Positions 1-64,000 of a DNA stretch of 64,000 nt are shown piece after piece. Position 1 is the stretch's first letter. Each line of letters opens with the position of its first letter. Under the pieces are notes generated by a model, which saw only the letters and a program-made list of their open reading frames with translations, was not told the origin of the DNA and ran no database searches. The position numbers and the translations under genes were made by a program. Source of the stretch: Westiellopsis prolifica IICB1 (GTDB lineage Bacteria > Cyanobacteriota > Cyanobacteriia > Cyanobacteriales > Nostocaceae); assembly GCF_004323185.1 (NCBI RefSeq), contig NZ_NAPS01000001.1, positions 1,262,354-1,326,353 of the forward strand, written 5' to 3'.

Positions 1-252
1 CATTTCGGCGAGCGCAAAAAGCATTTCGGCGCACACAAAAATCATTTCGGCGCACACAAAAATCATTTCGGCGAGCGCCAAAAGCATTTCGGTACATACA
101 AAAATCATTTCGGCGAGCGCAAAAAGCATTTCGGTACATACAAAAATCATTTCGGCGCACGCCAAAATCATTTCGGCGCACGCCAAAAGCATTTTTGTAC
201 ATACAAAAATCATTTCGGCGCATACAAAAATGATTTCGGCGCACTCAGAAAC
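1..252. repeat. 21-bp tandem repeat array (12 units), start of window
   Basis: Twelve head-to-tail 21-bp units, variants of CATTTCGGCG followed by a variable 5-base core and AAAA(A)G/T. The unit is a multiple of three, so the array stays open on both strands. The plus frame reads a heptad of the type HFG-x-x-K/Q-K/N and ends at a TAA at 253-255. The array may continue beyond the left edge. It is either an intergenic minisatellite or the 3' end of a repeat-protein gene that starts outside the window. There are no unique spacers, so it is not CRISPR. Confidence 0.9.
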
Positions 253-353
253 TAATAAGTCCTCAACTGTAATTGCGTGCGTATGACCACATTGGCGATC
301 GCTATTCCCGGCAAAATTAAATTATAAATTTCTGGCTGATAGTTTAAACCTGC

Positions 354-1625
354 TCAAGCGGGTTGATTTTTGATCGTTTTATCTTCCACGCTTGTAGAGT
401 CTAACTTTAATTTTTCAATACAGATTTGTTCATAGCGTTGACCTGCACTTTCCCAAGTGAATTCATTTTCGATTAGTTTTCTGCCGTTATAAGATAATTC
501 ATCTCGGAGTTGTGAGTTACTAAATAAGTGACTAATGGCGCTAATATATTCCGCTGGATAATTTGCTCGTAGTGCGGTGAGTGGAACATTGGGTCCATCT
601 ACAGCTAATCCTTCTAAACCGCGATCGCTTGCTACTATTGGTACACCAGCAGCCATTGCTTCTAAAGTTTTATTTTTAATTCCAAATCCTGTCCGCATCG
701 GTACAACGCAGACAGTAGCTTTATGCAAGTACTCTACCATCGAAGGTACACGTCCGGTGACAGTAATTCCTGGTTTTGTTTGCAGTGCTAAAACTTCTGG
801 TACAGGACGAGAACCAACGATATCAAAAGTTGTATCTGGATAACTTTGTTGAACTTTTGGTAAAACTTCGTTGCTGAAAAAGCAGACAGCATCTATATTC
901 GCTAAATTATCCATCGCACCGATAAAAACTAAACGGTGTCCTCCTGGATCTATAATGCGATTGGGGAATGACTCTAAATCCACACCATTAGGAATGACGG
1001 AAATTTCAGCATCAGGATTAAATTCTTGCAGTTGAATTTTATCTTCTTGTGTTGTCGCTGCGATCGCCGAAAATTTAGAACAGTAGCGTTGTTCGTAACG
1101 TCGTAGTAAAGGTAAATTGATTCTATCTCGCCAAGGATTTTCAGAAATCCCAATTTCGAGCTGATTCCGACAGGTTCCATAGACAGAGCTATGGACATTA
1201 ACTATAGTTCTTACCTGTTGTTTAAAATGAGGTCTTATATAAATTTCATTAGCGCTATGTTCGCAGGTAACAACATCACATTTACCTGCTTGTAAAAAAT
1301 TATCAATCCACTCTTGCATTTCCCCAGAATATCGATTTAAGACACTCGGCGGAATTCCTTCTCGTAAAAATTTAGTGAAACGTTGAATTTTCTGAACAAT
1401 ACCCCCACTAGTTCCAAAATCAGGAGGACGGTTAAATACAACTAAATTATCTACCCAATTGTGTAGCTCTGTAATTTCTGCATCTGTGACATCAGCTTCC
1501 CGTTGAGTTACCAGGGTAATAGCATGTCGTTGACGAAGATACTTGAGTAAGTTAAACGTTCGTACCTGTGTTCCTCCCCGCGTTGGTGGATAAGGAAAAG
1601 TGGAAGATATCATCAAAATGTTCAT
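354..1625 (-). CDS. GT4-family glycosyltransferase (group 1)
   Basis: A 423-residue glycosyltransferase with the GT-B fold. The N-terminus (MNILMISSTFPYPPTRGG) is the usual nucleotide-sugar glycosyltransferase start with the glycine-rich loop. The C-terminal Rossmann domain, about residues 225-390, has the strand VFIGAMDN and the donor-binding E-x7-E region around NKTLEAMAAGVPIVASD. It resembles sugar transferases of exopolysaccharide clusters and probably adds a sugar to a lipid-linked or cell-surface glycan in the cytoplasm. The ATG at 1625 opens directly onto the conserved first strand, so the start is secure. It is divergent from the gene at 1763, and two more glycosyltransferase-like genes follow, so this is a small glycan locus. 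The substrate cannot be told. Confidence 0.9.
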   Translation of the reverse strand: MNILMISSTFPYPPTRGGTQVRTFNLLKYLRQRHAITLVTQREADVTDAEITELHNWVDNLVVFNRPPDFGTSGGIVQKIQRFTKFLREGIPPSVLNRYSGEMQEWIDNFLQAGKCDVVTCEHSANEIYIRPHFKQQVRTIVNVHSSVYGTCRNQLEIGISENPWRDRINLPLLRRYEQRYCSKFSAIAATTQEDKIQLQEFNPDAEISVIPNGVDLESFPNRIIDPGGHRLVFIGAMDNLANIDAVCFFSNEVLPKVQQSYPDTTFDIVGSRPVPEVLALQTKPGITVTGRVPSMVEYLHKATVCVVPMRTGFGIKNKTLEAMAAGVPIVASDRGLEGLAVDGPNVPLTALRANYPAEYISAISHLFSNSQLRDELSYNGRKLIENEFTWESAGQRYEQICIEKLKLDSTSVEDKTIKNQPA

Positions 1626-1762
1626 AAAGGAATTTGTTTGGGAACTATATTGATCAGTGCAGTCATGTATATAGAATGACCTGTTGATATAGTTTATGTC
1701 ATCACCTTGAACTCTATGTATTTGAGCTACTTATAAATTCAATCTCAAGACCCTCTTTCCGT

Positions 1763-2782
1763 ATGAAAAAAGCTGGTATTTATACTCTTGCCAATGATAG
1801 TGTTTATGATCAGTTGGTTGCATTATTAAATAGTATTGAAAGAAATATTAGCCCAGAAATCCCAGTTTGTATCATTCCTTATAATCAAGAATTAAAGAGA
1901 ATTACAGAAGAAATTAAGTCTAGACCTCATGTCAGTCTTTTTAACAATTGGGAGTCAATTCAACGTTGGGATGATTTTGTTAATCAAGTATGGGATGCTC
2001 ATCCTAGAGCTAGAGAATCTCCGTTAAATCGTCCTGGCTGGTATAAAGGTTTTGTCCATAGAAAACTCGCTGCGTTTGATGGAGATTTTGCAAGATTCAT
2101 ATTTTATGACGCTGACAGCCTAGCCATGAAACCAATTAATGATGTTTTAACAAAACTAGACAATTACGATTTAGTTTTTGATGATTGGGAACATGACAAA
2201 CCTGAAGTAGCTACAGATATTAATCTTAAACTTGCAGCAAGTATAACTAATCTAACAGAAACTGAATTACGTTATAGAATTCATTGCAATAGTTTTTTTG
2301 CTTCCCATCAGGGATTATTTGGAAGGGAAAAATTAAATAATTTAATGTATAGCCTAATTGAAAACAGAGAAATTGAATGGATTAATCAAAAGTTTTGGTG
2401 GTCAAGTTCAGCTTTATTCAATTACATGACTATAGATAATAAATATTCTCTCTTTAACTATACTCTTAGCCCTAATGAACAAGACAGAACTGGAAACTGT
2501 GCGAATGCAGATCCGTTTGTAAATATTGACAATATCCTTTACAACCAAGAGGATTTAAAACCTATTCATCGTATTCACTATATGAGCTATCCTGCGAGTG
2601 ATTTTGCTCGTTTATGTTGTGGTGAAGATGTTGATATTCGTTATCGAGAGGAGTTCTTGTATTATCGATTTCTTAAACAACTAGATCAAAAACCACAGCA
2701 ATTTAAAGCGCCAAGTATGACGGCAAAAACGAATAGATTGTTTAAAAAAGTGATGAATAAAATTAAGAGGACTATTGCTTGA
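1763..2782 (+). CDS. Npun_R2821/R2822-type glycosyltransferase-like protein
   Basis: A 339-residue protein with a GT-A-like N-terminus (AGIYTLANDSVYDQ), a hydrophobic strand, and an acidic metal-binding-like motif YDADSLA about 115 residues in (FIFYDADS). This layout matches the cyanobacterial Npun_R2821/Npun_R2822 family, which is related to nucleotide-sugar transferases of the GT8 type; the assignment is from memory of that family. It probably transfers a sugar to a surface glycan, with donor and acceptor unknown. It lies between two clear glycosyltransferases and is divergent from the first with a 137-bp gap. Its codon use is more AT-rich than the flanking housekeeping genes, as is common for glycan islands. 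Confidence 0.7.
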   Translation: MKKAGIYTLANDSVYDQLVALLNSIERNISPEIPVCIIPYNQELKRITEEIKSRPHVSLFNNWESIQRWDDFVNQVWDAHPRARESPLNRPGWYKGFVHRKLAAFDGDFARFIFYDADSLAMKPINDVLTKLDNYDLVFDDWEHDKPEVATDINLKLAASITNLTETELRYRIHCNSFFASHQGLFGREKLNNLMYSLIENREIEWINQKFWWSSSALFNYMTIDNKYSLFNYTLSPNEQDRTGNCANADPFVNIDNILYNQEDLKPIHRIHYMSYPASDFARLCCGEDVDIRYREEFLYYRFLKQLDQKPQQFKAPSMTAKTNRLFKKVMNKIKRTIA

Positions 2783-2965
2783 TTTGGTGTTTTTTAATTC
2801 AAGGTGTGAAATCTATAATTTTTGGCAAACACAGATGCACACAGATTAGCACAGCTAGGATATAGCAATCCTCAATGAGTCGTGAGAATCTCTTATTTCT
2901 TTCTCTGTGTACTCTGTGCCTCTGCGGTTAATTCATTATTAAAAATGATTTAGGACTGCTATAAT

Positions 2966-3916
2966 ATGCCCAACATTAGTATTTGTATTCCAACTTTTAA
3001 CCGAGTTAAACTTTTACCTTTTGCCATTGACAGCGTACTACAGCAGACTTACCAAGATTTAGAATTAATCATTTGTGATGATGGTTCATGTGATAGTACA
3101 TCCAAATTAATTTCACAATACACAGATAGTCGAATTATATATATTCAACATTCGCAAAATATCGGTAAAAGCAATAATATGCGCTCTGGTTTTGAGGCTG
3201 CTACAGGTGAATATTTTATCAAGTTTGATGATGATGACAGATTAACACCAGATTTTTTAGAACGTACTGCTAAGATTTTAGATCAAGATTATAGTATTGA
3301 TTTTGTTGGTACTGATCACTGGATTATTGATATTAACAATATTAGAGATGAGGCAAAAACTCAAGAAAATTCTCGTCGCTGGGGTAGAGAAAATTTAGCA
3401 CCAGGTATTGTAGATAATTTATTAGAAATAGTCTTTATTCAACAAAGCTTCCAAATTGGTGCAACTTTATTTCGTCGTCAAACTTTGTCAGAGTTAGGGT
3501 TTATGCAACCTAATTGGCAAAATTGCGAAGACAATGATTTATTTGTCCGTCTGGCTTTGGCAGGTAAAAAGGGTTACTATTTACCAGAGTTATTAATGGA
3601 ATATCGCGTACATGCAGAACAGCAAGGAATCAATCGCGCTATTCCTTATTTGCAGGATAAATTGCAGTATTTAAGTAATTACAAATTTGAATCAGAGAAG
3701 TTAGAGAAAGTTAGATTACAGCGTCTTGCAGAAACGCAGTTATTGTTAGGTTTGCGGTTAATTGAAAAAGGAGAAATTCAAAAAGGTAGAGAGTTAGTTG
3801 TCGCAGGTAAGTCTTTTTATCACCCTAAAGCGTGGATTGGGTTAGGGTTATCGTTTTTACCTCAGGGTGTGAGAGGGAAGGTGTTTGAGGTATTGCGACA
3901 GGTGCGGGGATCGTAA
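2966..3916 (+). CDS. GT2-family glycosyltransferase
   Basis: A 316-residue GT-A glycosyltransferase. Residues 1-110 carry the classic GT2 start (NISICIPTFNR), the LIICDDGS nucleotide-binding motif and the FDDDDR metal-binding DxD region near residue 90. About residue 190 the CEDNDLFVRLA segment is the ED acceptor/catalytic-base region. The C-terminal 80 residues are helical with no known domain. It is probably a cytoplasmic enzyme adding a sugar in exopolysaccharide or lipopolysaccharide synthesis. It is on the same strand as the preceding gene, 183 bp away. The gap holds a widespread cyanobacterial repeat (the tctctgtgtactctgtg type), so co-transcription is uncertain. Confidence 0.9.
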   Translation: MPNISICIPTFNRVKLLPFAIDSVLQQTYQDLELIICDDGSCDSTSKLISQYTDSRIIYIQHSQNIGKSNNMRSGFEAATGEYFIKFDDDDRLTPDFLERTAKILDQDYSIDFVGTDHWIIDINNIRDEAKTQENSRRWGRENLAPGIVDNLLEIVFIQQSFQIGATLFRRQTLSELGFMQPNWQNCEDNDLFVRLALAGKKGYYLPELLMEYRVHAEQQGINRAIPYLQDKLQYLSNYKFESEKLEKVRLQRLAETQLLLGLRLIEKGEIQKGRELVVAGKSFYHPKAWIGLGLSFLPQGVRGKVFEVLRQVRGS

Positions 3917-4113
3917 GGGAGACAAGGAGGACACGGGGAAAATCGCCTTGGGTAAAAATAAAAAATTGGATAGTTTATTTTTTGGATTTCCTTAAAGAAA
4001 GAATACAGCACTTTGCCTGATAGCATTAATTCTCGCTACGATGGTATTAGTGTGTCAACTATTGCCATTCGAGCTAGAGTAGTGCTGATTCGGATATAAG
4101 TAAGATTACCCGC

Positions 4114-4959
4114 ATGGATACTAATGAGTTAAAGTTTTTACTAAGGCTGTTGGGATGTTCTAACTATCGCTCAAGCCTTAGTGCTAGCATTTTCCAAAGT
4201 TTCAAAGGAAAAGACAAGATATGTCAAAATTTAGGCGATCGCGAACTGTTAGATTTTTCCCGTGAGATTGCGACAGTCAAAATTTTATCACCTGGTCAAG
4301 CACTGCTGAAACTTGACTCAGCAGAATTACCGATTACAGATAAAGAACGTAAGGTTTTAGAAAAGCTAAGTCAAACTTCAGGCAAAATCAATCCTAGCAA
4401 GATTACCTCACCAAAAGCCGCAGAACGAGACGCAATACTGAAAAATCTGAGCGATCGCGGATTGATTGAAGTCGAACTTAAAATCAAGAGGACGAAAGCT
4501 GAGGTTTGGTTGACTGAACGCGGAATTGAGTATTTGCGGGATGATTATAATCCCAAAGGAGCCGCAAACATCAGCTTGGATCTGCTAAATAATTACCTGC
4601 GTTTTTTGCGGAAAACTCTGAAACTCATACCAGAGCAAGTATCTGTTTCAGCACCTGAGATTGCAGAGTCAGGTGTTGAGACGATTATCAATATCAGTGA
4701 TGAAGAAATTTTAGAAATCATCCAGAAATTAGATAAAGAGCTTGGAACTGATAATTATTTGCCGATATTCCATTTGCGGCAAAAATTACAACCCCCATTG
4801 TCACGGGATGATTTGGATAAGGCGCTGTATCGTTTGCAGAGTCATGATCAAATTGAGTTCAGTACTCTATTAGATCCGACACCATATACTCCAGAACAAG
4901 TTGACGCTGGAATTCAACAAAATGTTGGTGGTTCACTGTTTTTTATCAGTTTGAACTAG
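4114..4959 (+). CDS. Winged-helix-like protein, first gene of the nuclease/FtsK/ParA module
   Basis: A 281-residue protein I cannot place in a named family. Residues 80-155 look like a winged helix: a helical part (ITDKERKVLEKLSQ), a second helix of the AERDAILKNLSDRGLI type, then a beta wing with TKAEVWLTERG. A second such unit may lie at about 205-275 (EEILEIIQKLDKELG, then HLRQKLQPPLSRDDLDKALYRLQ). There are no membrane segments or catalytic motifs. It leads a same-strand run: the ATPase starts 60 bp downstream, followed by the nuclease-translocase fusion and ParA. It could be the DNA-binding or regulatory subunit of that module, which is inference from context. Confidence 0.6.
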   Translation: MDTNELKFLLRLLGCSNYRSSLSASIFQSFKGKDKICQNLGDRELLDFSREIATVKILSPGQALLKLDSAELPITDKERKVLEKLSQTSGKINPSKITSPKAAERDAILKNLSDRGLIEVELKIKRTKAEVWLTERGIEYLRDDYNPKGAANISLDLLNNYLRFLRKTLKLIPEQVSVSAPEIAESGVETIINISDEEILEIIQKLDKELGTDNYLPIFHLRQKLQPPLSRDDLDKALYRLQSHDQIEFSTLLDPTPYTPEQVDAGIQQNVGGSLFFISLN

Positions 4960-5019
4960 CAATAAAAACTGCAATTTTACACATTATTAAAGTTCGCTCT
5001 CTCATTAAAATTTTTAAGT

Positions 5020-7149
5020 ATGACATCAATTAATGACATTATTAAGCGTGAGGTTAATCCGTTTGACCTGGTAAATTTGAGAATAGGTAATTTCTGGACT
5101 GAACATCAAGATTCCAAATCTGTTGTTGAATCTATCCATCAAGAAGCAATCAGTGAGATTGAAGAAATATTAGACTTAGTGGGGATGGATCATCGTAGTC
5201 GTACTACATTGCTTATAGGTGATTCTGGTTCTGGCAAAAGTTATTTACTTGGTAGACTCAAGCGCACACTTAATCCTAAAGCCTTTTTCGCCTATATAGG
5301 TCCTTGGGCTGATAATGACTATATTTGGCGACATGTTTTGCGTTATACAGTTGATAGCTTAATCCAAGTACCAGAGGGACAAAAAGAGTCCCAGTTACTC
5401 CTATGGCTTAAAAGCTTGTCTGCGTTTACTCAACGTAGTCTCAAACAGCGTATTTTTAATGATAAGATTTGGCAAATATTACAAAGCGATCGCCAAAAAT
5501 TTATTAAACATCTCAAGGATAACTATCAACAGGCAGGTATTTATAATCCTGAAGTTTTTTTCGGAGTGCTACACGATTTGACAGATCCTGAGCTTTATCC
5601 CATAGCCTGCGAGTGGTTAAAAGGAGATGACTTAAGTGAAGAATCAATGCAAGCTTTAAAAGTAAAACACTGCATTGATACTGAAGATGCAGCAAAAAAT
5701 ATATTAGCTAACTTTGGCAAAATTTCTACTGATACTCAACCAATTGTTTTATGTTTCGACCAAGTTGAAGCATCAGTAAATTTTGATTCAAACTCTCAAC
5801 CTATTTTTAATATTAATACTACTATTCACAACGACAATCTCAAAAATTTTTTAATAATTATCAGCATAGTTAAGGATAACTGGATACGCTGCAAAAACCG
5901 TATTCTACAGTCAGATAAGGCTCGAATTGAGAGGTTAGTATCACTAAAACCTATTAATTTAAATCAAGCAAAATCGCTTTGGGCTGATAAATTACAACCA
6001 TTACACCAACAAGCAAATCCCAAACCTAATTCACCTATTTATCCCTTAAGCAATCAATTATTAGAAGAAAATTTCCCAGGTGGAAAAACAATGCCAAGAA
6101 ATGCTTTAATCTTGGGAAGATTAGAGTATCAAAAACATAAACTTCTATTAGGTAATGCCGAAGTAAAAATCTCTATTACACCTCAGACAATCTCTTCGCC
6201 CAAAGAAATATCAAAAAATAACAATAAGCCGATTATTACACTTATAACTAAACAGTCTGATAAAATAATTGCTCCAAAAACTCGAGAAAGTAATATAGCT
6301 GAATTCCAACTTTTATGGCAGCAGGAATTTAAGAAAATTCAACATAAGATAGGTAAAATATCTCTTTTGGCAGCACCTGATTTAATTAGTATGGTACAAG
6401 AGGCTTTAGAAGCATTACAAATACAATCAATTAAGCCAAAACTGCTCAAAGGTAAATACGCTAGTTATTCTTTAAGTTATCAAACACCTAATAAGCAAGA
6501 CATAATAGGAATAGTCTGGACAGAAGATGCTAACATGACAAGTTTTTTTAACATAATGAATGCTTGTCATAAAACAATTCAGCAAAACCTTTGTCAAAGC
6601 TTGTTTTTAATTAGAATTGGAAGTGTAGGAAACGCAAAACTTGTAGGTCATAAAATTTATAAACAAATTTTCACAGGTACTAAACATCATCACATTAAGC
6701 CAAATCTTTCCTCTGTTCATTACTTAGCAACATACCATAGCTTAGTAAATTCTGCTATCGCTCAGGAATTGGTACTTGGTGGTAAAGCTATCACTTTACA
6801 AGAACTAAAATCTTTAACTCGTGAAACTGAAATTTTACATAAATGTGCTTTGTTGCAGGATTTAGGGATTATTTCTAAACAAGATCCTGATGAAGATGAT
6901 AGTAATGGTACAAATGGCAAAAAAGATTTACGACCAGTTAAAGAATTTATGTTCAATCTAGTTACAACCCAAAATTATATGGGTGTACTAACTTTAATAT
7001 CACAATCTGTTCATCAGTTTCCTTATGTTAATGAAACTGAAATCCAACACTTGATTGATTTATTATGTCAAGAACGTAAAGTGAAAATTATTAATCCCAA
7101 AGCTAAATTACAAGATCAATTAATTTGTCTACTAAATAAAAATAATTAA
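5020..7149 (+). CDS. Large P-loop ATPase of the nuclease/FtsK module
   Basis: A 709-residue AAA/STAND-like ATPase. The Walker A motif GDSGSGKS is near residue 68 and the Walker B-like strand PIVLCFDQVE is near residue 245. The ATPase core covers about residues 35-370. The region 375-440 is low-complexity and Lys/Asn-rich. The remainder (440-709) has no recognised domain and ends in what may be a winged-helix-like segment. The N-terminus (VNPFDLVNLRIGNFW) resembles the leader of ATPases found in some defence loci, but I cannot assign a family. Its 10-bp gap to the nuclease-translocase gene indicates one transcript. It may recognise DNA or remodel a partner complex. Confidence 0.65.
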   Translation: MTSINDIIKREVNPFDLVNLRIGNFWTEHQDSKSVVESIHQEAISEIEEILDLVGMDHRSRTTLLIGDSGSGKSYLLGRLKRTLNPKAFFAYIGPWADNDYIWRHVLRYTVDSLIQVPEGQKESQLLLWLKSLSAFTQRSLKQRIFNDKIWQILQSDRQKFIKHLKDNYQQAGIYNPEVFFGVLHDLTDPELYPIACEWLKGDDLSEESMQALKVKHCIDTEDAAKNILANFGKISTDTQPIVLCFDQVEASVNFDSNSQPIFNINTTIHNDNLKNFLIIISIVKDNWIRCKNRILQSDKARIERLVSLKPINLNQAKSLWADKLQPLHQQANPKPNSPIYPLSNQLLEENFPGGKTMPRNALILGRLEYQKHKLLLGNAEVKISITPQTISSPKEISKNNNKPIITLITKQSDKIIAPKTRESNIAEFQLLWQQEFKKIQHKIGKISLLAAPDLISMVQEALEALQIQSIKPKLLKGKYASYSLSYQTPNKQDIIGIVWTEDANMTSFFNIMNACHKTIQQNLCQSLFLIRIGSVGNAKLVGHKIYKQIFTGTKHHHIKPNLSSVHYLATYHSLVNSAIAQELVLGGKAITLQELKSLTRETEILHKCALLQDLGIISKQDPDEDDSNGTNGKKDLRPVKEFMFNLVTTQNYMGVLTLISQSVHQFPYVNETEIQHLIDLLCQERKVKIINPKAKLQDQLICLLNKNN

Positions 7150-7159
7150 TTTTTAGCTA

Positions 7160-9709
7160 ATGCAATACCTGAAAGAATCTCATGGAATTAGGACGCAGAT
7201 AGAAAAATTTGCACTGTACACAACTCTATGGTTAGATACAGAAATTGCAGATTGGCATACTTATTATCCAAAATTGTCATTAATTCAGGTACTGACAGAG
7301 CCTAACGATTATTCAGGGAAATCTGCTTATATTATTGATGTATTAGGAAAGCCTGATTTGGTTTTACAGTTTATTAACCAAATCATGATTAATCCCAAAA
7401 TTGAAAAGGTATTTCATAATGCTAGTTTTGATTTAAAGTATTTAGGCAGTAATTCTGCACAAAATGTTACTTGTACTCTCAAAATAGCCAGAAAGATTGG
7501 TAAAGGTATTTTAGAAGTATCTAATTTGCAACTCAAGACATTAGCTACTGAATTATGTCACTTTTCTGATGTAGACAAAGAAGAACAGGGAAGTGATTGG
7601 AAAAAGCGTCCTTTAACAGAAAAGCAGCTACATTATGCAGCTATGGATACAGTATATTTAGCTGCTGTACATAGATACTTATTAGAATTTTGTAATCCAA
7701 ATACTGTCAGTAATATTTTTGCTCATATGTCTAATACCTCAAAAGACTCAAAAGATTTATTTAGAAACTTATCTTTATCTGCTACTAAAGCTAGAGTTGC
7801 TTTTGAGTGTCCTCGCCTATTTTATTTACATCAGCATTTTGGTGGCAATAGTTTATTTATGCCATCAGATAATAAGCTTGGTATTGGTAATGTATTTCAT
7901 TATTTAGCAGATGAATTTATCAATTTAGCTGCTGGTGAACCAAAATTTCAAGAATTATTTAAACTTGGCGCATCTCAATTAAAAATAGAAGAAATAGCCT
8001 TTACTATGCAGCAGCTTTTTTATCAAATTAAATTTTCTGATTATTTAGAAAAAGCTGTAGCTAAAGATATTAACCAAGCACAACCATTATTAAATGTTTG
8101 GCAAGGATTACAAGGACTAATTCGCAAATTTGCAGAATTGCTGGTGAGCAATCGACGTTATTGCAGTGCAGAAAAGCTGATTAGTAACACTTTTATATTA
8201 GAAGAACGTAAACTTGAGCATAATTTTGATTTACCTAATGGAACCAAACAAAGAGTAGCAGGAGAATTTGATTGCTTAGTTTTCAACTTTGAACTCAAGC
8301 GCCTTTGTGTAGTTGAATTTAAAACCTATCAACCTGTAGATCCGTCCGCACAATTAGCCCAAGTTGCACTCTATAGTTATATGCTGTGGCAAAAGAAGAA
8401 AGTAGCTGTTGATTCAGCAGTATATTGTGTTTTGCCAGAGTTTAAAGAATATCAATATTCTTGGGAAGAATTAGAAAATACTGTGCATCAGTTGATTCCT
8501 TATAAGCTACAACAAATGCAGCAATGGCTGACATGGGAACCACCTCATCCAAATCCACCACCACCGACAACTCAACCTCATCTGTGTGAAATTTGTCCAC
8601 AAAAACAAAAGTGTCAAACTTATTTTGTTTCAACAGACATTTCTTCTCAAGTTGAGAGTCAGGAATCTGTCAATGCTGATGCTATTGGTGAAGAATTGGT
8701 TGCTACTCTGCAATCTTTTAAAATCATGGTTGACTACCAAGGAGCTATCGTTGGTTCAGCTTTTATCCGCGTGAAGTTGAAACCTCATCTTGGTGTAAGT
8801 GTTAACTCGATTTTGCGCTTATCTAAAGATTTGCAAGTGCAGTTGGGATTGACAAATCCTCCTTTCATTGCACCTCAAGCTGGCTATGTCAGTATAGATT
8901 TACCTCGTTCAGATAGACAAGTCGCTAGGTTTGCAGATTATATCAACTCACAGGTATTAGCTGCCACAGCACCAGTGAAAATTGCCATCGGGATAAATTT
9001 AGATGGAGAGTTAGTAGAAGCTGATTTATCTGATCCGAATACTTGTCACTTTTTGGTTGGGGGTACGACAGGAAGTGGTAAAAGTGAATTTTTGCGATCG
9101 CTCCTTCTCAGTCTGATCTATCGTTATTCTACACAACACCTTAAAATTGCCCTTGTCGATCCTAAACGAGTGACATTTCCAGAGTTTGAGCAGATGTCAT
9201 GGTTGTATGCGCCTATTGTCAAAGATGGCGATCGCGCTATTGAATTAATGGATGAACTGGTAACAGAAATGGAAACTCGCTACCAGCAGTTTGAAAAAGC
9301 CGGATATGCTGATCTAACTACATATAATCAAAGATCTCGCCAACCTTTACCTCGGATTGTCTGTATTTTTGATGAATACGCCGATTTTATGGCAGAAAAA
9401 GAAATTCGCACAGCATTAGAACAAAATATTAAACGATTGGGTGCAATGGCTAGAGCTGCTGGAATTCATCTGATTATTGCCACTCAACGCCCAGAAGCTA
9501 AAATAGTAACTCCCATTATTCGCTCAAATTTACCAGGGCGAGTCGCCCTACGTACTGCTAGTGAAGCAGATTCAAAAATTATTCTCGGAGGTACAGAAAC
9601 AGCAGCTGCATATTTATTAGGTAAAGGTGATTTACTTTACCAAATTGGTTCTAAACTACAGAGGTTACAAAGTCTGTTTGCTAGTAATATTCAAATTCCT
9701 TCTATATAA
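7160..9709 (+). CDS. Exonuclease / Fe-S nuclease / FtsK translocase triple fusion
   Basis: An 849-residue fusion of three DNA-acting domains. Residues 20-175 are an RNase D-like DEDDy 3'-5' exonuclease with all motifs: D26-x-E28, N87-x3-D91 and Y159-x3-D163. Residues 205-490 are a PD-(D/E)XK nuclease of the Cas4/AddB/Dna2 type: the active site is D371 and E386-x-K388, and four cysteines (C217, C476, C479, C485) are spaced for a 4Fe-4S cluster. Residues 505-849 are a SpoIIIE/FtsK motor with Walker A GGTTGSGKS (634-642), DPKR, Walker B CIFDEY (D738, E739) and ATQRPEA. FtsK's membrane domain and gamma DNA-reading domain are absent. The protein should track along and degrade DNA. It sits between the ATPase and ParA genes. 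I know of no named family with this architecture. Confidence 0.85.
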   Translation: MQYLKESHGIRTQIEKFALYTTLWLDTEIADWHTYYPKLSLIQVLTEPNDYSGKSAYIIDVLGKPDLVLQFINQIMINPKIEKVFHNASFDLKYLGSNSAQNVTCTLKIARKIGKGILEVSNLQLKTLATELCHFSDVDKEEQGSDWKKRPLTEKQLHYAAMDTVYLAAVHRYLLEFCNPNTVSNIFAHMSNTSKDSKDLFRNLSLSATKARVAFECPRLFYLHQHFGGNSLFMPSDNKLGIGNVFHYLADEFINLAAGEPKFQELFKLGASQLKIEEIAFTMQQLFYQIKFSDYLEKAVAKDINQAQPLLNVWQGLQGLIRKFAELLVSNRRYCSAEKLISNTFILEERKLEHNFDLPNGTKQRVAGEFDCLVFNFELKRLCVVEFKTYQPVDPSAQLAQVALYSYMLWQKKKVAVDSAVYCVLPEFKEYQYSWEELENTVHQLIPYKLQQMQQWLTWEPPHPNPPPPTTQPHLCEICPQKQKCQTYFVSTDISSQVESQESVNADAIGEELVATLQSFKIMVDYQGAIVGSAFIRVKLKPHLGVSVNSILRLSKDLQVQLGLTNPPFIAPQAGYVSIDLPRSDRQVARFADYINSQVLAATAPVKIAIGINLDGELVEADLSDPNTCHFLVGGTTGSGKSEFLRSLLLSLIYRYSTQHLKIALVDPKRVTFPEFEQMSWLYAPIVKDGDRAIELMDELVTEMETRYQQFEKAGYADLTTYNQRSRQPLPRIVCIFDEYADFMAEKEIRTALEQNIKRLGAMARAAGIHLIIATQRPEAKIVTPIIRSNLPGRVALRTASEADSKIILGGTETAAAYLLGKGDLLYQIGSKLQRLQSLFASNIQIPSI

Positions 9710-9860
9710 ACCAAACGCGCCCCTCACTGGTATAATGCTGACTGCTCAATCAATAATTATTTTCGCAAGTCGGAAAATCTTAAAATTACCGAAAGTTTTG
9801 GCTCAACAACAAAATGTTTATGTCAATTAGATGGGAATGCGTGATCAAAGGATTTAAGAA

Positions 9861-10757
9861 ATGGGATATGTAATTGCAACTGCAAATATGAAAGGTGGGG
9901 TTGGTAAAACAACTCTCAGCGTCAATATCGCAACTTGTTTAGCGAAAGAACATGGCAAACGAGTACTTGTGCTGGACTTAGATAGCCAAATTAGTGCAAC
10001 ACTGAGTCTCATGTCGCCGATGGAGTTTGCGAAGCGCCGAAAACACAGAAAGACATTTAGGTATCTGATAGATCAAATTATCAATCCAGAGCCAGAACAA
10101 AAATATACAATTCAAGACATTATTCAATCCCAGGTTTGTAATCTCCCAGGATTAGATTTATTACCAGGAGATATTGATTTGTATGATGAATTTGTAGTTT
10201 CGGAAATGCTGCACTACCAGGCGATTAATTTAGGTGTAACTGAGTTTGAAACTATTTGGAATCGTTTTGAAAGAGTCTTGCTGAGTAAAGTTTTAGAACC
10301 TGTGCGTCAAGCATATGATTTTATTATTCTAGACTGCGCTCCAGGATATAATCTTTTGACTCGGAGTGCTTTGGCTACTAGCAATTTTTATATTCTTCCT
10401 GCCAAGCCTGAACCTTTGTCTGTAGTCGGTATTCAGTTATTAGAAAGACGCGTTGCCCAGTTAAAAGAAAGCCACGAACACGAAGCCAAAATAGATATTC
10501 AAATGCTGGGAATTGTCTTTACAATGTCGAATGCTAATTTGTTAACTGGTAGATACTACAAACAAGTGATGCAACGTGTTCATCAAGACTTTGGTGCAGA
10601 AAAAATATGTCAAACTCAAATTCCAGTTGATGTGAATGTTGCCAAAGCTGTTGATAGTTTTATGCCTGTGATTTTGAATGCTCCTCAATCATCAGGTTCT
10701 AAATCATTTTCTCAGTTAACCCAAGAATTGTTGCAAAAACTCAAAATGTATACATAG
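9861..10757 (+). CDS. ParA-family partition-like ATPase
   Basis: A 298-residue ParA/MinD-type ATPase. It starts MGYVIATANMKGGVGKT, the deviant Walker A motif with its signature lysine, followed by LVLDLDSQ and the switch II/Walker B strand FIILDCAPG near residue 157. Such ATPases form ATP-dependent dimers on DNA or membranes and position cargo such as plasmids. No parB gene or obvious parS array lies next to it. It follows the triple-fusion gene on the same strand after 151 bp, so it may belong to that module, possibly positioning it on the nucleoid, but it could also have its own promoter. An inverted repeat with 12-bp arms (10777-10823) lies just beyond its stop codon. Confidence 0.85.
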   Translation: MGYVIATANMKGGVGKTTLSVNIATCLAKEHGKRVLVLDLDSQISATLSLMSPMEFAKRRKHRKTFRYLIDQIINPEPEQKYTIQDIIQSQVCNLPGLDLLPGDIDLYDEFVVSEMLHYQAINLGVTEFETIWNRFERVLLSKVLEPVRQAYDFIILDCAPGYNLLTRSALATSNFYILPAKPEPLSVVGIQLLERRVAQLKESHEHEAKIDIQMLGIVFTMSNANLLTGRYYKQVMQRVHQDFGAEKICQTQIPVDVNVAKAVDSFMPVILNAPQSSGSKSFSQLTQELLQKLKMYT

Positions 10758-10776
10758 TTTTAGCGAGAAAAGTTAG

Positions 10777-10823
10777 TTTGTAGTAAGCAATGCGCGTGCT
10801 TAAATTCAAGAGCTTACTACAAA
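10777..10823. repeat. Inverted repeat, GCTTACTACAAA family
   Basis: Two perfect 12-bp arms, TTTGTAGTAAGC at 10777-10788 and its complement at 10812-10823, separated by 23 bp. Related half sites occur at about 33862 and 59138, so this is a dispersed repeat. It sits just after the ParA gene and could act as a terminator stem, but it lacks a T-run on the plus strand. Confidence 0.75.
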
Positions 10824-10856
10824 TCTAATTACCCTAATAATTCATCAACTGCAACA

Positions 10857-11576
10857 CTAAAACCTTTCAATAGTTTTTGAGTTGTCCTTTAACCGAATTG
10901 CTGCTTGCTGAGACTCTGACAATGTTGCTGCGAAAATTTTTGCGCCCGCTTGTTTAACTTGTTCTGTGACTGCACCTGCTGTTTCAGGAGAGCCAGCATT
11001 AAATGGTGGAGCAGGATTATACTCTAAAACCAATTGGATAAATTTTGCTGTGTCTTCACCCCACAGTTGCGCTGCAACTACAAGTCCAAAGTCCATACCT
11101 GCGGTAATACCTCCGCCTGTAATCCGGTTTCTATCAACCACAACACGTTCATTACTCACTTCAACTCCCATGCAAGTCAGACAATCCCTCAACATCCAAT
11201 GACATCCTGCTTTGTACCCTTGCAGTAATCCCGCTGCTGCTAGAATCAGCGAGCCGGTACAAACTGAGGTGATGTATTGAGCATTTTTTGCTTGTTCTTT
11301 TATAAATCTCAGCACTTCAAAATCACGCATCATTGTAACTGTTCCCATCCCACCACCAGGAACACAGATCAGATCCAATTGTGGACAATCAGCAAACGTA
11401 GTTGTTGGATGAAGAACCAAACCATTCATATCTTTTACAGGTTCCAAATTTTTCCAAACCAAATGCACACGGGTAGCAGGTAATGTGGAGAACACTTGGT
11501 AAGGCGCAGTCACATCCAATTGCGTAAAATCTGGGTAGATTAACAACCCGATGTTGTATTGAGTTGAGTTGGTCAT
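10857..11576 (-). CDS. DJ-1/PfpI family protein
   Basis: A 239-residue class I glutamine-amidotransferase-like protein of the DJ-1/PfpI superfamily. It has the N-terminal strand NIGLLIYPDFTQLDV with the conserved acidic residue, and the nucleophile elbow TSVCTGSL with the catalytic cysteine followed by helix LILAAAGLL. The closest relatives by pattern are isonitrile hydratase and GlxA-like proteins, but it lacks a C-terminal AraC domain. The reading frame is open to a TTG at 11624, but the ATG at 11576 precedes the first conserved strand and is preferred. An AraC-type regulator lies immediately upstream on the same strand, so the two are likely co-transcribed, acting like the split halves of a GlxA regulator. 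The substrate is unknown. Confidence 0.88.
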   Translation of the reverse strand: MTNSTQYNIGLLIYPDFTQLDVTAPYQVFSTLPATRVHLVWKNLEPVKDMNGLVLHPTTTFADCPQLDLICVPGGGMGTVTMMRDFEVLRFIKEQAKNAQYITSVCTGSLILAAAGLLQGYKAGCHWMLRDCLTCMGVEVSNERVVVDRNRITGGGITAGMDFGLVVAAQLWGEDTAKFIQLVLEYNPAPPFNAGSPETAGAVTEQVKQAGAKIFAATLSESQQAAIRLKDNSKTIERF

Positions 11577-11671
11577 ACTTACTTTGTCAAATATTTCTAT
11601 TAACCTCACTGTAGGCAAATACAAAAGTCATTATCTTGTAGATTATTGAGATTTTTTTCGGTAACTTCTTG

Positions 11672-12562
11672 CTATTGTGAGCGCATAGCTTTTGGAGTCA
11701 GCCCAACCAAACGCTTGAAGTGTTTACTCAAATGGCTTTGGTCTGTAAAACCACACTCAATTGCAATTTCAGCAATACTTAACTCTCTATTTTTCAACAA
11801 AAGCTTTGCTTTTTCTATTCGCTGTTGAGTCAAATATTTATGAGGAGTAATGCCAACTGTTTGTTTGAATAGATGGCAAAAATAATAATGACTAATTCCT
11901 ACAAGTCCCGCGATATCTGCTAACTTTATATCTTGGTCAAGATGTGCATTAATGTAGTCAATTGCCAATTGTAACTTGTTTTTGGCAAGACCGTCGCCGT
12001 AAGCTTTGATTACGGGCTTACGGCTAGCATAAGCTTGGAGCAAACGAACTGCTAGCATTGTCGCGGCTGATTCACCAAACAGCCTGCTTGGGAAATATCC
12101 AGTTTCAATCTCTGCTTTTAGTGCTTCTGCTGTGTGCTGAATAATAGGATCAATAATGGAAAATTGGGGAATGAGTTCGATACAGTCTCCCTTCATTGAC
12201 TCATAGACTACTTTTTCTATAAACTTGGGACAAAGAGTAATGATCAAAAATTCTCCCTCTCTGTCCCAACGTAGCCACTGGCTAACGTTAGCAGGAGTCA
12301 ATTGGATTACACCATTGTCTACTAATTGAGTCTTTGATTTCCCATCTTTTCGGACTTCTAATTGGAATTGATTGTAGGCGAGTGCTAAGACATGATCAGT
12401 TAAATAGTGTTCAGTAGTAGAATGAGCGGGATGACAATAGTAAAAGATACCAATACTTTCCCATCCTGCTTGCTGACTCGATAAGATTGGAGCAGTAGGC
12501 AAAATTTTAAGGGATTCTTCCTGCTTGATTAAATTAACCGGAAGCAGTTCACTATCATTCAT
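11672..12562 (-). CDS. AraC-family transcriptional regulator
   Basis: A 296-residue regulator. The C-terminal 100 residues hold two helix-turn-helix motifs of the AraC/XylS family: LADIAGLVGISHYYFCHLF with GITPHKYL, then SIAEIAIECGFTDQSHLSKHF and the terminal GLTPKAMR. The N-terminal 190 residues are a cupin-like sensor part without a clear ligand signature. It probably activates transcription of the adjacent DJ-1/PfpI gene, which begins about 95 bp downstream on the same strand. The ATG at 12562 is the only good start. A terminator-like hairpin (12599-12629) separates it from the rtcB gene upstream. Confidence 0.9.
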   Translation of the reverse strand: MNDSELLPVNLIKQEESLKILPTAPILSSQQAGWESIGIFYYCHPAHSTTEHYLTDHVLALAYNQFQLEVRKDGKSKTQLVDNGVIQLTPANVSQWLRWDREGEFLIITLCPKFIEKVVYESMKGDCIELIPQFSIIDPIIQHTAEALKAEIETGYFPSRLFGESAATMLAVRLLQAYASRKPVIKAYGDGLAKNKLQLAIDYINAHLDQDIKLADIAGLVGISHYYFCHLFKQTVGITPHKYLTQQRIEKAKLLLKNRELSIAEIAIECGFTDQSHLSKHFKRLVGLTPKAMRSQ

Positions 12563-12598
12563 AACTGTGATTTGGTAATAGTTACGTTAAACACATCA

Positions 12599-12629
12599 AA
12601 AACCCGATTTCTTACAGAAATCGGGTTTT
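12599..12629 (-). terminator. Hairpin terminator after rtcB
   Basis: Perfect 14-bp stem AAAACCCGATTTCT, 3-base loop, and its complement ending in TTTT. On the minus strand it lies downstream of rtcB and before the AraC gene, so it can end the rtcB transcript. The symmetric A and T runs would allow it to work in both directions. Confidence 0.65.
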
Positions 12630-12680
12630 AAATCTTGCGTATAAGTCACTTATCAGTTATCACGCAATTCCCATTATATT

Positions 12681-12797
12681 GCAATACGGTTCAGATAATA
12701 CCAAAACCTTTATCAGGAGGGCAATGTAGAGACGTGCCATGGCACGTCTCTACAGGTCAAATTTTTGCACTAAAAATCCTTAACTGAACGGTATTGC
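12681..12797. mobile_element. Miniature inverted-repeat element with 8-bp target duplication
   Basis: A 117-bp non-coding element. Its 14-bp terminal inverted repeats (GCAATACGGTTCAG and a copy with one mismatch) are flanked on both sides by the identical 8-mer ATTATATT (12673-12680 and 12798-12805), a target-site duplication. Inside is a perfect 30-bp palindrome (12725-12754) of the TGTAGAGACG type that recurs elsewhere in the window. This is a MITE moved by a transposase encoded elsewhere. It lies between the AraC and rtcB genes. Confidence 0.85.
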
Positions 12798-12826
12798 ATT
12801 ATATTCACTGTTAACTGTTAACTGAC

Positions 12827-14008
12827 TTAACCTTTCACACAAACAACTTGTTTGAGTGTAGCTACAACTTCTACTAAATCTGCTTGGTTTGCCATTACTT
12901 GCTCGATAGGTTTATACGCACCAGGAATTTCATCCAAAACACCTGTATCTTTGCGACATTCTACACCCTTTGTTTGCTCGATTAAATCATCAAGAGTATA
13001 GACATTTTTTGCCTTATTTCTTGATAGTAAACGTCCAGCACCATGGCTACAAGAACAGAAACTATTAGCACAACCTTTACCTTTGACAATAAAAGATTTT
13101 GCTCCCATCGAACCAGGGATAATACCATAATCTTCTGTTTGGGCGCGAACTGCACCTTTGCGAGTTACATATACTTCCTCACCAAAATGTAATTCTTTTT
13201 CAGCATAGTTATGATGGCAATTTACCTCTAATAAAGGTTTTGTCACCTTCCCACCCGCTAGATGCTTTTCGATAATGCGCTTGAAACGCACCATCATCAC
13301 ATCGCGGTTAAAACGTGCATATTCTTGCGCCCACTGTAAATCGTGCCAATAGGATTTAAATTCTCGTGTATTAGCGACAAAATAAGCTAAATCTGGATCA
13401 GGTAATTTATTTCCTGCCATTTTTGCTAATTCTTTAGCTGTACTAATGTGAGACTGCGCCAGCATATTGCCAATATTACGCGAACCAGAATGCAGCATTA
13501 ACCAAACTTGGTTCTCTGTATCGAGACAAACTTCTACAAAGTGATTTCCGCCACCGAGAGAACCCATTTGTCGCATCGCTTTTTCTTGTAAGTTTTGTAC
13601 TCCTGGATGCAAGTCTTTAAATTCTCGCCAATTTTGCCAATTAGTTACAGATTTTTCAACTTCTTTATTCTCGTTAAAACCTGTAGGAATTGCTGCTTCA
13701 ATATCCAGGCGAATTTTCTTGAGTTTTCCTTCTAATTGTTCTCCTTGAAAGGGTGTTTTGATAGCAGCCATACCACAACCAATATCAACACCTACAGCCG
13801 CAGGAATAATTGCTTCTTTGGTTGCAATCACAGAACCAACTAAGGCTCCTTTACCTAAGTGAACATCTGGCATTAATGCGACGTGTTTAAATACAAATGG
13901 TAGTGAAGCCACATTTTTTGCCATCTTGGTTTCTTCTGAACCCAAGGGGTGATTTGCCCAAGATAAAACTGGGGATGCTGTGGAGATTTCTAACTCTTCG
14001 TAAGGCAT
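12827..14008 (-). CDS. rtcB: RtcB-type RNA ligase
   Basis: A 393-residue RtcB family RNA ligase, which joins 2',3'-cyclic phosphate or 3'-phosphate ends to 5'-OH ends with GTP and Mn2+, acting in tRNA or RNA repair in the cytoplasm. The metal-binding motifs are present in order: ALMPDVHLGKG, GVDIGCGM with the metal-ligand cysteine, GGGNHFVEV, HSGSRNIG, HHNYAE, and CSHGAGR with the histidine that accepts GMP. The frame opens at a TTG at 14056, but the ATG at 14008 (MPYEELEIST) matches the usual family start. No archease gene is adjacent. A hairpin terminator follows at 12599-12629. Confidence 0.92.
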   Translation of the reverse strand: MPYEELEISTASPVLSWANHPLGSEETKMAKNVASLPFVFKHVALMPDVHLGKGALVGSVIATKEAIIPAAVGVDIGCGMAAIKTPFQGEQLEGKLKKIRLDIEAAIPTGFNENKEVEKSVTNWQNWREFKDLHPGVQNLQEKAMRQMGSLGGGNHFVEVCLDTENQVWLMLHSGSRNIGNMLAQSHISTAKELAKMAGNKLPDPDLAYFVANTREFKSYWHDLQWAQEYARFNRDVMMVRFKRIIEKHLAGGKVTKPLLEVNCHHNYAEKELHFGEEVYVTRKGAVRAQTEDYGIIPGSMGAKSFIVKGKGCANSFCSCSHGAGRLLSRNKAKNVYTLDDLIEQTKGVECRKDTGVLDEIPGAYKPIEQVMANQADLVEVVATLKQVVCVKG

Positions 14009-14323
14009 AATTTTTTCAAAATTAATCGCTAGTATTTGCTTGGTAATTGTTAACAAAAGATAATAAGTAACAAAAATAACTCATCATAACTTTTGAAATC
14101 ATAAATCGCTACCTTTGCCAGGTAGTTGCTTAGTATTACATTTGTAGTATAAAGATAATCTAAATGTCAATCTAATTTCTCAATCAACTGCTCTACCCAC
14201 AAGGGGACGGGGTTTTACGCGCGAGCAATAAAAAACCTGGTTCGACAAAAATATATTACAATTTGTAAATAAAATGAATGTTATGGATACAAATTCAAAA
14301 GCTCATCAATTCTCAAAAATCCT

Positions 14324-15241
14324 ATGGCGGTTCGTAATAACACAATCTGGGAGCGCTTTTTATCACCTGTAGTACGTCTTTTAATCAATGAAGAAGAGTT
14401 ACAGCGTTGCGCCAAGAGTGTGGATTGGGAGAAACAAAGCGATCGCTTTCGACGTGCTGATGTGACAATCCCTACTTACTATAGTAGCCAAAATTTCCAC
14501 GGCATAGAAGGCGGATATCTCAACTCTGGTGCGGCGGTTAGCTACGATGCTGTTACTCAATACGTTTTACCACCAAACGAAACTTGGATACGTCAGGCTT
14601 TAATTGATGCGATCAAAGTTGTACCGCAACGGATAATAGACTTAGGCTGTGGTACAGGTTCGACAACATTAATGCTCAAGCAGGCTTTTCCTGACGCCGA
14701 AGTTATTGGTTTGGATTTATCCCCTTACATGTTAGTCAGGGCTAGTCATAAAGCCGAAAGTGCTAATTTGCATATACATTGGCGACATGGAAATGCGGAA
14801 AATACGAAATTAGCAAGTAACTCTTTTGACTTAGTGACAGCGAGTTTGTTGCTTCACGAAACTCCAGCAACAATTTCTGAGGCGATTCTGCGTGAAGCAT
14901 TTCGCTTATTACGCGTTGGTGGACAAGTGGTAATCTTAGATGGAAACCAGAAGACCCTACGTCAAACAGAATGGCTTCATGATGTATTTGAAGAACCTTA
15001 TATTCGTGAGTATGCAAATGGTAGTGTGGATGCGTGGATGGGTGCAGCAGGATTTGCAGCAGTACAAACTCAGGATGTGTGGTGGACAAATCAGGTGACT
15101 AGTGGTGTTAGACCAATTTCCACAACAGAAGAAACTGTGCAAACACGAGTGCGACAGTATACTCCAACTTCACCAGATAGCATACTGGATAATAACGATT
15201 TACAGGGTTTTCCATCTCCAGCTTTTGATACACACCCATGA
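14324..15241 (+). CDS. Class I SAM-dependent methyltransferase
   Basis: A 305-residue methyltransferase. SAM motif I is IIDLGCGTGSTTL at about residues 104-116, followed by the acidic strand VIGLDLSPYM and a motif IV region LVTASLLLHETP. The N-terminal 90 residues are an extra helical cap with the sequence RFRRADVTIPTYY, seen in cyanobacterial ubiquinone/menaquinone-type methyltransferases of unknown substrate. Its stop codon overlaps the start of the next gene (HAD hydrolase) by 4 bp (ATGA), so the two are translationally coupled and probably act on the same metabolite. Confidence 0.9.
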   Translation: MAVRNNTIWERFLSPVVRLLINEEELQRCAKSVDWEKQSDRFRRADVTIPTYYSSQNFHGIEGGYLNSGAAVSYDAVTQYVLPPNETWIRQALIDAIKVVPQRIIDLGCGTGSTTLMLKQAFPDAEVIGLDLSPYMLVRASHKAESANLHIHWRHGNAENTKLASNSFDLVTASLLLHETPATISEAILREAFRLLRVGGQVVILDGNQKTLRQTEWLHDVFEEPYIREYANGSVDAWMGAAGFAAVQTQDVWWTNQVTSGVRPISTTEETVQTRVRQYTPTSPDSILDNNDLQGFPSPAFDTHP

Positions 15242-15966
15242 CTTTAAAGGCAGTTCTATTTGATTTTAATGGCGTCATCATTGATGATGAGTCGATCCAC
15301 TTACAACTGATTGATGAGATTTTGATTCAAGAAAATCTCCAACCTCAACGCCGAGATGAACGCCAAGCTTCTCTGGGTCGAAGCGATCGCGCCTGTTTTC
15401 AGGATTTACTAACTCGTCGCGGTAGAATTATGAGTGAACAATATTTAATTCAACTGCTGACAAAAAAGGCACAGTTATATGCACTGGAAATAGAAAAACT
15501 CGAAAAATTGCCTTTGTATCCGGGTTTGGATGACTTGATATTTCAAGTGCGATCGCGCAATTTAAACTTAGCGTTAGTCAGTGGTGCAATTCGTCAAGAA
15601 ATTGAACTCGTTCTAGAACGTGCCAAACTCACTGAATACTTTCCTGTGATTGTGGCTGGAGATGACATCACCACAAGTAAACCAGAACCTGATGGTTACG
15701 TGTTAGCAGTAGAACGCCTCAACCAAGCATATCCAGCGTTGAACCTACAACCAAGTGAATGTTTAGCAATTGAAGATACCCCAGCTGGTATCCAAGCAGC
15801 AAAACGCGCTGGGATGCAAGTTGTGGGTATAGCAAATACTTACCCCTTCCATATGCTTCAGCGTCTAGCAAATTGGACTGTAGATTATCTCAGTGATTTA
15901 GAACTAGAACGTATAGAGGAAGTGTATTTACAAAAACAGTGCCAACCAACCGCAGGTGAGTGTTAA
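15238..15966 (+). CDS. HAD-superfamily hydrolase, beta-phosphoglucomutase-like subfamily
   Basis: A 242-residue HAD phosphatase or mutase-like enzyme. Motif I is LFDFNGVI with nucleophile D9, motif II is the serine in LVSGAI, motif III is the lysine in TTSKPEPDGY, and motif IV is ECLAIEDTPAG. A cap domain lies at about residues 18-85. The acid/base aspartate normally two residues after the nucleophile is Asn11 here. That change can lower or alter phosphatase chemistry, so the exact reaction is open. It overlaps the upstream methyltransferase by 4 bp, and tRNA-Ala follows 51 bp after the stop. Confidence 0.88.
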   Translation: MTLKAVLFDFNGVIIDDESIHLQLIDEILIQENLQPQRRDERQASLGRSDRACFQDLLTRRGRIMSEQYLIQLLTKKAQLYALEIEKLEKLPLYPGLDDLIFQVRSRNLNLALVSGAIRQEIELVLERAKLTEYFPVIVAGDDITTSKPEPDGYVLAVERLNQAYPALNLQPSECLAIEDTPAGIQAAKRAGMQVVGIANTYPFHMLQRLANWTVDYLSDLELERIEEVYLQKQCQPTAGEC

Positions 15967-16017
15967 CATAGGAAGTTGTTGGTTGTTAGTGGTTGTTAGT
16001 GGAACAAACAACCTATC

Positions 16018-16090
16018 GGGGAATTAGCTCAGTTGGTAGAGCGCTGCGATCGCACCGCAGAGGTCAGGGGTTCGAGTCTCCTATTCTCCA
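16018..16090 (+). tRNA. tRNA-Ala (anticodon CGC)
   Basis: A 73-nt cloverleaf: acceptor GGGGAAT pairs with ATTCTCC (one G-U), D arm GCTC/GAGC, anticodon stem CTGCG/CGCAG with loop ATCGCAC reading anticodon CGC (34-36), and a T arm with loop TTCGAGT and a five-pair stem containing one G-U. The discriminator is A, and CCA is not encoded. A HIP1 octamer (GCGATCGC) spans the anticodon stem-loop. The gene overlaps in antisense the artificial end of the truncated exchanger (16029-16811). Confidence 0.9.
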
Positions 16091-16811
16091 TTAAACTCAA
16101 ATCCATATACAGCAACAGTAGCACTCCAATGAAACTTTCTCCCAACTCTGTCACTTCTGCAATGCGATCGCCCAATGATGCCAACCACACTCCCAACACT
16201 ACTATTGCTGCTGAAAGCAACGCAAACATCAGATACGCCTGCTGACGCTTAATATGTTCATATTGAAAAACTTCAGCTTCCTGTTCTAACACTTCGGCAC
16301 GTCTTCGTCGCTCAAACTGAGCAATTATGCGTGTGCTTTGAAAATAAACTACAAGCAGTACAATACTGGGAATGCCAACCCAGCCCAGAGTCAAATTATA
16401 GTTTCTTTGAGCAAGTAGCATTCCAGCAGCTGCAATACCTAGCAGTATAGATCCCAAACCAGCCGCCAATCCATTACTGATATGCGCTCGTTGAAACAGT
16501 GGTCCTGGTCCTGTAACAATATCCAGTAGTGCCAGGATGAACAGGTTAAACAAGCAACTGCCAAAAATACCTCCTGCTGCCAGATCCGGTGCATTGAACA
16601 CAGCTACAGCGCTGATACCTGTTGCCAACTCCGGTAAGGAAGTAGCGCCCGCCAACAGGATCGCACCAACCCAACTACGCCCTAAGCCAGTCTTTTCAGC
16701 CAAGATATCAGCGCTGCGTGAAAGCCATGTACCTACAATGACCACTAGAACAACACATAAAACAATCTGAATCAAAAGCAACATGGCTTGTCTCCTGATG
16801 CTATCATCCAC
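16029..16811 (-). pseudogene. Truncated Na+/Ca2+ exchanger-type (CaCA) membrane protein
   Basis: The open frame encodes a cation/Ca2+ exchanger cut off inside its second half. The first alpha repeat is intact (GATSLPELATG, then GGIFGSCLFNL). The second begins (VWLASLGDRIAE, ESFIGVLLLL) but stops before its own SLPE and GSN motifs. From about 16112 the sequence no longer matches the family, and the last 20 or so codons are simply the complement of tRNA-Ala. Full-length relatives are about 330-360 residues. The ATG at 16784 is the likelier original start; 16811 is GTG. Without the second ion-binding repeat it cannot transport as a normal monomer, so it is probably a relic from recombination at the tRNA. 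Confidence 0.8.
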
Positions 16812-16846
16812 AATCTACATCAGAATATTCCTGGTGGAAGACGAGA

Positions 16847-16867
16847 GGTAAGTTTGATTTTTCTACC
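16847..16867 (+). promoter_or_regulatory. Shared 21-bp motif upstream of the response regulator
   Basis: A 21-bp sequence running from GGTAAGTTTG to TTTTCTACC, with GGTA...TACC dyad ends. It matches 18 of 21 positions of a site at 18365-18385 upstream of the partner histidine kinase. In both places GGAAGA precedes it by 5-6 bp. It may be an operator for the response regulator, or the remnant of a duplicated promoter. Confidence 0.4.
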
Positions 16868-16917
16868 ATAAACAAGGAGGCTGGCAATTCTAGTTGCGTC
16901 GGTTGCAAAAAAACTGT

Positions 16918-17595
16918 ATGCGGATACTACTGGTAGAAGACGATCCCGAACAATTAGAGCCATTACAGGGTGTGCTAAAAGAAGCCGGATATATTGTGGA
17001 TGGCATTGACGACGGAGAAACTGCACAGTGGCTATTGTCCAAAAAAGAATATGACTTGTTAATTTTGGACTGGATGTTGCCCACAATCAGCGGCTTAAGT
17101 CTTTGTCGTCAGTATCGACTTCTTGGCAAAACTGCACCTGTATTGATGCTTACTGCCAAAGATACCACGCCGGATAAGGTTACGGGTTTAGATGCGGGGG
17201 CAGATGACTATCTTGTCAAACCTGCTGACTTGGTGGAACTCTTAGCGCGGGTGCGTGCGTTGTCGAGGCGTTCTCCCCAATGGGTAGGAGATATTCTCCG
17301 TGTTGCAGATTTACAACTGCACCTAAGTAATTTAACTGTTGAACGCAATCACGTAAGTGTGGAATTATCACCACGAGAAGCTCAATTACTAGAGTACCTG
17401 ATGCGTCACCGCAATCAGGTATTAACCCGTGAGCAGATTGAAGAAGCATTGTGGGAGTGGGGTACGGAACCGGAGAGCAATGCATTGACTGTGCTAGTAC
17501 GCAAATTACGGCATCGCTTGCAGTTAGTTGATGCAGCAGATTGGATTAAAACTGTCTACGGTATGGGTTATAGTCTAAAAGCTCCAGATAATTAA
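16918..17595 (+). CDS. OmpR-family response regulator
   Basis: A 225-residue two-component regulator. The receiver domain (1-115) has the acidic pair EDD, phosphoacceptor Asp in LLILDWMLP, the Thr of MLTAKD and Lys of LVKPAD. The OmpR/PhoB winged helix is at about 128-222 (LSPREAQLLEYLM, YGMGYSLKA). It resembles the RppA/ManR-type regulators that control metal or redox genes in cyanobacteria, but that is only similarity of layout. The frame is open 8 codons earlier, but the ATG at 16918 gives MRILLVEDD, the standard start. Its kinase partner at 18548 is on the same strand, but an opposing gene (17627-18232) lies between them. Confidence 0.9.
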   Translation: MRILLVEDDPEQLEPLQGVLKEAGYIVDGIDDGETAQWLLSKKEYDLLILDWMLPTISGLSLCRQYRLLGKTAPVLMLTAKDTTPDKVTGLDAGADDYLVKPADLVELLARVRALSRRSPQWVGDILRVADLQLHLSNLTVERNHVSVELSPREAQLLEYLMRHRNQVLTREQIEEALWEWGTEPESNALTVLVRKLRHRLQLVDAADWIKTVYGMGYSLKAPDN

Positions 17596-17626
17596 ACATA
17601 ACGTAAATGACTAAATTGAATGCTTG

Positions 17627-18232
17627 CTAATTTTTAACTCGATAGCTTACAAACATATTGGCATCTTCACCAGACAATCCTAGTTCTTGAGTAATCATGG
17701 CTTTTACAGAGTTTAATTCTGTGACTGGAAACTCAAATTCTAATTTTTTAAGTACCCAGTTGGCAGTATTGACCTCAATTTTTGTAAACCCTCGCTTTTT
17801 TTCTATTTCAGCTAGGATTCCTAGTACTTTAACCGCAGATCGCACCTGCATTTGTGTATCAGCTTGCAGAGTTTCTACTTCACCAGACACTCCCAGTTCT
17901 TGATCAATCATGGCTTTTACCTTGCTTAGTTCTGTGGCTGGAACCTTGAATATTAACTTTTTGAGTACAGAGTTTGCGGTGTGAAGTTCAACTTCGGTAA
18001 ACTCCCGCTCTTTTTCTATTTCAACTTTGGTTACTAGCACATTGGCTGCAAACTGTACCTTGGCTGTGTGCGTATCAGCTTGCAGCTTGTCTAGTGTAAT
18101 GTAGGAACGACTTAATAGTAGGTTTGTTAACGATTCACCACCAAGTCCAAAAGCAATTAGAAGCAGCGGCAGAGGCAGCAAATATTCTAGCTTGGAAGAG
18201 TGCAGTTTTTGCAACAATTGGGACAAGGACAT
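17627..18232 (-). CDS. Unknown membrane-anchored protein with an internal repeat
   Basis: A protein of about 201 residues of unknown function (start ATG 18232; a GTG at 18292 extends the frame). A hydrophobic segment LLPLPLLLIAFGLGG near the N-terminus is followed by two similar blocks of about 50 residues. Each has an EIEK-x-R-x-FT core, a TAN-x-VLKKL helix and an ELxxVKAMIxQELGxSGE end. This looks like a single-pass anchor plus a duplicated soluble domain facing the periplasm or cytoplasm. It lies in reverse orientation between a response regulator and its histidine kinase, so it may have been inserted there or may be tied to that signalling pair. Confidence 0.65.
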   Translation of the reverse strand: MSLSQLLQKLHSSKLEYLLPLPLLLIAFGLGGESLTNLLLSRSYITLDKLQADTHTAKVQFAANVLVTKVEIEKEREFTEVELHTANSVLKKLIFKVPATELSKVKAMIDQELGVSGEVETLQADTQMQVRSAVKVLGILAEIEKKRGFTKIEVNTANWVLKKLEFEFPVTELNSVKAMITQELGLSGEDANMFVSYRVKN

Positions 18233-18364
18233 ACGGCAGCGAGTAGGTGGATGAAAATCTGGGTAATACCATTTGAAATTAATCCTGAGCACAGACGCGA
18301 TATCTCGCGTCTCTAAATTTTCATACTTGCGCTCCCTTAGAATCTCTCTATTGGAAGATATACT

Positions 18365-18385
18365 GGTAGGTTTGGCTTTTCTACC
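18365..18385 (+). promoter_or_regulatory. Shared 21-bp motif upstream of the histidine kinase
   Basis: The sequence runs from GGTAGGTTTG to TTTTCTACC and matches 18 of 21 positions of the site at 16847-16867. It lies 160 bp before the kinase start, with GGAAGA just upstream as in the other copy. It supports shared control of the two genes or a past promoter duplication. Confidence 0.4.
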
Positions 18386-18547
18386 TTACGTAGTAGACGA
18401 TCCTGCCTTAACCGAATGGCACGTTTTTACGAGTTACGAAAATACCCAGACTTCAAAGATGCACCGACACAGAGATATTTTTGAAACTATCTTTCCCCAC
18501 GTTCTCGTATTTGTGTGTCCCCGTGTCCCTGTTCTCACCAAAACCTG

Positions 18548-19825
18548 ATGTTTCATCGTAGTCGCAGCAATTTAGCTCTGTGGTTTACCCTAACGATGGG
18601 GAGCATTTTGGTCGTTTTTGCGGGAGTAATTTACTACCAAGCAGTCTTAGATGAGCTAGAGGATCTCGATCGCTTACTTCACAAAAAATCCAGAGTCATG
18701 GCGGTGAATGCAAAGTACGATCTGCGTAACAAACAGCTAGACCTAGAAAATGTGCCACTTCTAGGCAGTAACGTACTACCACAGGGTACTGAATTAGTAT
18801 ATGCGCGTTGGTACGATACCAAAGGACAACTAGTGCAATTTGTCGGTACAGATCCACAAGCACAGGTTAAAGCAATCCTTGGTTTTCACACTCTCAAGAC
18901 TACGTTTTACTCCTCAAAGGCAGCGCCCACTGTTACTTGGCTCCGTCAGTTAACACTGCCCGTCTACCAGGATAGTTTATTAATCGGTTATCTTCAAGTT
19001 GCAACGCCACTGACATCCGTCCAAAATAATCTGGCTCAATTACGGCTGGTTTTGCTTTTGACAGTACCAGTAACTTTAGGGGTTATCGGTTTGGCTGGTT
19101 GGTGTTTAGGGGGAATAGCAATGCAACCCATTCGTGACAGCTATGATCAGCTACAACGCTTCACATCTGATGCTTCCCATGAATTGCGATCGCCCCTGTC
19201 AGCTATTACTAGCAATGCCCAATATGGCTTACTGTCTAAATCTAACGATATTGAGGCGCAGCGTCAACGCTTCGGGAAGATTTTCGATGTTGCCAAGTCT
19301 ATGAATACTCTAGTGAATAATCTACTGTTTCTGGCGCGTCATGCAGGTCGATTATCTCCTGAATCTTTACAAGAAGTTGACTTAAAGAGTGAGCTTTTAC
19401 AGATAGCAGATGAATATGCAATACAAGAGGCAGCAAAACATCTCAATCTAACTTATACTTTACCAACTACTGATGTGATTGTGCTAGGTAATACCAACTT
19501 GCTGCGTCAAGCAGTCGTTAATTTGCTCAGTAATGCCTGCAAATATACTCCCCCTGGAGGCCAAGTTGAACTGCGACTGTTCACCCAGTCAAATTGGGCT
19601 GTGATTGAAGTTATAGACAATGGTATCGGTATTCCTGAAGCTGATTTACCGTATATTTTTGAGCGGTTTTATCGGGTGGATAAAAAGCGATCGCGCAAAA
19701 CTGGCGGATATGGCTTAGGGTTATCGATTGTCCAACAAATCGTCTCTGCACACGGTGGTCATATTAGTGTCAAAAGTGTAGTCGAGAAGGGGTCAACTTT
19801 TCAGATAATTCTGCCACTCAAATAG
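18548..19825 (+). CDS. Membrane sensor histidine kinase
   Basis: A 425-residue sensor kinase. Two transmembrane helices (about 10-30 and 170-195) flank a periplasmic sensor domain of about 140 residues. After a short linker come HisKA with the H-box DASHELRSPLSA (about residue 218) and the HATPase domain, with the N-box LSNACKYTP, G1 DNGIGIP, F-box and G2 GYGLGLSIV. It should autophosphorylate and pass phosphate to the regulator at 16918. The layout resembles RppB-type kinases. An ATG 33 bp upstream of the hydrophobic segment is in frame at 18515, but 18548 gives the typical short N-terminus. The ligand is unknown. Confidence 0.9.
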   Translation: MFHRSRSNLALWFTLTMGSILVVFAGVIYYQAVLDELEDLDRLLHKKSRVMAVNAKYDLRNKQLDLENVPLLGSNVLPQGTELVYARWYDTKGQLVQFVGTDPQAQVKAILGFHTLKTTFYSSKAAPTVTWLRQLTLPVYQDSLLIGYLQVATPLTSVQNNLAQLRLVLLLTVPVTLGVIGLAGWCLGGIAMQPIRDSYDQLQRFTSDASHELRSPLSAITSNAQYGLLSKSNDIEAQRQRFGKIFDVAKSMNTLVNNLLFLARHAGRLSPESLQEVDLKSELLQIADEYAIQEAAKHLNLTYTLPTTDVIVLGNTNLLRQAVVNLLSNACKYTPPGGQVELRLFTQSNWAVIEVIDNGIGIPEADLPYIFERFYRVDKKRSRKTGGYGLGLSIVQQIVSAHGGHISVKSVVEKGSTFQIILPLK

Positions 19826-19905
19826 CCGCATTAGTTGGTGCTGTCACTTTCTGTTCACATTTTTTAGCAATACTGAAGATAGCTAGAGAGGGAGATTACA
19901 CTCCT

Positions 19906-20490
19906 TTAGACCTCTAACTGTTGTGTGTAATGGGTTTTATAACCCATACGTGTTGTGGCTGTTAGGGCAATGGGGAAAAGTAAAAAGTACAAAAAAAATC
20001 TTTTGATTTTTAGCTTTTGACTATCATCTTCCAGCAAACCAAAACTAGTAACGAAAATTCCTATTGCAGGTAGGGTGTTAGTTCCAGGAATGGGAATCAT
20101 CATTGAAATTGCCATTAAGGCGATCGCACTACCTATGACAACTCTACCTGGTAAAGTAACGCACATATAGACGAGACGCGGACGAGCGATCGCTTCAATT
20201 CTTCGCAACCCCGGAATTCCTTTTTTCAAAAATCCTTGGACTGTTTCTAGTTTAATTGGATGATTTACCATCCGCTGTGGTAACCACGGAGTTTTGGAAC
20301 CTGCAATAAGTTGTATCGCTAGTAAAAAAATTAGGATACCGAAAGGGACAGAATAACCAGGTGCTGGTATTGGTAAAGCTGAAGGCAAAGATAGAATGAC
20401 AAGTAAAAACCCAAATATTCGTTCCTTTGCCAGCAGCAAAATATCTGCTAACTTAACTTGAGAAGCTTGTTCTGTTTCAATTAGAGGCAA
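19906..20490 (-). pseudogene. Partial ExoD copy (duplicated exopolysaccharide-synthesis gene)
   Basis: The middle of this frame (about 20026-20480) is nearly identical at DNA level to the intact ExoD gene at 60493-61116, with roughly eight differences over 455 bp. Both ends differ. The N-terminus lacks an ATG (the frame starts at TTG, 20490), and after residues LLEDD the C-terminus turns into about 35 unrelated residues, replacing the last transmembrane part. It looks like a gene fragment pasted here by duplication or gene conversion. ExoD-family proteins are membrane proteins with exopolysaccharide-related roles. The left junction abuts the stress-protein fragment at 20492. Confidence 0.75.
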
Positions 20491-20491
20491 A

Positions 20492-20752
20492 ATGGCTTCT
20501 GGTCAACACCAACATGCGATTGGTATATTTCCCAGTCGTCAACATGCAGTACAGGCATTTGACGAGCTTAGAAGTAGCGGCTTTCCAATGAATAAGATTT
20601 CTGTAATCACTAAAAAGCCCAAAGTTGATGAGCAAGTTGATCATGCTGACACAAGTCAAAGTAATATTACTCCCACTGAAGGTGCAGCAATGGGTGCATT
20701 GGCAAGTGCTAGGGTGGCAGGTTTACTTACCTTGGTCGCCAATAAAAATTGA
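20492..20752 (+). pseudogene. Fragment of a general-stress-protein (YflT-like) gene
   Basis: The 86 residues begin like cyanobacterial general stress proteins (AIGIFPSRQHAVQAFDELR, then GFPMNKISVI). They then jump, after TEGAAMGALA, into a short piece of the glycine-rich membrane segment and stop. Family members are roughly twice as long, with a long Gly/Leu-rich hydrophobic part. The deletion and the direct abutment of the ExoD fragment on the other side (starts 1-2 bp apart) suggest both are debris of one rearrangement. The ATG at 20492 may still be translated, giving a short soluble stub. Confidence 0.6.
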
Positions 20753-20953
20753 TGTAATTTCATTACTCAGTAAAAAAGTGAAACCCTTGATTCATCGATA
20801 AAAGCCCATAAAAATGAGGTAGCTTTATCGCGCATATTTTTACTTTATCTGGGGTTGTACGTAGAGGTGCAAGATCTGAGTTAAAGCTACACCTTCACTG
20901 CGAGTGTTAGTCTGTAAAGTGAAATAGAAAGTCGAAGAGTATCAGGAGTAGGC

Positions 20954-21631
20954 ATGTATGTACTAATAGGTGGAGCAGGCTTAGTGGGGCTTTCTTTGGC
21001 TCAAAAACTGGTAGAACTAGGGCATACTGTTGCCGTTATTGATATTAACCCTACTGCTTGCCGCTATGCCCGTGAACAAGTGGGAGCGATCGCTTTTGAA
21101 GGTAGTGCTGTAAGTACAGAAGTATTGTTAGAAGCTGGAATTCGTAAAGCCGATGCCCTAGCAGCTGTCCTGAGAAGTGATGCTTTGAACTTAGCAATGG
21201 TAACTCTTGCCAAACATTATGGTGTTCCCCATATTCTGACTCGGATGCGCGACTCTGATTTTGCCGAGCCGCTGCGTTTGGCAGGAGCCAATCATATCAT
21301 TAGTACTGTAGATTTAGCAGTTTCAACGATGGTGAATGCCATTGAGTATCCGCAAGTAGAATCAATGATGCATTTTGAGCAAGGACAAATTGAAGTATTG
21401 AAACTTTCCATCCCCAACAATTGCTATGTTGTTGGTCGTAACCTTGCTGAAATTGCTCAAGATTCACGTTTTCCCAATGGTTCTCTAATTATTGGTTATC
21501 AACCTCATCCTCACGAAGATTTAACTATTCCTAATGGTAGTACAGTACTGGAACCTGATTCAACCGTGCTAATTGTGACCAAACCTGGTTCATTGCATCA
21601 AGTGATTAATTTTATTGAAGGCTGTAAATAA
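20954..21631 (+). CDS. TrkA-type NAD-binding potassium-channel regulator
   Basis: A 225-residue RCK protein. Residues 1-120 form the TrkA-N Rossmann domain with the dinucleotide loop GGAGLVG and the acidic strand end VIDIN. Residues 140-225 form a TrkA-C domain (LKLSIPNNCYVVGRNLAEI, then STVLIVT). Such proteins sit on the cytoplasmic face of Trk/Ktr or other K+ channels and gate them according to NAD(H) or nucleotides. No channel subunit gene is adjacent, so its partner is elsewhere. It is followed 5 bp later by a DUF3124 lipoprotein gene, likely co-transcribed. An antiporter and a P-type ATPase nearby make this an ion-homeostasis neighbourhood. Confidence 0.88.
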   Translation: MYVLIGGAGLVGLSLAQKLVELGHTVAVIDINPTACRYAREQVGAIAFEGSAVSTEVLLEAGIRKADALAAVLRSDALNLAMVTLAKHYGVPHILTRMRDSDFAEPLRLAGANHIISTVDLAVSTMVNAIEYPQVESMMHFEQGQIEVLKLSIPNNCYVVGRNLAEIAQDSRFPNGSLIIGYQPHPHEDLTIPNGSTVLEPDSTVLIVTKPGSLHQVINFIEGCK

Positions 21632-21636
21632 ATTTA

Positions 21637-22200
21637 ATGAAGTTGTACCGACATTTTTATTTAGTAATTGCTTTTATTTTTCTTACGTCTTGCACATCAT
21701 CAGAGAGTCCACCAAAGTCACAATCGGATAATAATCAGGTAAATCCATCTCAAAAGGTGGTAACTCTGGATAAAAATTTTCTCCTAGCGATGGGTCAAAC
21801 TATTTATGTACCTGTCTACTCCCATATCTATCATGACAATCAACAAAAGATTTTAGATTTATCAGCTACACTCAGTATTCGTAATACAGATTTGAATAAG
21901 TCTATCATTATTACTTCTGTTCGCTACTATGACTCAAACGGTAAATTAGTCAAGCGGTATTTGGAGCAGCCTATTCAACTTGATGCGCTAGGTTCTACAG
22001 ATTTTTTTATAGATAGAACTGATACCAGTGGAGGTTTAGGAGCAAATTTTATTGTGGAGTGGGTAGCCCAAACAGAAGTTTCTGAACCTATAGCAGAGGC
22101 AATTATGATTGCTACCGAGTTCCAACAAGGAGTTTCTTTTGTTAGTCCTGGCAAGGTAATCAAAAGTCAAAAAAATAACAAAACCTCACCTTCAAAGTAG
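21637..22200 (+). CDS. DUF3124 lipoprotein
   Basis: A 187-residue protein with a lipoprotein signal: a positive start, the hydrophobic run LVIAFIFL and lipobox LTSC with the lipidated cysteine near residue 19. The mature part (about 50-170) matches the DUF3124 pattern (YVPVYSHIYH, LSATLSIRNTD, ITSVRYYDSNGKLV, GLGANFIVEW). The family has no known function and looks like a beta-sandwich attached to the membrane. It starts 5 bp after the TrkA-type gene, implying one operon and possibly an envelope role in ion handling. Confidence 0.85.
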   Translation: MKLYRHFYLVIAFIFLTSCTSSESPPKSQSDNNQVNPSQKVVTLDKNFLLAMGQTIYVPVYSHIYHDNQQKILDLSATLSIRNTDLNKSIIITSVRYYDSNGKLVKRYLEQPIQLDALGSTDFFIDRTDTSGGLGANFIVEWVAQTEVSEPIAEAIMIATEFQQGVSFVSPGKVIKSQKNNKTSPSK

Positions 22201-22270
22201 GGAATAGGGAACTCTTAACAGGGAACTCTTAACAGAGATACAGAGGAAAAAGGCTATTTGCAAGAAATTA

Positions 22271-23824
22271 TTAATCATCTTCTAGTTTCAGCAATTGTTC
22301 ATCAATTCTTTTTAGCCTGACACGCCCAATTTCTTCTGAGAGAATTCGCTTACGTATTGCCTCGTTTAGTGCTAATTTCTCCGCTAGTAGCAATCGACGA
22401 CGAATAGCATCAAGTTTTTTGTATTCGCCACTTTTGGCATCAAACTCATCCGGGCGGCGATTATAGAATTCTCGTAATGCCTTTTCTGCACCTACAATTT
22501 GCACTTGATAAGCTGAACGCATTTCTTCATAAACAGTTTTTGGTAACACCCCTGTTTTCAAAAGGCTATCTAATTCATCTTGCGCTGCTTTAGCAGTAAT
22601 TAATTGAGCTTGTAACTCTTCAACCTGCTGTTGTGTCTCTGAAAATTTAGATAGTTTTAAGCGTTTTACCAGCCAAGGCAAACTTAAACCCTGTCCCACC
22701 AATGACACTAGCACACTGCCGAAAACTAAAGCGATTAAGACTTCTCGCCCTGGCAATGTGGAGGGTAAGCTCAACGCCAGAGCCATTGAGAGTGAGCCTT
22801 TGATATTGCCTAAAAAGAGTAAATGTTGCCAGCGTAGTGGAATTGGACGGTCAAACCAGCGAACTATAGCTAGCAGGGGATAGACTGTAAGAATTCGTCC
22901 GACTTGATAAGCTAAAACTGCCAGTAGAATAGCAGGTAAAGCCCTCCATAATGTCACCAAGTTTATTTCTAGACCAATCAGCAGAAAAATAAAGGTGTTG
23001 ACAGTAAAACTGGCATATTCCCAAAAACTTAACAAGGTGATGCGACTAGAAGCAGAAGTATTGCGCGAAAGTCCAAGATTGCCAAAAATTAATCCAGCTA
23101 CAACTACAGCCACAGCACCTGATACACCTAGAAATTGCCCAACCTGAAAAGTTCCTAATGCAACTCCAACTGTCAGTAACAAACTGCTAAGGGGATCGTC
23201 TAAACGGGCAAATATAGGTATGCTCAAGTAGCCTAAGACTAAACCGACGAGACAGCCTCCTAAAGAGATAAATAGCAGTTGTTGGATTCCTTCTAGTAAT
23301 GTGAGCGAACCTGTCGAATATACTTGCAAAATCAGGTTGAATGAAACTAGGGCAGCAGCATCATTGAATAAAGTTTCTCCTTCAACAATAGTGGAAAGCC
23401 GAGACGGTACTGGTATTTCCTTAAAGACGGCAATCATTGAAACCGTATCAGTGTTTGCCAGAATTACTCCGACAAATAGAGCGGGTATCCAAGCCAGTCC
23501 CAGCCCAAATTTCAACACAACGGCAATAATAGCACCGGAAAACACAGCCCCTGGCCCAGCTAGGAGGGCAATTGGTTTAAACGTGCTGCGTAGGCGGCTG
23601 ATATCTGTATTGATACCAGCTTCAAATATGAGAATCGGCAAGAAAAGATTCAAAACCAGGGAAGGCTCTAAACCAATGGGACGAGACAAAAGCTCAGTGA
23701 TCGGCAAACCTGCCAACACCAAACCTGTAACGTAGGGAATACGAAGCCGTCGCGTTAGTAGGGCAACGCCTGTGGCTAAGAGCAGGAGAATAATTGAAAC
23801 AGTGACTAAGGAAGCAACATCCAC
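22271..23824 (-). CDS. CPA1-family Na+(K+)/H+ antiporter
   Basis: A 517-residue membrane protein. About 12 transmembrane segments span residues 1-395. The CPA1 signature EGETLFNDAAALV lies in the first half with the transport aspartates (LANTDTVSM, FNDAA). A cytoplasmic tail of about 115 residues is charged and coiled-coil-like (EELQAQLITAKAAQDEL). It exchanges Na+ or K+ for H+ across the plasma membrane. The start is GTG at 23824, directly before the first helix. It runs in the same direction as the upstream P-type ATPase, 120 bp apart, so both may respond to ionic stress. Confidence 0.9.
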   Translation of the reverse strand: MDVASLVTVSIILLLLATGVALLTRRLRIPYVTGLVLAGLPITELLSRPIGLEPSLVLNLFLPILIFEAGINTDISRLRSTFKPIALLAGPGAVFSGAIIAVVLKFGLGLAWIPALFVGVILANTDTVSMIAVFKEIPVPSRLSTIVEGETLFNDAAALVSFNLILQVYSTGSLTLLEGIQQLLFISLGGCLVGLVLGYLSIPIFARLDDPLSSLLLTVGVALGTFQVGQFLGVSGAVAVVVAGLIFGNLGLSRNTSASSRITLLSFWEYASFTVNTFIFLLIGLEINLVTLWRALPAILLAVLAYQVGRILTVYPLLAIVRWFDRPIPLRWQHLLFLGNIKGSLSMALALSLPSTLPGREVLIALVFGSVLVSLVGQGLSLPWLVKRLKLSKFSETQQQVEELQAQLITAKAAQDELDSLLKTGVLPKTVYEEMRSAYQVQIVGAEKALREFYNRRPDEFDAKSGEYKKLDAIRRRLLLAEKLALNEAIRKRILSEEIGRVRLKRIDEQLLKLEDD

Positions 23825-23944
23825 TTTGGTTTTGAAAATTTGTTTTGACTACTTTGATAAACCTTGCCAAAAAGGTAATACCAGTGTCAAACAATTTTTA
23901 TCTAACTATTTGATATCCCAAGACACATCTCGTCATAAACTGAA

Positions 23945-26695
23945 TCAGTCAAGAGGGTCGAAACGATTTACCAGGATAGATAATATAATCATTGGCAACC
24001 CTATAAGCAAGCAAATAAACCATTGATTTAAGTTCAGTGGTGCTGTAGAAAATAAGAGATTCATCAAATTCCACTGACTGAAAATTATCTGCAAAATTAT
24101 CGTACAAGCAATTCCAATTCCAATTGCTAAGGCATCGCTAATTGTATGCCTAATTCCCCGAAGTCTATCGATAACAGCAACTCCTAATTGACTAATACTT
24201 AAAAGATAAAAAATTCTTCCTGCGACTAAAGCCTGAATTGCCATTGTGCGGGCTAGAGCAAGATTTCCTGTGGTTTGTCGTATCCATTCAAATACGCCAA
24301 AAATTAAAATCCAGTTAAAGATGGAAATTGCTAGGATGCGCTTGAGTAAACTTTTGGAAAGCAACGGTTGTTGGGGGTTACGCGGTGGTTGTTGCATCAC
24401 CCTAAGAGACTTTGGCTCAAAGGCTAAAGGTACAGTCATGGTGATGGAATTAACCATATTCAACCACAGAACTTGTAAAGACAAAATTGGCAGTTCTCTA
24501 GCAAGTAGTACACTAATCAAAATCGTCATCGATTCGCCACCGTTGACAGGTAGGATAAAGGCGATCGCTTTGAGCAAATTCCGATAAACAGTCCGTCCTT
24601 CCTCAACTGCTGCTTCTATGGAGGCGAAGTTATCATCCGTCAAAATCATGTCAGAGGCTTCTTTTGCTACCTCTGTACCTGCACCCCCCATCGCAATACC
24701 AATATCTGCCTGTTTGAGGGCGGGTGCATCGTTGACACCATCCCCTGTCATAGCGACAACTTCGCCTTTAGACTGTAATGCTTCAACAATACGGAGTTTC
24801 TGTTCTGGCGCAACACGAGCAAACACTACCCCATCTTCTATCGCTGTCGCAAGTTCTGATTTACCCATTCGGGCAAGTTCGCTTCCTGTAAAAGCCAGAA
24901 CTTCGTCGTTTTTGTTGAAGCCCATACTTTCACCTATTGCCCGTGCAGTGATTGCATGGTCGCCTGTAATCATTTTGACTTGAATACCAGCTTCTTGACA
25001 GGCTTGCACCGCTTTGATTGCTTCTGTTCTAGGCGGATCGATCATCCCCTGCAATCCCAAGAAAATCAAATCATCTTCGATATCGGCATGTTGTAGAGAT
25101 GTTGTATGCAACGTCTCTACATCTGACACAGATTTCTTTGCAAACGCTAGCACCCGTAAACCAAGATTCGCCATTGCATCAACTTTCTGATGCACCGTTT
25201 CTGCATTCACAGGAGCAAGGTTTCCTTGAGCATCCAACCGAAGTTGACAACGTTTGAGAATTGCCTCGACCGAACCTTTAACGTAGATGATTCTGTGCTT
25301 TTGTTCATTTGTTGATGACGAAGTTTCATGCAAAGTTGCCATGTATTGGAACTCAGACTCAAACGGAATGACATCCAACCTGAGCATTTCCTCTTCTAAG
25401 CCACTGCGGGTATATCCAACTTTATTGGCAACAGCTATCAATGCTCCCTCTGTGGGATCGCCAACAACCTGCCATTGCCCGTCCTTTTTTTCTAAATGCG
25501 AGTCATTACATAATAATCCGGCTTTGAGACATTCTTTAAGAGCAGAAGAATTATCCCAGTTTACTGGTTTTTCATCGAGTAAAATTTCTCCTTGTGGAGC
25601 ATAGCCGACACCAGTGACAGTATAATGTTGACCTCCTGCATATATTGCTTGTACAGTCATCTGGTTTTCAGTTAACGTACCAGTTTTGTCAGAGCAGATA
25701 ACTGTAGCACTGCCCAGAGTTTCCACTGCTGGCAATTTGCGAACAATGGCATGACGCCGCGCCATGCGAGAAACACCTATTGCTAATGTAACGGTTACAA
25801 CAGCTGGTAATCCTTCGGGAATGGCACTCACAGCAAAGGCGATCGCAGCTTCAAACATTTCTGTCCAGGAGTAGCCGTATCCCAGCCCAACTGCAAACAT
25901 CAATGCTGCTATCCCTAAAATGATGTACAGCAAAGTACGGCTAAATTTGTCAAATTTGCGAGTTAATGGCGTTTTTAGGCTGGTTCCTTGCTGCATTAGC
26001 TGGGAAATGCGCCCGGTTTCTGTAGCATCTCCAATTGCAACAACAATACCCTTGCCCGTACCAAACGTCACGAAGCTACCAGCATAAGCTATATTGGTGC
26101 GTTCTGCTAATGGTGCATCTAGATTCAGTGGTTGCGTGTTTTTTTCAATTGCAATTGATTCGCCGGTGAGTGCTGATTCATTCACTTGCAGATTCCGTGC
26201 TTGCACCAAACGCAAATCAGCTGGTACCTTGTCTCCAGAAGCAAGTAGTACCACATCCCCCGGTACTAACTCTGTGGAAGGAATTTGCACCTTTTTGCCG
26301 TTGCGAATGATGATTGCGTTGGTTTGTACTGAGTCAGCTAAGGCGGCGATCGCACTTTCAGCCTTAGATTCTTGCACAAAACCAATAATGGCATTAATCA
26401 GGGTCACACCCCAAATCACCCCAGCATTCACCCATTGTCCAAGTGTTGCCTTGATTGCACCCGCAATCAACAAGATGTACAGCAGCGGTTGGTTAAATTG
26501 CAAGAGAAATCGCAGCAATGGACTTGTTCTAGGTTTGCTCTTGAGTTCGTTAGGACCAAAACGCTCACGTTTTTTTGTCGCAACAGCAGAGGTTAAACCA
26601 GTTTCTAAATTTGTATCTAAATGCCGAGTTACTTCTTCTACAGATAGATGATGCCATTGACTTGACCGAATTATCTCTTGTGATGTTGCTGTCAT
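23945..26695 (-). CDS. P-type cation-transporting ATPase (P2, PacL/SERCA-like)
   Basis: A 916-residue P2-type ATPase. In order: an N-terminal cation-ATPase domain, the actuator loop with LTGES, the ion-site helix IPEGLPAV near residue 290, the phosphorylation motif SDKTGTLTENQM (D about 335), the nucleotide-binding domain with VKGSVE, TGDGVNDAPALKQADIGIAMG, and the six-helix C-terminal transmembrane set. Cyanobacterial PacL-like pumps move Ca2+, although some relatives move Na+, so the ion is uncertain. A palindromic repeat of the GTAGAGA type (25093-25120) lies within the coding sequence in frame. The 5' side is bordered by two miniature elements that may carry or disturb its promoter. Confidence 0.92.
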   Translation of the reverse strand: MTATSQEIIRSSQWHHLSVEEVTRHLDTNLETGLTSAVATKKRERFGPNELKSKPRTSPLLRFLLQFNQPLLYILLIAGAIKATLGQWVNAGVIWGVTLINAIIGFVQESKAESAIAALADSVQTNAIIIRNGKKVQIPSTELVPGDVVLLASGDKVPADLRLVQARNLQVNESALTGESIAIEKNTQPLNLDAPLAERTNIAYAGSFVTFGTGKGIVVAIGDATETGRISQLMQQGTSLKTPLTRKFDKFSRTLLYIILGIAALMFAVGLGYGYSWTEMFEAAIAFAVSAIPEGLPAVVTVTLAIGVSRMARRHAIVRKLPAVETLGSATVICSDKTGTLTENQMTVQAIYAGGQHYTVTGVGYAPQGEILLDEKPVNWDNSSALKECLKAGLLCNDSHLEKKDGQWQVVGDPTEGALIAVANKVGYTRSGLEEEMLRLDVIPFESEFQYMATLHETSSSTNEQKHRIIYVKGSVEAILKRCQLRLDAQGNLAPVNAETVHQKVDAMANLGLRVLAFAKKSVSDVETLHTTSLQHADIEDDLIFLGLQGMIDPPRTEAIKAVQACQEAGIQVKMITGDHAITARAIGESMGFNKNDEVLAFTGSELARMGKSELATAIEDGVVFARVAPEQKLRIVEALQSKGEVVAMTGDGVNDAPALKQADIGIAMGGAGTEVAKEASDMILTDDNFASIEAAVEEGRTVYRNLLKAIAFILPVNGGESMTILISVLLARELPILSLQVLWLNMVNSITMTVPLAFEPKSLRVMQQPPRNPQQPLLSKSLLKRILAISIFNWILIFGVFEWIRQTTGNLALARTMAIQALVAGRIFYLLSISQLGVAVIDRLRGIRHTISDALAIGIGIACTIILQIIFSQWNLMNLLFSTAPLNLNQWFICLLIGLPMIILSILVNRFDPLD
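25093..25120. repeat. Palindromic repeat inside the P-type ATPase gene
   Basis: 12-bp arms GTAGAGATGTTG and CAACGTCTCTAC (one mismatch) around a 4-base centre, the same family as the intergenic hairpins of this window. It is in frame and encodes part of a surface segment (VETLHTTSLQH) of the nucleotide-binding domain, so the pump tolerated the insertion. Confidence 0.7.
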
Positions 26696-26713
26696 CTTAT
26701 TCGCCCTTATATT

Positions 26714-26818
26714 TAACGTCAGTTCGGGTTAAGGCTATTTTTCTATTCCTTCTACGAGAGAATAGGGGTTGTAGCTAACGATAGAATCAGGGTTTCAGCT
26801 TATCCCGAACTCAGGTTA
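26714..26818. mobile_element. Miniature inverted-repeat element A, upstream of the P-type ATPase
   Basis: About 105 bp with imperfect terminal inverted repeats of 21-22 bp (TAACGTCAGTTCGGGTTAAGG and GCTTATCCCGAACTCAGG; both contain the CCCGAACT core). Similar half sites occur near 43215 and 47548. It is non-coding and lies just before the ATPase start. Confidence 0.6.
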
Positions 26819-26822
26819 CTAC

Positions 26823-26931
26823 TAGTACTTCGCCACGCAAATTTTGACTCTTTGCGAGGGGTTAGATCCCCGACTTTTTAAAAAAGTCGGGGATCTGGCC
26901 AACTTGTCAAAATCAATATGGTGAACTACTA
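26823..26931. mobile_element. Miniature inverted-repeat element B, full copy
   Basis: A 109-bp element with imperfect terminal repeats (TAGTACTTCGCCA on the left, TGGTGAACTACTA on the right). A long central palindrome, AGATCCCCGACTTTTT and its complement, lies inside. The right 65 bp recur at 49927-49995. The remaining intergenic stretch (26932-27340) holds no gene I can support. Confidence 0.65.
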
Positions 26932-27341
26932 GGTTAATTGTGTCCCTCTCAATTGATGGGGTTCTCCTAGACCCTTACACCTTATTTTTTGACAGGGGAA
27001 ATTAAGACTATTAGCTGTTGTTCTAGTTGTTAGCTAATTATTAAAGTTGATCTGTACATCTAGTATTAGAAACAAATGTGATTCAAAAGTGAGTGCAATG
27101 CAGTCTGTCAACTACTTTGCCTCTTTAACTAATATCCTCCGAAGCGAGAAATACGTATACCACCACTGCTTGCTCCAACACCGACACGCTACGAGAAGAA
27201 CTCTATCGCCTGCAAGCAACGCAAAGGAACAGTAGGGAAAAGGTAGGGAAATTTAACGCTATTACTTGTAGCGGCTCGGAATTCGGTCTATCCAGTTTAC
27301 CCTGGAAGAAATTCCGTCGTAACCTATTGCGCCTACTTTTT

Positions 27342-27360
27342 ATAAGAATGATTATTATAC
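27342..27360 (+). promoter_or_regulatory. Fur-box-like site upstream of the unknown gene at 27410
   Basis: Read on the minus strand the site contains ATAATAATCATT and matches about 14 of 19 positions of the E. coli Fur consensus. It sits about 50-65 bp before the ATG, at promoter distance. The same core occurs twice at 30599-30652. Fur or the related zinc regulator Zur would be the candidate proteins. Confidence 0.45.
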
Positions 27361-27409
27361 TCAGCAAATAGGTTACACTTAACCATGTGACTCAACAAAG
27401 GAAATATAC

Positions 27410-28276
27410 ATGTCACTAAACGCTAGTGAAAAACTGATGGAGCAAAAGACAGCAAGTCAGGGAAACCAAACAGATATATCCGCCATCATCAAAAATTCCT
27501 TATCTTTTGGAGAGAATAAATGTCTTATAGAAGGTGAACAAGCAACACCTGTTAATCAGCTTCCTCAGTCCTGGCAAGATATTTATGCAGGAAAATCTCA
27601 CACAAAACTTTCTGACCCAGAAGCATATGTGAAGATGGCGCAACTTTTTCTTCACAAGATGTCTCATGGTGATGTTGACTTATTCAATGAATCGGCAGAT
27701 TTCCTAGATTGCAAGCCAGCTTTTTGTGAAATATTTGGTAAACTTGCTTGGAAAACCCTTGAGTTTTATGGAGAAGATTTTGACATTAATAAGTATCCGA
27801 ATTTTGACTTAATTGAGAAAGAGCTTATCCTAGAACAAGAAGATTACGTTGAACGTAAAAAAATTATCGAAATAGGAAGAAACCTCTTTGATGAATTCGG
27901 ATATGATCTTCCAGCTTCTTTTTATTACGTACACCTTGCACCGATCTCCAGGAAAAAAGTTTCTGAAGTTCGTCCGTTAAGATTCAGCGAAGAGGACAGA
28001 AAAAATGCTCGTGCTTGGGATGCTTCTCTGCATGGACAAAAGGTGTTTCCCATCCAACTAATGGTGCAAAGCATCTCTTCTAAGCACGGATTTTTCCAAG
28101 AGCATGGTTGTGGATGTAACCACGCGATGGCGAGAGTTGGCGCTACTGATACATCTTTTGACTACCAGATTCGTCCCCAAATGCGGACTACCTGGATTAG
28201 GGATTTTATTTGGACTGTATGGTATGAGTACGCCTTCTATAAATTCGTGCCAGTTACCCGTTTCTTAGTCGGTTGA
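27410..28276 (+). CDS. Hypothetical protein in the metal-linked group
   Basis: A 288-residue soluble protein I cannot place. No signal peptide or membrane helices are seen. Features are an N-terminal 40-residue variable part, an acidic helical middle (FDLIEKELILEQEDYVERK), and a C-terminal region with HGCGCNHAMARVG, whose two cysteines and two histidines could bind a metal, followed by many aromatic residues (WIRDFIWTVWYEYAFYKF). A good ribosome site (AAAGGAAA) precedes the ATG. It is followed on the same strand by a Cys-rich small protein and a peptide deformylase, with a Fur-like site in front, so a role in metal-limited conditions is a guess. Confidence 0.6.
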   Translation: MSLNASEKLMEQKTASQGNQTDISAIIKNSLSFGENKCLIEGEQATPVNQLPQSWQDIYAGKSHTKLSDPEAYVKMAQLFLHKMSHGDVDLFNESADFLDCKPAFCEIFGKLAWKTLEFYGEDFDINKYPNFDLIEKELILEQEDYVERKKIIEIGRNLFDEFGYDLPASFYYVHLAPISRKKVSEVRPLRFSEEDRKNARAWDASLHGQKVFPIQLMVQSISSKHGFFQEHGCGCNHAMARVGATDTSFDYQIRPQMRTTWIRDFIWTVWYEYAFYKFVPVTRFLVG

Positions 28277-28370
28277 GAAACTTTGTAATTACCATTTTTT
28301 AAAGAGAGTCAATTGGTATCTGAAATTAAATATTTATTCAGATACTTTTTTATAAATTAGGATGTTATAG

Positions 28371-28631
28371 ATGATTAAATCTTCGCCACCTCTTTACCCA
28401 AGCAATTATCAAATGCTTAAAAACCTTCTTAGAGAAGCATATAAAACTGTCAATCAGGGATTATGTGGTGAGCAAGCGATCGCTTCCAGAAATACCGTTA
28501 AAAAAAGACTAGAAATATGCTCAACTTGTGAAAAATTTGATGCCCAAGCAAAGCGTTGTACCATATGTGGATGTTTGATGATCGTGAAGGCAAATCTTGA
28601 GGCTTCTACCTGCCCAGATGGGAAATGGTAA
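28371..28631 (+). CDS. Small zinc-ribbon-like protein
   Basis: An 86-residue protein. Its C-terminal half carries CSTC, CTICGC and a final CPDGKW, a spacing typical of a zinc ribbon. Small proteins ending in this C-x2-C...C-x2-CGC...CPxGKW pattern are familiar from bacteriophages, including cyanophages, where their role is unknown. The N-terminus is basic and helical. It lies 94 bp after the unknown gene and 106 bp before the peptide deformylase, all on one strand. Together with a deformylase this could be phage-derived cargo, but no structural phage genes are near. Confidence 0.65.
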   Translation: MIKSSPPLYPSNYQMLKNLLREAYKTVNQGLCGEQAIASRNTVKKRLEICSTCEKFDAQAKRCTICGCLMIVKANLEASTCPDGKW

Positions 28632-28737
28632 TATCATACTCTTCTTTGTCAATACTGGTAATAAATTAATGCTTAAAAATTAAGCTAACATAGTACCAAT
28701 TTCCGCCCTAAAATAATCCTTTAATTTCAGTATTTTT

Positions 28738-29241
28738 ATGGCACTCAAACCAATTATCTTTCATCCCAATTCCTTATTAAGGAAACCTTCAATCAAGGTA
28801 GAAAAATTTGATCAAGAGCTTCAAATTTTGGTTGATGATTTGGTAGATACAATGCTTGAAAATAAGTCAATGGGATTAGCTGCTCCTCAGATTGGAGAGT
28901 TAAAAAGGGTTTTTGTTCTAAATCAAAAACGCATCTTAGGTGACAAGACAGAAGAGATTAAACCTGAAGATATCTTGTGCATTATTAATCCGGAAATAGC
29001 ATACCAAAAGCCTGTTCTTGATTCAGAAGAGGGATGCCTTAGCATTCTAGGGCAGCGTGGAATTGTTAAGCGATTTAATCAAGTTATACTTTCAGCATTT
29101 GATCGAGAAAATCGTGCTTTTTCCCTCACTGCTGATGGGGTATTATCCATTGTCATTCAACATGAAATCGACCATCTCAATGGAATTCTCTTGATTGATA
29201 AATTCCTGTCCTTGTCTTCTGATAAAACTCCCCTTTCCTAG
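28738..29241 (+). CDS. def: Peptide deformylase (accessory copy)
   Basis: A 167-residue peptide deformylase, the metalloenzyme that removes formyl from the N-terminal Met of new proteins. The three family motifs are present: SMGLAAPQIG (motif I, first Gly replaced by Ser), EGCLS with metal ligand C100, and QHEIDHLNG with H142, catalytic E143 and H146. It is on the short side and lies away from fmt, so it is likely a second, accessory copy. Extra deformylase genes are found in metal-regulon clusters and in cyanophages. Here it follows a Cys-rich protein and a Fur-like site. Confidence 0.9.
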   Translation: MALKPIIFHPNSLLRKPSIKVEKFDQELQILVDDLVDTMLENKSMGLAAPQIGELKRVFVLNQKRILGDKTEEIKPEDILCIINPEIAYQKPVLDSEEGCLSILGQRGIVKRFNQVILSAFDRENRAFSLTADGVLSIVIQHEIDHLNGILLIDKFLSLSSDKTPLS

Positions 29242-29304
29242 TCTCAATCAGAACATCAATCTGGAATCGTAAAGAATTTAACCTCCTAGTATTTACCGAA
29301 TAAA

Positions 29305-29352
29305 GGCAGAGGGCAGAGGGCAGAGGGCAGAGGGCAGAGGGCAGAAGGCAGA
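29305..29352 (+). repeat. GGGCAGA short tandem repeat
   Basis: About six consecutive 7-bp units of GGGCAGA, degenerating to GGCAGAAGG. Runs of three G spaced by four bases could form a G-quadruplex. It lies in the 295-bp gap after the deformylase, which otherwise holds no gene. Confidence 0.7.
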
Positions 29353-29536
29353 AGGGAAGAATTTATTATCCCTCTGCTAAAAGGGTCAAAAGTCCCTAAA
29401 TTTATTTATGAAAAATATAAAAAGATGTATTTTGAGACGCGCAGCACGAGAAATACAGCGTCCTTATTAAATCCCCTAAATTTATTTATGGGGATTCCTT
29501 CTGCCCTCTGCCTCCAGCATAGCTGCCTTCTTAAAA

Positions 29537-30472
29537 CTAAATTTTCATTAACTCACGTTGTTTCTGCAAACGGTTTTGCCACCTAAGTATTCTTGACCAC
29601 CGCTCAACAGGAGAACTTAACTTTTGAGAGAGAATCTGATTAAGAATTTGGGTAAAAATTCCTTCAACTTGGTCAAAATTATCAAGAAGATTCTTGCCGT
29701 AAATAGAGGGCATAAACGGAATTTTCCCAACTATTCTAGTAGAGTGTTCTTTCTCAAAAGCCTCCACTTCTGGGAATTGATTAAGGCATTTATTTAAAAC
29801 ATACACCACTGGAATTCCTAACTCTTCGTCAATGGCGCGGATATCTTCTGAAATTGCTACAGAGTCGGGTGTCGCCTCAACCACTACAACTACTACATCG
29901 GCTCCTATAGGTAGACCAAATCGTCCTGCATCTTCTCCACCGCCGCAGTCGAGAACTACAATGCCATTTGTACACAGCGCCAACCAAGCCTTCAGTGGGT
30001 TAAGTGTGGCATGAGAGCAACGAGTAGAGTAAAGTTCTTCCATACGCAGTGCAGTAGTTCCTACCGACATCAACGCTAGCCCGTCACTGAGGGTTTTTAC
30101 ATATTTTTCAGTGAATGAGTCTGTTGGATCAATAGAGAATTTTTTGGTTTCACTGAATGAAGTACCGTAGAACTCGCGGTAAGTCTGCTCCCGACCGAGT
30201 CCTTGAAACTCATAAAAGTCCTTCTCAGCTTGAGTGATTAGAGGAAGTTTCTGAAGTTCTTTTTCTCCATATCCAAGATAGTGAGAACTAAGGTAGCGCG
30301 AGAGCGATCTGTTCGGATCTGCATCCGCAACAATCATTGTTTTTCCTAGTCTTCTCAAAGATTGGATCAGACCGAGCGAGGTGAACGTCTTACCTGTCCC
30401 GCCTTTGCCCATGAGAGCAATGACAAGTTCGCGCTCTAGTAGTGGATAATCTTCAAAAACAGTTATTTCCAT
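29537..30472 (-). CDS. CooC/MinD-like P-loop ATPase
   Basis: A 311-residue SIMIBI ATPase. The deviant Walker A is MGKGGTGKT near residue 20, followed by MIVADADPN, and the Walker B-like strand GIVVLDCGGGEDAGRF. It ends with a basic helical tail. The pattern (GKGG-x-GKT, DADPN) is closest to CooC-type ATPases that insert nickel or other metals into enzymes, rather than to plasmid ParA proteins. The frame allows TTG at 30475, but ATG 30472 is better. Two Fur-box-like sites lie 130-180 bp upstream. It converges with the deformylase gene cluster. A metal-insertion role is inference. Confidence 0.8.
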   Translation of the reverse strand: MEITVFEDYPLLERELVIALMGKGGTGKTFTSLGLIQSLRRLGKTMIVADADPNRSLSRYLSSHYLGYGEKELQKLPLITQAEKDFYEFQGLGREQTYREFYGTSFSETKKFSIDPTDSFTEKYVKTLSDGLALMSVGTTALRMEELYSTRCSHATLNPLKAWLALCTNGIVVLDCGGGEDAGRFGLPIGADVVVVVVEATPDSVAISEDIRAIDEELGIPVVYVLNKCLNQFPEVEAFEKEHSTRIVGKIPFMPSIYGKNLLDNFDQVEGIFTQILNQILSQKLSSPVERWSRILRWQNRLQKQRELMKI

Positions 30473-30548
30473 CAACTCTCAAAGTAGAAAAAATTATTGA
30501 CATAACATAATTTCACGGAACCGCGCATGTTCTCGTGTCGTGTTTCCT

Positions 30549-30569
30549 CCCATGCCTAAAGGCTATGGG
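30549..30569. repeat. Short hairpin in the 30.5-kb gap
   Basis: CCCATGCC and GGCTATGGG form a stem with one bulged base around TAAA. It resembles the hairpins at IS200/IS605 ends, but no other part of such an element is recognisable here. The rest of the 316-bp gap holds the Fur-like sites and no gene. Confidence 0.4.
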
Positions 30570-30598
30570 TTTCCACACTTACCGCCAGGTTTTATGAA

Positions 30599-30652
30599 GA
30601 TAATAATAATCATTTTGAATCAGGAAAGATGAAGATAATAATAATTATTCTA
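30599..30652 (-). promoter_or_regulatory. Two tandem Fur-box-like sites upstream of the CooC-like gene
   Basis: GATAATAATAATCATTTTG (30599-30617) matches 16 of 19 and a second copy at 30634-30652 matches 15 of 19 positions of the Fur consensus. They are spaced 35 bp apart (about 3.5 helix turns), suitable for cooperative binding. They precede the CooC-like gene on the minus strand by about 130-180 bp. Confidence 0.5.
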
Positions 30653-30788
30653 AAAAAAATGTGAAATTTTAACCGATTCGGCGAAATTCCCCATCCCTCT
30701 ATAGGGCAGATGGGGAGGATGTCAAGAAAGCTGCACACTCTCAGCGTTTAAACGCTGAAGCGTGCCTCTTTGTCCTGTTCCTGTCCCC

Positions 30789-31673
30789 TTAGGCATTTGC
30801 CCTGAAAAAAGATACCAGTGTCTGTGATTGCTTATTCCTACTTGAAAACTCCGATGAAAGATTCATTTGAGCATCCCAGAATTCAACCCACAAGTCACAG
30901 TATTTCTGACATAATTTAGCAATGTCATCGTATTGAGCAGGAGCGATCGCTTGCATGAGGACATACCAAAGGTCATCTTCATGGGTGTCATCGTTGGCTT
31001 CAGCCTGTAAATCATTACTAGTCCCATGACAGACATAGTACCCTGTAGTCACATTTATTCCTACAGCTTTTGTGTTTTCACGTAGAGGCGCACTGAACAG
31101 GATAACTTCCTTTTCTGCAACTGCAAGCAAGCTAGTGATTGAACTCAAATCATTGTAGGCATCCTCAAGACACTTTCGCACCTGGTTAGCAATTTTGCTA
31201 GGAATATAGCTCTGTCGTTGTTCAAGACTAATTCCCAGTTCATCAAGTACACCCTCAAACAGACGATAGTGGGCGTTATGGGGATTACCTCGGTAGTCGC
31301 CGTACTGATCGCAACCAGGCCGAAAGCCAAACTCGTCCAAATCATTCAGAGTGAGAAGAAATCGGGCATACATCTTGCTACCAGGTTTGAGTCGTTGTTC
31401 CAACTGACAGGTTTGGTATTGTGCGATCAGAAGGGCGTCTGTAAATATCTGCACAATCGCATGACGGTACTCTAGGTGGATACGTTTCATCTGTTCCCGA
31501 TTAAAAGCACCCTGATTCAGCGCCGCAATGATTGGATGAGTTGCAACCGGATGATGCTTCAAGGTAGAGCGTAAATTATTAATAAAGTTCTCGTTTTCCG
31601 ACCACAAAGAAGCGGGTACTGAATCTTTCATTGCCAATCTGGCTTTTTGACGTGGATTACCCATTTCCATCAT
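30789..31673 (-). CDS. Iron-containing redox enzyme-like protein (haem-oxygenase-like fold)
   Basis: A 294-residue all-helical protein of the haem-oxygenase-like diiron oxidase/oxygenase type. The acid and histidine pairs expected on the bundle helices can be proposed: H-L-E-Y-R-H in the second helix and E225-x2-D228-x2-H231 in the last core helix (EANDDTHEDD). Relatives perform oxidative chemistry on fatty acids, amino acids or cofactors with two irons. Ligand assignment by eye is uncertain. Two methionines start the frame (31673 and 31670). It is upstream of the CooC-like ATPase on the same strand, but 316 bp away with Fur-like sites between. Confidence 0.7.
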   Translation of the reverse strand: MMEMGNPRQKARLAMKDSVPASLWSENENFINNLRSTLKHHPVATHPIIAALNQGAFNREQMKRIHLEYRHAIVQIFTDALLIAQYQTCQLEQRLKPGSKMYARFLLTLNDLDEFGFRPGCDQYGDYRGNPHNAHYRLFEGVLDELGISLEQRQSYIPSKIANQVRKCLEDAYNDLSSITSLLAVAEKEVILFSAPLRENTKAVGINVTTGYYVCHGTSNDLQAEANDDTHEDDLWYVLMQAIAPAQYDDIAKLCQKYCDLWVEFWDAQMNLSSEFSSRNKQSQTLVSFFRANA

Positions 31674-32332
31674 CTATCCCTCCGTGTATCTTTACTACGA
31701 TTTCTCTATCTTAATTAAGAACACAGCTATTAACTGTCTAAAAAGCACTTAAATAGCGCAATGTTCAAAAGCAGCGATTCAGCGATTGGCTGACCAAGTT
31801 ATACCAATTCAAAATTTCAGAACTTGTTGCCCGATGACGCCAGGTGCTTTATGGCGACGGACTTCCTTAGCCGGATGCAAGCTCCGGCTCCAGTCCTCGC
31901 AAACCCGTCCAGCGCACTGGCTCCTTTATGCCCCAAGTCGGCGGGCGGTGAGGCAGTGCAAGCGCAGTCTTGGGTGTCTCCCCCATGAGCGACTGCCGAA
32001 CCCGAAGGGTGCTTCATTCTACCTCTAGAAGGAGTGGGCAATCGAGCGCTGACTTACTGTAATGTTGGTTATACGTAGTAAGCAGCATATAATTAATACC
32101 TTATATTATAGTACTAATCATCTATCGCTTTATAGTATTTTTTATTGTCATTTTAAAGTTCATATGACATACTCAAATAAAATACGTTAACTCGACCGAG
32201 ATGCAGGAGTTGAGTTTTGGTTGTCTACGCGCCTTACCTTAGTAGTTAAAAGCTGGCAATTAACTACTAGGACACGGAGGTTGATCTGCATTTTGATTGG
32301 GGAACTGCTAAATACGGTGTGAAAAATTCATA
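31674..32332. other. Intergenic region with a GC-rich repeat block
   Basis: 659 bp without a convincing gene. The block at about 31850-32040 is clearly more GC-rich than its surroundings. It includes the ccagcgcactggctcc, aagtcggcgggcggtgagg and cgactgccgaacccg segments that look like dispersed cyanobacterial repeat sequence. The short open frames across it on both strands have no family features. The right part is AT-rich and should contain the promoter of the TPR gene. Confidence 0.5.
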
Positions 32333-33583
32333 ATGCTAAAAGATTCACAAGGACTGGTAGTCACGACAGATTCACCAGATGCGATCGCAGCTATTAACCA
32401 CTTCATCGATCAGGCACTTTTTTATGGCAAAGATGCTGAGATAGCGATTTTGCAAGCAATAGCAGCTGATTCAAATTGTGCTTTAGCCCATGGGTATGCT
32501 GCTAGCTATTATCTTTCTCAAGAAAATAAAATAGCTTGGCAGCAAGCACAACCCCACTTGCAAGCAGCACAAAAGAATTTGCCTAAGATAACCAACAGAG
32601 AACAGTTGTATGTGCAAGCAATATTAGCTTGGGCAAACACAGAAATTGACGTGGCGATCGCCCTCCACGAAGAGATTACCAACACATTTCCTCGTGACTT
32701 GATCGCCGTCCAGCAGGGACAGTATCACTATTTTTACTTGGGTGACAAAGAAAAATCACTGCAAATCGCCCAAAAAGTTCTGCCTGCCAATCTTGAAAAC
32801 CATTATTTATACAGTATGGTTGCATTTAGTTTAGAACAGTGCCATCAGCTAGCAGCAGCAGAAGCAATGGGGCGTCAGGCAACACTTATGAATCGCTATA
32901 ATCCTTGGGCGCATCACGCCGTTGCCCATGTTTTAGAAACTCAAGGGCGAGTGGATGAGGGTATCGCTTGGATGGAGAGTTTTGCAGATACCTGGGAAAA
33001 CTGCAATTCTATGCTGTATACCCATAACTGGTGGCACATCGCACTATATTACTTGAAGAAAGGTGATGCAGAGAAAGTCTTAGCACTCTATGATCACCAC
33101 ATTCAGGAACGCGCCAAAAAACAATCCCCGAAAGACCAAGTCGCAGCAATTTCACTTCTATTACGGCTAGAATTACGAGGTGTCAATGTAGGTCGTCGCT
33201 GGCATGATTTAAGTGCTTATATTTACTCTCGTATCGACGAACATGCCCTACCTTTTCAAGACTTGCATTACGTCTATGCTTTATTTAAAGCTGGATTTAC
33301 TAACTGGGGAAACCAGATGCTATTGAGTATGGAGAAACATGCTTTGAGTATAAATCCTTTCCTACGACAAGGTTGGTTAGAGGTAGCAATTCCCGCCGCT
33401 AGAGGAATGGTTGCTCATGCTAAAGGTGATTTTAATACAGCTATAACGCAATTAAAATCAGTATTACCACGGTTGCATGAGATTGGCGGTAGCCACACAC
33501 AGCGAGTTTTGTTTGAGCAAGTTTATCAAAATGCGATGTTGATGGCACAAAAGCAGAGTTATGTTTACAAGAAAGTCGGTTGA
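32333..33583 (+). CDS. TTC38-like tetratricopeptide-repeat protein
   Basis: A 416-residue helical repeat protein without a signal peptide. Conserved landmarks of the TTC38 family are present: PWAHHAVAHVLETQGR near residue 200 and the HNWWHIALYYL block near 240. Helical pairs of TPR type run through the whole length (ALAHGYAASYYL, AAEAMGRQATLM). Members are found from bacteria to humans and their function is unknown; the fold suggests a protein-binding scaffold. It stands alone with long spacers on both sides. The ATG at 32333 is preceded by a weak ribosome site. Confidence 0.85.
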   Translation: MLKDSQGLVVTTDSPDAIAAINHFIDQALFYGKDAEIAILQAIAADSNCALAHGYAASYYLSQENKIAWQQAQPHLQAAQKNLPKITNREQLYVQAILAWANTEIDVAIALHEEITNTFPRDLIAVQQGQYHYFYLGDKEKSLQIAQKVLPANLENHYLYSMVAFSLEQCHQLAAAEAMGRQATLMNRYNPWAHHAVAHVLETQGRVDEGIAWMESFADTWENCNSMLYTHNWWHIALYYLKKGDAEKVLALYDHHIQERAKKQSPKDQVAAISLLLRLELRGVNVGRRWHDLSAYIYSRIDEHALPFQDLHYVYALFKAGFTNWGNQMLLSMEKHALSINPFLRQGWLEVAIPAARGMVAHAKGDFNTAITQLKSVLPRLHEIGGSHTQRVLFEQVYQNAMLMAQKQSYVYKKVG

Positions 33584-33642
33584 CTCATATCTTGCATCAG
33601 CTTTTCATCCCGCCAATAAATAAATTTATTGGCTAATAGCTA

Positions 33643-33748
33643 ATACCATTTCACGTTAATCACGATACACATAAATTTTGTTCCAGACGCGATATATCGC
33701 GTCTGGAACACCATTTGTATTTGTATCAGGGTTTTAGTGAAATGGTAT
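33643..33748. mobile_element. Miniature inverted-repeat element C
   Basis: Perfect 12-bp terminal inverted repeats (ATACCATTTCAC and its complement) about 106 bp apart. A 28-bp internal palindrome (33681-33708) of the AGACGCGATATATCGCGTCT family lies inside. There is no coding capacity and no clear target duplication. Confidence 0.65.
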
Positions 33749-33780
33749 AAAGTCAGATAAATCTGACTGGGACGATGTTT

Positions 33781-33873
33781 GAGTCCGTTTTAACGGACTT
33801 ATGCTACTAGCCTCAGAATTAATTCTGAGGCTTTAATCCTGCAATATTTAAGCACTGAAGTGCTTACTACGAA
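33781..33873. repeat. Cluster of three perfect hairpins
   Basis: Three separate palindromes in 93 bp: AGTCCGTTTTAACGGACT, GCCTCAGAATTAATTCTGAG with its closing GC, and AAGCACTGAAGTGCTT, which is followed by TACTACGAAC. The 445-bp gap between the TPR and methylase genes contains no gene. These hairpins belong to dispersed repeat families. Confidence 0.65.
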
Positions 33874-34028
33874 CCTATGAAAACTTTTGCAATTTACCAA
33901 TACCTACAAGCGATCGCCTGGAATTTTATAAGACTTAAAATTATATAAAAAATAGCTATGGATTTTTTAGTACTATACTGTTATAGTACATTATTACTAT
34001 TTTGTGGTCATAATTTTAAGGTTGGTAA

Positions 34029-34904
34029 ATGGCATCATCAGTCAATAAACTTGTAAGACCATTTTTAAAATGGGCAGGAGGAAAAAGACAGTTAGTTCCA
34101 GATATCATAGCAAGTCATCTTCCTCAAAAGTACAATACTTACTATGAACCTTTTATTGGTGCAGGCGCGCTTCTTTTCAGCTTGCAACCTAAACAGGCTG
34201 TGATCAATGATACTAATACAGAATTAATCAATTGCTACAAAGTAATTAGAGACTCAGTTGATGAATTAATTGAGGATTTAAAAAAGCATAATAACCAGGA
34301 AAATTATTATTATGCTATCAGAGATTGGGATAGAAATAAAGATTATCAATGCAAAAGTCCTGTAGAAAGAGCCTCAAGAATAATTTTCCTCAACAAGACT
34401 TGTTATAATGGCTTATTTAGAGTTAATTCTCAAGGTCAGTTCAATGTACCTTTTGGCAAATACAAAAACCCAAATATTTTAGATATTGCTGTATTAAAAG
34501 CTGTTAGTAAATATCTCAATGATAATCAAATAGATATATTAAATATAGATTTCCAGGAAGCTATTCAAGATGCAAAAAAAGGAGATTTAATATATTTTGA
34601 TCCTCCCTATGACCCAGTATCAGATACATCTTCTTTTACTGGGTACGATGTGAATGGGTTCAATAAAGATCAGCAAATAAGATTGAAAGAAACTTTTGAT
34701 GATTTAAATTCTAGAGGTTGTAATATTTTACTAAGCAATGCTTATACAGAGTTTATTGTAAATTTGTATGGTGAGTACAAGCAAACCAAAATAGCTGCGA
34801 CTAGAGCTATCAACTCAAATGCAAGCAAAAGAGGTAAAGTTGATGAAATTTTGATAAAAAATTATGAGTCCGTTATCAGACACAAGTCAAAAAACAAAGA
34901 ATGA
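34029..34904 (+). CDS. Type II DNA adenine methyltransferase (Dam/DpnIIA-like, D12 class)
   Basis: A 291-residue N6-adenine methyltransferase. It has FLKWAGGKRQL at the N-terminus (SAM site), YYEPFIGAGALLF (motif I), and the catalytic DPPYDPV at about residues 191-197 followed by SFTGYDVNGF. The D12 class, which includes Dam and M.DpnIIA, methylates A in GATC, so that is the likely target, though not proven by sequence. The following restriction gene overlaps it by 41 bp, which defines a restriction-modification pair. It has an AT-rich codon bias unlike the rest of the window, a sign of recent transfer. Confidence 0.9.
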   Translation: MASSVNKLVRPFLKWAGGKRQLVPDIIASHLPQKYNTYYEPFIGAGALLFSLQPKQAVINDTNTELINCYKVIRDSVDELIEDLKKHNNQENYYYAIRDWDRNKDYQCKSPVERASRIIFLNKTCYNGLFRVNSQGQFNVPFGKYKNPNILDIAVLKAVSKYLNDNQIDILNIDFQEAIQDAKKGDLIYFDPPYDPVSDTSSFTGYDVNGFNKDQQIRLKETFDDLNSRGCNILLSNAYTEFIVNLYGEYKQTKIAATRAINSNASKRGKVDEILIKNYESVIRHKSKNKE

Positions 34905-36183
34905 TATTGCTTGGGAGAAAATATTTCAAGAATATTCTATTTTAGAAGAGATATCTAAAATAGGATATTTTGAAATAGATTCTGCCACAATAAATAAATT
35001 TAGAGAAAGTAGATTGATGGCAAAGTTTGACCATCAAGCAAATTTACCCAATATTTTTAAAAAGCATAAACTTTCTATATTACCTATTTCTAGAAATAAA
35101 TATGTAATCGGAACTTTTGCTACTCATCAGATAGTTAAGTATGACCATACTTTAGAAGCAGTGCCTGTTGATTTTCCCATAAAAATTAATAGTATTGATT
35201 ATACAAATTTATATTCTGAAAGTTCCGCATTAAGTTGTGCTTTTAATACAGGTATTATCAATCATCTACTTGATGAAGAAGAGGTTTTTTACACTGTTTT
35301 CGGCAGAATGTCCACAGGTAATTTTAGTTTTTTTATCAAAAATTTTATAGATGAAAGTTCATATAATCTTTCTATTAATAATTCTCAGTGTGAAATAGAT
35401 GCCGGATTTGAGAGTGAAAATTACTTCTTATTAATAGAAGCTAAAATTTACGATGTAGATGATTTTTTAATTAGACAGCTTTATTATCCATATAGACTCT
35501 GGTCAAGTAAGATTATAAACAAAAAAGTCATTCCTGTGTTAATGACTTATTCTAATTCTAGCAATATATTTAGTTTCTTTATATATAAGTTTAATAATAT
35601 TTTAGATTACAACTCTATAAGTTTGGTAGAGCAAAGAAACTACATTATATCTCCTGAAAATATATCATTAGAAGATATCTCAGAAATATTTGAATCAACT
35701 ACTATAGTTTCTGAGCCAATTAATATTCCATTTCCACAAGCAAACAAATTTGAAAGAGTTGTAGATATGCTTACAATTTTACTAGATAAAGAATTAACTC
35801 AGGAAGAAATTACAACAAACTATCAATTTGATAAAAGACAGACAAATTACTATACTGATGCTGCTAGATATCTTGGATTAATTGAGAAAGAGAAAGACCA
35901 AATTACTGGAGAAATTACTTATAAATTAAGTAATGAAGGAAGCTCTCTCATAATAAAAAGACATAAAATAAAAATCCTTATTCTCATAAGAAAGATTTTA
36001 GAACATCAGGTTTTTTATCAAACTTTTAACTCTACTATGAATAACGGAGTAACACCACATCATAATCAGATTTGTGAAATTATGTCTTCTTGCAATTTAC
36101 GTATCAATGATACGACCATAAAAAGACGGTCTAGTACAGTCCGTAGGTGGATAGAATGGATATTAAATATGATTTCAGATTAA
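34864..36183 (+). CDS. Type II restriction endonuclease-like protein
   Basis: A 439-residue protein that overlaps the methylase by 41 bp. The middle holds a PD-(D/E)XK nuclease core: E177-I-D179 then strand LLIEAKIY with E192-x-K194. The C-terminal third is helical with a winged-helix look (ERVVDMLTILLDKELTQEEI, then TNYYTDAARYLGLI) and could read the DNA site. The context and motifs indicate the restriction partner of the adenine methylase. It does not resemble DpnII or MboI in sequence. It is strongly AT-rich. The stop codon overlaps that of the convergent secreted-protein gene by 4 bp. Confidence 0.8.
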   Translation: MSPLSDTSQKTKNDIAWEKIFQEYSILEEISKIGYFEIDSATINKFRESRLMAKFDHQANLPNIFKKHKLSILPISRNKYVIGTFATHQIVKYDHTLEAVPVDFPIKINSIDYTNLYSESSALSCAFNTGIINHLLDEEEVFYTVFGRMSTGNFSFFIKNFIDESSYNLSINNSQCEIDAGFESENYFLLIEAKIYDVDDFLIRQLYYPYRLWSSKIINKKVIPVLMTYSNSSNIFSFFIYKFNNILDYNSISLVEQRNYIISPENISLEDISEIFESTTIVSEPINIPFPQANKFERVVDMLTILLDKELTQEEITTNYQFDKRQTNYYTDAARYLGLIEKEKDQITGEITYKLSNEGSSLIIKRHKIKILILIRKILEHQVFYQTFNSTMNNGVTPHHNQICEIMSSCNLRINDTTIKRRSSTVRRWIEWILNMISD

Positions 36184-38969
36184 TTAAGATCTCTAAGTGG
36201 CGTTGAACTAAGATCACTACAAGATGCAGGAGTAAAAGAGGAACTGTGAGATGTCACAGTCGGTGTAGTCGCTACTAAAAACACTTCACCATCGGGATTG
36301 ATTACCCAGCCTTGAGCTTCCACAATCTGAGTGGGAGAATTTGTAGAGTTGGCTTCTTGGCTTGGTTGTTCCTCAAGTCTGGTTTTAGGTTGGTTTTGAT
36401 TTGCTTCAGGGAGTAATATCCAATCACTGAGGACTTCATCAGTAATTAACGGTTCTGTGGGACTGGATGGTATACCTCCACGTCCTGTAACGATAAATGA
36501 TCCCCTCATTTGCTTGTTATCTCTTTTGCAACTAGTAGCAATTTGTTGTGAAGCATCTATCAAATTGACGCGCAGCTGTTCTAATCCCTGACTGGGGTCA
36601 ACGTCAGGTGTATTAATTTGCACTGTACCACTTAGGGCTGGACTCGCACCTGTAGCGGTGATGTCGCTGTCTGGGGTTGGTGATTGTCGGAACTGGATAC
36701 CAAAAATTCCTTGGGTATTGATTATTACCCTACCTCCAAAAAAATTCTCAGAATTAGCACTGATATCGCTATTTGCAAAAGCAGCAAGAACATCGGTATC
36801 AAGATTGATGTTACCACCGATGGTATTTCTACCTGTGGCATTGGTAGTAATACTGCTATTATTACCTAAGATCAGGTCGTGCGATCGCAGTGTAACATTA
36901 CCTGCACCGCTTCTAGTATCTGCACTAATTTTGCCTTGGTTCAAAAGACGAATTGAGTCAGCATCAACTTTTAAGGAACCTGCAACTCCCGATCCAGCAC
37001 TACTAACTGTCACCTGTGCCTGGTCTCGAATATTTAACTTGTCAGTATTAATGATTAATTCTCCTCCCTGACCTGTGGAAGTATTAGAAGTATTGGCAAA
37101 CAGTCCACTGCTAGGGCTGACATTGGGAACTATAACTGGAGTGTATTGGCTAAGTCGAGCAAAATAGGTGGGGTCTGTACCAGCAAGGGTGACACTGTCG
37201 GTGATATTGAGAAGTATACTACCTGCTTTGCCACTGCTAAAACTAGTAGTGAAAACTTGTCCACCGTTAAGAACTTCTAAAGTTTCGGCGTTAAGGATAA
37301 TGTTACCCCCATCTCCTTTGCCGCGAGTCCTTGCACCCACGACCGCACCATTTGTGATACTTAATGATCTAGTATTAATGTCAATATTGCCACCTTTACC
37401 TATACCTGTATTTTCCGTACTGCTGACCGCACCGCTAGAGTAGCCATTGAGACCAAAACCGTCAAACACAACGCGATCGCGAGCCTGTATATTTATATTA
37501 CCTGCGTTACCTTCTCCAAAAGTATTGGCTATCAATCGAGCGCCATTTGTCACAAACAGTGACCCGGTTGTGATGGTGATAGTACTACCGTTACCTTTAG
37601 CATTTGATACGGATGTTGAGCCAACAGAACTAGCAGCGCCGCTAATGTTTGCTAGATTGAAACTGACGCCATCAAAAGAAACTGTATCACGAGCAGTTAT
37701 ATTGATATTGCCTGCATTTCCTTGTCCCTCTGTTCTAGCCAGAATTGCAGCAGCATTCTTAACAAAAAGTGACCCGGTTGTAATATTTATGTCACCACCA
37801 TTACCCACGGCTTGTGAATCTACGGTGGTGTATGTGCCAGTAGAGGAATCACTAAGCATTCGGTCAAAAACAAGCGTATCACGGGCAAATATATTAATAT
37901 CGCCTGCATTTCCCTGTCCAGAAGTTGTGGTTCTCAGTTGACCGTTACTTGTCAAAGCCAGTGACCCAGTTGTGATATTAATATTGCCACTATCACCTAC
38001 AGCTTTTGTCTGCACTGTATTAGAAATAATACTTGCATCAACATTAATTGCCTCTGTAGCATTAATATCAATATCCAGCGCCTTTGCGTCAACAGAACCT
38101 TTTTCTGAGCCTATCCCCGCTTGCACCGTACTTGCACCTGACAGATTCAAATTACGGGCATTGATTGCAATGCTACCACCACCACCAGCGAGAACACTAA
38201 CTTTAGCAGCATTGTTTAGATATATATCTTTTCTTTGCCCATCATTAGGCAAACTCAAACTCAGAAATGAATCATTAGCATTGAGTCCAATGCTGTTATT
38301 TTCTGCAATTCCTGCTAATTCAACTCGACCACCGGGGGCTAATATTTGCCCTCCATTAAGCTGTAAATTGCCACCGATAAGTGCTAAAGTTTTGCCGGGA
38401 TTAACCTGTAGTTCAGAACCTTGTACTTGAATGTTTCCGGTATTGTTGCCGTATTGCAAACCAATCGGTACACTGACGGTTAGTAAAGTTGTTGCTGTGT
38501 TATTTGGTATTGCACTAAATTCTCTACCATCAGCAAATTTCAAGCTACTGGCTGTAGTTGCTAAAAACGAGCCACCAATATTTAGCTGTGCATTTTGACC
38601 AAAAATAATACCATTGGGATTAATCAAAAACAGGTTAGCTGTACCGTTAGCTCTGATTAAACCATCAATATTAGAAATTGAACTACCTGTGACTCGTGTC
38701 AGGATATTTTGAATATTTGTAGCATTGTTGAAGAAAGCAGTGTTACCAGTGGGAAGAGAAAATTCTTGAAAGCTATGGAATAAGTTGCTACCTGCTTGGG
38801 TTCCACCTGTGATGTTGAAGGTGTTATTTTCTTGGGTGACATTGGAGTTATTTGGTAAAGTGCGATCGCCAGTAACTTGAGCAACTGCATAATTTGTGGA
38901 TAAAATATGTGTGATCGCGATCGCCATACCCAAAAACTGAGTCAAACGACTACTCCCAAAACTAGCCAT
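36180..38969 (-). CDS. Filamentous haemagglutinin N-terminal domain protein (TpsA-like)
   Basis: A 929-residue secreted protein of the two-partner secretion type. A signal peptide covers about residues 1-30 (ending YAVAQ). The TPS domain at about 35-270 has NPNGIIFG and GGSFLATTASS, typical of filamentous haemagglutinin. The rest is a right-handed beta-helix of imperfect repeats with GNINI-x-ARD, VVFDG and SLFVTNGA elements. The C-terminal 70 residues contain a cysteine and a proline-rich tail. It should be exported through a TpsB/Omp85 pore, which is not encoded nearby. It is likely an adhesin or sheath protein. It converges on the restriction gene. Confidence 0.9.
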   Translation of the reverse strand: MASFGSSRLTQFLGMAIAITHILSTNYAVAQVTGDRTLPNNSNVTQENNTFNITGGTQAGSNLFHSFQEFSLPTGNTAFFNNATNIQNILTRVTGSSISNIDGLIRANGTANLFLINPNGIIFGQNAQLNIGGSFLATTASSLKFADGREFSAIPNNTATTLLTVSVPIGLQYGNNTGNIQVQGSELQVNPGKTLALIGGNLQLNGGQILAPGGRVELAGIAENNSIGLNANDSFLSLSLPNDGQRKDIYLNNAAKVSVLAGGGGSIAINARNLNLSGASTVQAGIGSEKGSVDAKALDIDINATEAINVDASIISNTVQTKAVGDSGNINITTGSLALTSNGQLRTTTSGQGNAGDINIFARDTLVFDRMLSDSSTGTYTTVDSQAVGNGGDINITTGSLFVKNAAAILARTEGQGNAGNINITARDTVSFDGVSFNLANISGAASSVGSTSVSNAKGNGSTITITTGSLFVTNGARLIANTFGEGNAGNINIQARDRVVFDGFGLNGYSSGAVSSTENTGIGKGGNIDINTRSLSITNGAVVGARTRGKGDGGNIILNAETLEVLNGGQVFTTSFSSGKAGSILLNITDSVTLAGTDPTYFARLSQYTPVIVPNVSPSSGLFANTSNTSTGQGGELIINTDKLNIRDQAQVTVSSAGSGVAGSLKVDADSIRLLNQGKISADTRSGAGNVTLRSHDLILGNNSSITTNATGRNTIGGNINLDTDVLAAFANSDISANSENFFGGRVIINTQGIFGIQFRQSPTPDSDITATGASPALSGTVQINTPDVDPSQGLEQLRVNLIDASQQIATSCKRDNKQMRGSFIVTGRGGIPSSPTEPLITDEVLSDWILLPEANQNQPKTRLEEQPSQEANSTNSPTQIVEAQGWVINPDGEVFLVATTPTVTSHSSSFTPASCSDLSSTPLRDLN

Positions 38970-39061
38970 TTTCTCTCCCTAGCTCCATAGCAGTAGCACA
39001 ACTATTAAGTACTATCTAGGATATCAGAGTCGAAGATATTGATTTTATAGGGTAGCAAAGT

Positions 39062-39673
39062 ATGGAAAAGCCTGCTAATTCCCAATATCCAATTCATGAG
39101 TTGCTACAACGACGCTGGAGTCTTCTGGCTTTTTCTCAACAACCAGTTGAAAAAGCAAAACTTTGTAGTTTACTAGAAGCTGCACGCTGGGCTGCTTCTT
39201 CTTATAATGAACAACCTTGGCATTTTATTGTTGCAACTCAGGAAAATCCCGAAGAATTCAAACGTTTGCTTAGTTGTCTTGCACAAGGAAATCAAGTTTG
39301 GGCGCAACATGCACCTGTCTTGATGCTTTCAGTTGCAAAACTTTACTTTGAAAAAAATCACACTGAAAACCGTCATGCATTTCACGATGTCGGTGCAGCA
39401 GCTTGTAGTTTAGCAATTCAAGCAACTTCTTTGGGTTTATTTATCCACCAGATGGCAGGCTTTGATGTATCAAAAGCACGGGAATTGTACAATATTCCTG
39501 AAGGCTATGAACCAGTAGCAGCGATCGCAATTGGTTATCAAGGCGATCATGAAGCATTACCAGAACAATATCGACAGCGTGATTTTGCTCCTCGTCAGCG
39601 CAAACCTTTAGATACATTTGTGTTTACTGGAACTTGGGGAAACACTTCGCCTGTGATTTCGCTTGATTCATAA
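39062..39673 (+). CDS. Nitroreductase-family flavoprotein
   Basis: A 203-residue FMN-dependent nitroreductase-fold protein. The RRWSLLAFSQQPV region near residue 17 is the classical RxS flavin-binding start. It continues with EAARWAASSYNEQPWHF and the GLGLFIHQMAGFD-like helix, then VAAIAIGYQG at about 155. It reduces nitro compounds, quinones or similar with NAD(P)H in the cytoplasm. The physiological substrate is unknown. It is divergent from the TpsA-like gene, with a 92-bp gap holding both promoters. A hairpin-rich repeat begins right at the stop codon. Confidence 0.9.
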   Translation: MEKPANSQYPIHELLQRRWSLLAFSQQPVEKAKLCSLLEAARWAASSYNEQPWHFIVATQENPEEFKRLLSCLAQGNQVWAQHAPVLMLSVAKLYFEKNHTENRHAFHDVGAAACSLAIQATSLGLFIHQMAGFDVSKARELYNIPEGYEPVAAIAIGYQGDHEALPEQYRQRDFAPRQRKPLDTFVFTGTWGNTSPVISLDS

Positions 39674-39788
39674 CAAGACGCGATAAATCGCGTCTCTACA
39701 AGAGGGGAATTAAAAAACGATCGCATTTGTGTTTTATTAGGGGCGATCGCATAGCCTTGTAGAGACGGCGATTTATCGCGTCTCTTTG
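39674..39788. mobile_element. Miniature inverted-repeat element D
   Basis: About 115 bp bounded by long inverted copies of a hairpin sequence (AAGACGCGATAAATCGCG...TCTCTACAAG and its complement, with one inserted base). Each arm is itself palindromic. It starts right after the nitroreductase stop codon and ends one base before the 21-bp tandem array. Confidence 0.6.
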
Positions 39789-39789
39789 T

Positions 39790-39873
39790 ATTCGTCCACA
39801 ACGCAAGTCCATTCGTCCACAACGCAAGTCCATTCGTCCACAACGCAAGTCCGTTCGTCCACAACGCAAGTCC
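39790..39873. repeat. 21-bp tandem repeat array (4 units)
   Basis: Four units of (A/G)TTCGTCCACAACGCAAGTCC, identical but for one base. Like the array at 1-252 the unit is 21 bp and stays open in several frames. The apparent protein on the minus strand (repeating MDLRCGR) has no other support. Confidence 0.85.
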
Positions 39874-40028
39874 ATTCTCAACAATTCGTTATCTATTTTC
39901 GTAGAATTACTGAGCTAATCATCCAATCTTCTTACAAAAAACACCTTTTTTTAAAAATTTTACTGAACCACTAAATTGTTTCATTGAGACACTCTAGAAA
40001 GATAAAGTTTAGTAAAAGGTATGCATTG

Positions 40029-40421
40029 ATGCCACGCAAGAAAAAAACCTATTCCCTGCTAGAAAAAACCGAACAGAAAGTCATCGGATTTAAATCGATA
40101 GATTCTAACCTTGACTTCGGTAATTCCATGAGTTTAAACTACTTAACCCAGTTAACAACGCAACTCCGCAACCAAATTGACAAGTATAATATGATGCTCA
40201 ACGATCTTGACTCGGCAAAGGCAGAAATAGAAATCCTTGAAAAGACTATTGGGGAAACTTTAGAACGCTTGATCAGTGGTGTGGTTTTGAAGTATGGTAA
40301 AGACAGCCGAGAATACGAGATGATAGGCGGAGTACGCAAAAGCGATCGCATTCGTAAAGCCACTATCACCCGCTTAAAATCGACCGCAGACTCAAAAGCG
40401 GCTTCTACACAGACGGCGTAA
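40029..40421 (+). CDS. Small hypothetical coiled-coil protein
   Basis: A 130-residue soluble protein, unknown function. The N-terminus is basic (MPRKKKTYSLLEKTEQK). The middle, about residues 35-85, is a predicted coiled coil (LTTQLRNQIDKYNMMLNDLDSA then KAEIEILEKTIGETLERL). The C-terminus is basic with TRLKSTADSKA. The frame is open to a TTG at 39984, but the ATG at 40029 is the better start. It might be a small structural or DNA-associated protein. It is isolated between repeat-rich spacers. Confidence 0.65.
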   Translation: MPRKKKTYSLLEKTEQKVIGFKSIDSNLDFGNSMSLNYLTQLTTQLRNQIDKYNMMLNDLDSAKAEIEILEKTIGETLERLISGVVLKYGKDSREYEMIGGVRKSDRIRKATITRLKSTADSKAASTQTA

Positions 40422-40463
40422 CGAGCAACAAGTAGGCATCATTCACCATGAGTGATGCATAAT

Positions 40464-40521
40464 AATGTACTATGTAGAGACGCGAAATTACCCTGCGGGG
40501 TCTTGCTACGCGTCTCTACAT
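40464..40521. repeat. Large hairpin, GTAGAGACGCG family
   Basis: Arms TACTATGTAGAGACGCG and its exact complement enclose about 24 bp, between the small coiled-coil gene and the DUF6671 gene. It could serve as a bidirectional transcription stop and belongs to the dispersed hairpins of the window. Confidence 0.75.
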
Positions 40522-40550
40522 AGTATTGGCTAACACCATTCCTAAACCAT

Positions 40551-41414
40551 TCACGGATTGCAATAATTACAATTTACTGGCTCTGCATATTCATTTCCAT
40601 TTGGAAATAATTCTTCTTGAGTAAAACCACATTTTTGACATTTATATATCACAGCACGAGTCAAAGAAGTTGGCAGATAGCACAATGCACAAGGTAAACC
40701 CCTAATCCTTTTGTTAATTTCAAAGCCGGGTGTAGAACATTTTGGGCAACAGTTCTTAATTTTTTTTAATAAGTTCTGAGTGGCTTTTTCAATATTTTTC
40801 ATTCGTGTGGGATTATACATTGCGCGCATATCTGTTTCTATATGTGCTTTGCCTGTGGGAGAATTTTTCAGGACAAAACTTACAGCTTCTATGAGATTTG
40901 CTTCTGTAATAATTCCTTTAATTACTTCACTGCTATCTTTTGGTGACTCATCAAACATGACTACTAGACCATGTTCTGGAAAACCTACTTTTTGAGCAAA
41001 TTGTAAGGCTTGATCAACACTTTCCACAACCAAATGATTATGGTTAGTTTTGGCAGATAATTCTTCCCCAATAATTTCTAAATCATGTGTTTGATCTAAT
41101 AAAATGACAACTTCTCGATTACTGGAAACAAAAGGAATTTCAGGATGAGGGCCAAAACTGCCCTCACTAGCAATTGCTAAACTTTCACCAGTTAGTTCTA
41201 AAACTTTTTTTGCCTTCAATCTCGCAGCTTCAATTTGATTACCTGGACGCTTTACTTCTCTAGTAAATGTACCAAAAATATCAGTATCAAAATCATCTGG
41301 AACTATAATCTTTATTCCTAATTCAGCTTCTAAAACAGGAACAATCACTTCTTCTTTTTGATGCTTCGTAGCCAGTAAAGCAATTCTATTGGTAAATAAT
41401 GACTGATTTAGCAT
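40551..41414 (-). CDS. DUF6671-family protein
   Basis: A 287-residue protein of the DUF6671 type. The N-terminal 200 residues have an alpha/beta arrangement with FTNRIALLATKHQKEEVI, SEGSFGPHPEIPF and HIETDMRAMYNPTRM. The C-terminal part has zinc-knuckle cysteines: CCPKCSTPGF, LPCALC, YKCQKCGF and a last CNYC. It is soluble and cytoplasmic with unknown role. Its ATG at 41414 is clean. A mirrored hairpin lies between it and hemJ upstream, so they are probably separate transcripts. Confidence 0.85.
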   Translation of the reverse strand: MLNQSLFTNRIALLATKHQKEEVIVPVLEAELGIKIIVPDDFDTDIFGTFTREVKRPGNQIEAARLKAKKVLELTGESLAIASEGSFGPHPEIPFVSSNREVVILLDQTHDLEIIGEELSAKTNHNHLVVESVDQALQFAQKVGFPEHGLVVMFDESPKDSSEVIKGIITEANLIEAVSFVLKNSPTGKAHIETDMRAMYNPTRMKNIEKATQNLLKKIKNCCPKCSTPGFEINKRIRGLPCALCYLPTSLTRAVIYKCQKCGFTQEELFPNGNEYAEPVNCNYCNP

Positions 41415-41439
41415 TCTTTATCTTGTAATCAGTTTTTCT

Positions 41440-41508
41440 TTGTGTCTTAGTGTCTTGGTGGTGAATAAAAAATTGTTTTTGAACCACCAAGACGCCAAGA
41501 CACCAAGT
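41440..41508. repeat. Long inverted repeat between hemJ and the DUF6671 gene
   Basis: Arms TGTCTTAGTGTCTTGGTGGT and its near-perfect complement separated by about 20 bp. The sequence is a widespread intergenic repeat of the 'gtgtcttggtg' type. On the minus strand it may end the hemJ transcript, although no good T-run follows. Confidence 0.65.
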
Positions 41509-41533
41509 CAAATCATAGATTTATACAATTCCA

Positions 41534-42118
41534 TTAAGCTTGTTGCTGAGGAATCTGTGTCATTTCTGCAAGTTGCTTTTCTTTATCAAGTCTGCGCTTT
41601 CTAGCGTAAAGTTGGATTGTCACCGCCATCAGAAGTACTAAACCAAAAATGACCCAAGCAGTCAAGTCTGTGGGCAAACTATTCTTAAAGACAACCAACA
41701 TCACAATCACTACTAGTAAGACAGTTGGTGCTTCATTCATCGCCCGCATCTGTTTGCTTGTCCATTTGCATCTATTTTCTGCTAACTGTTTCATCAAACG
41801 GGAGCAGTAATAATGATAAACAAGTAAAAGTGCCACAAATCCGAGTTTATAGTGCAACCAAGTTTGTTTTAAAAATTCTGGTTGCGTCACCAGTAAACCA
41901 ATCGCACAAGCTACCGTCACCAGCATTCCGGGAGTGGTGATGATGTTGTAGAGGCGCTTTTCCATAATTTGATACTGATTTTTTAGTATCGTCTTTGCTG
42001 GTTCTGGTTCTTGTTCCGCTTCGATGTGATAGATGAAAAGACGCACTAAGTAAAACAGTCCCGCAAACCAAACGACAACGCCGATAATATGAAATGCTTT
42101 AAACCAAGAATAAGCCAT
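41534..42118 (-). CDS. hemJ: Protoporphyrinogen oxidase HemJ
   Basis: A 194-residue membrane protein that oxidises protoporphyrinogen IX to protoporphyrin IX, a late step before haem and chlorophyll. Four to five transmembrane helices are visible. The conserved histidine is in WFKAFHIIGVVVWFAGLFYL, and an arginine/lysine pair in LHYKLGFVALLLVYHYY matches HemJ. The length fits the family. The gene is alone on its strand, with the DUF6671 gene downstream after a hairpin repeat. The upstream 190 bp hold a HIP1-rich palindromic repeat. Confidence 0.92.
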   Translation of the reverse strand: MAYSWFKAFHIIGVVVWFAGLFYLVRLFIYHIEAEQEPEPAKTILKNQYQIMEKRLYNIITTPGMLVTVACAIGLLVTQPEFLKQTWLHYKLGFVALLLVYHYYCSRLMKQLAENRCKWTSKQMRAMNEAPTVLLVVIVMLVVFKNSLPTDLTAWVIFGLVLLMAVTIQLYARKRRLDKEKQLAEMTQIPQQQA

Positions 42119-42267
42119 AAATTTTAACCTGTGTTTCTGCTCTCAAATATCCAGGTTACGGCAATTGGTAGGAATGGGGATCACAGATAAAGAAGTGTGA
42201 AGTCTTAAGATGGAGATTGAGCAACCTGAGTATTTTCTGGCGATCGCACTACTCAAACTCAAGATAT

Positions 42268-42304
42268 CATGCGATCGCGTAGCGGCTCCCTCGGAGCATC
42301 GCTG
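42268..42304. repeat. Short palindromic repeat, tagcggctccctcggagcat type
   Basis: A HIP1 site followed by GTAGCGGCTCCCTCGGAGCATCG without the last bases, partly self-complementary. Related GC-rich palindromes occur at 47660-47690 and 47905-47965. It adjoins the stop codon of the DUF2887-type gene. Confidence 0.5.
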
Positions 42305-42308
42305 GTAT

Positions 42309-43166
42309 TCAATCCTGTTGCTGTGCTATTCGCCTAACTGCTTCAATCTCAACTTCCAACTGTTGAGATATTTCTTCGATACTCACTCCCGCTTTTAGCA
42401 ACAGAGGAACAGCAGCTAACTTTCCTTCTTGTCTTCCTTCTTGTCGTCCTTCTTGTCTTCCTTCTTGTCGTCCTTCTTGTCGTCCTTCTTGTCGTCCTTC
42501 TTGTCGTCCTTCCTCTAATGCTTCTTGGTAAACTCTAGTTTGTTTTAGTTCGCTTAATTTCAGCATATCTTCCACCTCTTGACGGCTTAATTGTGGAAAT
42601 TTGTAGACTATGATTGTCTCGATTAAATCTATTATCGCTCTTGCAGATAAACGATTTGCGATTTCTTGCCTTGCTTGTGCAATGAGTTCTCTCGCATAGT
42701 TAGGAGCATTTTCTTCTGATTCTACTACTAACTTCACAACACCAACACCCAAAGACTTGTTTGCTGAGGATTCAAGTTCATCAAGATAAACTCGTTGGAC
42801 TTTTGAGCTTTCTAGCAAAACGTCATGAAGCTTAGTTTCATCTGGTTCCAAGCTCCGTTTAGGATAAATAATCACAGCGTACCAGTCGTAGGTGGATGGA
42901 TTCTGATCTATATATAGAAATAGTTCAGCAAACACCCGGTGATAGAGAAATTGATCTTTTTGAAACTGTACTTCACACAGATATACTGTTTTGTCTGGGC
43001 TGTCTTCTGGTGGTAGAAATACGCCATCAATCCGAAAAGCGGTTTGTTTAATTTCTACCGAGCGGAACTGATAATCTTGACTATTGCTGGGAGAGTGTCC
43101 AATTAACTCAAAGAAAATACTGGGAAATTCTGCAAATAATTGGTAAAAAAGACTGTCTGTTTTCAC
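42309..43166 (-). CDS. DUF2887/Rpn-like (PD-(D/E)XK) protein with EGRQ repeats
   Basis: A 285-residue protein of the abundant cyanobacterial DUF2887 or Rpn-like family. The N-terminus (MKTDSLFYQLF, PSIFFELIGH) and the PD-(D/E)XK-like core (DGVFLPP, then VYLCEVQFQKDQ) suggest a nuclease fold. The E-x-Q form in place of E-x-K is normal for this family. Residues around 220-255 are seven consecutive EGRQ units encoded by 12-bp repeats, followed by a helix (AVPLLLKAGVSIEEISQQL). The start is GTG at 43166. The repeat number may vary between strains without a frameshift. Its function is unknown; some relatives promote recombination. Confidence 0.85.
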   Translation of the reverse strand: MKTDSLFYQLFAEFPSIFFELIGHSPSNSQDYQFRSVEIKQTAFRIDGVFLPPEDSPDKTVYLCEVQFQKDQFLYHRVFAELFLYIDQNPSTYDWYAVIIYPKRSLEPDETKLHDVLLESSKVQRVYLDELESSANKSLGVGVVKLVVESEENAPNYARELIAQARQEIANRLSARAIIDLIETIIVYKFPQLSRQEVEDMLKLSELKQTRVYQEALEEGRQEGRQEGRQEGRQEGRQEGRQEGRQEGKLAAVPLLLKAGVSIEEISQQLEVEIEAVRRIAQQQD

Positions 43167-43341
43167 TTTTGCCGTTGTTGCAAAAATTATATCTTTGCAT
43201 ACTACGCTCTTAATTTAACGTGAGTTCAATAAATATTATCAGACCAAGCAATCAACTCACCCCCAAGTAAATTGCTGGCTCATAATCCAAGTCTACTTTA
43301 AATAGACTTAATAAATCACAATAAATCAATCTCCGTATCCA

Positions 43342-44829
43342 CTACTTGTCCCAATATTTAGCCCTTTCTACCGCCTTTTGCCAAGTAATGAAATTAGCTT
43401 TTGCATATTCACTACCTACACCGGGCGAAAAGTAACGATCAATTTTTCGCTGTTGCACCAACGCTTGGTAACTATCCCAAAATCCCACCGCCAAACCAGC
43501 AGCCATGGCGATCCCCTGCACGGTAGTATCACGCATAACTGGACGATAAACTGATATATTTAACACATCTGCCTGGAATTGCATGAGGAAGTTGTTTTCA
43601 CAGGCTCCACCGTCTACTGTTAATTTATTTACTGCCGTGCTGCAAGATCCACTAATGGCTACCACAACTTCTTTGACTTGGTAGGCGATCGCTTCTAAGA
43701 CAGCTCTGACTAAATGCTGTGGTTGGACGGCGGCGGTAATACCAAAAAAGGCTCCTCTCGCGCTCATATCCCAGTGAGGGGCGCCCAGTCCGCTAAATGC
43801 CGGAACAAAATATACACCACCATTATCTGTAACTTGATTGGCGATCGCTTCTGTCTCGGCAGCTGTTTTAATCAGCTTCATGCTATCCCGCAACCATTGG
43901 ATACACGCCCCACTGGTAAACATGCTACCTTCTAAGGCATAGCCAACATCTAAACTACCGTTACGAATTTGCGTCCATGCCACAGTAGAGATGAGCCGAT
44001 TTTGAGAACGGACAATTTCAGAGCCAGTGTGAGCAACTAAAAAGTTACCAGTGCCGTAAGTACATTTCATTAAACCAGGGCGATCGCATCCATGACCAAA
44101 TAAAGCTGCTTGTTGATCTCCCAAAACCGCAGTGATGGGAATTTCCCCACCGAGTAAAGTGCTATCAGTCACACCAAATTTTCCTAAGCTGGGTTGGATC
44201 TCAGGTAAGATATAAGCGGGTATTTGAAATAATTCCAGTAAAGTTTCATCCCATGTACAGCTTGTCAAATTCATCAACATTGTCCGACTGGCGTTACTGT
44301 GGTCGGTAGCGTGAACTTTTCCGTTTGTGAGTTTCCACAAAATCCAGGTATCAATTGTTCCGGCTAAAACATTTTTGAGATCAATACCTGTGACATGATC
44401 TAGCAGCCATCTGAGCTTTGTAGCGGAAAAATAGGCATCGATAACTAAACCAGTGCGATCGTAAATCTCATTAGCGTAACCTTGAGCTTGTAATTGATTA
44501 CACAAAGGAGCAGTGCGGCGGTCTTGCCAAACAATGGCTTGATGTAGAGGTTTTCCAGTAGTTTTGTCCCAAATTAAACAGGTTTCCCGTTGTACGGTGA
44601 CTCCCATCGCCACAATTTTACTAGGAATAATTTTGGCATTGGCGATCGCAGTTTGCATCACCCAACAAGTATCTTGCCAAATCTCCTCGGCGTCATGTTC
44701 TAACCATCCGGGTTGAGGATAATACTGTGTGAGTTCTTTGTATGCTTGCCCAACAATTTTACCAAGAGCATCAAACACAAAAGCACGGTTGCCTGTTGTA
44801 CCTAAATCTAGTGCCAGAATGTAACTCAT
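43342..44829 (-). CDS. glpK: Glycerol kinase
   Basis: A 495-residue FGGY-family kinase that makes glycerol-3-phosphate from glycerol and ATP. The N-terminal ATP-binding strand is YILALDLGTTGNRAFVFD. The glycerol-site motif VVGAMGVTVQRET-type (VAMGVTVQRETCLIWD) and WQDRRT follow. The second domain has GDQQAALFG and the FGGY signature area VDGGACENNFLMQFQAD. The length is typical. The gene is isolated, with no glpD or glpF nearby, so it may supply glycerol-3-phosphate for lipids. A GTAGAGA-type hairpin lies 45 bp upstream of the start. Confidence 0.95.
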   Translation of the reverse strand: MSYILALDLGTTGNRAFVFDALGKIVGQAYKELTQYYPQPGWLEHDAEEIWQDTCWVMQTAIANAKIIPSKIVAMGVTVQRETCLIWDKTTGKPLHQAIVWQDRRTAPLCNQLQAQGYANEIYDRTGLVIDAYFSATKLRWLLDHVTGIDLKNVLAGTIDTWILWKLTNGKVHATDHSNASRTMLMNLTSCTWDETLLELFQIPAYILPEIQPSLGKFGVTDSTLLGGEIPITAVLGDQQAALFGHGCDRPGLMKCTYGTGNFLVAHTGSEIVRSQNRLISTVAWTQIRNGSLDVGYALEGSMFTSGACIQWLRDSMKLIKTAAETEAIANQVTDNGGVYFVPAFSGLGAPHWDMSARGAFFGITAAVQPQHLVRAVLEAIAYQVKEVVVAISGSCSTAVNKLTVDGGACENNFLMQFQADVLNISVYRPVMRDTTVQGIAMAAGLAVGFWDSYQALVQQRKIDRYFSPGVGSEYAKANFITWQKAVERAKYWDK

Positions 44830-44871
44830 ATGTGAACTATTTGTGCCAACCTGAGTTAAAAAAAGGGGTGT

Positions 44872-44903
44872 AGTAGAGATGCGAGAAACATCGCGTCTCT
44901 ACT
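44872..44903. repeat. Hairpin of the GTAGAGACG family upstream of glpK
   Basis: AGTAGAGATGCGA and TCGCGTCTCTACT arms around six bases, with one mismatch. It lies in the 491-bp spacer upstream of glpK. Confidence 0.7.
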
Positions 44904-45149
44904 AAGGGTATAGGGGGTGGGGTTCAAAGGGGTAGAAACTGTAACTTAATTTCTACACATTTGTGTTCAGAACTAGTCAATTTTAAGTAGGTATTGGTGA
45001 AAAGGTGCTAAAATATTACCTATAGTAACGGTTAACTACCGTGCCGTCAGAGGATAACCCTTCCAGCATAGACTGGCGTTTGATAAACGTGCCGCAGGCG
45101 AAGTGCAAGCTCCATAGACAGAGGGTCGTTAGTAGCGCCTCAAAAGAAG

Positions 45150-45249
45150 TTTTTTATAACTTCGACACATATAGCGGTCAGTTAGACCGTTTTAGCCTGT
45201 GGACTGGATAATGCCGACATTGCCAGAATGAAGCAGGAAGTAAGCGTCA
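45150..45249 (+). mobile_element. Relic of an IS200/IS605-type right end with omega-RNA-like sequence (1)
   Basis: GACCGTTTTAGCCTGTGGAC (45185-45204) matches 16 of 20 bases of the element at 59304-59323. ATGAAGCAGGAA (45228-45239) matches 11 of 12 bases of the copy at 59378. Both are followed by a GTCAA end. In TnpB transposons this conserved stretch is the omega-RNA/right-end region just after tnpB. No tnpB is present here. The upstream 45035-45150 has further short hairpins but no gene. Confidence 0.5.
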
Positions 45250-45320
45250 ACCTACACATGAGTAGATTTGTCTAGTTGTGAGTAGTTATGAATAGGTCTT
45301 ATGTAACGGAATTATAAATA

Positions 45321-45731
45321 CTATTGCCAAGAAACTACAGTAAAAACAGCAACTAGTGCAACCAAACCAAATAAAATGACAGAAACGACAAAAACAGATA
45401 GATTAATAATATAAGTTAGTTTATATGAGTATTCGTCTCGCTCTAATGATTTGACTTTGATTAGGTATCCAATGATCGCCAAAATTAACAGAAAAATGCC
45501 CAAAGCGATCGCGCTCAAGCCAATAATGGGAGTCAGTTCCATAGCAATGGGTGGATTATGCTTGGGAATCGACTCATTCAACGCATTAAAAATGCGATCA
45601 AACCCGATACCAAAACCAATTAAAGACAAGCAATTCTGAATCCAACTTGTCAATGTCCGTTCAGCAGCAGCGCGATTACGCTCTTTTGCCAATTCGTTAG
45701 TGGTATTAATCGGTTTTCGAGAAGGACTCAT
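45321..45731 (-). CDS. DUF202 membrane protein (1)
   Basis: A 136-residue DUF202 protein. The family's charged N-terminus NELAKERNRAAAERTLTSWIQNCLSLIGFG is followed by three hydrophobic helices (about 35-50, 65-90 and 105-130). It is an inner-membrane protein of unknown role. It is the last of three same-strand small membrane genes. The next gene upstream (45817) is a second DUF202 member, so this is a recent or old tandem duplication. A GACGCG hairpin (45781-45802) lies between them. Confidence 0.85.
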   Translation of the reverse strand: MSPSRKPINTTNELAKERNRAAAERTLTSWIQNCLSLIGFGIGFDRIFNALNESIPKHNPPIAMELTPIIGLSAIALGIFLLILAIIGYLIKVKSLERDEYSYKLTYIINLSVFVVSVILFGLVALVAVFTVVSWQ

Positions 45732-45780
45732 ACCAAAAACATACCTAAAATCCTTACCAATGACAAATGACTATTGTACA

Positions 45781-45802
45781 GACGCGATTCATCGCGTCTC
45801 TA
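45781..45802. repeat. Hairpin of the GACGCGATTCATCGCGTC type
   Basis: Perfect arms of 9 bp (GACGCGATT-CATCGCGTC region) between the two DUF202 genes. Same repeat family as those at 33681 and 47782. Confidence 0.7.
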
Positions 45803-45816
45803 GACTAATTACCAAT

Positions 45817-46251
45817 TTACATACTATTTTTGTGAGTGAATGCACTGACCAAAATACCAATAAAAGCAAAGACAGCAATGCAAACTAGGGCGATCGCAAC
45901 GGTCAATGCTAAGGAACGACGGGGAGTGTAGAGATATTCCTCGTTGCGTCGGATATGATACAGTTCTTGCTGGTGTTGGATCATTGCCATAATCATGGCA
46001 TATATACCCAGAGCAATGAAAGCAAGACCTAGAATGCGAGAAAGGCGTACAGGATTGATGTCTCGAACAACTTGAAAGCTACGGATAGCAGTGACAATGA
46101 CATCAATCCCAAAACCAAAGCTGATTAGGGTAAGGCTGGTGCGAATCCACGCCATGAGAGTGCGTTCGGCGGCCGCTCGGTTGCGCTCTTTAGCAAGTTC
46201 GGCTTGAATATTAGGTGTCTTGCGAGTATCAATAGGGTCAGGGTCCTTCAT
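45817..46251 (-). CDS. DUF202 membrane protein (2)
   Basis: A 144-residue DUF202 protein like its neighbour. The conserved start ELAKERNRAAAERTLMAWIRTSLTLISFGFG lies at residues 14-44, and three hydrophobic helices follow. The R-x-R-x-A-x-ERTL core is shared with the gene at 45321, but the rest is diverged. It is probably co-transcribed with the DUF1269 gene 43 bp upstream. Its function is not known; family members are seen in membrane stress or transport contexts. Confidence 0.85.
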   Translation of the reverse strand: MKDPDPIDTRKTPNIQAELAKERNRAAAERTLMAWIRTSLTLISFGFGIDVIVTAIRSFQVVRDINPVRLSRILGLAFIALGIYAMIMAMIQHQQELYHIRRNEEYLYTPRRSLALTVAIALVCIAVFAFIGILVSAFTHKNSM

Positions 46252-46294
46252 TCTATTTAATGAAAGTGATATCAGTTAAACATGATATCTCCAA

Positions 46295-46858
46295 TTATGA
46301 ATGCCCATATTTACAAAGCATGGACTCATGGTTTAATCTGTCTACATTCTCAAAATCAGCATCAATAGCGATCGCCATAGCTAATTCATCCTTGAGACGC
46401 TGACAAGTAATTTTGGCTCCTAATTCGGTGAGGGTATCAACTAGTTCTTTGACCCATTTGTGTTCAATAATGGCAATTATGGCAGAACTACCAGCACCTA
46501 GAGAGTAACCGATTTCTTTTAGCTCTTGTTCGTCAAACCCCATATCGATGAACTTTCCGGTGAGAGTGCTAGATCCGCTACCCAACACAATACCCGCAAT
46601 CGGTCCACCAGCCAAAATAGCAATAATAGCCCCTAATACACCACAAATACCTAGACTGCGTTTGATTCCTACTGTTTGAACCGTTTCTTTGAAGAACAGC
46701 TTACCGTTTTCATCCTTCATTATGACTGCTGCATTCCAAAGCCCGATCATTTTTTCCTTTTTGAGGTGCTTTAGCTCCTCAAGCACTTCAACAGCCTGTT
46801 CTTGATTTCCAAATCTAGCAATAATTAGGTCAATAGGATTTTCAGCAGGATTCTTCAT
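46295..46858 (-). CDS. DUF1269-family membrane protein
   Basis: A 187-residue protein of the DUF1269 type. A ferredoxin-like N-terminal part (DLIIARFGNQEQAVEVLEELK, about residues 10-65) is followed by a glycine-rich hydrophobic hairpin (LGICGVLGAIIAILAGGPIAGIV, cited in two parts by position 88-112). A helical C-terminus has SLGAGSSAIIAIIEHKW. It is a presumed membrane-associated protein of unknown function. It is the first gene of the minus-strand run DUF1269-DUF202-DUF202, which points to one envelope-related operon. Confidence 0.85.
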   Translation of the reverse strand: MKNPAENPIDLIIARFGNQEQAVEVLEELKHLKKEKMIGLWNAAVIMKDENGKLFFKETVQTVGIKRSLGICGVLGAIIAILAGGPIAGIVLGSGSSTLTGKFIDMGFDEQELKEIGYSLGAGSSAIIAIIEHKWVKELVDTLTELGAKITCQRLKDELAMAIAIDADFENVDRLNHESMLCKYGHS

Positions 46859-47781
46859 AACGTATGACTGTATTCTAATAGTGTTGATTGACTGGTTTAA
46901 CTAAGTTGACACAAATAAAGTTAACTAGTATTTGTAAGTCGCGTGGTTAGTTTATTTCCACTTATCTAGTGCTCTTTTACACCAACTAAGATTAATCTTT
47001 AACTGCTTTTGTCTGTAGGTTCTCTAGTATTTGAGCCACAGCAAATGAAGCTGCTTTTTGACGTTCTTTACACAGATTTCCAAACTGTCTGTTGATAGGG
47101 CATAATATTCAAAATTTAAACTAATATTAAAAGCATACATCTCAAAATTTAAATTCAAACAAATTCTATTTTTATTAAAATTATTAGTTTTATAAAGATA
47201 TTTAAATAATTTATATTGCCTTAAATCTAGATATAAAATCTGTTATTTTTTGTCATTCATAAGGCTCCCTGCCTATATATCAAATTTAGATGAAACTAAA
47301 TTTCTTATTGGTTGTTAGTTTAGATTATAAATTACAAAAATAAGAGGTAAGTAATCTATTTATAAGGACACAATAAAAGAATTATTTTGTGAAAAATTAG
47401 AATAATTTCACTGGTAAGTATTCGGTTAATATTAGTTATGAGAGTATTGGAAAGTTGATGAGGGGTATAACCCTACAATTGAGGAAAAGAAGCTCATTAT
47501 CATCACGTTAGTAATAAAAATCAAAATTTTTCTCAATAAAATTTAAATCAGGTTCGGTTAAGGTTTTGATCTTTTGGAAAAAAGGGTACACAGATGTCAA
47601 TACTGCAAGGGATAGGATTTTTCGTCATTTGCATTGTCCCCTTCTAATTTGGGCAGGCTTGTAGACGCGGAGCGGCTTCCGTAGGTAACCAATTGATTAA
47701 TCTGTTGGTATGCAGCGATCTCCCAAAGAAGCCTGCCCAAATTTGATACGTGGAAGACCCTCATATTTTTGGGGTTGTACC

Positions 47782-47801
47782 AGACGCGATATATCGCGTC
47801 T
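47782..47801. repeat. AGACGCG hairpin in the gene-poor region
   Basis: The 20-base palindrome AGACGCGATATATCGCGTCT is perfect. The same core lies within element C at 33681. Confidence 0.75.
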
Positions 47802-48139
47802 CTACATGATTTAAATGTCAATTGATTTGTCTTATTCGAGCAGTATTGACACAGATGTAGTGTTCTTTCATCCTCTAACAGGATTTTAGATTTTGCGAAA
47901 AGTTTGTAGACGCTTGGCGTCTTCCCGTTAGGGTAGCGCGTCTACGCGAGCGTCCCGGAGGGAACTTCAAAGCTTTTCAAGACGGATTTTGGATTGATTC
48001 CACAGATAAATCTGGGGACTTGTAGCCAGATTGGCAACGTATGATAACCATATGCTATGATTTGTCATTTTTTCGTGTTGAGATTTTATTGAAAAATGAC
48101 AAAAAAATATCTGATACACTTCAGGTTTTTGCTGCTAAA

Positions 48140-48217
48140 TGCCATTATATCCTCTGCTCGTAACTCTTTTCAGCACTACTCTCGCAATTAACCCCGGTGC
48201 GACCGGGGTTAATTTTT
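48140..48217 (+). ncRNA. Candidate small RNA with intrinsic terminator (1)
   Basis: The 3' end is a textbook terminator: perfect 12-bp stem ATTAACCCCGGT, loop GCG, complement, then five T (48187-48217). No open frame precedes it, and the upstream 50-100 bp contain a plausible AT-rich promoter. The 5' end is uncertain. Confidence 0.5.
48187..48217 (+). terminator. Intrinsic terminator (1)
   Basis: A 12-bp GC-centred stem with a three-base loop and a TTTTT tail. It is not downstream of any protein gene on this strand. Confidence 0.8.
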
Positions 48218-48239
48218 ACCCATCTTTATAGGTGAAATT

Positions 48240-48318
48240 CACTGTTTCGGAATAATCACTGCGTGACTATAGTGACATAGGAAACGTTCAACCCAACCCC
48301 AGTGACACTGGGGTTTTT
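48240..48318 (+). ncRNA. Candidate small RNA with intrinsic terminator (2), Yfr2-like
   Basis: A short unit containing ATAGGAAACGTTCAACC and ending in the terminator AACCCCAGT, GAC, ACTGGGGTT plus T-run. The GGAAAC element in front of a terminator resembles the Yfr2 family of cyanobacterial small RNAs. That is a suggestion from memory of the motif, not a proven match. It follows candidate 1 by only 25-80 bp. Confidence 0.5.
48295..48318 (+). terminator. Intrinsic terminator (2)
   Basis: A 9-bp stem AACCCCAGT with loop GAC and a T-run; the closing TT pairs with the AA side. Confidence 0.8.
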
Positions 48319-48754
48319 CTTATGAAAGCATTAATCCTAGCGCCAATCTGCAATATCGTCAATGTGTTAGCTTGTTTCGTAGGTTCCACCTCAAACTGAT
48401 TTTTAGTTCGGAGTTTGCTAAACAATTTCAATTTACTTTTTAATCAAGTATCTCTTATTAGAAAAGTCTTTACTAGTGAAGATAGTCATTTTAATATTTA
48501 ACTTAAGTTTTTAATGATCGAGGTATTAGTGACAACCTCTATTCCGATCTAAGATAGCAAATATATGATACTTGATGTTGAAATAATGTTGATATAGTTT
48601 AGGGCTTAATGACAAAATAATCGATAATTTCGAGCAGGGTAAAAGAAAGCGGATAAATCCTGGTAATCAATCCGCAATCTAAAATGCTGTTAGAGGCTGA
48701 CAGGGAGAATATATCACTCCATCACCCCGTTCCTTAGTTGTTTTATTGTTTAAA

Positions 48755-49012
48755 CTAGCGAGTGTTGGCTTTACCTGTAGTCTTGTTTGTGTTGCGTATC
48801 CGCATAAGCACCGCCTGCTGGAAAATGCTTAGTAACTCAGCATCATCTTTATATTCTTGAATAAGATCAACCGTTACCTGTTGAGTACAGTAATCGCAAT
48901 CATTAATATTCTCTTTGTCTAGGAAATCATGCAGAAATTGCTTTTGCGTCTCCTCGCTGTTACAAAAAAATTTTTCAGTTACTTTGTTAAAAGATGAAAT
49001 CAGCTTGTCCAT
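48755..49012 (-). CDS. Small hypothetical protein
   Basis: An 85-residue soluble protein, acidic in the middle, with two CxxC-like cysteines (NDCDYC, near residue 39-42) and a separate C in the N-terminal part. It could be helical and metal-binding, but I recognise no family. The ATG at 49012 has a purine-rich stretch upstream. It lies alone at the edge of the gene-poor region, and its codon use looks coding-like, but it is short. Confidence 0.45.
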   Translation of the reverse strand: MDKLISSFNKVTEKFFCNSEETQKQFLHDFLDKENINDCDYCTQQVTVDLIQEYKDDAELLSIFQQAVLMRIRNTNKTTGKANTR

Positions 49013-49263
49013 TGCGGATATTCCTAATTAAATTTATGAAATGTATTTATTTCTGAGTTTGCATGAAAAACATCTCTAAACTGTCATATATCAAGTTAAT
49101 TCCACCTAGCAAATCAATTAACTAAGGGACAGTTTAAAAATCTGATATTCCAAATATATGCTTAATTTAGCAGCAAAAAATAAGCAGCAAATAAGTAATT
49201 AATAAAACAATAGCCAAGACAAGAATAGTATTATTCTGAAATAATCATCCAGATATTTTAACT

Positions 49264-49665
49264 TTACTCAGATTTCCATTTGAGTAGTTCAGCTATTTGT
49301 TCTGGTAATTGGATCGGGTTAAAAGGCTTGGCGATCGCTCCAACAATATTCATCTGTTGCAATTGTTGACGCGAAAACCAGCTTGCTTTTGCAGTGACTA
49401 AAATAATTGGAATATCATTAATTTGTGGATGTGTGATAAATTCTTGGATAATCCCAAGACTGTCTGTTTGCAGCATTGGCACATCCAGAACAATAGCATC
49501 AGGTTTTCTGAGTAATAATGCTTCTTTAATCGTTAAAACTTCAAGCCCTTGATGAAGAGAGGAAACTGATAGTACATCCCAACCACCAAGACGATTTAAG
49601 CAAACTTGTAAAATCGCTCGGATAGAAACTTCGTGATCGATGAGCAAAATAAGTTTACGGGGCAT
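49264..49665 (-). CDS. Single-domain response regulator
   Basis: A receiver-only regulator of about 133 residues from the ATG at 49665 (the frame is open to 49737). The phosphoacceptor Asp is in AIVLDVPM, the Thr in LVTAKA and the Lys in IAKPFNP. The first acidic patch is altered: LLIDHEVS has His where the second Asp usually sits, which can weaken Mg2+ binding. It has no output domain, so it works as a phosphorelay carrier or binds a partner. It is on the same strand as a second receiver and the big kinase 330 bp upstream, suggesting a shared pathway. Confidence 0.85.
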   Translation of the reverse strand: MPRKLILLIDHEVSIRAILQVCLNRLGGWDVLSVSSLHQGLEVLTIKEALLLRKPDAIVLDVPMLQTDSLGIIQEFITHPQINDIPIILVTAKASWFSRQQLQQMNIVGAIAKPFNPIQLPEQIAELLKWKSE

Positions 49666-49921
49666 GATTAAATTAACTTTAGGGCGTTCAAGAGCGCACC
49701 TAAAAGCATATTTGGAAGAGAGATTACACTCCGACACTGGGCTTTTCCAAGATTGAACTCACTCAACACAGAGCATAAAACCCAAAAGTAAGAAATTTAT
49801 AAGCACTCTATAAGAGTGCCTAATATATATTATTACATAATATATATGATGAGTATTCGGTAAAGTTTATGGTTTGGTTGTATAATTCCGCAAAATACTT
49901 GATATAAGCGGTATTTGAAAT

Positions 49922-49997
49922 GGTATCAGATCCCGGACTTTTCAAAAAAGTCCGGGATCTGGCTCACCTATCAAAATCAATTTGGTGAACTACTACC
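49922..49997. mobile_element. Miniature inverted-repeat element B, partial copy
   Basis: AGATCCCGGACTTTT with its complement, followed by a 65-bp right part that matches element B at 26823-26931, ending in TGGTGAACTACTA. The left terminal repeat is missing. Its last bases (CTA at 49993-49995) supply the stop codon of the adjacent response-regulator gene. Confidence 0.6.
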
Positions 49998-50367
49998 AGT
50001 CCAAAATATCAGTCAATTGTTTCCAGACAGTCATGGGATCAAACGGTTTGGTAATGACACCAGCAACTCCCATTTTGTCAAAGCGTTGGCGATCGCTCGG
50101 TAACACTTTAGCTGTAAGCAAGATCACTGGAATAGATTCTGTTGCGACATTCGAGCGCAGGCGATCAAAAACCTGAAATCCATCCATCTCAGGCATCGAC
50201 ACATCTAAGAGAATAGCATCTATGGATTTGTGAATCTTAGCTTTGAGTAACGCTTCTTCTCCTGACTCAGCTAAGATTACTTTCCAACCTGCAAATTTTT
50301 CTAGGGAGATTTGAACCACTCTACGAATATCTTTTTCGTCATCTACAACTAGGATACGTTTGTTCAT
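49993..50367 (-). CDS. Single-domain response regulator linked to the hybrid kinase
   Basis: A 124-residue CheY-like receiver. It carries the DDE acidic set (LVVDDEKD), phosphoacceptor Asp in AILLDVSMPEMDGF, the Thr/Ser switch in ILLTAKV and Lys in ITKPFDP. No output domain follows. Its start codon overlaps the TGA of the kinase gene by 4 bp (ATGA), so it is translationally coupled to that kinase and is very likely its phosphotransfer partner. Its stop codon lies inside a miniature repeat element, so the C-terminus may have been reshaped by that insertion. Confidence 0.92.
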   Translation of the reverse strand: MNKRILVVDDEKDIRRVVQISLEKFAGWKVILAESGEEALLKAKIHKSIDAILLDVSMPEMDGFQVFDRLRSNVATESIPVILLTAKVLPSDRQRFDKMGVAGVITKPFDPMTVWKQLTDILDW

Positions 50368-50744
50368 GCCTCCTCCCTAGTGATCGGCAATGTGAAATAA
50401 AACGTACTTCCTTCTCCTAACACACTCTCTACCCAAATACATCCACCGTGTTGCTGAACAATGTTCTTGCAGATGGCTAATCCTAGCCCAGTTCCTCTTT
50501 TTTGACGACGATCAGAGACATCAACTTGCTGAAAGCGTCCAAAAATGCTTTCCAGCTTTTCTGGAGGAATACCACGTCCCTGATCGCGGACTTTAAATAG
50601 GATCTTGGCAGAGATGGGGGACACGGGAGACACAGGAGCAATTTGTCCCCCATATCCCCCATCTCCCCCATCTCCCCCATCTCCCTCTAGATGTGTATAA
50701 GAGACCCCTCTTCTTCTGGACTCACCAACTCTGCACTCAACCAA
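50364..50744 (-). CDS. C-terminal ATPase part of the split histidine kinase
   Basis: The last 126 residues contain the end of the HATPase domain of the giant kinase in a different frame: KVRDQGRGIPPEKLESIFGRF (G1 and F boxes) and GTGLGLAICKNIV (G2). The first 45 residues come from a C-rich repeat and adapter-like sequence and are not native. With the ATP-binding part cut off from the kinase, function would be lost. The break coincides with a 17-base Tn5 mosaic-end match (50689-50705), so it is most likely an assembly error and the true gene is one piece from 50364 to 55024. Confidence 0.7.
   Translation of the reverse strand: MVECRVGESRRRGVSYTHLEGDGGDGGDGGYGGQIAPVSPVSPISAKILFKVRDQGRGIPPEKLESIFGRFQQVDVSDRRQKRGTGLGLAICKNIVQQHGGCIWVESVLGEGSTFYFTLPITREEA
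50646..50686. repeat. CCCCCATCT tandem repeat in the kinase gene
   Basis: Three to four 9-bp units of CCCCCATCT, preceded by related CCCCATAT. On the minus strand the G-runs could form a G-quadruplex. It lies at the frame break of the kinase. Confidence 0.75.
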
Positions 50745-53700
50745 ACAGTGCCACCCGCGGGTGAGAACTTAATAGCATTACTTAACAAATTGATTAATGT
50801 TTGAATAATTGAGTCTGCTGCTGCCGAAATTTGCATATTTGGAACCATAACAAAAATTTTAACGCCCGCTTCGTTAGCCATCGCTTGCACAGTCTCAATT
50901 GCTTGCTTTACTAAATTAGCGGTCTCGCATGTTTCCGTCACAAGTTGAATTTTGCCAGACTCTAGTCGTTCGAGATCAAGAATATCGTTCACCAAACGCA
51001 CGAGGCGATCGCTATTATTAAAAGCTATTTGCAACATTTCTCTGGCTTGTTCGGGTTCATGATCAAAGACACCCGTTTCTAAAATTCCCACAGCACCGCG
51101 AATAGCTGTTAATGGGGTGCGGAGTTCGTGACTCACAATAGAAATAAATTCATTTTTGATCCGATCCACTTCGTAGCGATCGCTAATATCTTGAATTTGA
51201 GCAATAAAATACAGTGGTTCTCCGTGTTGATGTCTGACAAGTGATACATTTAACAGAGTATGGATCGTATTTCCTCGATTGTGCAAATATCGTTTCTCCA
51301 CCTGATAAACACGAATCTCATTCGCCAACAATTTTTGCATGAGTTCTAAATCAGCCTCTAAATCATCGGGATGGGTGATTTCCATCATGGTGAGATTGAG
51401 CATTTCTGCTTCGGTGTATCCAACAATTTCGCATAGGGAATGATTCACCATGAGGAATTGTCCTTGGGGTGAAACTAGTGCTACACCAATTGGTGCAGCA
51501 TCAAAAGCTTTACGGAATCGTTCTTCGCTCTCACGCAAATACTCCTCTGCTTGCTTGCGTTCGGTGATATCTAGTGATGTGCCAATTAGCTGTATTACTT
51601 GCCCTTGTGCATTTAACACAGGTTCTGCACGAGAATCTAGGTAACGAATTGAACCATCCGGTCGCATAATTCGTAGATCAAAAGCATAGGAAATTCCGTT
51701 GGTAATCGCCTGTTCAACCTTTTGTTGTAGAACCTCTCGATCCTCAAGATGAACTCTTTCAAGCAGTTCACTAAAGCTTGGTTCACCTTTGACTGGTTCT
51801 ATTCCCCACTGATGAAATGTTGTTTGTGAGCAACTAATCTTCTGGCTGTTGACATGAAATTCCCAACTACCGATTTGGGAGACTTTTTGAGCCATGGCCA
51901 GATGAGCTTGATTTTGGCGCAAAGCGGCTTCAGTCTGTTTGTGTTCAGCTAGTTCAGTTTGCAAATGATTATAGAGATTTGCTTGATGAAGGGCGATCGC
52001 TAACTGATTACTGATTTGCTGCAAAAACTCTGCTTCAGATGCTCGCCAGTGGCGATAATTAGAACAGGCGTGAACTATGAGCAACCCCCAAACCCTGGTT
52101 GAGGAGTCTTCTAAGGTTTGAATAATGGGTGCAACCACTTTAGATTTGACGCCGATTTGTTGCATAAACTCAACTAAACAATCTGACCACTGATCCTTTG
52201 CCACATCTGGTAAAATACGGGCATTTCCTTGGCGATAGTATTCATAGCAGTCATCTGGAAAACATTCATCAGTCCAATGCATCTGATTTGTCATCGGATA
52301 CTCTGGAACAACAGCTTCCTTAATCACCTGTCCCGAACCATCCTGATTTAGGCGAAAAATTAATGCTCGATCAGCCTGGAGAGTTCTTTGAACCTCAACC
52401 ACTGTAGTTGCCAGAATTTGCTCCAAATCCAGTGATTGGCGGATATGCTGGGTAATGGTACCGAGCAAGTGTTCTTGATCTGCTTGCGATCGCAGAGAAT
52501 ACTCCAATTTCTTGCGTCTTGTGATGTTGAAACAACTGCCTATCAAACGATAAATTTGTCCATTTTCCGTATAAATTGGAGTTAAAACATTAATCCACCA
52601 AGTTTCTTTGCCTTTAATTTCCAGACGTTCTTCATAAGTGATGCGTTGGCCGGTTGTGGTGCAAGCAACAAACCTAGCATTAATCACCTGTGCATCCTCT
52701 GGTGGGAAAATTTGCTCAGGGGTTTTACCAGCCATTTCTGAGGATAAAAGTCCAGACATCCACTCATGGGCGGGGTTAATGTCAACATAACGAAACCTGC
52801 CATCTTCTAGGACATCAACGATAAAAATCGCTGCTGCTGTGCCTTCATATATACTCCGTAAAAACTGTTCGCTTTCTTGCAAGGCCATTTCAGCTTGTTT
52901 GCGAGCAGTAATATCAACTCCAACCATAGTGACAATCCAGCAACCCCCTGCTTGATCCCAACGAGAGGTTAAGGTGTCTGCAATCCAGCGCAGAGAGCTA
53001 TTTTTGTGATAAAAGCGATACTCCAGTGTGGTTGGTTGTTCTTGAGCGATCGCTGCAAAAGCTTGTTCACTAATGACTGTCAAATCTTCTGAAGGAACTC
53101 GTGATAACCAAAGTTCCGGGGTTAATTCCTGGGGAGTATAACCAAAAATGTTTTCACAACCCAGGGAGTGATACTCTCTGTCCCAACTACGGTCAGGGTA
53201 AACGCGAAAACTGCCGATTGAAGCACCTGCGGAGTTGAGAATATCGTTGAGTTTCGCTTGTGATGCTTGCAAAGCTTTTTCTAGTTGCTTGCGATCGCTG
53301 ATATCTTGTCCAATACCAATTATTTGACCTGTACTGAGGCGAATGTTTGCCCAGGTTGTATCTACGTAACGACCATCCCGACACCTAGTTCTGAAATCCT
53401 GCCATTTTCCAGTCGCTGCTTCAATATGTTCTCTGATTTGTTGACGTTGTTCGGTATCAGGATAGCATTTTGCTAACCAGTCAATGTCTCGCAGATCATC
53501 TAAAGTCCAACCAAGAACCCGCTCATATTCTCGGTTAATGACTAATGTTTGATCTGTTTGATCACGAAGTTTCAACATCACAGGAATGTGGTCAAACAAA
53601 GCTTGTAAAATTTCGTTTTGCTGCTGAAGTTTTTCTGTCCGTTCTGCAATTTGAGTTTCGAGAGTTTGATTGTAGTCGGCTAAGAGTTTTTGAGCTTGTT

Positions 53701-55024
53701 TGCGTTCGGTGATGTCACTAAAAGCCGCGATCGCATAAATAATTGCGCCTGTTTCATCAAAAATTGGAACTGTCAAAACTTCCAGAGGAATAGTTTTATC
53801 ATCTTGACGCAATTCCATATCATTAATCTTCACCGATTCCCCTGCAAAAGTGCGTACAACAGGCAGTTGATTGATGGGGTAAAGCTGGTCAGTTCCTGCT
53901 TGATAAACTTGAAAAACCTCTGACAGTTGCTCTGTTTTAATTTCGAGTGGAGCTTTAATCCCAACCAATTGCTGTGCTTTCAGATTACTATAAATGTATC
54001 TTCCAGTAGTATCATGTGCAGTTACCGCAATGGGCATGACATTCAGAATCTGATTTACTCGCTTCTCCCTGACGCTTAATTGTTTTTCATTCTCACGCAA
54101 TTGGCTAAATATTTTGGCATTATGAATCGAAATTGCTGCCTGTGTAAATAATAGCTGTAATGTATTTAATTGCGTTTTTGTAAATACTCCATTAGTTAGA
54201 TTATTTTCCAGATATACTATTCCAATCAGTTTGTCTTGATTGAGCAGTGGCGCACATAATATCGATTTAGTTTGATGTTGTTGGATATAGGGATCATGGA
54301 TAAATTTGCCCTCACAGCTAGCATCATCCACAACTACATTTTCCAGAGTGTGGATCACATAATTAATGATTGATGTCGGGAGATGATCATCAATGGGAAG
54401 AGACTGCACACCGATTTTGAAGACAGGTTTTCCCAAAGTATTATCGCTGGCTTCAGTATCTATAATGCCAGAGGCTGCAATTTTCCATTCTTCGCCATTT
54501 TCTAAATTTGTTGGGGAAGGCAAAATTAAATAGCCTGTTTGTGCGTCAGCATTCTCAATCAGGATTTTTATTAAGACTCTAAGTAGCCGTTCAAGTTCAA
54601 TTTCACTCGAAATAGCTATATTTGCTCTAATAACAGCCTCTAGCGATTCCAAGGCTCCTTCTGATGAGATACTACTCATTTTGGGGCTGGTGGAGCAGGT
54701 AGAAGTGTTGCTGTTGGCTGATGATAATTCAAATAGTAGCTGTGGATATTTTGTTTCTAACTCTTTTACCTTTGCTGTTGCATCCAAGCGCTTGTAAGCA
54801 GAGTGTGACTCTTTCATGTAATTCTGAGCAAACCTTGGTCTACCGCGTTCTAGGTAATACTTAGCGGCTAATTCATACGCCAAAGCTTCTTCTTCTAAAG
54901 AACCATTTGCTTTTGCTGCGTCAATCGCTTGCTCATAATATTCTTCTGCTGCAATTACTTGACCCAAAACTCGCGCTTTATCTGCCTCAACGATTAAGTG
55001 TGATAAGAATGTAATCATGTTCAC
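50687..55024 (-). CDS. Giant multi-PAS/GAF sensor histidine kinase (frame-broken at the 3' end)
   Basis: 1445 residues. Residues 1-110 are TPR-like helices of the kind found between the AAA and GAF parts of cyanobacterial Ser/Thr-kinase/histidine-kinase fusions, which suggests a shortened relative of that family. Then come GAF (about 140-310), PAS units at about 325, 470, 590 and 720, a second GAF at 860-1015 (LEQILATTVVEVQRTLQADRA), two more PAS units at about 1040 and 1160, HisKA with H-box SHELRTPLTAIRG at about 1297, and the start of HATPase (N-box LLSNAIKFSP). The native frame continues in 50364-50744. No membrane helices are seen, so it senses cytoplasmic signals. The C-terminal GSLIHI residues are not native. 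Confidence 0.85.
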   Translation of the reverse strand: MNMITFLSHLIVEADKARVLGQVIAAEEYYEQAIDAAKANGSLEEEALAYELAAKYYLERGRPRFAQNYMKESHSAYKRLDATAKVKELETKYPQLLFELSSANSNTSTCSTSPKMSSISSEGALESLEAVIRANIAISSEIELERLLRVLIKILIENADAQTGYLILPSPTNLENGEEWKIAASGIIDTEASDNTLGKPVFKIGVQSLPIDDHLPTSIINYVIHTLENVVVDDASCEGKFIHDPYIQQHQTKSILCAPLLNQDKLIGIVYLENNLTNGVFTKTQLNTLQLLFTQAAISIHNAKIFSQLRENEKQLSVREKRVNQILNVMPIAVTAHDTTGRYIYSNLKAQQLVGIKAPLEIKTEQLSEVFQVYQAGTDQLYPINQLPVVRTFAGESVKINDMELRQDDKTIPLEVLTVPIFDETGAIIYAIAAFSDITERKQAQKLLADYNQTLETQIAERTEKLQQQNEILQALFDHIPVMLKLRDQTDQTLVINREYERVLGWTLDDLRDIDWLAKCYPDTEQRQQIREHIEAATGKWQDFRTRCRDGRYVDTTWANIRLSTGQIIGIGQDISDRKQLEKALQASQAKLNDILNSAGASIGSFRVYPDRSWDREYHSLGCENIFGYTPQELTPELWLSRVPSEDLTVISEQAFAAIAQEQPTTLEYRFYHKNSSLRWIADTLTSRWDQAGGCWIVTMVGVDITARKQAEMALQESEQFLRSIYEGTAAAIFIVDVLEDGRFRYVDINPAHEWMSGLLSSEMAGKTPEQIFPPEDAQVINARFVACTTTGQRITYEERLEIKGKETWWINVLTPIYTENGQIYRLIGSCFNITRRKKLEYSLRSQADQEHLLGTITQHIRQSLDLEQILATTVVEVQRTLQADRALIFRLNQDGSGQVIKEAVVPEYPMTNQMHWTDECFPDDCYEYYRQGNARILPDVAKDQWSDCLVEFMQQIGVKSKVVAPIIQTLEDSSTRVWGLLIVHACSNYRHWRASEAEFLQQISNQLAIALHQANLYNHLQTELAEHKQTEAALRQNQAHLAMAQKVSQIGSWEFHVNSQKISCSQTTFHQWGIEPVKGEPSFSELLERVHLEDREVLQQKVEQAITNGISYAFDLRIMRPDGSIRYLDSRAEPVLNAQGQVIQLIGTSLDITERKQAEEYLRESEERFRKAFDAAPIGVALVSPQGQFLMVNHSLCEIVGYTEAEMLNLTMMEITHPDDLEADLELMQKLLANEIRVYQVEKRYLHNRGNTIHTLLNVSLVRHQHGEPLYFIAQIQDISDRYEVDRIKNEFISIVSHELRTPLTAIRGAVGILETGVFDHEPEQAREMLQIAFNNSDRLVRLVNDILDLERLESGKIQLVTETCETANLVKQAIETVQAMANEAGVKIFVMVPNMQISAAADSIIQTLINLLSNAIKFSPAGGTVWLSAELVSPEEEGSLIHI
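50689..50705. other. Tn5 mosaic-end (library adapter) match at the kinase frame break
   Basis: AGATGTGTATAAGAGAC is 17 of the 19 bases of the transposase mosaic end used in tagmentation sequencing kits. It sits immediately beside the CCCCCATCT repeat and exactly where the kinase reading frame switches. A natural origin is very unlikely, so this marks a misassembled or gap-filled junction. Confidence 0.85.
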
Positions 55025-55107
55025 TTAACTATTTGATACACCAGGAAGTTGGCGCTTTTCTAGAATTAGGTTGTTATAGCCATCCTCTAACAGGATTTTG
55101 GCTTTTG

Positions 55108-55240
55108 GATTTTAGATTTTGGATTGATTCCACGGATAAATCCGCTTTCTCATATCATCAAGGAATGATAGGTCATTCGATTTTAGATTTTGGACTGATT
55201 CCACGGATAAATCCGCTTTCTCATATCATCAAAGAATGAT
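55108..55240. repeat. Two direct 62-bp repeats upstream of the kinase
   Basis: Units at 55108-55169 and 55179-55240 differ at two bases. Each runs from GATTTTAGATTTTGGA through CACGGATAAATCCGC to a poly-A-rich end. The CATCCTCTAACAGGATTTT sequence just before them recurs at about 47870. The 267-bp spacer therefore holds repeats and no gene. Confidence 0.75.
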
Positions 55241-55291
55241 TGATCATATAGGGAAACTAAAAAGTACATTTTTTTAACTTATATTTTTAAT

Positions 55292-57712
55292 TTACAACGG
55301 ATATAAACAATAGGTATTAAATCCTCTTGCTTTTGCAATATAAAGAGCTTGTTTGGCGATCGCAATCAAATCTTGATAAGATCTATCTTGACTTGGTATA
55401 CAACCTGTGATTCCTAAACTTAATGTCATATAACCATTAGTAGAAGGGGATTGATGAGGAATTTTGAGAGTTGCGATCGCTTGCTGAATTCGCTCTACGA
55501 GCTGCAACGCCCCAACCAACCCTGTATCAGACAAAACAATCATAAATTCATCTCCTCCGGAGCGTGCCAATAGATCATGACTAGGGTCAATGCATTGGCG
55601 AATTGTATTAGCTACTTGTTGCAAACAACTATTTGCGGCTTGATAGCCATAGCGATCGTTATAAGTCTGGAAATGATCAATATCGCAGATAATTAAACAG
55701 AGTGAAGTTTGTTTATAGATCAGACGTTGCCATTCTCGTTCAAGAAATTCATCACAATGGTAACGAGTTGCAACTTGAGTTAATGAATCAATCTTGGCTT
55801 GTCGTTGAGATATTTGCAATTGCTGTTGCTGACATCGCAGCAGTTGTTGCTGCATACGGGTTAATCTTGCGCCTTGTACTCGCGAAGCTCCCTCAATCCG
55901 ACTCAACACACGAGTTACCAATTCTGGACCAACAATCGGCTTACTAATAAATTCATCTGCTCCAGCTGCAAACACTTGTTGAATGGAGTCAATACCAGTG
56001 TGAGCAGTAACAACAATGATTGATAAATCTCTATATTTTAAATCTTGTCGCACCACACGACATAGTTCAATACCATTAAAAGTAGGCATTTCCAAGTCTA
56101 ACAGCAACAGATCAGGCTCAGTAGAAGTTAGCACTTGCCAAAACTGCTCCGGATTACCAACACATGTCACCTCGAATCCCCAAGGTTGTAACAGAAGTGC
56201 TAGTGTTTTCAACTGCACTGGGTCATCATCAACAATCATGACTCTAGAATTGGGTGGGGTGGTTGGTGGAAGAAATTGAGCGATCGCCTCAAAAATTTCG
56301 TCTGTTGTTGTGGATTTGAGAAGACAACCCTCACTTGCCAAACTCGCAATCCTAATTCGAGTATCTAAACAATCTTGTTCAGCCAAGGTCAGCACTGGAA
56401 TCCCAGGAAAATGTAGTTTTAACTTTTCTAATAGAGTTATCTTGGCTGGCATAGAAGCAGGATTCAGACTGAGTATCATCACATTGGGAGGATTACTCGC
56501 TACTTGCTCCAATGCAGTTGACTCCTCAGCAATCACCTCTAATTGTAGTCCTCGTATTGGTGCAGCTTGGCGCAATGACTCGGTGAAGGAATGATCATCA
56601 TCAATCACCAATACCAAAGGCATACCAACTGTTGGTATATTTGGGATTGTGGGAGAAACAGGTGGCTTGGCAATTTCTTGCTGCAACTGTGCTAGCAATT
56701 GGAGAAATTGGGTAAATTGCTGCTCTCCCAACTCGGATTGCTCACTAAATAGGTGTTCTATCGCTCGCGCTAAATCTGAGCCTTTGATATATCCAAACGT
56801 CCCTAAAGCACCTGCTAATCGGTGTGCTTCCTCTGTGACACGCTGTCGTTGTACAGAATCGATATTATCAATTTGGAGCGATCGCGCAGCGGTTTCCAAA
56901 ACTTTAATTCGTTCTGGTAAGGAAGCCTGAAAATCCTGTGTAGCTTCCTCAATCAATACTAAGCCTTCTTGCTCTGGATTACTTGTTTGGTGTTGTTTTG
57001 TTTGTGCTTCCTCTTGCTGTTGTGTATCTTTCTGTGGCGCTACCTTTAACCGATATCCCAAGCGATACACCGTCTCAATTAGTTCCTCCATCATCCCTGC
57101 ACTTTTGAGTTTACGTCGCAGGTCTTTGATCAAGTTCGTCACCGCAGCATCTGTGGGGGATTCATCAATTGACCAGAGATGATCAATAATGTTGCTACGG
57201 CTGAAGATCCGTTGAGGATGCCGTAAAAAAAGCTCCAGTAAGCTATATTCCTTGGGACTAATACCAATGAGTTGTTGCTTATAGGTTACTTGTATCAAGT
57301 TTGGATCGAGACACAAATTTCCCCACATCAATACTGAGTAAGACATTGCATTGACTTGACGACGCGACAAAGCACGAACTCGCGCTATAAGTTGAGAAGG
57401 TTCGCAAGGCTTGGTGACATAATCGTCTGCTCCCACATCCAGACCCATGATAATATCTTCATCTGAGCCTTTTGCTGTCAACATGAGGATTGGAGTTTGA
57501 CACCTGCGATCGCGTAATTGACGACATATGCTCAACCCATCGAGTCTGGGAAGCATAACATCAAGCAAGATCACACAATACTCTCCTTGAAGAGCTAATT
57601 CCAAACCAAGTTTACCGTCCGTTGCAATATCGACTGTGTATCGATAGGCGGTCAGTGTGCTGGAGAGAAATTCACATATAGATAAATCGTCTTCAACTAA
57701 CAGGATTTTCAT
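55292..57712 (-). CDS. Multi-receiver diguanylate cyclase with winged helix and Hpt
   Basis: 806 residues: receiver 1 (1-120, phospho-Asp in VILLDVMLP), an OmpR winged helix (about 130-225), an Hpt domain (about 265-345, with phospho-His in EEAHRLAGALG), receiver 2 (about 365-480, Asp replaced by Ser in MILSLNPA, so not phosphorylatable), receiver 3 (about 490-605, LLLLDLEMP) and GGDEF (about 640-806, with intact GGDEF near residue 720). It makes cyclic di-GMP if active, and may bind DNA. Combining DNA-binding, Hpt and cyclase outputs is uncommon. The gene lies 268 bp from the giant kinase on the same strand, a likely phosphate donor. Confidence 0.9.
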   Translation of the reverse strand: MKILLVEDDLSICEFLSSTLTAYRYTVDIATDGKLGLELALQGEYCVILLDVMLPRLDGLSICRQLRDRRCQTPILMLTAKGSDEDIIMGLDVGADDYVTKPCEPSQLIARVRALSRRQVNAMSYSVLMWGNLCLDPNLIQVTYKQQLIGISPKEYSLLELFLRHPQRIFSRSNIIDHLWSIDESPTDAAVTNLIKDLRRKLKSAGMMEELIETVYRLGYRLKVAPQKDTQQQEEAQTKQHQTSNPEQEGLVLIEEATQDFQASLPERIKVLETAARSLQIDNIDSVQRQRVTEEAHRLAGALGTFGYIKGSDLARAIEHLFSEQSELGEQQFTQFLQLLAQLQQEIAKPPVSPTIPNIPTVGMPLVLVIDDDHSFTESLRQAAPIRGLQLEVIAEESTALEQVASNPPNVMILSLNPASMPAKITLLEKLKLHFPGIPVLTLAEQDCLDTRIRIASLASEGCLLKSTTTDEIFEAIAQFLPPTTPPNSRVMIVDDDPVQLKTLALLLQPWGFEVTCVGNPEQFWQVLTSTEPDLLLLDLEMPTFNGIELCRVVRQDLKYRDLSIIVVTAHTGIDSIQQVFAAGADEFISKPIVGPELVTRVLSRIEGASRVQGARLTRMQQQLLRCQQQQLQISQRQAKIDSLTQVATRYHCDEFLEREWQRLIYKQTSLCLIICDIDHFQTYNDRYGYQAANSCLQQVANTIRQCIDPSHDLLARSGGDEFMIVLSDTGLVGALQLVERIQQAIATLKIPHQSPSTNGYMTLSLGITGCIPSQDRSYQDLIAIAKQALYIAKARGFNTYCLYPL

Positions 57713-57837
57713 GAAGGACTAACCTTCACTTGCAAGAAACACAACAACTCCCTAGCAATTTATCTAATAAATACTCCAATAGTGAATCTCCCGATAGATA
57801 ACTTTTTTGTAACAAATAACTGTAATCAAAATTACAA

Positions 57838-57890
57838 ATGGGATTGGGGATTGGGGATCGGGGATTGGGGATTGGGGATTGGGGATTGTT
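57838..57890 (+). repeat. GGGGATT tandem repeat, G-quadruplex-like
   Basis: Seven consecutive units, GGGGATTG with one variant (ATC), in the 370-bp gap between the cyclase and CysA. Four-G runs spaced by three bases meet the standard G-quadruplex pattern. No gene is present in the gap. Confidence 0.8.
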
Positions 57891-58082
57891 TTTTAAGATT
57901 TTCAAACAAAGCCCGAACACATACTAAATTGATTTTTACAATCTATCTTACAAAATATTTATATCGAGAATTTTGTATTAAGCAATACAGTAAAATTTAG
58001 TTTTTTATTAAAATACTAAATACTGCTAGACAAACAGTAGTTAGAATTACGTATACAGATACTTAAGCAAGATAGATAAATT

Positions 58083-59102
58083 ATGGGCATTGCAGTAGAA
58101 AATGTTTCCAAGCACTATGGGAATTTCCGTGCAGTTGACGATGTAAGTTTGGAAATTAAAACCGGGTCTCTGGTAGCATTACTGGGACCTTCTGGTTCTG
58201 GAAAATCCACCTTACTACGGATGATTGCTGGTTTGGAAATACCAGATGCGGGTCAAATTTGGTTAGTGGGCGAAAATGCTACTCATCGCAGCGTCCAGGA
58301 ACGTAACATTGGCTTTGTTTTTCAACATTACGCGCTGTTTAAACACCTGACAGTGCGAGAGAATATCGCCTTTGCAATGGAACTTCGCAAAGCTAACAAA
58401 CAACGTACTCGCCAACGAGTTGAGGAACTTTTGGAATTAGTACAGTTAAAAGGATTTGGCGATCGCTATCCTTCTCAGCTTTCCGGGGGTCAACGACAAC
58501 GGGTAGCTTTAGCACGGGCGCTAGCTGTGCAACCACGTATTCTATTATTGGATGAACCTTTTGGAGCATTAGACGCCAAAGTCCGCAAGGATTTACGCGC
58601 CTGGTTACGTAATCTGCATTCCGAAGTCCATGTCACTACTGTATTTGTCACCCATGACCAAGAAGAAGCAATGGAAGTTGCAGACGAAATCGTGGTGATG
58701 AATCAGGGACGAATCGAACAAGTTGGTAGCCCAGCTTACATCTATGACAACCCAGCTACACCCTTTGTGATGAGCTTTATTGGACCAGTGAATGTTTTAC
58801 CTGGTAATGTAGGTATTGCACCCAACAGAGGTAGAGTTTCTCCCAGCGACAAAGTATTTTTACGTCCCCATGATGTATTAATTGAAATAGAAGCAAGCGA
58901 CGAGACGACCTCTGTGATTGTTGACCGCATCATTCATCTAGGTTGGGAAATTCGAGCCGAGTTAGCTTTGCAATCTGGCGAAAGAATCAATGCATTTCTT
59001 AGTCGAGAACAGTTCCGCAAGCTTGAGTTACAAGAGGGTCAACGCGTTTACGTGAAATCAAAGCAAGCAAAAGTCTTTTCTGGTGCTTATGCTGTAACCT
59101 AA
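58083..59102 (+). CDS. cysA: Sulfate/thiosulfate ABC transporter ATPase CysA
   Basis: A 339-residue ABC ATPase. Walker A GPSGSGKS near residue 37, the signature [15 protein letters not shown] near 135, Walker [14 protein letters not shown] and the H-loop THDQEEA are all present. A TOBE-like C-terminal domain (about 240-339) completes the CysA layout. It couples ATP hydrolysis to sulfate or thiosulfate uptake through CysT/CysW permeases and the SbpA binding protein, none encoded in this window. The ATG at 58083 ([13 protein letters not shown]) is unambiguous. Being alone suggests an accessory copy or a split locus. Confidence 0.9.
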
Positions 59103-59221
59103 GACTAGTTGTTTGTAAAATATTGAAGCGCTAAAGCGCTTACTACAAACGATAAAATAGAGCGATCGCGTCTAGGTGTGAGGATGCGATCGTATTTTGC
59201 TAATATTATTGGCAAACTTAA

Positions 59222-59418
59222 TACTGTGCGTTCGCTGATTTTGAAACGGAGAGAGGAATTTATTTCCCGTACCTTACATAGAGGCAAACGTACCTCAAGC
59301 ATAGTCCGTCTAAGCTTGTGGACGTATCCAAACGGGGAGATTTGAATACTTTGTATTCAGGTTTCTAGGGAGGACGGATGAAGCAAGAATCCTCAGCCGT
59401 CATGCTGAGGAGTGTCAA
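59222..59418 (+). mobile_element. Relic of an IS200/IS605-type transposon: tnpB 3' end and omega-RNA right end (2)
   Basis: The stretch AATTTATTTCCCGTACC onward reads NLFPVPYIEANVPQA and stop (tnpB-type C-terminus) in one frame, with an upstream stop that shows decay. After it come GTCCGTCTAAGCTTGTGGAC, a spacer, ATGAAGCAAGAA and a perfect hairpin CCTCAGC-CGTCAT-GCTGAGG (59391-59410), ending at AGTGTCAA (59411-59418). That is the usual omega-RNA 3' end, with the guide starting right after. Only about 50 bp of tnpB survive and no tnpA is seen. The left part of the gap (59105-59215) has a GCTTACTACAAA repeat and HIP1 sites. Confidence 0.75.
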
Positions 59419-59440
59419 GCAAAGCTGTACTTAATCATGA

Positions 59441-60322
59441 TTATCCACGTTGGGGTGGAAAAAAGAGTACAGGATACCAGCTATAACGCAATAATTCCGC
59501 CGCAAAACTGGAAACCAACCATTCTTGGAGTTTACCTATGGTTCCTGAAGACACTGCGATCGCACTAATATCTGCCATTGTAGCCGCCTCTAAAATCTGA
59601 GTCACACAGTGTCCTTCACGAACTTCTGTCTCCACTTGTAAATTTACTCTCTGCAAATCAGCTTTAATCTGAGATAGAGTTTGCCCTGCCTGCTGTGGTA
59701 AGATTTTCTTTGGTAATTCATGGCGACCAGTATCTTCTAATACCCAGCATAGCGTACACTGTTGTAGATATCTATCAGATTGTTGTTGAGCTAATTGCTT
59801 CACCTGTTGCACCAGATAATTCGCCGCTTGAGTATCGTTGTAGGGAAGTAGCAAAGACCGAAAAAGGTGCTGACAACGGAGTGTTAATTCCTCAGAAGTA
59901 TAAGTAGAGATTAACTGAGGACGCAGTACCAAAAGAGGAATCGTTGTTTTGTGAGACAAGTCAGCCATTGTACTACCCACCAATTTTTCAGTGAGTAAGT
60001 TGCGACTTTGAGAACCCAGTATAATCAATTGGGACTGATAGGTTTGGGTAACCTTAAGGATGATTTCCACAGCCTTTCCCGATTGAACTTCTATTTTTAC
60101 TTCTACATCATTAGGACTTTCACCAACAGTTTTGGTCAATCGGGTTTGAGCTTGTTCTATTTTCTCAGTATCGGCTCGTGGAATAATGCCTTTTTCCCAC
60201 AATGGAACAGCGTGCAGAAAAACAATTTGCTTGATTCCCGCAAGCGCAAGACTAGAAACAAAATGCGTGAGACGGTGTAAACCATCAGAAAAATCTGTGC
60301 AAATCAAAACTCGTTGAAACAT
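59441..60322 (-). CDS. Universal stress protein (tandem Usp domains)
   Basis: A 293-residue protein with two Usp domains. Domain one (about 1-135) has FQRVLICTDFSDGLHRL and the ATP-binding G-x-G-like VGSTMADLSHKT with LLVLRPQ. Domain two (about 150-293) begins RSLLLPYNDTQ and ends with the WYPVLFF strand. Tandem Usp proteins bind nucleotides and respond to stress or starvation, but the exact target is unknown. The ATG at 60322 opens directly onto the first strand. It is monocistronic, with an IS605 relic at its 3' side and ExoD upstream. Confidence 0.9.
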   Translation of the reverse strand: MFQRVLICTDFSDGLHRLTHFVSSLALAGIKQIVFLHAVPLWEKGIIPRADTEKIEQAQTRLTKTVGESPNDVEVKIEVQSGKAVEIILKVTQTYQSQLIILGSQSRNLLTEKLVGSTMADLSHKTTIPLLVLRPQLISTYTSEELTLRCQHLFRSLLLPYNDTQAANYLVQQVKQLAQQQSDRYLQQCTLCWVLEDTGRHELPKKILPQQAGQTLSQIKADLQRVNLQVETEVREGHCVTQILEAATMADISAIAVSSGTIGKLQEWLVSSFAAELLRYSWYPVLFFPPQRG

Positions 60323-60492
60323 AGATAACCAGTAAAAGATATTTAAAAGTCTTCTAATTTAATCCCAAAACCTATAATCAAGTTCGTTTGAATGCTTACA
60401 GCATATTTCATTTTGGTGATGAAACTGCAATCATTTTAATAAAGAAGAGATTTATAACCCCACCCCAAACATGAGCACCAAATAGTTTCTTT

Positions 60493-61116
60493 TTAACGAC
60501 TTAACCAAATCTTGATGTAATCAAGTAGGCTAGAACCACCCCAAATTACTCCAATTAGAATCGAAGTAGTTAGAATACCTCCCATTAGACAAAGGATTAA
60601 ACCACCCAGACTAATAGCACCATCATCTTCCAGCAAACCAAAACTAGTAACGAAAATTCCTATTGCAGGTAGGGTGTTAGTTCCAGGAATGGGAATCATC
60701 ATCGAAATTGCCATTAAGGCGATCGCACTACCTATGACAACTCTACCTGGTAAAGAAACGCATATATAGACGAGACGCGGACGAGCGATCGCTTCAATTC
60801 TTCGCAACCCCGGAATTCCTTTTTTCAAAAATCCTTGGACTGTTTCCAATTTAATTGGATGATTTACCATCCGCTGTGGTAACCACGGAGTTTTGGAACC
60901 TGCAATAAGTTGTATCGCTAGTAAAAAAATTAGGATACCGAAAGGGACAGAATAACCAGGTGCTGGTATTGGTAAAGCTGAAGGCAAAGATAGAATTACA
61001 AGTAAAAACCCAAATATTCGTTCCTTTGCCAGCAGCAAAATATCTGCTAGCTTAACTTGAGAAGCTTGTTCTGTTTCAAAAAAAAAGCGTTCTAACTCGT
61101 TGGAAAGTTTAGCCAT
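60493..61116 (-). CDS. ExoD-family membrane protein (intact copy)
   Basis: A 207-residue ExoD protein. An N-terminal cytoplasmic helix (ETEQASQVKLADILLLAKER) is followed by four to five hydrophobic helices, including ALPIPAPGYSVPFGILIFLL, MIPIPGTNTLPAIGIFV and a final GGILTTSILIGVIWGG. ExoD proteins affect exopolysaccharide synthesis and stress tolerance in some bacteria, by an unknown mechanism. An ATG at 61116 and a natural C-terminus show this is the parent of the near-identical fragment at 19906-20490. The two share about 455 bp. Confidence 0.9.
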   Translation of the reverse strand: MAKLSNELERFFFETEQASQVKLADILLLAKERIFGFLLVILSLPSALPIPAPGYSVPFGILIFLLAIQLIAGSKTPWLPQRMVNHPIKLETVQGFLKKGIPGLRRIEAIARPRLVYICVSLPGRVVIGSAIALMAISMMIPIPGTNTLPAIGIFVTSFGLLEDDGAISLGGLILCLMGGILTTSILIGVIWGGSSLLDYIKIWLSR

Positions 61117-61437
61117 ACAATCTTGAAGATTACTACAGTTCGTTAAAGCACCCCATAGTCAAAATGAACAAAGTTCATGACCAATTATAATATTTTTTGA
61201 TAATTAAAGGATTTTTCTAACCAAAGGTAGAAAACTTTTAGTCCTAAAATCTAACAGAAGAAAGACTAAAAATATTAGATTTGGTAATTATTTTGTATCT
61301 AAATTATATTTTTCAATAAAAAATTATTGTGAACTAAAATATCTACTTACATTAGAAGCAGTCTTTTCATATTTGTCACTTTCTATTCACTTTTGTTGTC
61401 AATACTAGAGATAAAAGAATGAAAAGGAAAGCATATC
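61117..61437. other. AT-rich spacer upstream of the outer-membrane-like gene
   Basis: 321 bp, divergent promoter region between ExoD and the gene at 61438. It is AT-rich with no coding potential; a purine-rich ribosome site (AAAAGGAAAG) precedes 61438. I see no repeat or hairpin. Confidence 0.5.
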
Positions 61438-62133
61438 ATGAATCTTACTTTTTTCAAGCGCACTTCTACTTTATTAACTCTTGCTAGTGTGGCTGTTATT
61501 GGTAGCACTCTGCCAGCTAGTGCAGAAAATATAAATTCTACTTCTGTTAATCAAGCCAGTTCTGTTACCAATCTAACAGCCAACCAGTTAGGACAAGTAA
61601 GTGAAAATTCCGTTAATGCTCTTACTTCTGCATCTGCCTTGACTACAGAATTAACACAATCTCAAACCACACAAATTCCGTCAGCAACTCAATCTGAGAA
61701 AGTAGCTCAAACTATTCAGCCTGGTAGAGCCACTCGTTCTGGTTCTAGCTATATCGGTGTTGGCGGTAACATTGGTTTGACTGGTGATACACGCTTAGGT
61801 GAAGGTTCTTTTGCTGTGATTAGCAAAATCGGACTCGCACAAAATTTATCTGCACGTCCTGCTGCTTTAGTTGGAGATAACACAGTCTTTCTCGTTCCAC
61901 TAACCGTAGATTTTCCTCAAGAAAATTTGGAAATCACTCAAGTAAATGTAGCGCCTTATATTGGTGGTGGTGTGGCAATTTCTACAGGTAGAGATAGCAC
62001 AGTAGGAGCGTTAATTTCTGGCGGTGTAGATGTGCCTTTATCTCCACAGATTACAGCAACGGGTGGGGTAAATGTCAGTTTTATTGACGAAACTGATGTA
62101 GGGTTGTTAGTAGGTGTTGGCTACAACTTCTAA
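61438..62133 (+). CDS. Probable outer-membrane beta-barrel protein
   Basis: A 231-residue exported protein. A signal peptide of about 29 residues ends LPASAEN. A Ser/Thr/Gln-rich linker (about 30-95) follows. The C-terminal 135 residues are amphipathic strands with glycine and aromatic spacing (YIGVGGNIGLTGDTRL, VNVAPYIGGGVAIST) and the protein ends VGYNF, the terminal phenylalanine typical of Omp85-inserted barrels. It is likely a small outer-membrane protein of about 8-10 strands. Its role is unknown and it is monocistronic. Confidence 0.75.
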   Translation: MNLTFFKRTSTLLTLASVAVIGSTLPASAENINSTSVNQASSVTNLTANQLGQVSENSVNALTSASALTTELTQSQTTQIPSATQSEKVAQTIQPGRATRSGSSYIGVGGNIGLTGDTRLGEGSFAVISKIGLAQNLSARPAALVGDNTVFLVPLTVDFPQENLEITQVNVAPYIGGGVAISTGRDSTVGALISGGVDVPLSPQITATGGVNVSFIDETDVGLLVGVGYNF

Positions 62134-62244
62134 GTATTCTCAAATAGCGATTATTAGGAAAGGCATGGATAAATACTCTATCGAGATTTCCCTATAAGGC
62201 AATAGATGTCAGATGTTTGGAGCCTGTTTTCTTTCAAACCTCTA

Positions 62245-62916
62245 CTAACCCATCACATCCTGCAACTTCGCCACCATCTCAGCTCGCGCCGAAACCCCCA
62301 GCTTACGAAACATCCTTTTCAACGCTTGCTTCACCGAATTTTGAGTAATAAACAGCTTTTCGCCAATTTCCCCATTGGTTAACCCCTGCGCTACCAACTC
62401 AGCAATTTCTAACTCTCGTGGTGTGAGACGACCAACTAACGGAGAATTAAAGGTTTTGGGTTTCGCCCTTAAAGTTGCAAGTTTGGCTGACACATGTAAA
62501 CACAAAGCACTCAAATCAGCTAAATCGTTGGCGTCAAAAGGAGGATGACCATCAGCACGGGCGAGATTGAGTGTTCCCACCAAACGCCCGTCACAGACAA
62601 TCGGCCCACTCATGACGTGGGCGTGATCATGGCGTGGACAAATATCTTGCCAGTCTCCTGGTGCTAAAATCAATTGTTCATGGGCAGGTGCATGGCGTTC
62701 AACTACATAGCGCCCAATCGGATTTCCTTCTAAACAGACCTCTGGAATTTTTTGCACTTCTATATTTTCTGCTGTAGACAGGTCATCCGAGAGATATAGA
62801 CCCCAACGTTCGACACCAAAATGCTTGCCGACAGTGTTCTTGACAGCAAGTTGCAGTTCTTGTTCATTATTAGTTTTGGCGATCGCATCAAGTAAACTGT
62901 GGAGAGAACTAACCAT
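62245..62916 (-). CDS. GAF-LuxR family transcriptional regulator
   Basis: A 223-residue regulator. The GAF domain (about 1-145) shows the fold's strand and helix pattern with WGLYLSDDLSTAEN and an HDHAHVMSGPIVCDGRLVG core. A LuxR winged-helix-free HTH follows at about 160-220: PLVGRLTPRELEIAELVAQGLTNGEI then KLFITQNSVKQALKRMF. It probably senses a small molecule or redox state through GAF and switches nearby genes, but the target is unknown. It is divergent from the DUF3386 gene with 107 bp between starts. Confidence 0.9.
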   Translation of the reverse strand: MVSSLHSLLDAIAKTNNEQELQLAVKNTVGKHFGVERWGLYLSDDLSTAENIEVQKIPEVCLEGNPIGRYVVERHAPAHEQLILAPGDWQDICPRHDHAHVMSGPIVCDGRLVGTLNLARADGHPPFDANDLADLSALCLHVSAKLATLRAKPKTFNSPLVGRLTPRELEIAELVAQGLTNGEIGEKLFITQNSVKQALKRMFRKLGVSARAEMVAKLQDVMG

Positions 62917-63023
62917 AGAGTGTACCCACTTGGGGACTAGGCGGGCTTGAGAATTACTTCTATGCTAACTAATAGCAGCAAAGCTAAAAAACTAACATAA
63001 TCTAACCAATATAGGAGAAACCA

Positions 63024-63680
63024 GTGACTGCAACACAAGTATCTGCTCAAGAACTCTTCCGCGCTGCCTACGAAAACCGATACACTTGGGATAAAAATTT
63101 TCCTGGCTACACCGCAGATATCACTTACAAACAAGATGACCAGGTGTTTACAGGTAAAATTCGCATTAACCCCAATCTCAAAGCAGAAGTGTTTGATGTA
63201 GAAGATGAGCAAGCCAAACAGGCGATTAATAATCAAGCTTGGGAAATAGCTGTTCATCGTGTCCGTCGCACCTTTGAAGAAACCCACGGTGCAAATACTT
63301 TTAGCTATGGTGACACTGATGAAACAGGCGCAGTTGAAATTATACTTGGTGGTAAGTCAGTAGGTGACAAATACAAAGTCCGCAATAATATAGTTAGCCT
63401 GGTTCACCGCCATATCCACGGCGTTGTTGTCACAATCAACACCTTTAGCGTTCATGAAACTGCGGAAGGCTACTTACCTCACACTTATGATTCCGTATAC
63501 CACGACCCGCAAACAGGTGAACAAAAAGGTGGTAGAAGTGAATTCGACGATCAATACGAAAAGGTTGGTAATTACTTGATTATGAATCGTCGCTTTATCA
63601 GCACCGATACCAAAAAACAACCATCAACTCAAGAATTTATCTTTTCTAACATTCAGTTGTTAGAACCTGTCGCGAATTAA
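63024..63680 (+). CDS. DUF3386-family protein
   Basis: A 218-residue cyanobacterial DUF3386 protein. Landmarks are SAQELFRAAYENRYTW, FPGYTADITYKQDD, FSYGDTDETGAVEI and the C-terminal NRRFISTDTKKQPSTQEF. It is soluble, without a signal peptide. Strand-rich predictions and plant homologues in chloroplasts suggest a photosynthesis-linked role, but the function is not known. The start is GTG at 63024, well supported by AGGAG nine bases upstream. It is divergent from the GAF-LuxR regulator, which could control it. Confidence 0.85.
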   Translation: MTATQVSAQELFRAAYENRYTWDKNFPGYTADITYKQDDQVFTGKIRINPNLKAEVFDVEDEQAKQAINNQAWEIAVHRVRRTFEETHGANTFSYGDTDETGAVEIILGGKSVGDKYKVRNNIVSLVHRHIHGVVVTINTFSVHETAEGYLPHTYDSVYHDPQTGEQKGGRSEFDDQYEKVGNYLIMNRRFISTDTKKQPSTQEFIFSNIQLLEPVAN

Positions 63681-64000
63681 GTCATTTTATCAGTTCCCGG
63701 TTCCCTTTTAGGTGTTGCTGAATCAAGATATGAATTTATAATTCACGCTTATGTAGAGACGTAGCAATGCTACGTCTCTACAAGAATTTCGTATGAGCGA
63801 CAAATATGTACACAAACATTATTGTAGTCGTAATTTATTCTGTTTTCACGGAATTAAACGACACAGCCCTAAACTTTAGTTTACGGCTGTTTATATCTGG
63901 GCTGAAATAGCTCTGTGATTTATGCCTAGTGGTTTATCTAATTATGGTATTGTTTCATAATTATGCAGGGTAAATTTTACTTCTAAGATTAATCTTTCTT
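63681..64000. other. Right-edge intergenic stretch
   Basis: 320 bp without a gene to the window edge. Contents are the hairpin at 63752-63782 and AT-rich sequence. Confidence 0.5.
63752..63782. repeat. Hairpin of the GTAGAGACG family at the right edge
   Basis: Perfect 14-bp arms TGTAGAGACGTAGC and complement around AAT. Same family as the central palindrome at 12725-12754. Confidence 0.8.

What the first reader, a model, noticed from the sequence alone, without database searches (positions are those of the whole stretch)
4114..10757. Undescribed four-gene nuclease/translocase/ParA module
A winged-helix-like protein, a large P-loop ATPase, a three-domain nuclease-translocase and a ParA ATPase lie on one strand with gaps of 60, 10 and 151 bp. 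Nuclease plus ATP-driven motor plus an ATPase of unknown type is the pattern of DNA defence or recombination systems, yet the set matches no system I can name. A plasmid-derived DNA segregation module is the main alternative, because of ParA.
Basis: partly seen in the sequence, partly recalled or inferred. Interest (0 to 1): 0.88.

Follow-up and report, generated by a model that had tools for sequence, protein, structure and literature searches.

The report
Predicted cyanobacterial DNA-destroying defence operon
Three neighbouring cyanobacterial genes appear to build a machine that loads onto, pumps and shreds DNA, probably invading DNA; the fourth gene in the finding looks like a long-standing neighbour rather than a part of the machine.

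Summary
All four genes are present at the stated coordinates. The first three (P1-P3) form a conserved cyanobacterial operon. P1 carries winged helices. P2 is an Orc/Cdc6-fold AAA+ ATPase with an insert and a C-terminal winged helix. P3 joins an NrnC/RNase D-type exonuclease, a Cas4/RecB-like nuclease with four invariant cysteines, FtsK-alpha and an FtsK motor. This set fits a class already described computationally: the Orc/CDC6-coupled 'HerA/FtsK capture' systems of Rakesh, Aravind and Krishnan 2024, proposed as anti-invader systems. I found no experimental test in the listings and passages I saw. The fourth gene (ParA) is a near-universal, slowly evolving chromosomal gene of the family (42 of 43 genomes); it occurs without the module, and the module occurs without it.

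New observations: (1) P2's ATPase domain is replaced between lineages while its surroundings are not. (2) The same chromosomal site often holds a ParB plus REase-ParA cassette instead. In 43 sampled relatives an intact P3 and an intact cassette never co-occur (0 both, 21 P3 only, 19 cassette only, 3 neither); elsewhere at least 9 of 78 loci hold both. Defence against invading DNA is the best reading and is inferred. Interest is moderate; the novelty lies in the context, not the core.

The parts
4114..4959 (+). P1: winged-helix protein (281 aa), predicted three wHTH-like units; DndG-like role inferred
   Evidence: AF2 model m04a319a72aa3 mean pLDDT 78.6; VIA-align MarR-type wHTH Z 10.4, rmsd 1.9, 67 aligned; upstream of P2 in 41 of 46 sampled and 75 of 78 named loci
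5020..7149 (+). P2: Orc/Cdc6-fold AAA+ ATPase (about residues 40-378), insert of possibly REase-like topology (421-600, no D..(D/E)xK seen by eye), C-terminal wHTH-like end (638-709)
   Evidence: AF2 model m45dfee2bc14e mean pLDDT 85.7; best PDB matches ORC, archaeal Cdc6/Orc1, TnsC; Walker A G67, G72, K73 in 55 of 55
7160..9709 (+). P3: DEDDy 3'-5' exonuclease (1-190), PD-(D/E)xK nuclease with four invariant cysteines (205-486), FtsK-alpha (499-582), FtsK/SpoIIIE motor (602-778)
   Evidence: Pfam; motif residues invariant or nearly so in 30 rows; PDB profile matches FtsK 4e-66, diDNase ancestor/NrnC 1e-16
9861..10757 (+). P4: chromosomal ParA-family ATPase; conserved neighbour, probably not a subunit
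   Evidence: Pfam AAA_31; ortholog in 42 of 43 family genomes with or without P3; dN/dS 0.05-0.07 against 0.11-0.28 for P1-P3
1763..3916 (+). Two genes upstream: 1763-2782, no Pfam match, cluster c8; 2966-3916, family 2 glycosyltransferase, cluster c5. Conserved flank of the variable site
   Evidence: Pfam of both; clusters c8/c5, with c4 at 354-1625 (not scanned), in the neighbourhood comparison

Best explanation
P1-P3 are a chromosomal anti-invader system of the Orc/CDC6-coupled HerA/FtsK capture type. Proposed mechanism: P2, an Orc/Cdc6-like AAA+ ATPase, with its own winged helix and the winged helices of P1, loads on target DNA. Its variable ATPase domain meets the changing partner, either the invader's replication or segregation machinery or a feature of its DNA. 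P2/P1 then recruit P3, whose FtsK ring pumps duplex DNA into its RecB/Cas4-like nuclease, and the NrnC-like exonuclease trims the products. Shown here: domains, conserved catalytic residues, co-occurrence of P2 and P3, purifying selection, patchy loss, ATPase-domain replacement and use of a shared variable site. Inferred: complex formation, DNA as the target, the order of steps and protection against phages or plasmids. ParA (P4) is most likely an ancestral neighbour.
For: Architecture fits the published class nearly feature by feature. Nuclease and motor residues are conserved: D371, K388, H247, Q401, Y405, C217/476/479/485, K641, D738, E739 in 30 of 30; E386 is E in 29 and D in 1. P3 regions never occur without P2 (38 of 38). 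Presence is patchy: 21 of 43 family genomes have an intact P3; one more (G305) has it split, and remnants are seen in G024, G042, G199, G251 and G385. The P2 AAA+ domain is replaced between lineages: against Fischerella muscicola nucleotide identity is 62-78% in all nine 150-bp steps from 5000 to 6349, with 80-93% in all other steps but two (72% at 4850, 76% at 6950); a clade of 8 in the AAA+ tree is rejected by the rest of the same protein, p-AU 0.00026. The site alternates with a ParB plus REase-ParA cassette. The module lies at 0.07-0.50 of a chromosome from dnaA in 10 genomes (by hand), which does not fit an origin- or terminus-bound segregation locus.
Against: No experiment. PADLOC has nothing for P1 or P2 and only part-length matches for P3 (best SspH over the FtsK region; also mad8, BrxH, HerA, Cas4, DEDDh). 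Defence islands around the module were not tested systematically; the plasmid copy lies beside an SNF2-type helicase that PADLOC scores like DpdE/ZorD, a single case and a generic helicase. All 78 kept relatives are cyanobacterial, and P2 was not found in viral contigs or phage records, so there is little sign of wide horizontal spread. Domain replacement also happens in non-defence genes. ParA adjacency is kept better than that of the other neighbours, which a pure neighbour reading does not explain well.
Confidence: 0.6

Rival explanations
1. The four genes are one functional module in which ParA positions or licenses the nuclease-translocase.
For: P3 and ParA lie within 4.5 kb in 18 of 22 family genomes with P3 regions, while P1 keeps the upstream glycosyltransferase clusters in 9 of 23 and ParA keeps ileS in 10 of 42 (some stretches end soon after ParA). 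A second ParA type fused to a nuclease domain, with a ParB, recurs at the same site.
Against: ParA ortholog in all 22 family genomes without intact P3; P1-P2-P3 without a ParA ortholog at E<=1e-60 in G051, G129, G229; module and ParA unlinked in other families (for example G002, G008, G054, G172); gap varies from about 100 bp to over 3.5 kb; ParA is under far stronger constraint.
Confidence: 0.15
2. P1-P3 are a housekeeping DNA end-processing or recombination machine, comparable to HerA-NurA, Dna2 or AddAB.
For: FtsK-alpha/FtsK of the cellular type; RecB/Cas4-like nuclease with four invariant cysteines; purifying selection.
Against: Absent or decayed in about half of the family sample and in most of the phylum sample; replaced by another cassette at the same site; replacement of one domain of P2 is unexpected for a repair enzyme.
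Confidence: 0.15
3. A plasmid-derived partition or segregation module fixed in the chromosome.
For: ParA neighbour; ParB plus ParA cassettes at the same site in relatives; one copy on a conjugative plasmid of Pseudanabaena PCC 7367.
Against: ParA's immediate neighbours in the window are not ParB; P2 in 1 of 72,556 plasmid records, and that copy has no ParA or replication gene among the 14 annotated features in the 20 kb shown, an incomplete annotation; chromosomal position relative to dnaA varies.
Confidence: 0.08
4. A domesticated remnant of a mobile element kept without function in most genomes.
For: Frequent truncated, split or fragmentary copies.
Against: dN/dS of 0.11-0.28 for P1-P3 in the 8 genome pairs compared, and invariant catalytic residues.
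Confidence: 0.05

Closest known systems
Orc/CDC6-coupled HerA/FtsK capture systems (Rakesh, Aravind, Krishnan 2024, PMC10853773; abstract and outline, sections 22 and 26, and search passages seen)
   Same: Orc/CDC6 AAA+ with an insert before the C-terminal wHTH, separate multi-wHTH protein, PD-(D/E)xK nuclease with its catalytic residues, FtsK-alpha plus FtsK motor, 3'-5' exonuclease fused to the FtsK protein
   Different: Whether the nuclease here, Cas4/RecB-like with four cysteines, belongs to one of their two REase families is unknown. Their main text does not contain ParA, cyanobacteri-, RecB or Cas4; ParB occurs only for the ParB superfamily in connection with DndB and in references. Their supplement was not read
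DndFGH / SspFGH
   Same: wHTH protein, P-loop protein and large nuclease-FtsK protein; PADLOC SspH models match the FtsK region, E 3e-65
   Different: P3 is 849 aa; Pfam finds no helicase, TRD or methylase region in it; P2 is Orc/Cdc6-like
HerA-NurA and HerA-nuclease antiphage complexes (recalled)
   Same: Ring motor coupled to nuclease
   Different: Motor is of the FtsK type with FtsK-alpha, fused to two nuclease domains; HerA models match only weakly and in part
ParABS partition systems
   Same: P4 is a ParA ATPase
   Different: No ParB beside it here; ParA is a core chromosomal gene of the family

Membership tests
Orc/CDC6-coupled HerA/FtsK capture system | Orc/CDC6-family AAA+ ATPase | tested here: met
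   Best structural matches of the P2 model are ORC subunits and Cdc6 (5zr1_A Z 14.0, rmsd 5.1, 252 aligned; Foldseek 8s0e_D E 1.4e-4); other AAA+ such as RdrA and TnsC score close to them
Orc/CDC6-coupled HerA/FtsK capture system | Inactive REase between AAA+ and C-terminal wHTH | tested here: inconclusive
   Insert 421-600 mixes strands and helices in an order compatible with a REase fold and shows no D..(D/E)xK by eye; its fold was not searched alone
Orc/CDC6-coupled HerA/FtsK capture system | Active REase-superfamily nuclease | tested here: met
   PDDEXK_1 in P3; D371, K388, Q401, Y405 in 30 of 30 and E386 E/D; by residues only, activity itself not testable
Orc/CDC6-coupled HerA/FtsK capture system | HerA/FtsK motor, one set with FtsK-alpha | tested here: met
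   Pfam FtsK_SpoIIIE 5.5e-37 and FtsK_alpha 2.4e-7
[quoted passage not shown]
   P1 model: wHTH matches within 1-146; three units by predicted secondary structure, the third not confirmed by a fold match
Orc/CDC6-coupled HerA/FtsK capture system | 3'-5' exonuclease fused to the FtsK protein (subset) | tested here: met
   DNA_pol_A_exo1 2.6e-29; D26, E28, D91, D163, Y166 show gaps but no substitution in 30 rows
Orc/CDC6-coupled HerA/FtsK capture system | Sequence kinship with the published examples | not tested
   Supplementary sequences not available
DndFGH / SspFGH | Large DndH of eight domains, about 1700 aa | tested here: not met
   P3 is 849 aa; Pfam finds none of those N-terminal domains
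DndFGH / SspFGH | Association with phosphorothioation genes | tested here: inconclusive
   DndC in 36 of 38 genomes with P3 but also in 41 of 49 tested genomes without; in the own genome the dnd genes lie on another contig
ParABS partition system | ParB gene beside ParA | tested here: not met
   Neighbours of P4 are P3 and a DJ-1/PfpI gene; no member of the ParB cluster c7 in the first 20 kb of the window

The most novel reading that the evidence does not exclude
The site is a two-state immune locus: an Orc/Cdc6-FtsK nuclease operon and a ParB plus REase-ParA cassette are functionally alternative weapons, both built from captured replication and segregation machinery and both aimed at foreign replicons. 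The P2 ATPase domain would be the exchangeable recognition part. 'HerA/FtsK capture' would then extend to capture of ParAB parts.
Probability: 0.25. Interest if true: 0.78.

Novelty: new member of a known kind. Interest (0 to 1): 0.5.

Why it matters
The published class is a prediction; I saw no experiment on it in the paper listings and passages I looked at. A conserved cyanobacterial operon with an alternative state at the same chromosomal site makes the prediction directly testable. If the exclusion between FtsK-nuclease and REase-ParA cassettes is functional, it would link bacterial immunity to the segregation machinery of foreign DNA.

Tried and rejected
Four-gene module including ParA: rejected because ParA and P1-P3 occur independently, although adjacency is well kept.

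Plasmid partition system: rejected. Phage or viral origin of P2: no phage record and no confirmed viral contig. The viral and phage matches to P3 listed lie in the part from the end of the nuclease to FtsK (one search showed 15 of 187 records).

Replication-origin or terminus locus: distance to dnaA varies from 0.07 to 0.50 of the chromosome in 10 genomes with the module, computed by hand with contig lengths (two of them, G334 and G340, are in several contigs); G306 and G233 gave no DnaA match.

Coupling to phosphorothioation: DndC is so common in the order that it tells nothing.

Exonuclease domain captured from the neighbouring NrnC-like gene: the standalone genes (own genome and L142, L150, L153, L154) form one branch beside the P3 exonuclease domains, apart from one distant own-genome protein and two truncated P3 copies; direction not resolved.

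Exclusion of P3 and cassette is not absolute: of 78 named loci (chosen by P2) 16 hold the long ParA, and at least 9 of these (L086, L108, L115, L117, L123, L147, L150, L153, L154) also hold P3 with its motor; L144 has P3 and a shortened long-type ParA of 356 aa; L111, L114 and L122 have P3 without a complete motor. A first, stricter search with one cassette protein found it in only 6 of 64 genomes; the count used comes from the profile search, 25 of 64, of which 20 are in the family. Split genes are counted as lacking: G300's cassette and G305's P3. Counting both as present gives 1, 21, 19, 2, Fisher p 5.1e-9, sign test p 0.016-0.125. My first count took G305 as intact: 0, 22, 19, 2, p 2.6e-10.

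In one search two P4 rows are dropped (L086/L089, where a long ParA was compared with a P4; L150/L154, two long ParAs), and the P2 row of L150/L154 (53% identity) apparently compares non-orthologous copies.

Papers: PMC10853773 (abstract and outline, sections 22 and 26, search passages); PMC11706625, PMC12507012, PMC12704722 (search passages only). Searches for the class or for a cyanobacterial FtsK/ParA defence set in print. Beyond the papers named I saw only listings and abstract starts; none announces an experiment on this class, but most of those papers were not opened.

Not done: systematic PADLOC scan of neighbours, fold search of the P2 insert alone, structure of P3.
Full report
Observation. 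The four ORFs, their strand and the gaps of 60, 10 and 151 bp are as described. P3 has four recognisable domains, not three: a DEDDy exonuclease, a PD-(D/E)xK nuclease, FtsK-alpha and an FtsK motor. The simple scan found no terminator-like site in the 151 bp before ParA, and promoter- and terminator-like sites over the region are no more frequent than in shuffles, so the transcription units are undecided.

What P1-P3 are. P2's model (pLDDT 85.7) is an AAA+ domain, an insert and a C-terminal winged-helix-like end. The AAA+ part matches ORC subunits, archaeal Cdc6/Orc1 and TnsC best. P1 is built of winged helices. P3's nuclease keeps H247, D371, K388, Q401, Y405 and cysteines 217, 476, 479 and 485 in 30 of 30 rows, with E386 as E in 29 and D in 1; that such cysteines hold an iron-sulfur cluster, as in Cas4 and AddB, is recalled knowledge and not shown. 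The motor keeps K641, D738 and E739 in 30 of 30. The exonuclease domain is closest in the PDB to a diDNase ancestor, NrnC and RNase D chains and 52% identical to a separate gene in the same genome.

Distribution. Long P2 homologues occur in 46 of 386 sampled phylum genomes, plus one fragment; at the looser limit of 1e-3 there are 78, the rest being distant ATPases. P3's nuclease and motor regions occur in 38 of 386, all of which have P2. P1-P2-P3 are contiguous in 30 of 46 sampled and 67 of 78 named loci. In G002, G066, G298, G207, G051 and G233 P3 lies elsewhere on the chromosome or on another contig, yet is still present with P1-P2, which supports a functional tie. Of the 46 P2 genomes 8 have no such P3. 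In a genome-collection scan with a P2 alignment 208 stretches encode relatives; the 78 loci kept are all cyanobacterial by their titles. P2 is in 1 of 72,556 plasmid records and no phage record.

ParA. An ortholog is present in 98 of 386 genomes and 42 of 43 of the family at E<=1e-60, among them all 22 family genomes without an intact P3. G051, G129 and G229 have P1-P2-P3 and lack it. ParA is 94% identical to its ortholog in two Fischerella genomes with dN/dS 0.06, against 0.165-0.221 for P1-P3. On the other side, P3-ParA adjacency holds in 18 of 22 family genomes with P3 regions, more than for the flanking genes, so a weaker functional link is not excluded.

The variable site. In the window P1 follows genes of clusters c4, c8 and c5; c5 is a glycosyltransferase by Pfam and c4 looks like one by eye. 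In relatives the same flank is followed by P1-P2-P3, by a convergent cassette of a ParB-domain protein and a ParA with an N-terminal HSDR_N nuclease domain, or by both. In the 43 family genomes: P3 intact and cassette intact 0, P3 only 21, cassette only 19, neither 3; Fisher p 2.2e-9 (genes split into two ORFs, P3 of G305 and the cassette of G300, count as lacking; otherwise 1, 21, 19, 2). Two of the 21 (G101, G278) lack all or part of the exonuclease domain. Relatedness inflates that p. On a ParA tree of 42 genomes, 7 independent pairs on supported branches that differ in P3 showed the cassette going the other way in 6.1 on average, no difference in 0.9 and never the same way; sign test p median 0.031, range 0.016-0.063. 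Of 7 family genomes whose cassette is not next to ParA, 5 still have it beside the glycosyltransferase clusters. Named loci include at least 9 of 78 with both, so the exclusion is strong in the sample but not a law. Allelic replacement at one site explains it without any functional incompatibility; I cannot separate the two.

Domain replacement. Compared with Fischerella muscicola (L096), identity per 150 bp over the operon and ParA is 80-93% except 62-78% in the nine steps from 5000 to 6349, which is the P2 AAA+ domain with its linker, and single steps of 72% (4850) and 76% (6950); with F. thermalis (L151) the low tract runs from 4850 to about 8100. P2 dS is about twice or more that of its neighbours (1.03 against 0.44-0.54 and 1.71 against 0.54-0.64). 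In the AAA+ tree eight rows form a long-branched clade that the rest of P2 rejects (p-AU 0.00026). This is what an exchangeable recognition part would look like; it is not proof.

Known or new. Rakesh, Aravind and Krishnan describe the class in words that fit P1-P3 nearly item by item, including the exonuclease fused to FtsK and the FtsK-alpha version, and propose an anti-invader role. Their main text contains no ParA as a word, no cyanobacteri-, RecB or Cas4, and ParB only for the ParB superfamily in connection with DndB and in references; they note that ParB-family proteins may act as effectors in conflict (passage). I file P1-P3 as a member of that kind; the insert fold and kinship with their sequences were not settled. 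What seems new here is the ParA-linked variable site, the alternation with the REase-ParA cassette and the domain replacement; this rests on the searches listed under Tried and rejected.

Verdict. Most likely a working anti-invader system (0.6), with ParA a neighbour. Interest 0.5.

Noticed in passing
L080 5470-9479 (own genome C1:2125469-2129478): A second, HerA-less Orc/CDC6-type set: 222 aa protein (24% to P1), 621 aa ATPase (24% to P2's AAA+ part) and a 471 aa protein with a GGAGGIDI..GECKAGK nuclease-like motif, beside malate-dehydrogenase-like and MutM-like genes (named by eye).
   Followed up: partly
L241 2777-13533 (own genome C8): Phosphorothioation genes dndC, dndD, a dndB-like gene and an associated methyltransferase, with no dndFGH among the 7 ORFs scanned; dndC is in 42 of 43 genomes of the family.
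   Followed up: partly
L115:6019-7506, L148:11767-13272, L194:6979-8370 and others: ParA with N-terminal HSDR_N nuclease domain (E76, K78 of the L115 protein invariant in 16 rows) paired with a ParB-domain protein; PADLOC gives only weak, part-length matches.
   Followed up: partly
L135, L150, L154: Tandem P1-P2-P2' cassettes with two Orc/Cdc6-like ATPases beside P1-P2-P3; possibly a heteromeric ATPase.
   Followed up: no
L081 3349-13109 (Pseudanabaena PCC 7367 plasmid): Plasmid copy of P1-P2-P3 lacking the exonuclease domain, next to an SNF2-type helicase and a SWIM zinc-finger gene.
   Followed up: partly
window 12827-14056: RtcB family RNA ligase gene near the module (Pfam 1.3e-125).
   Followed up: no
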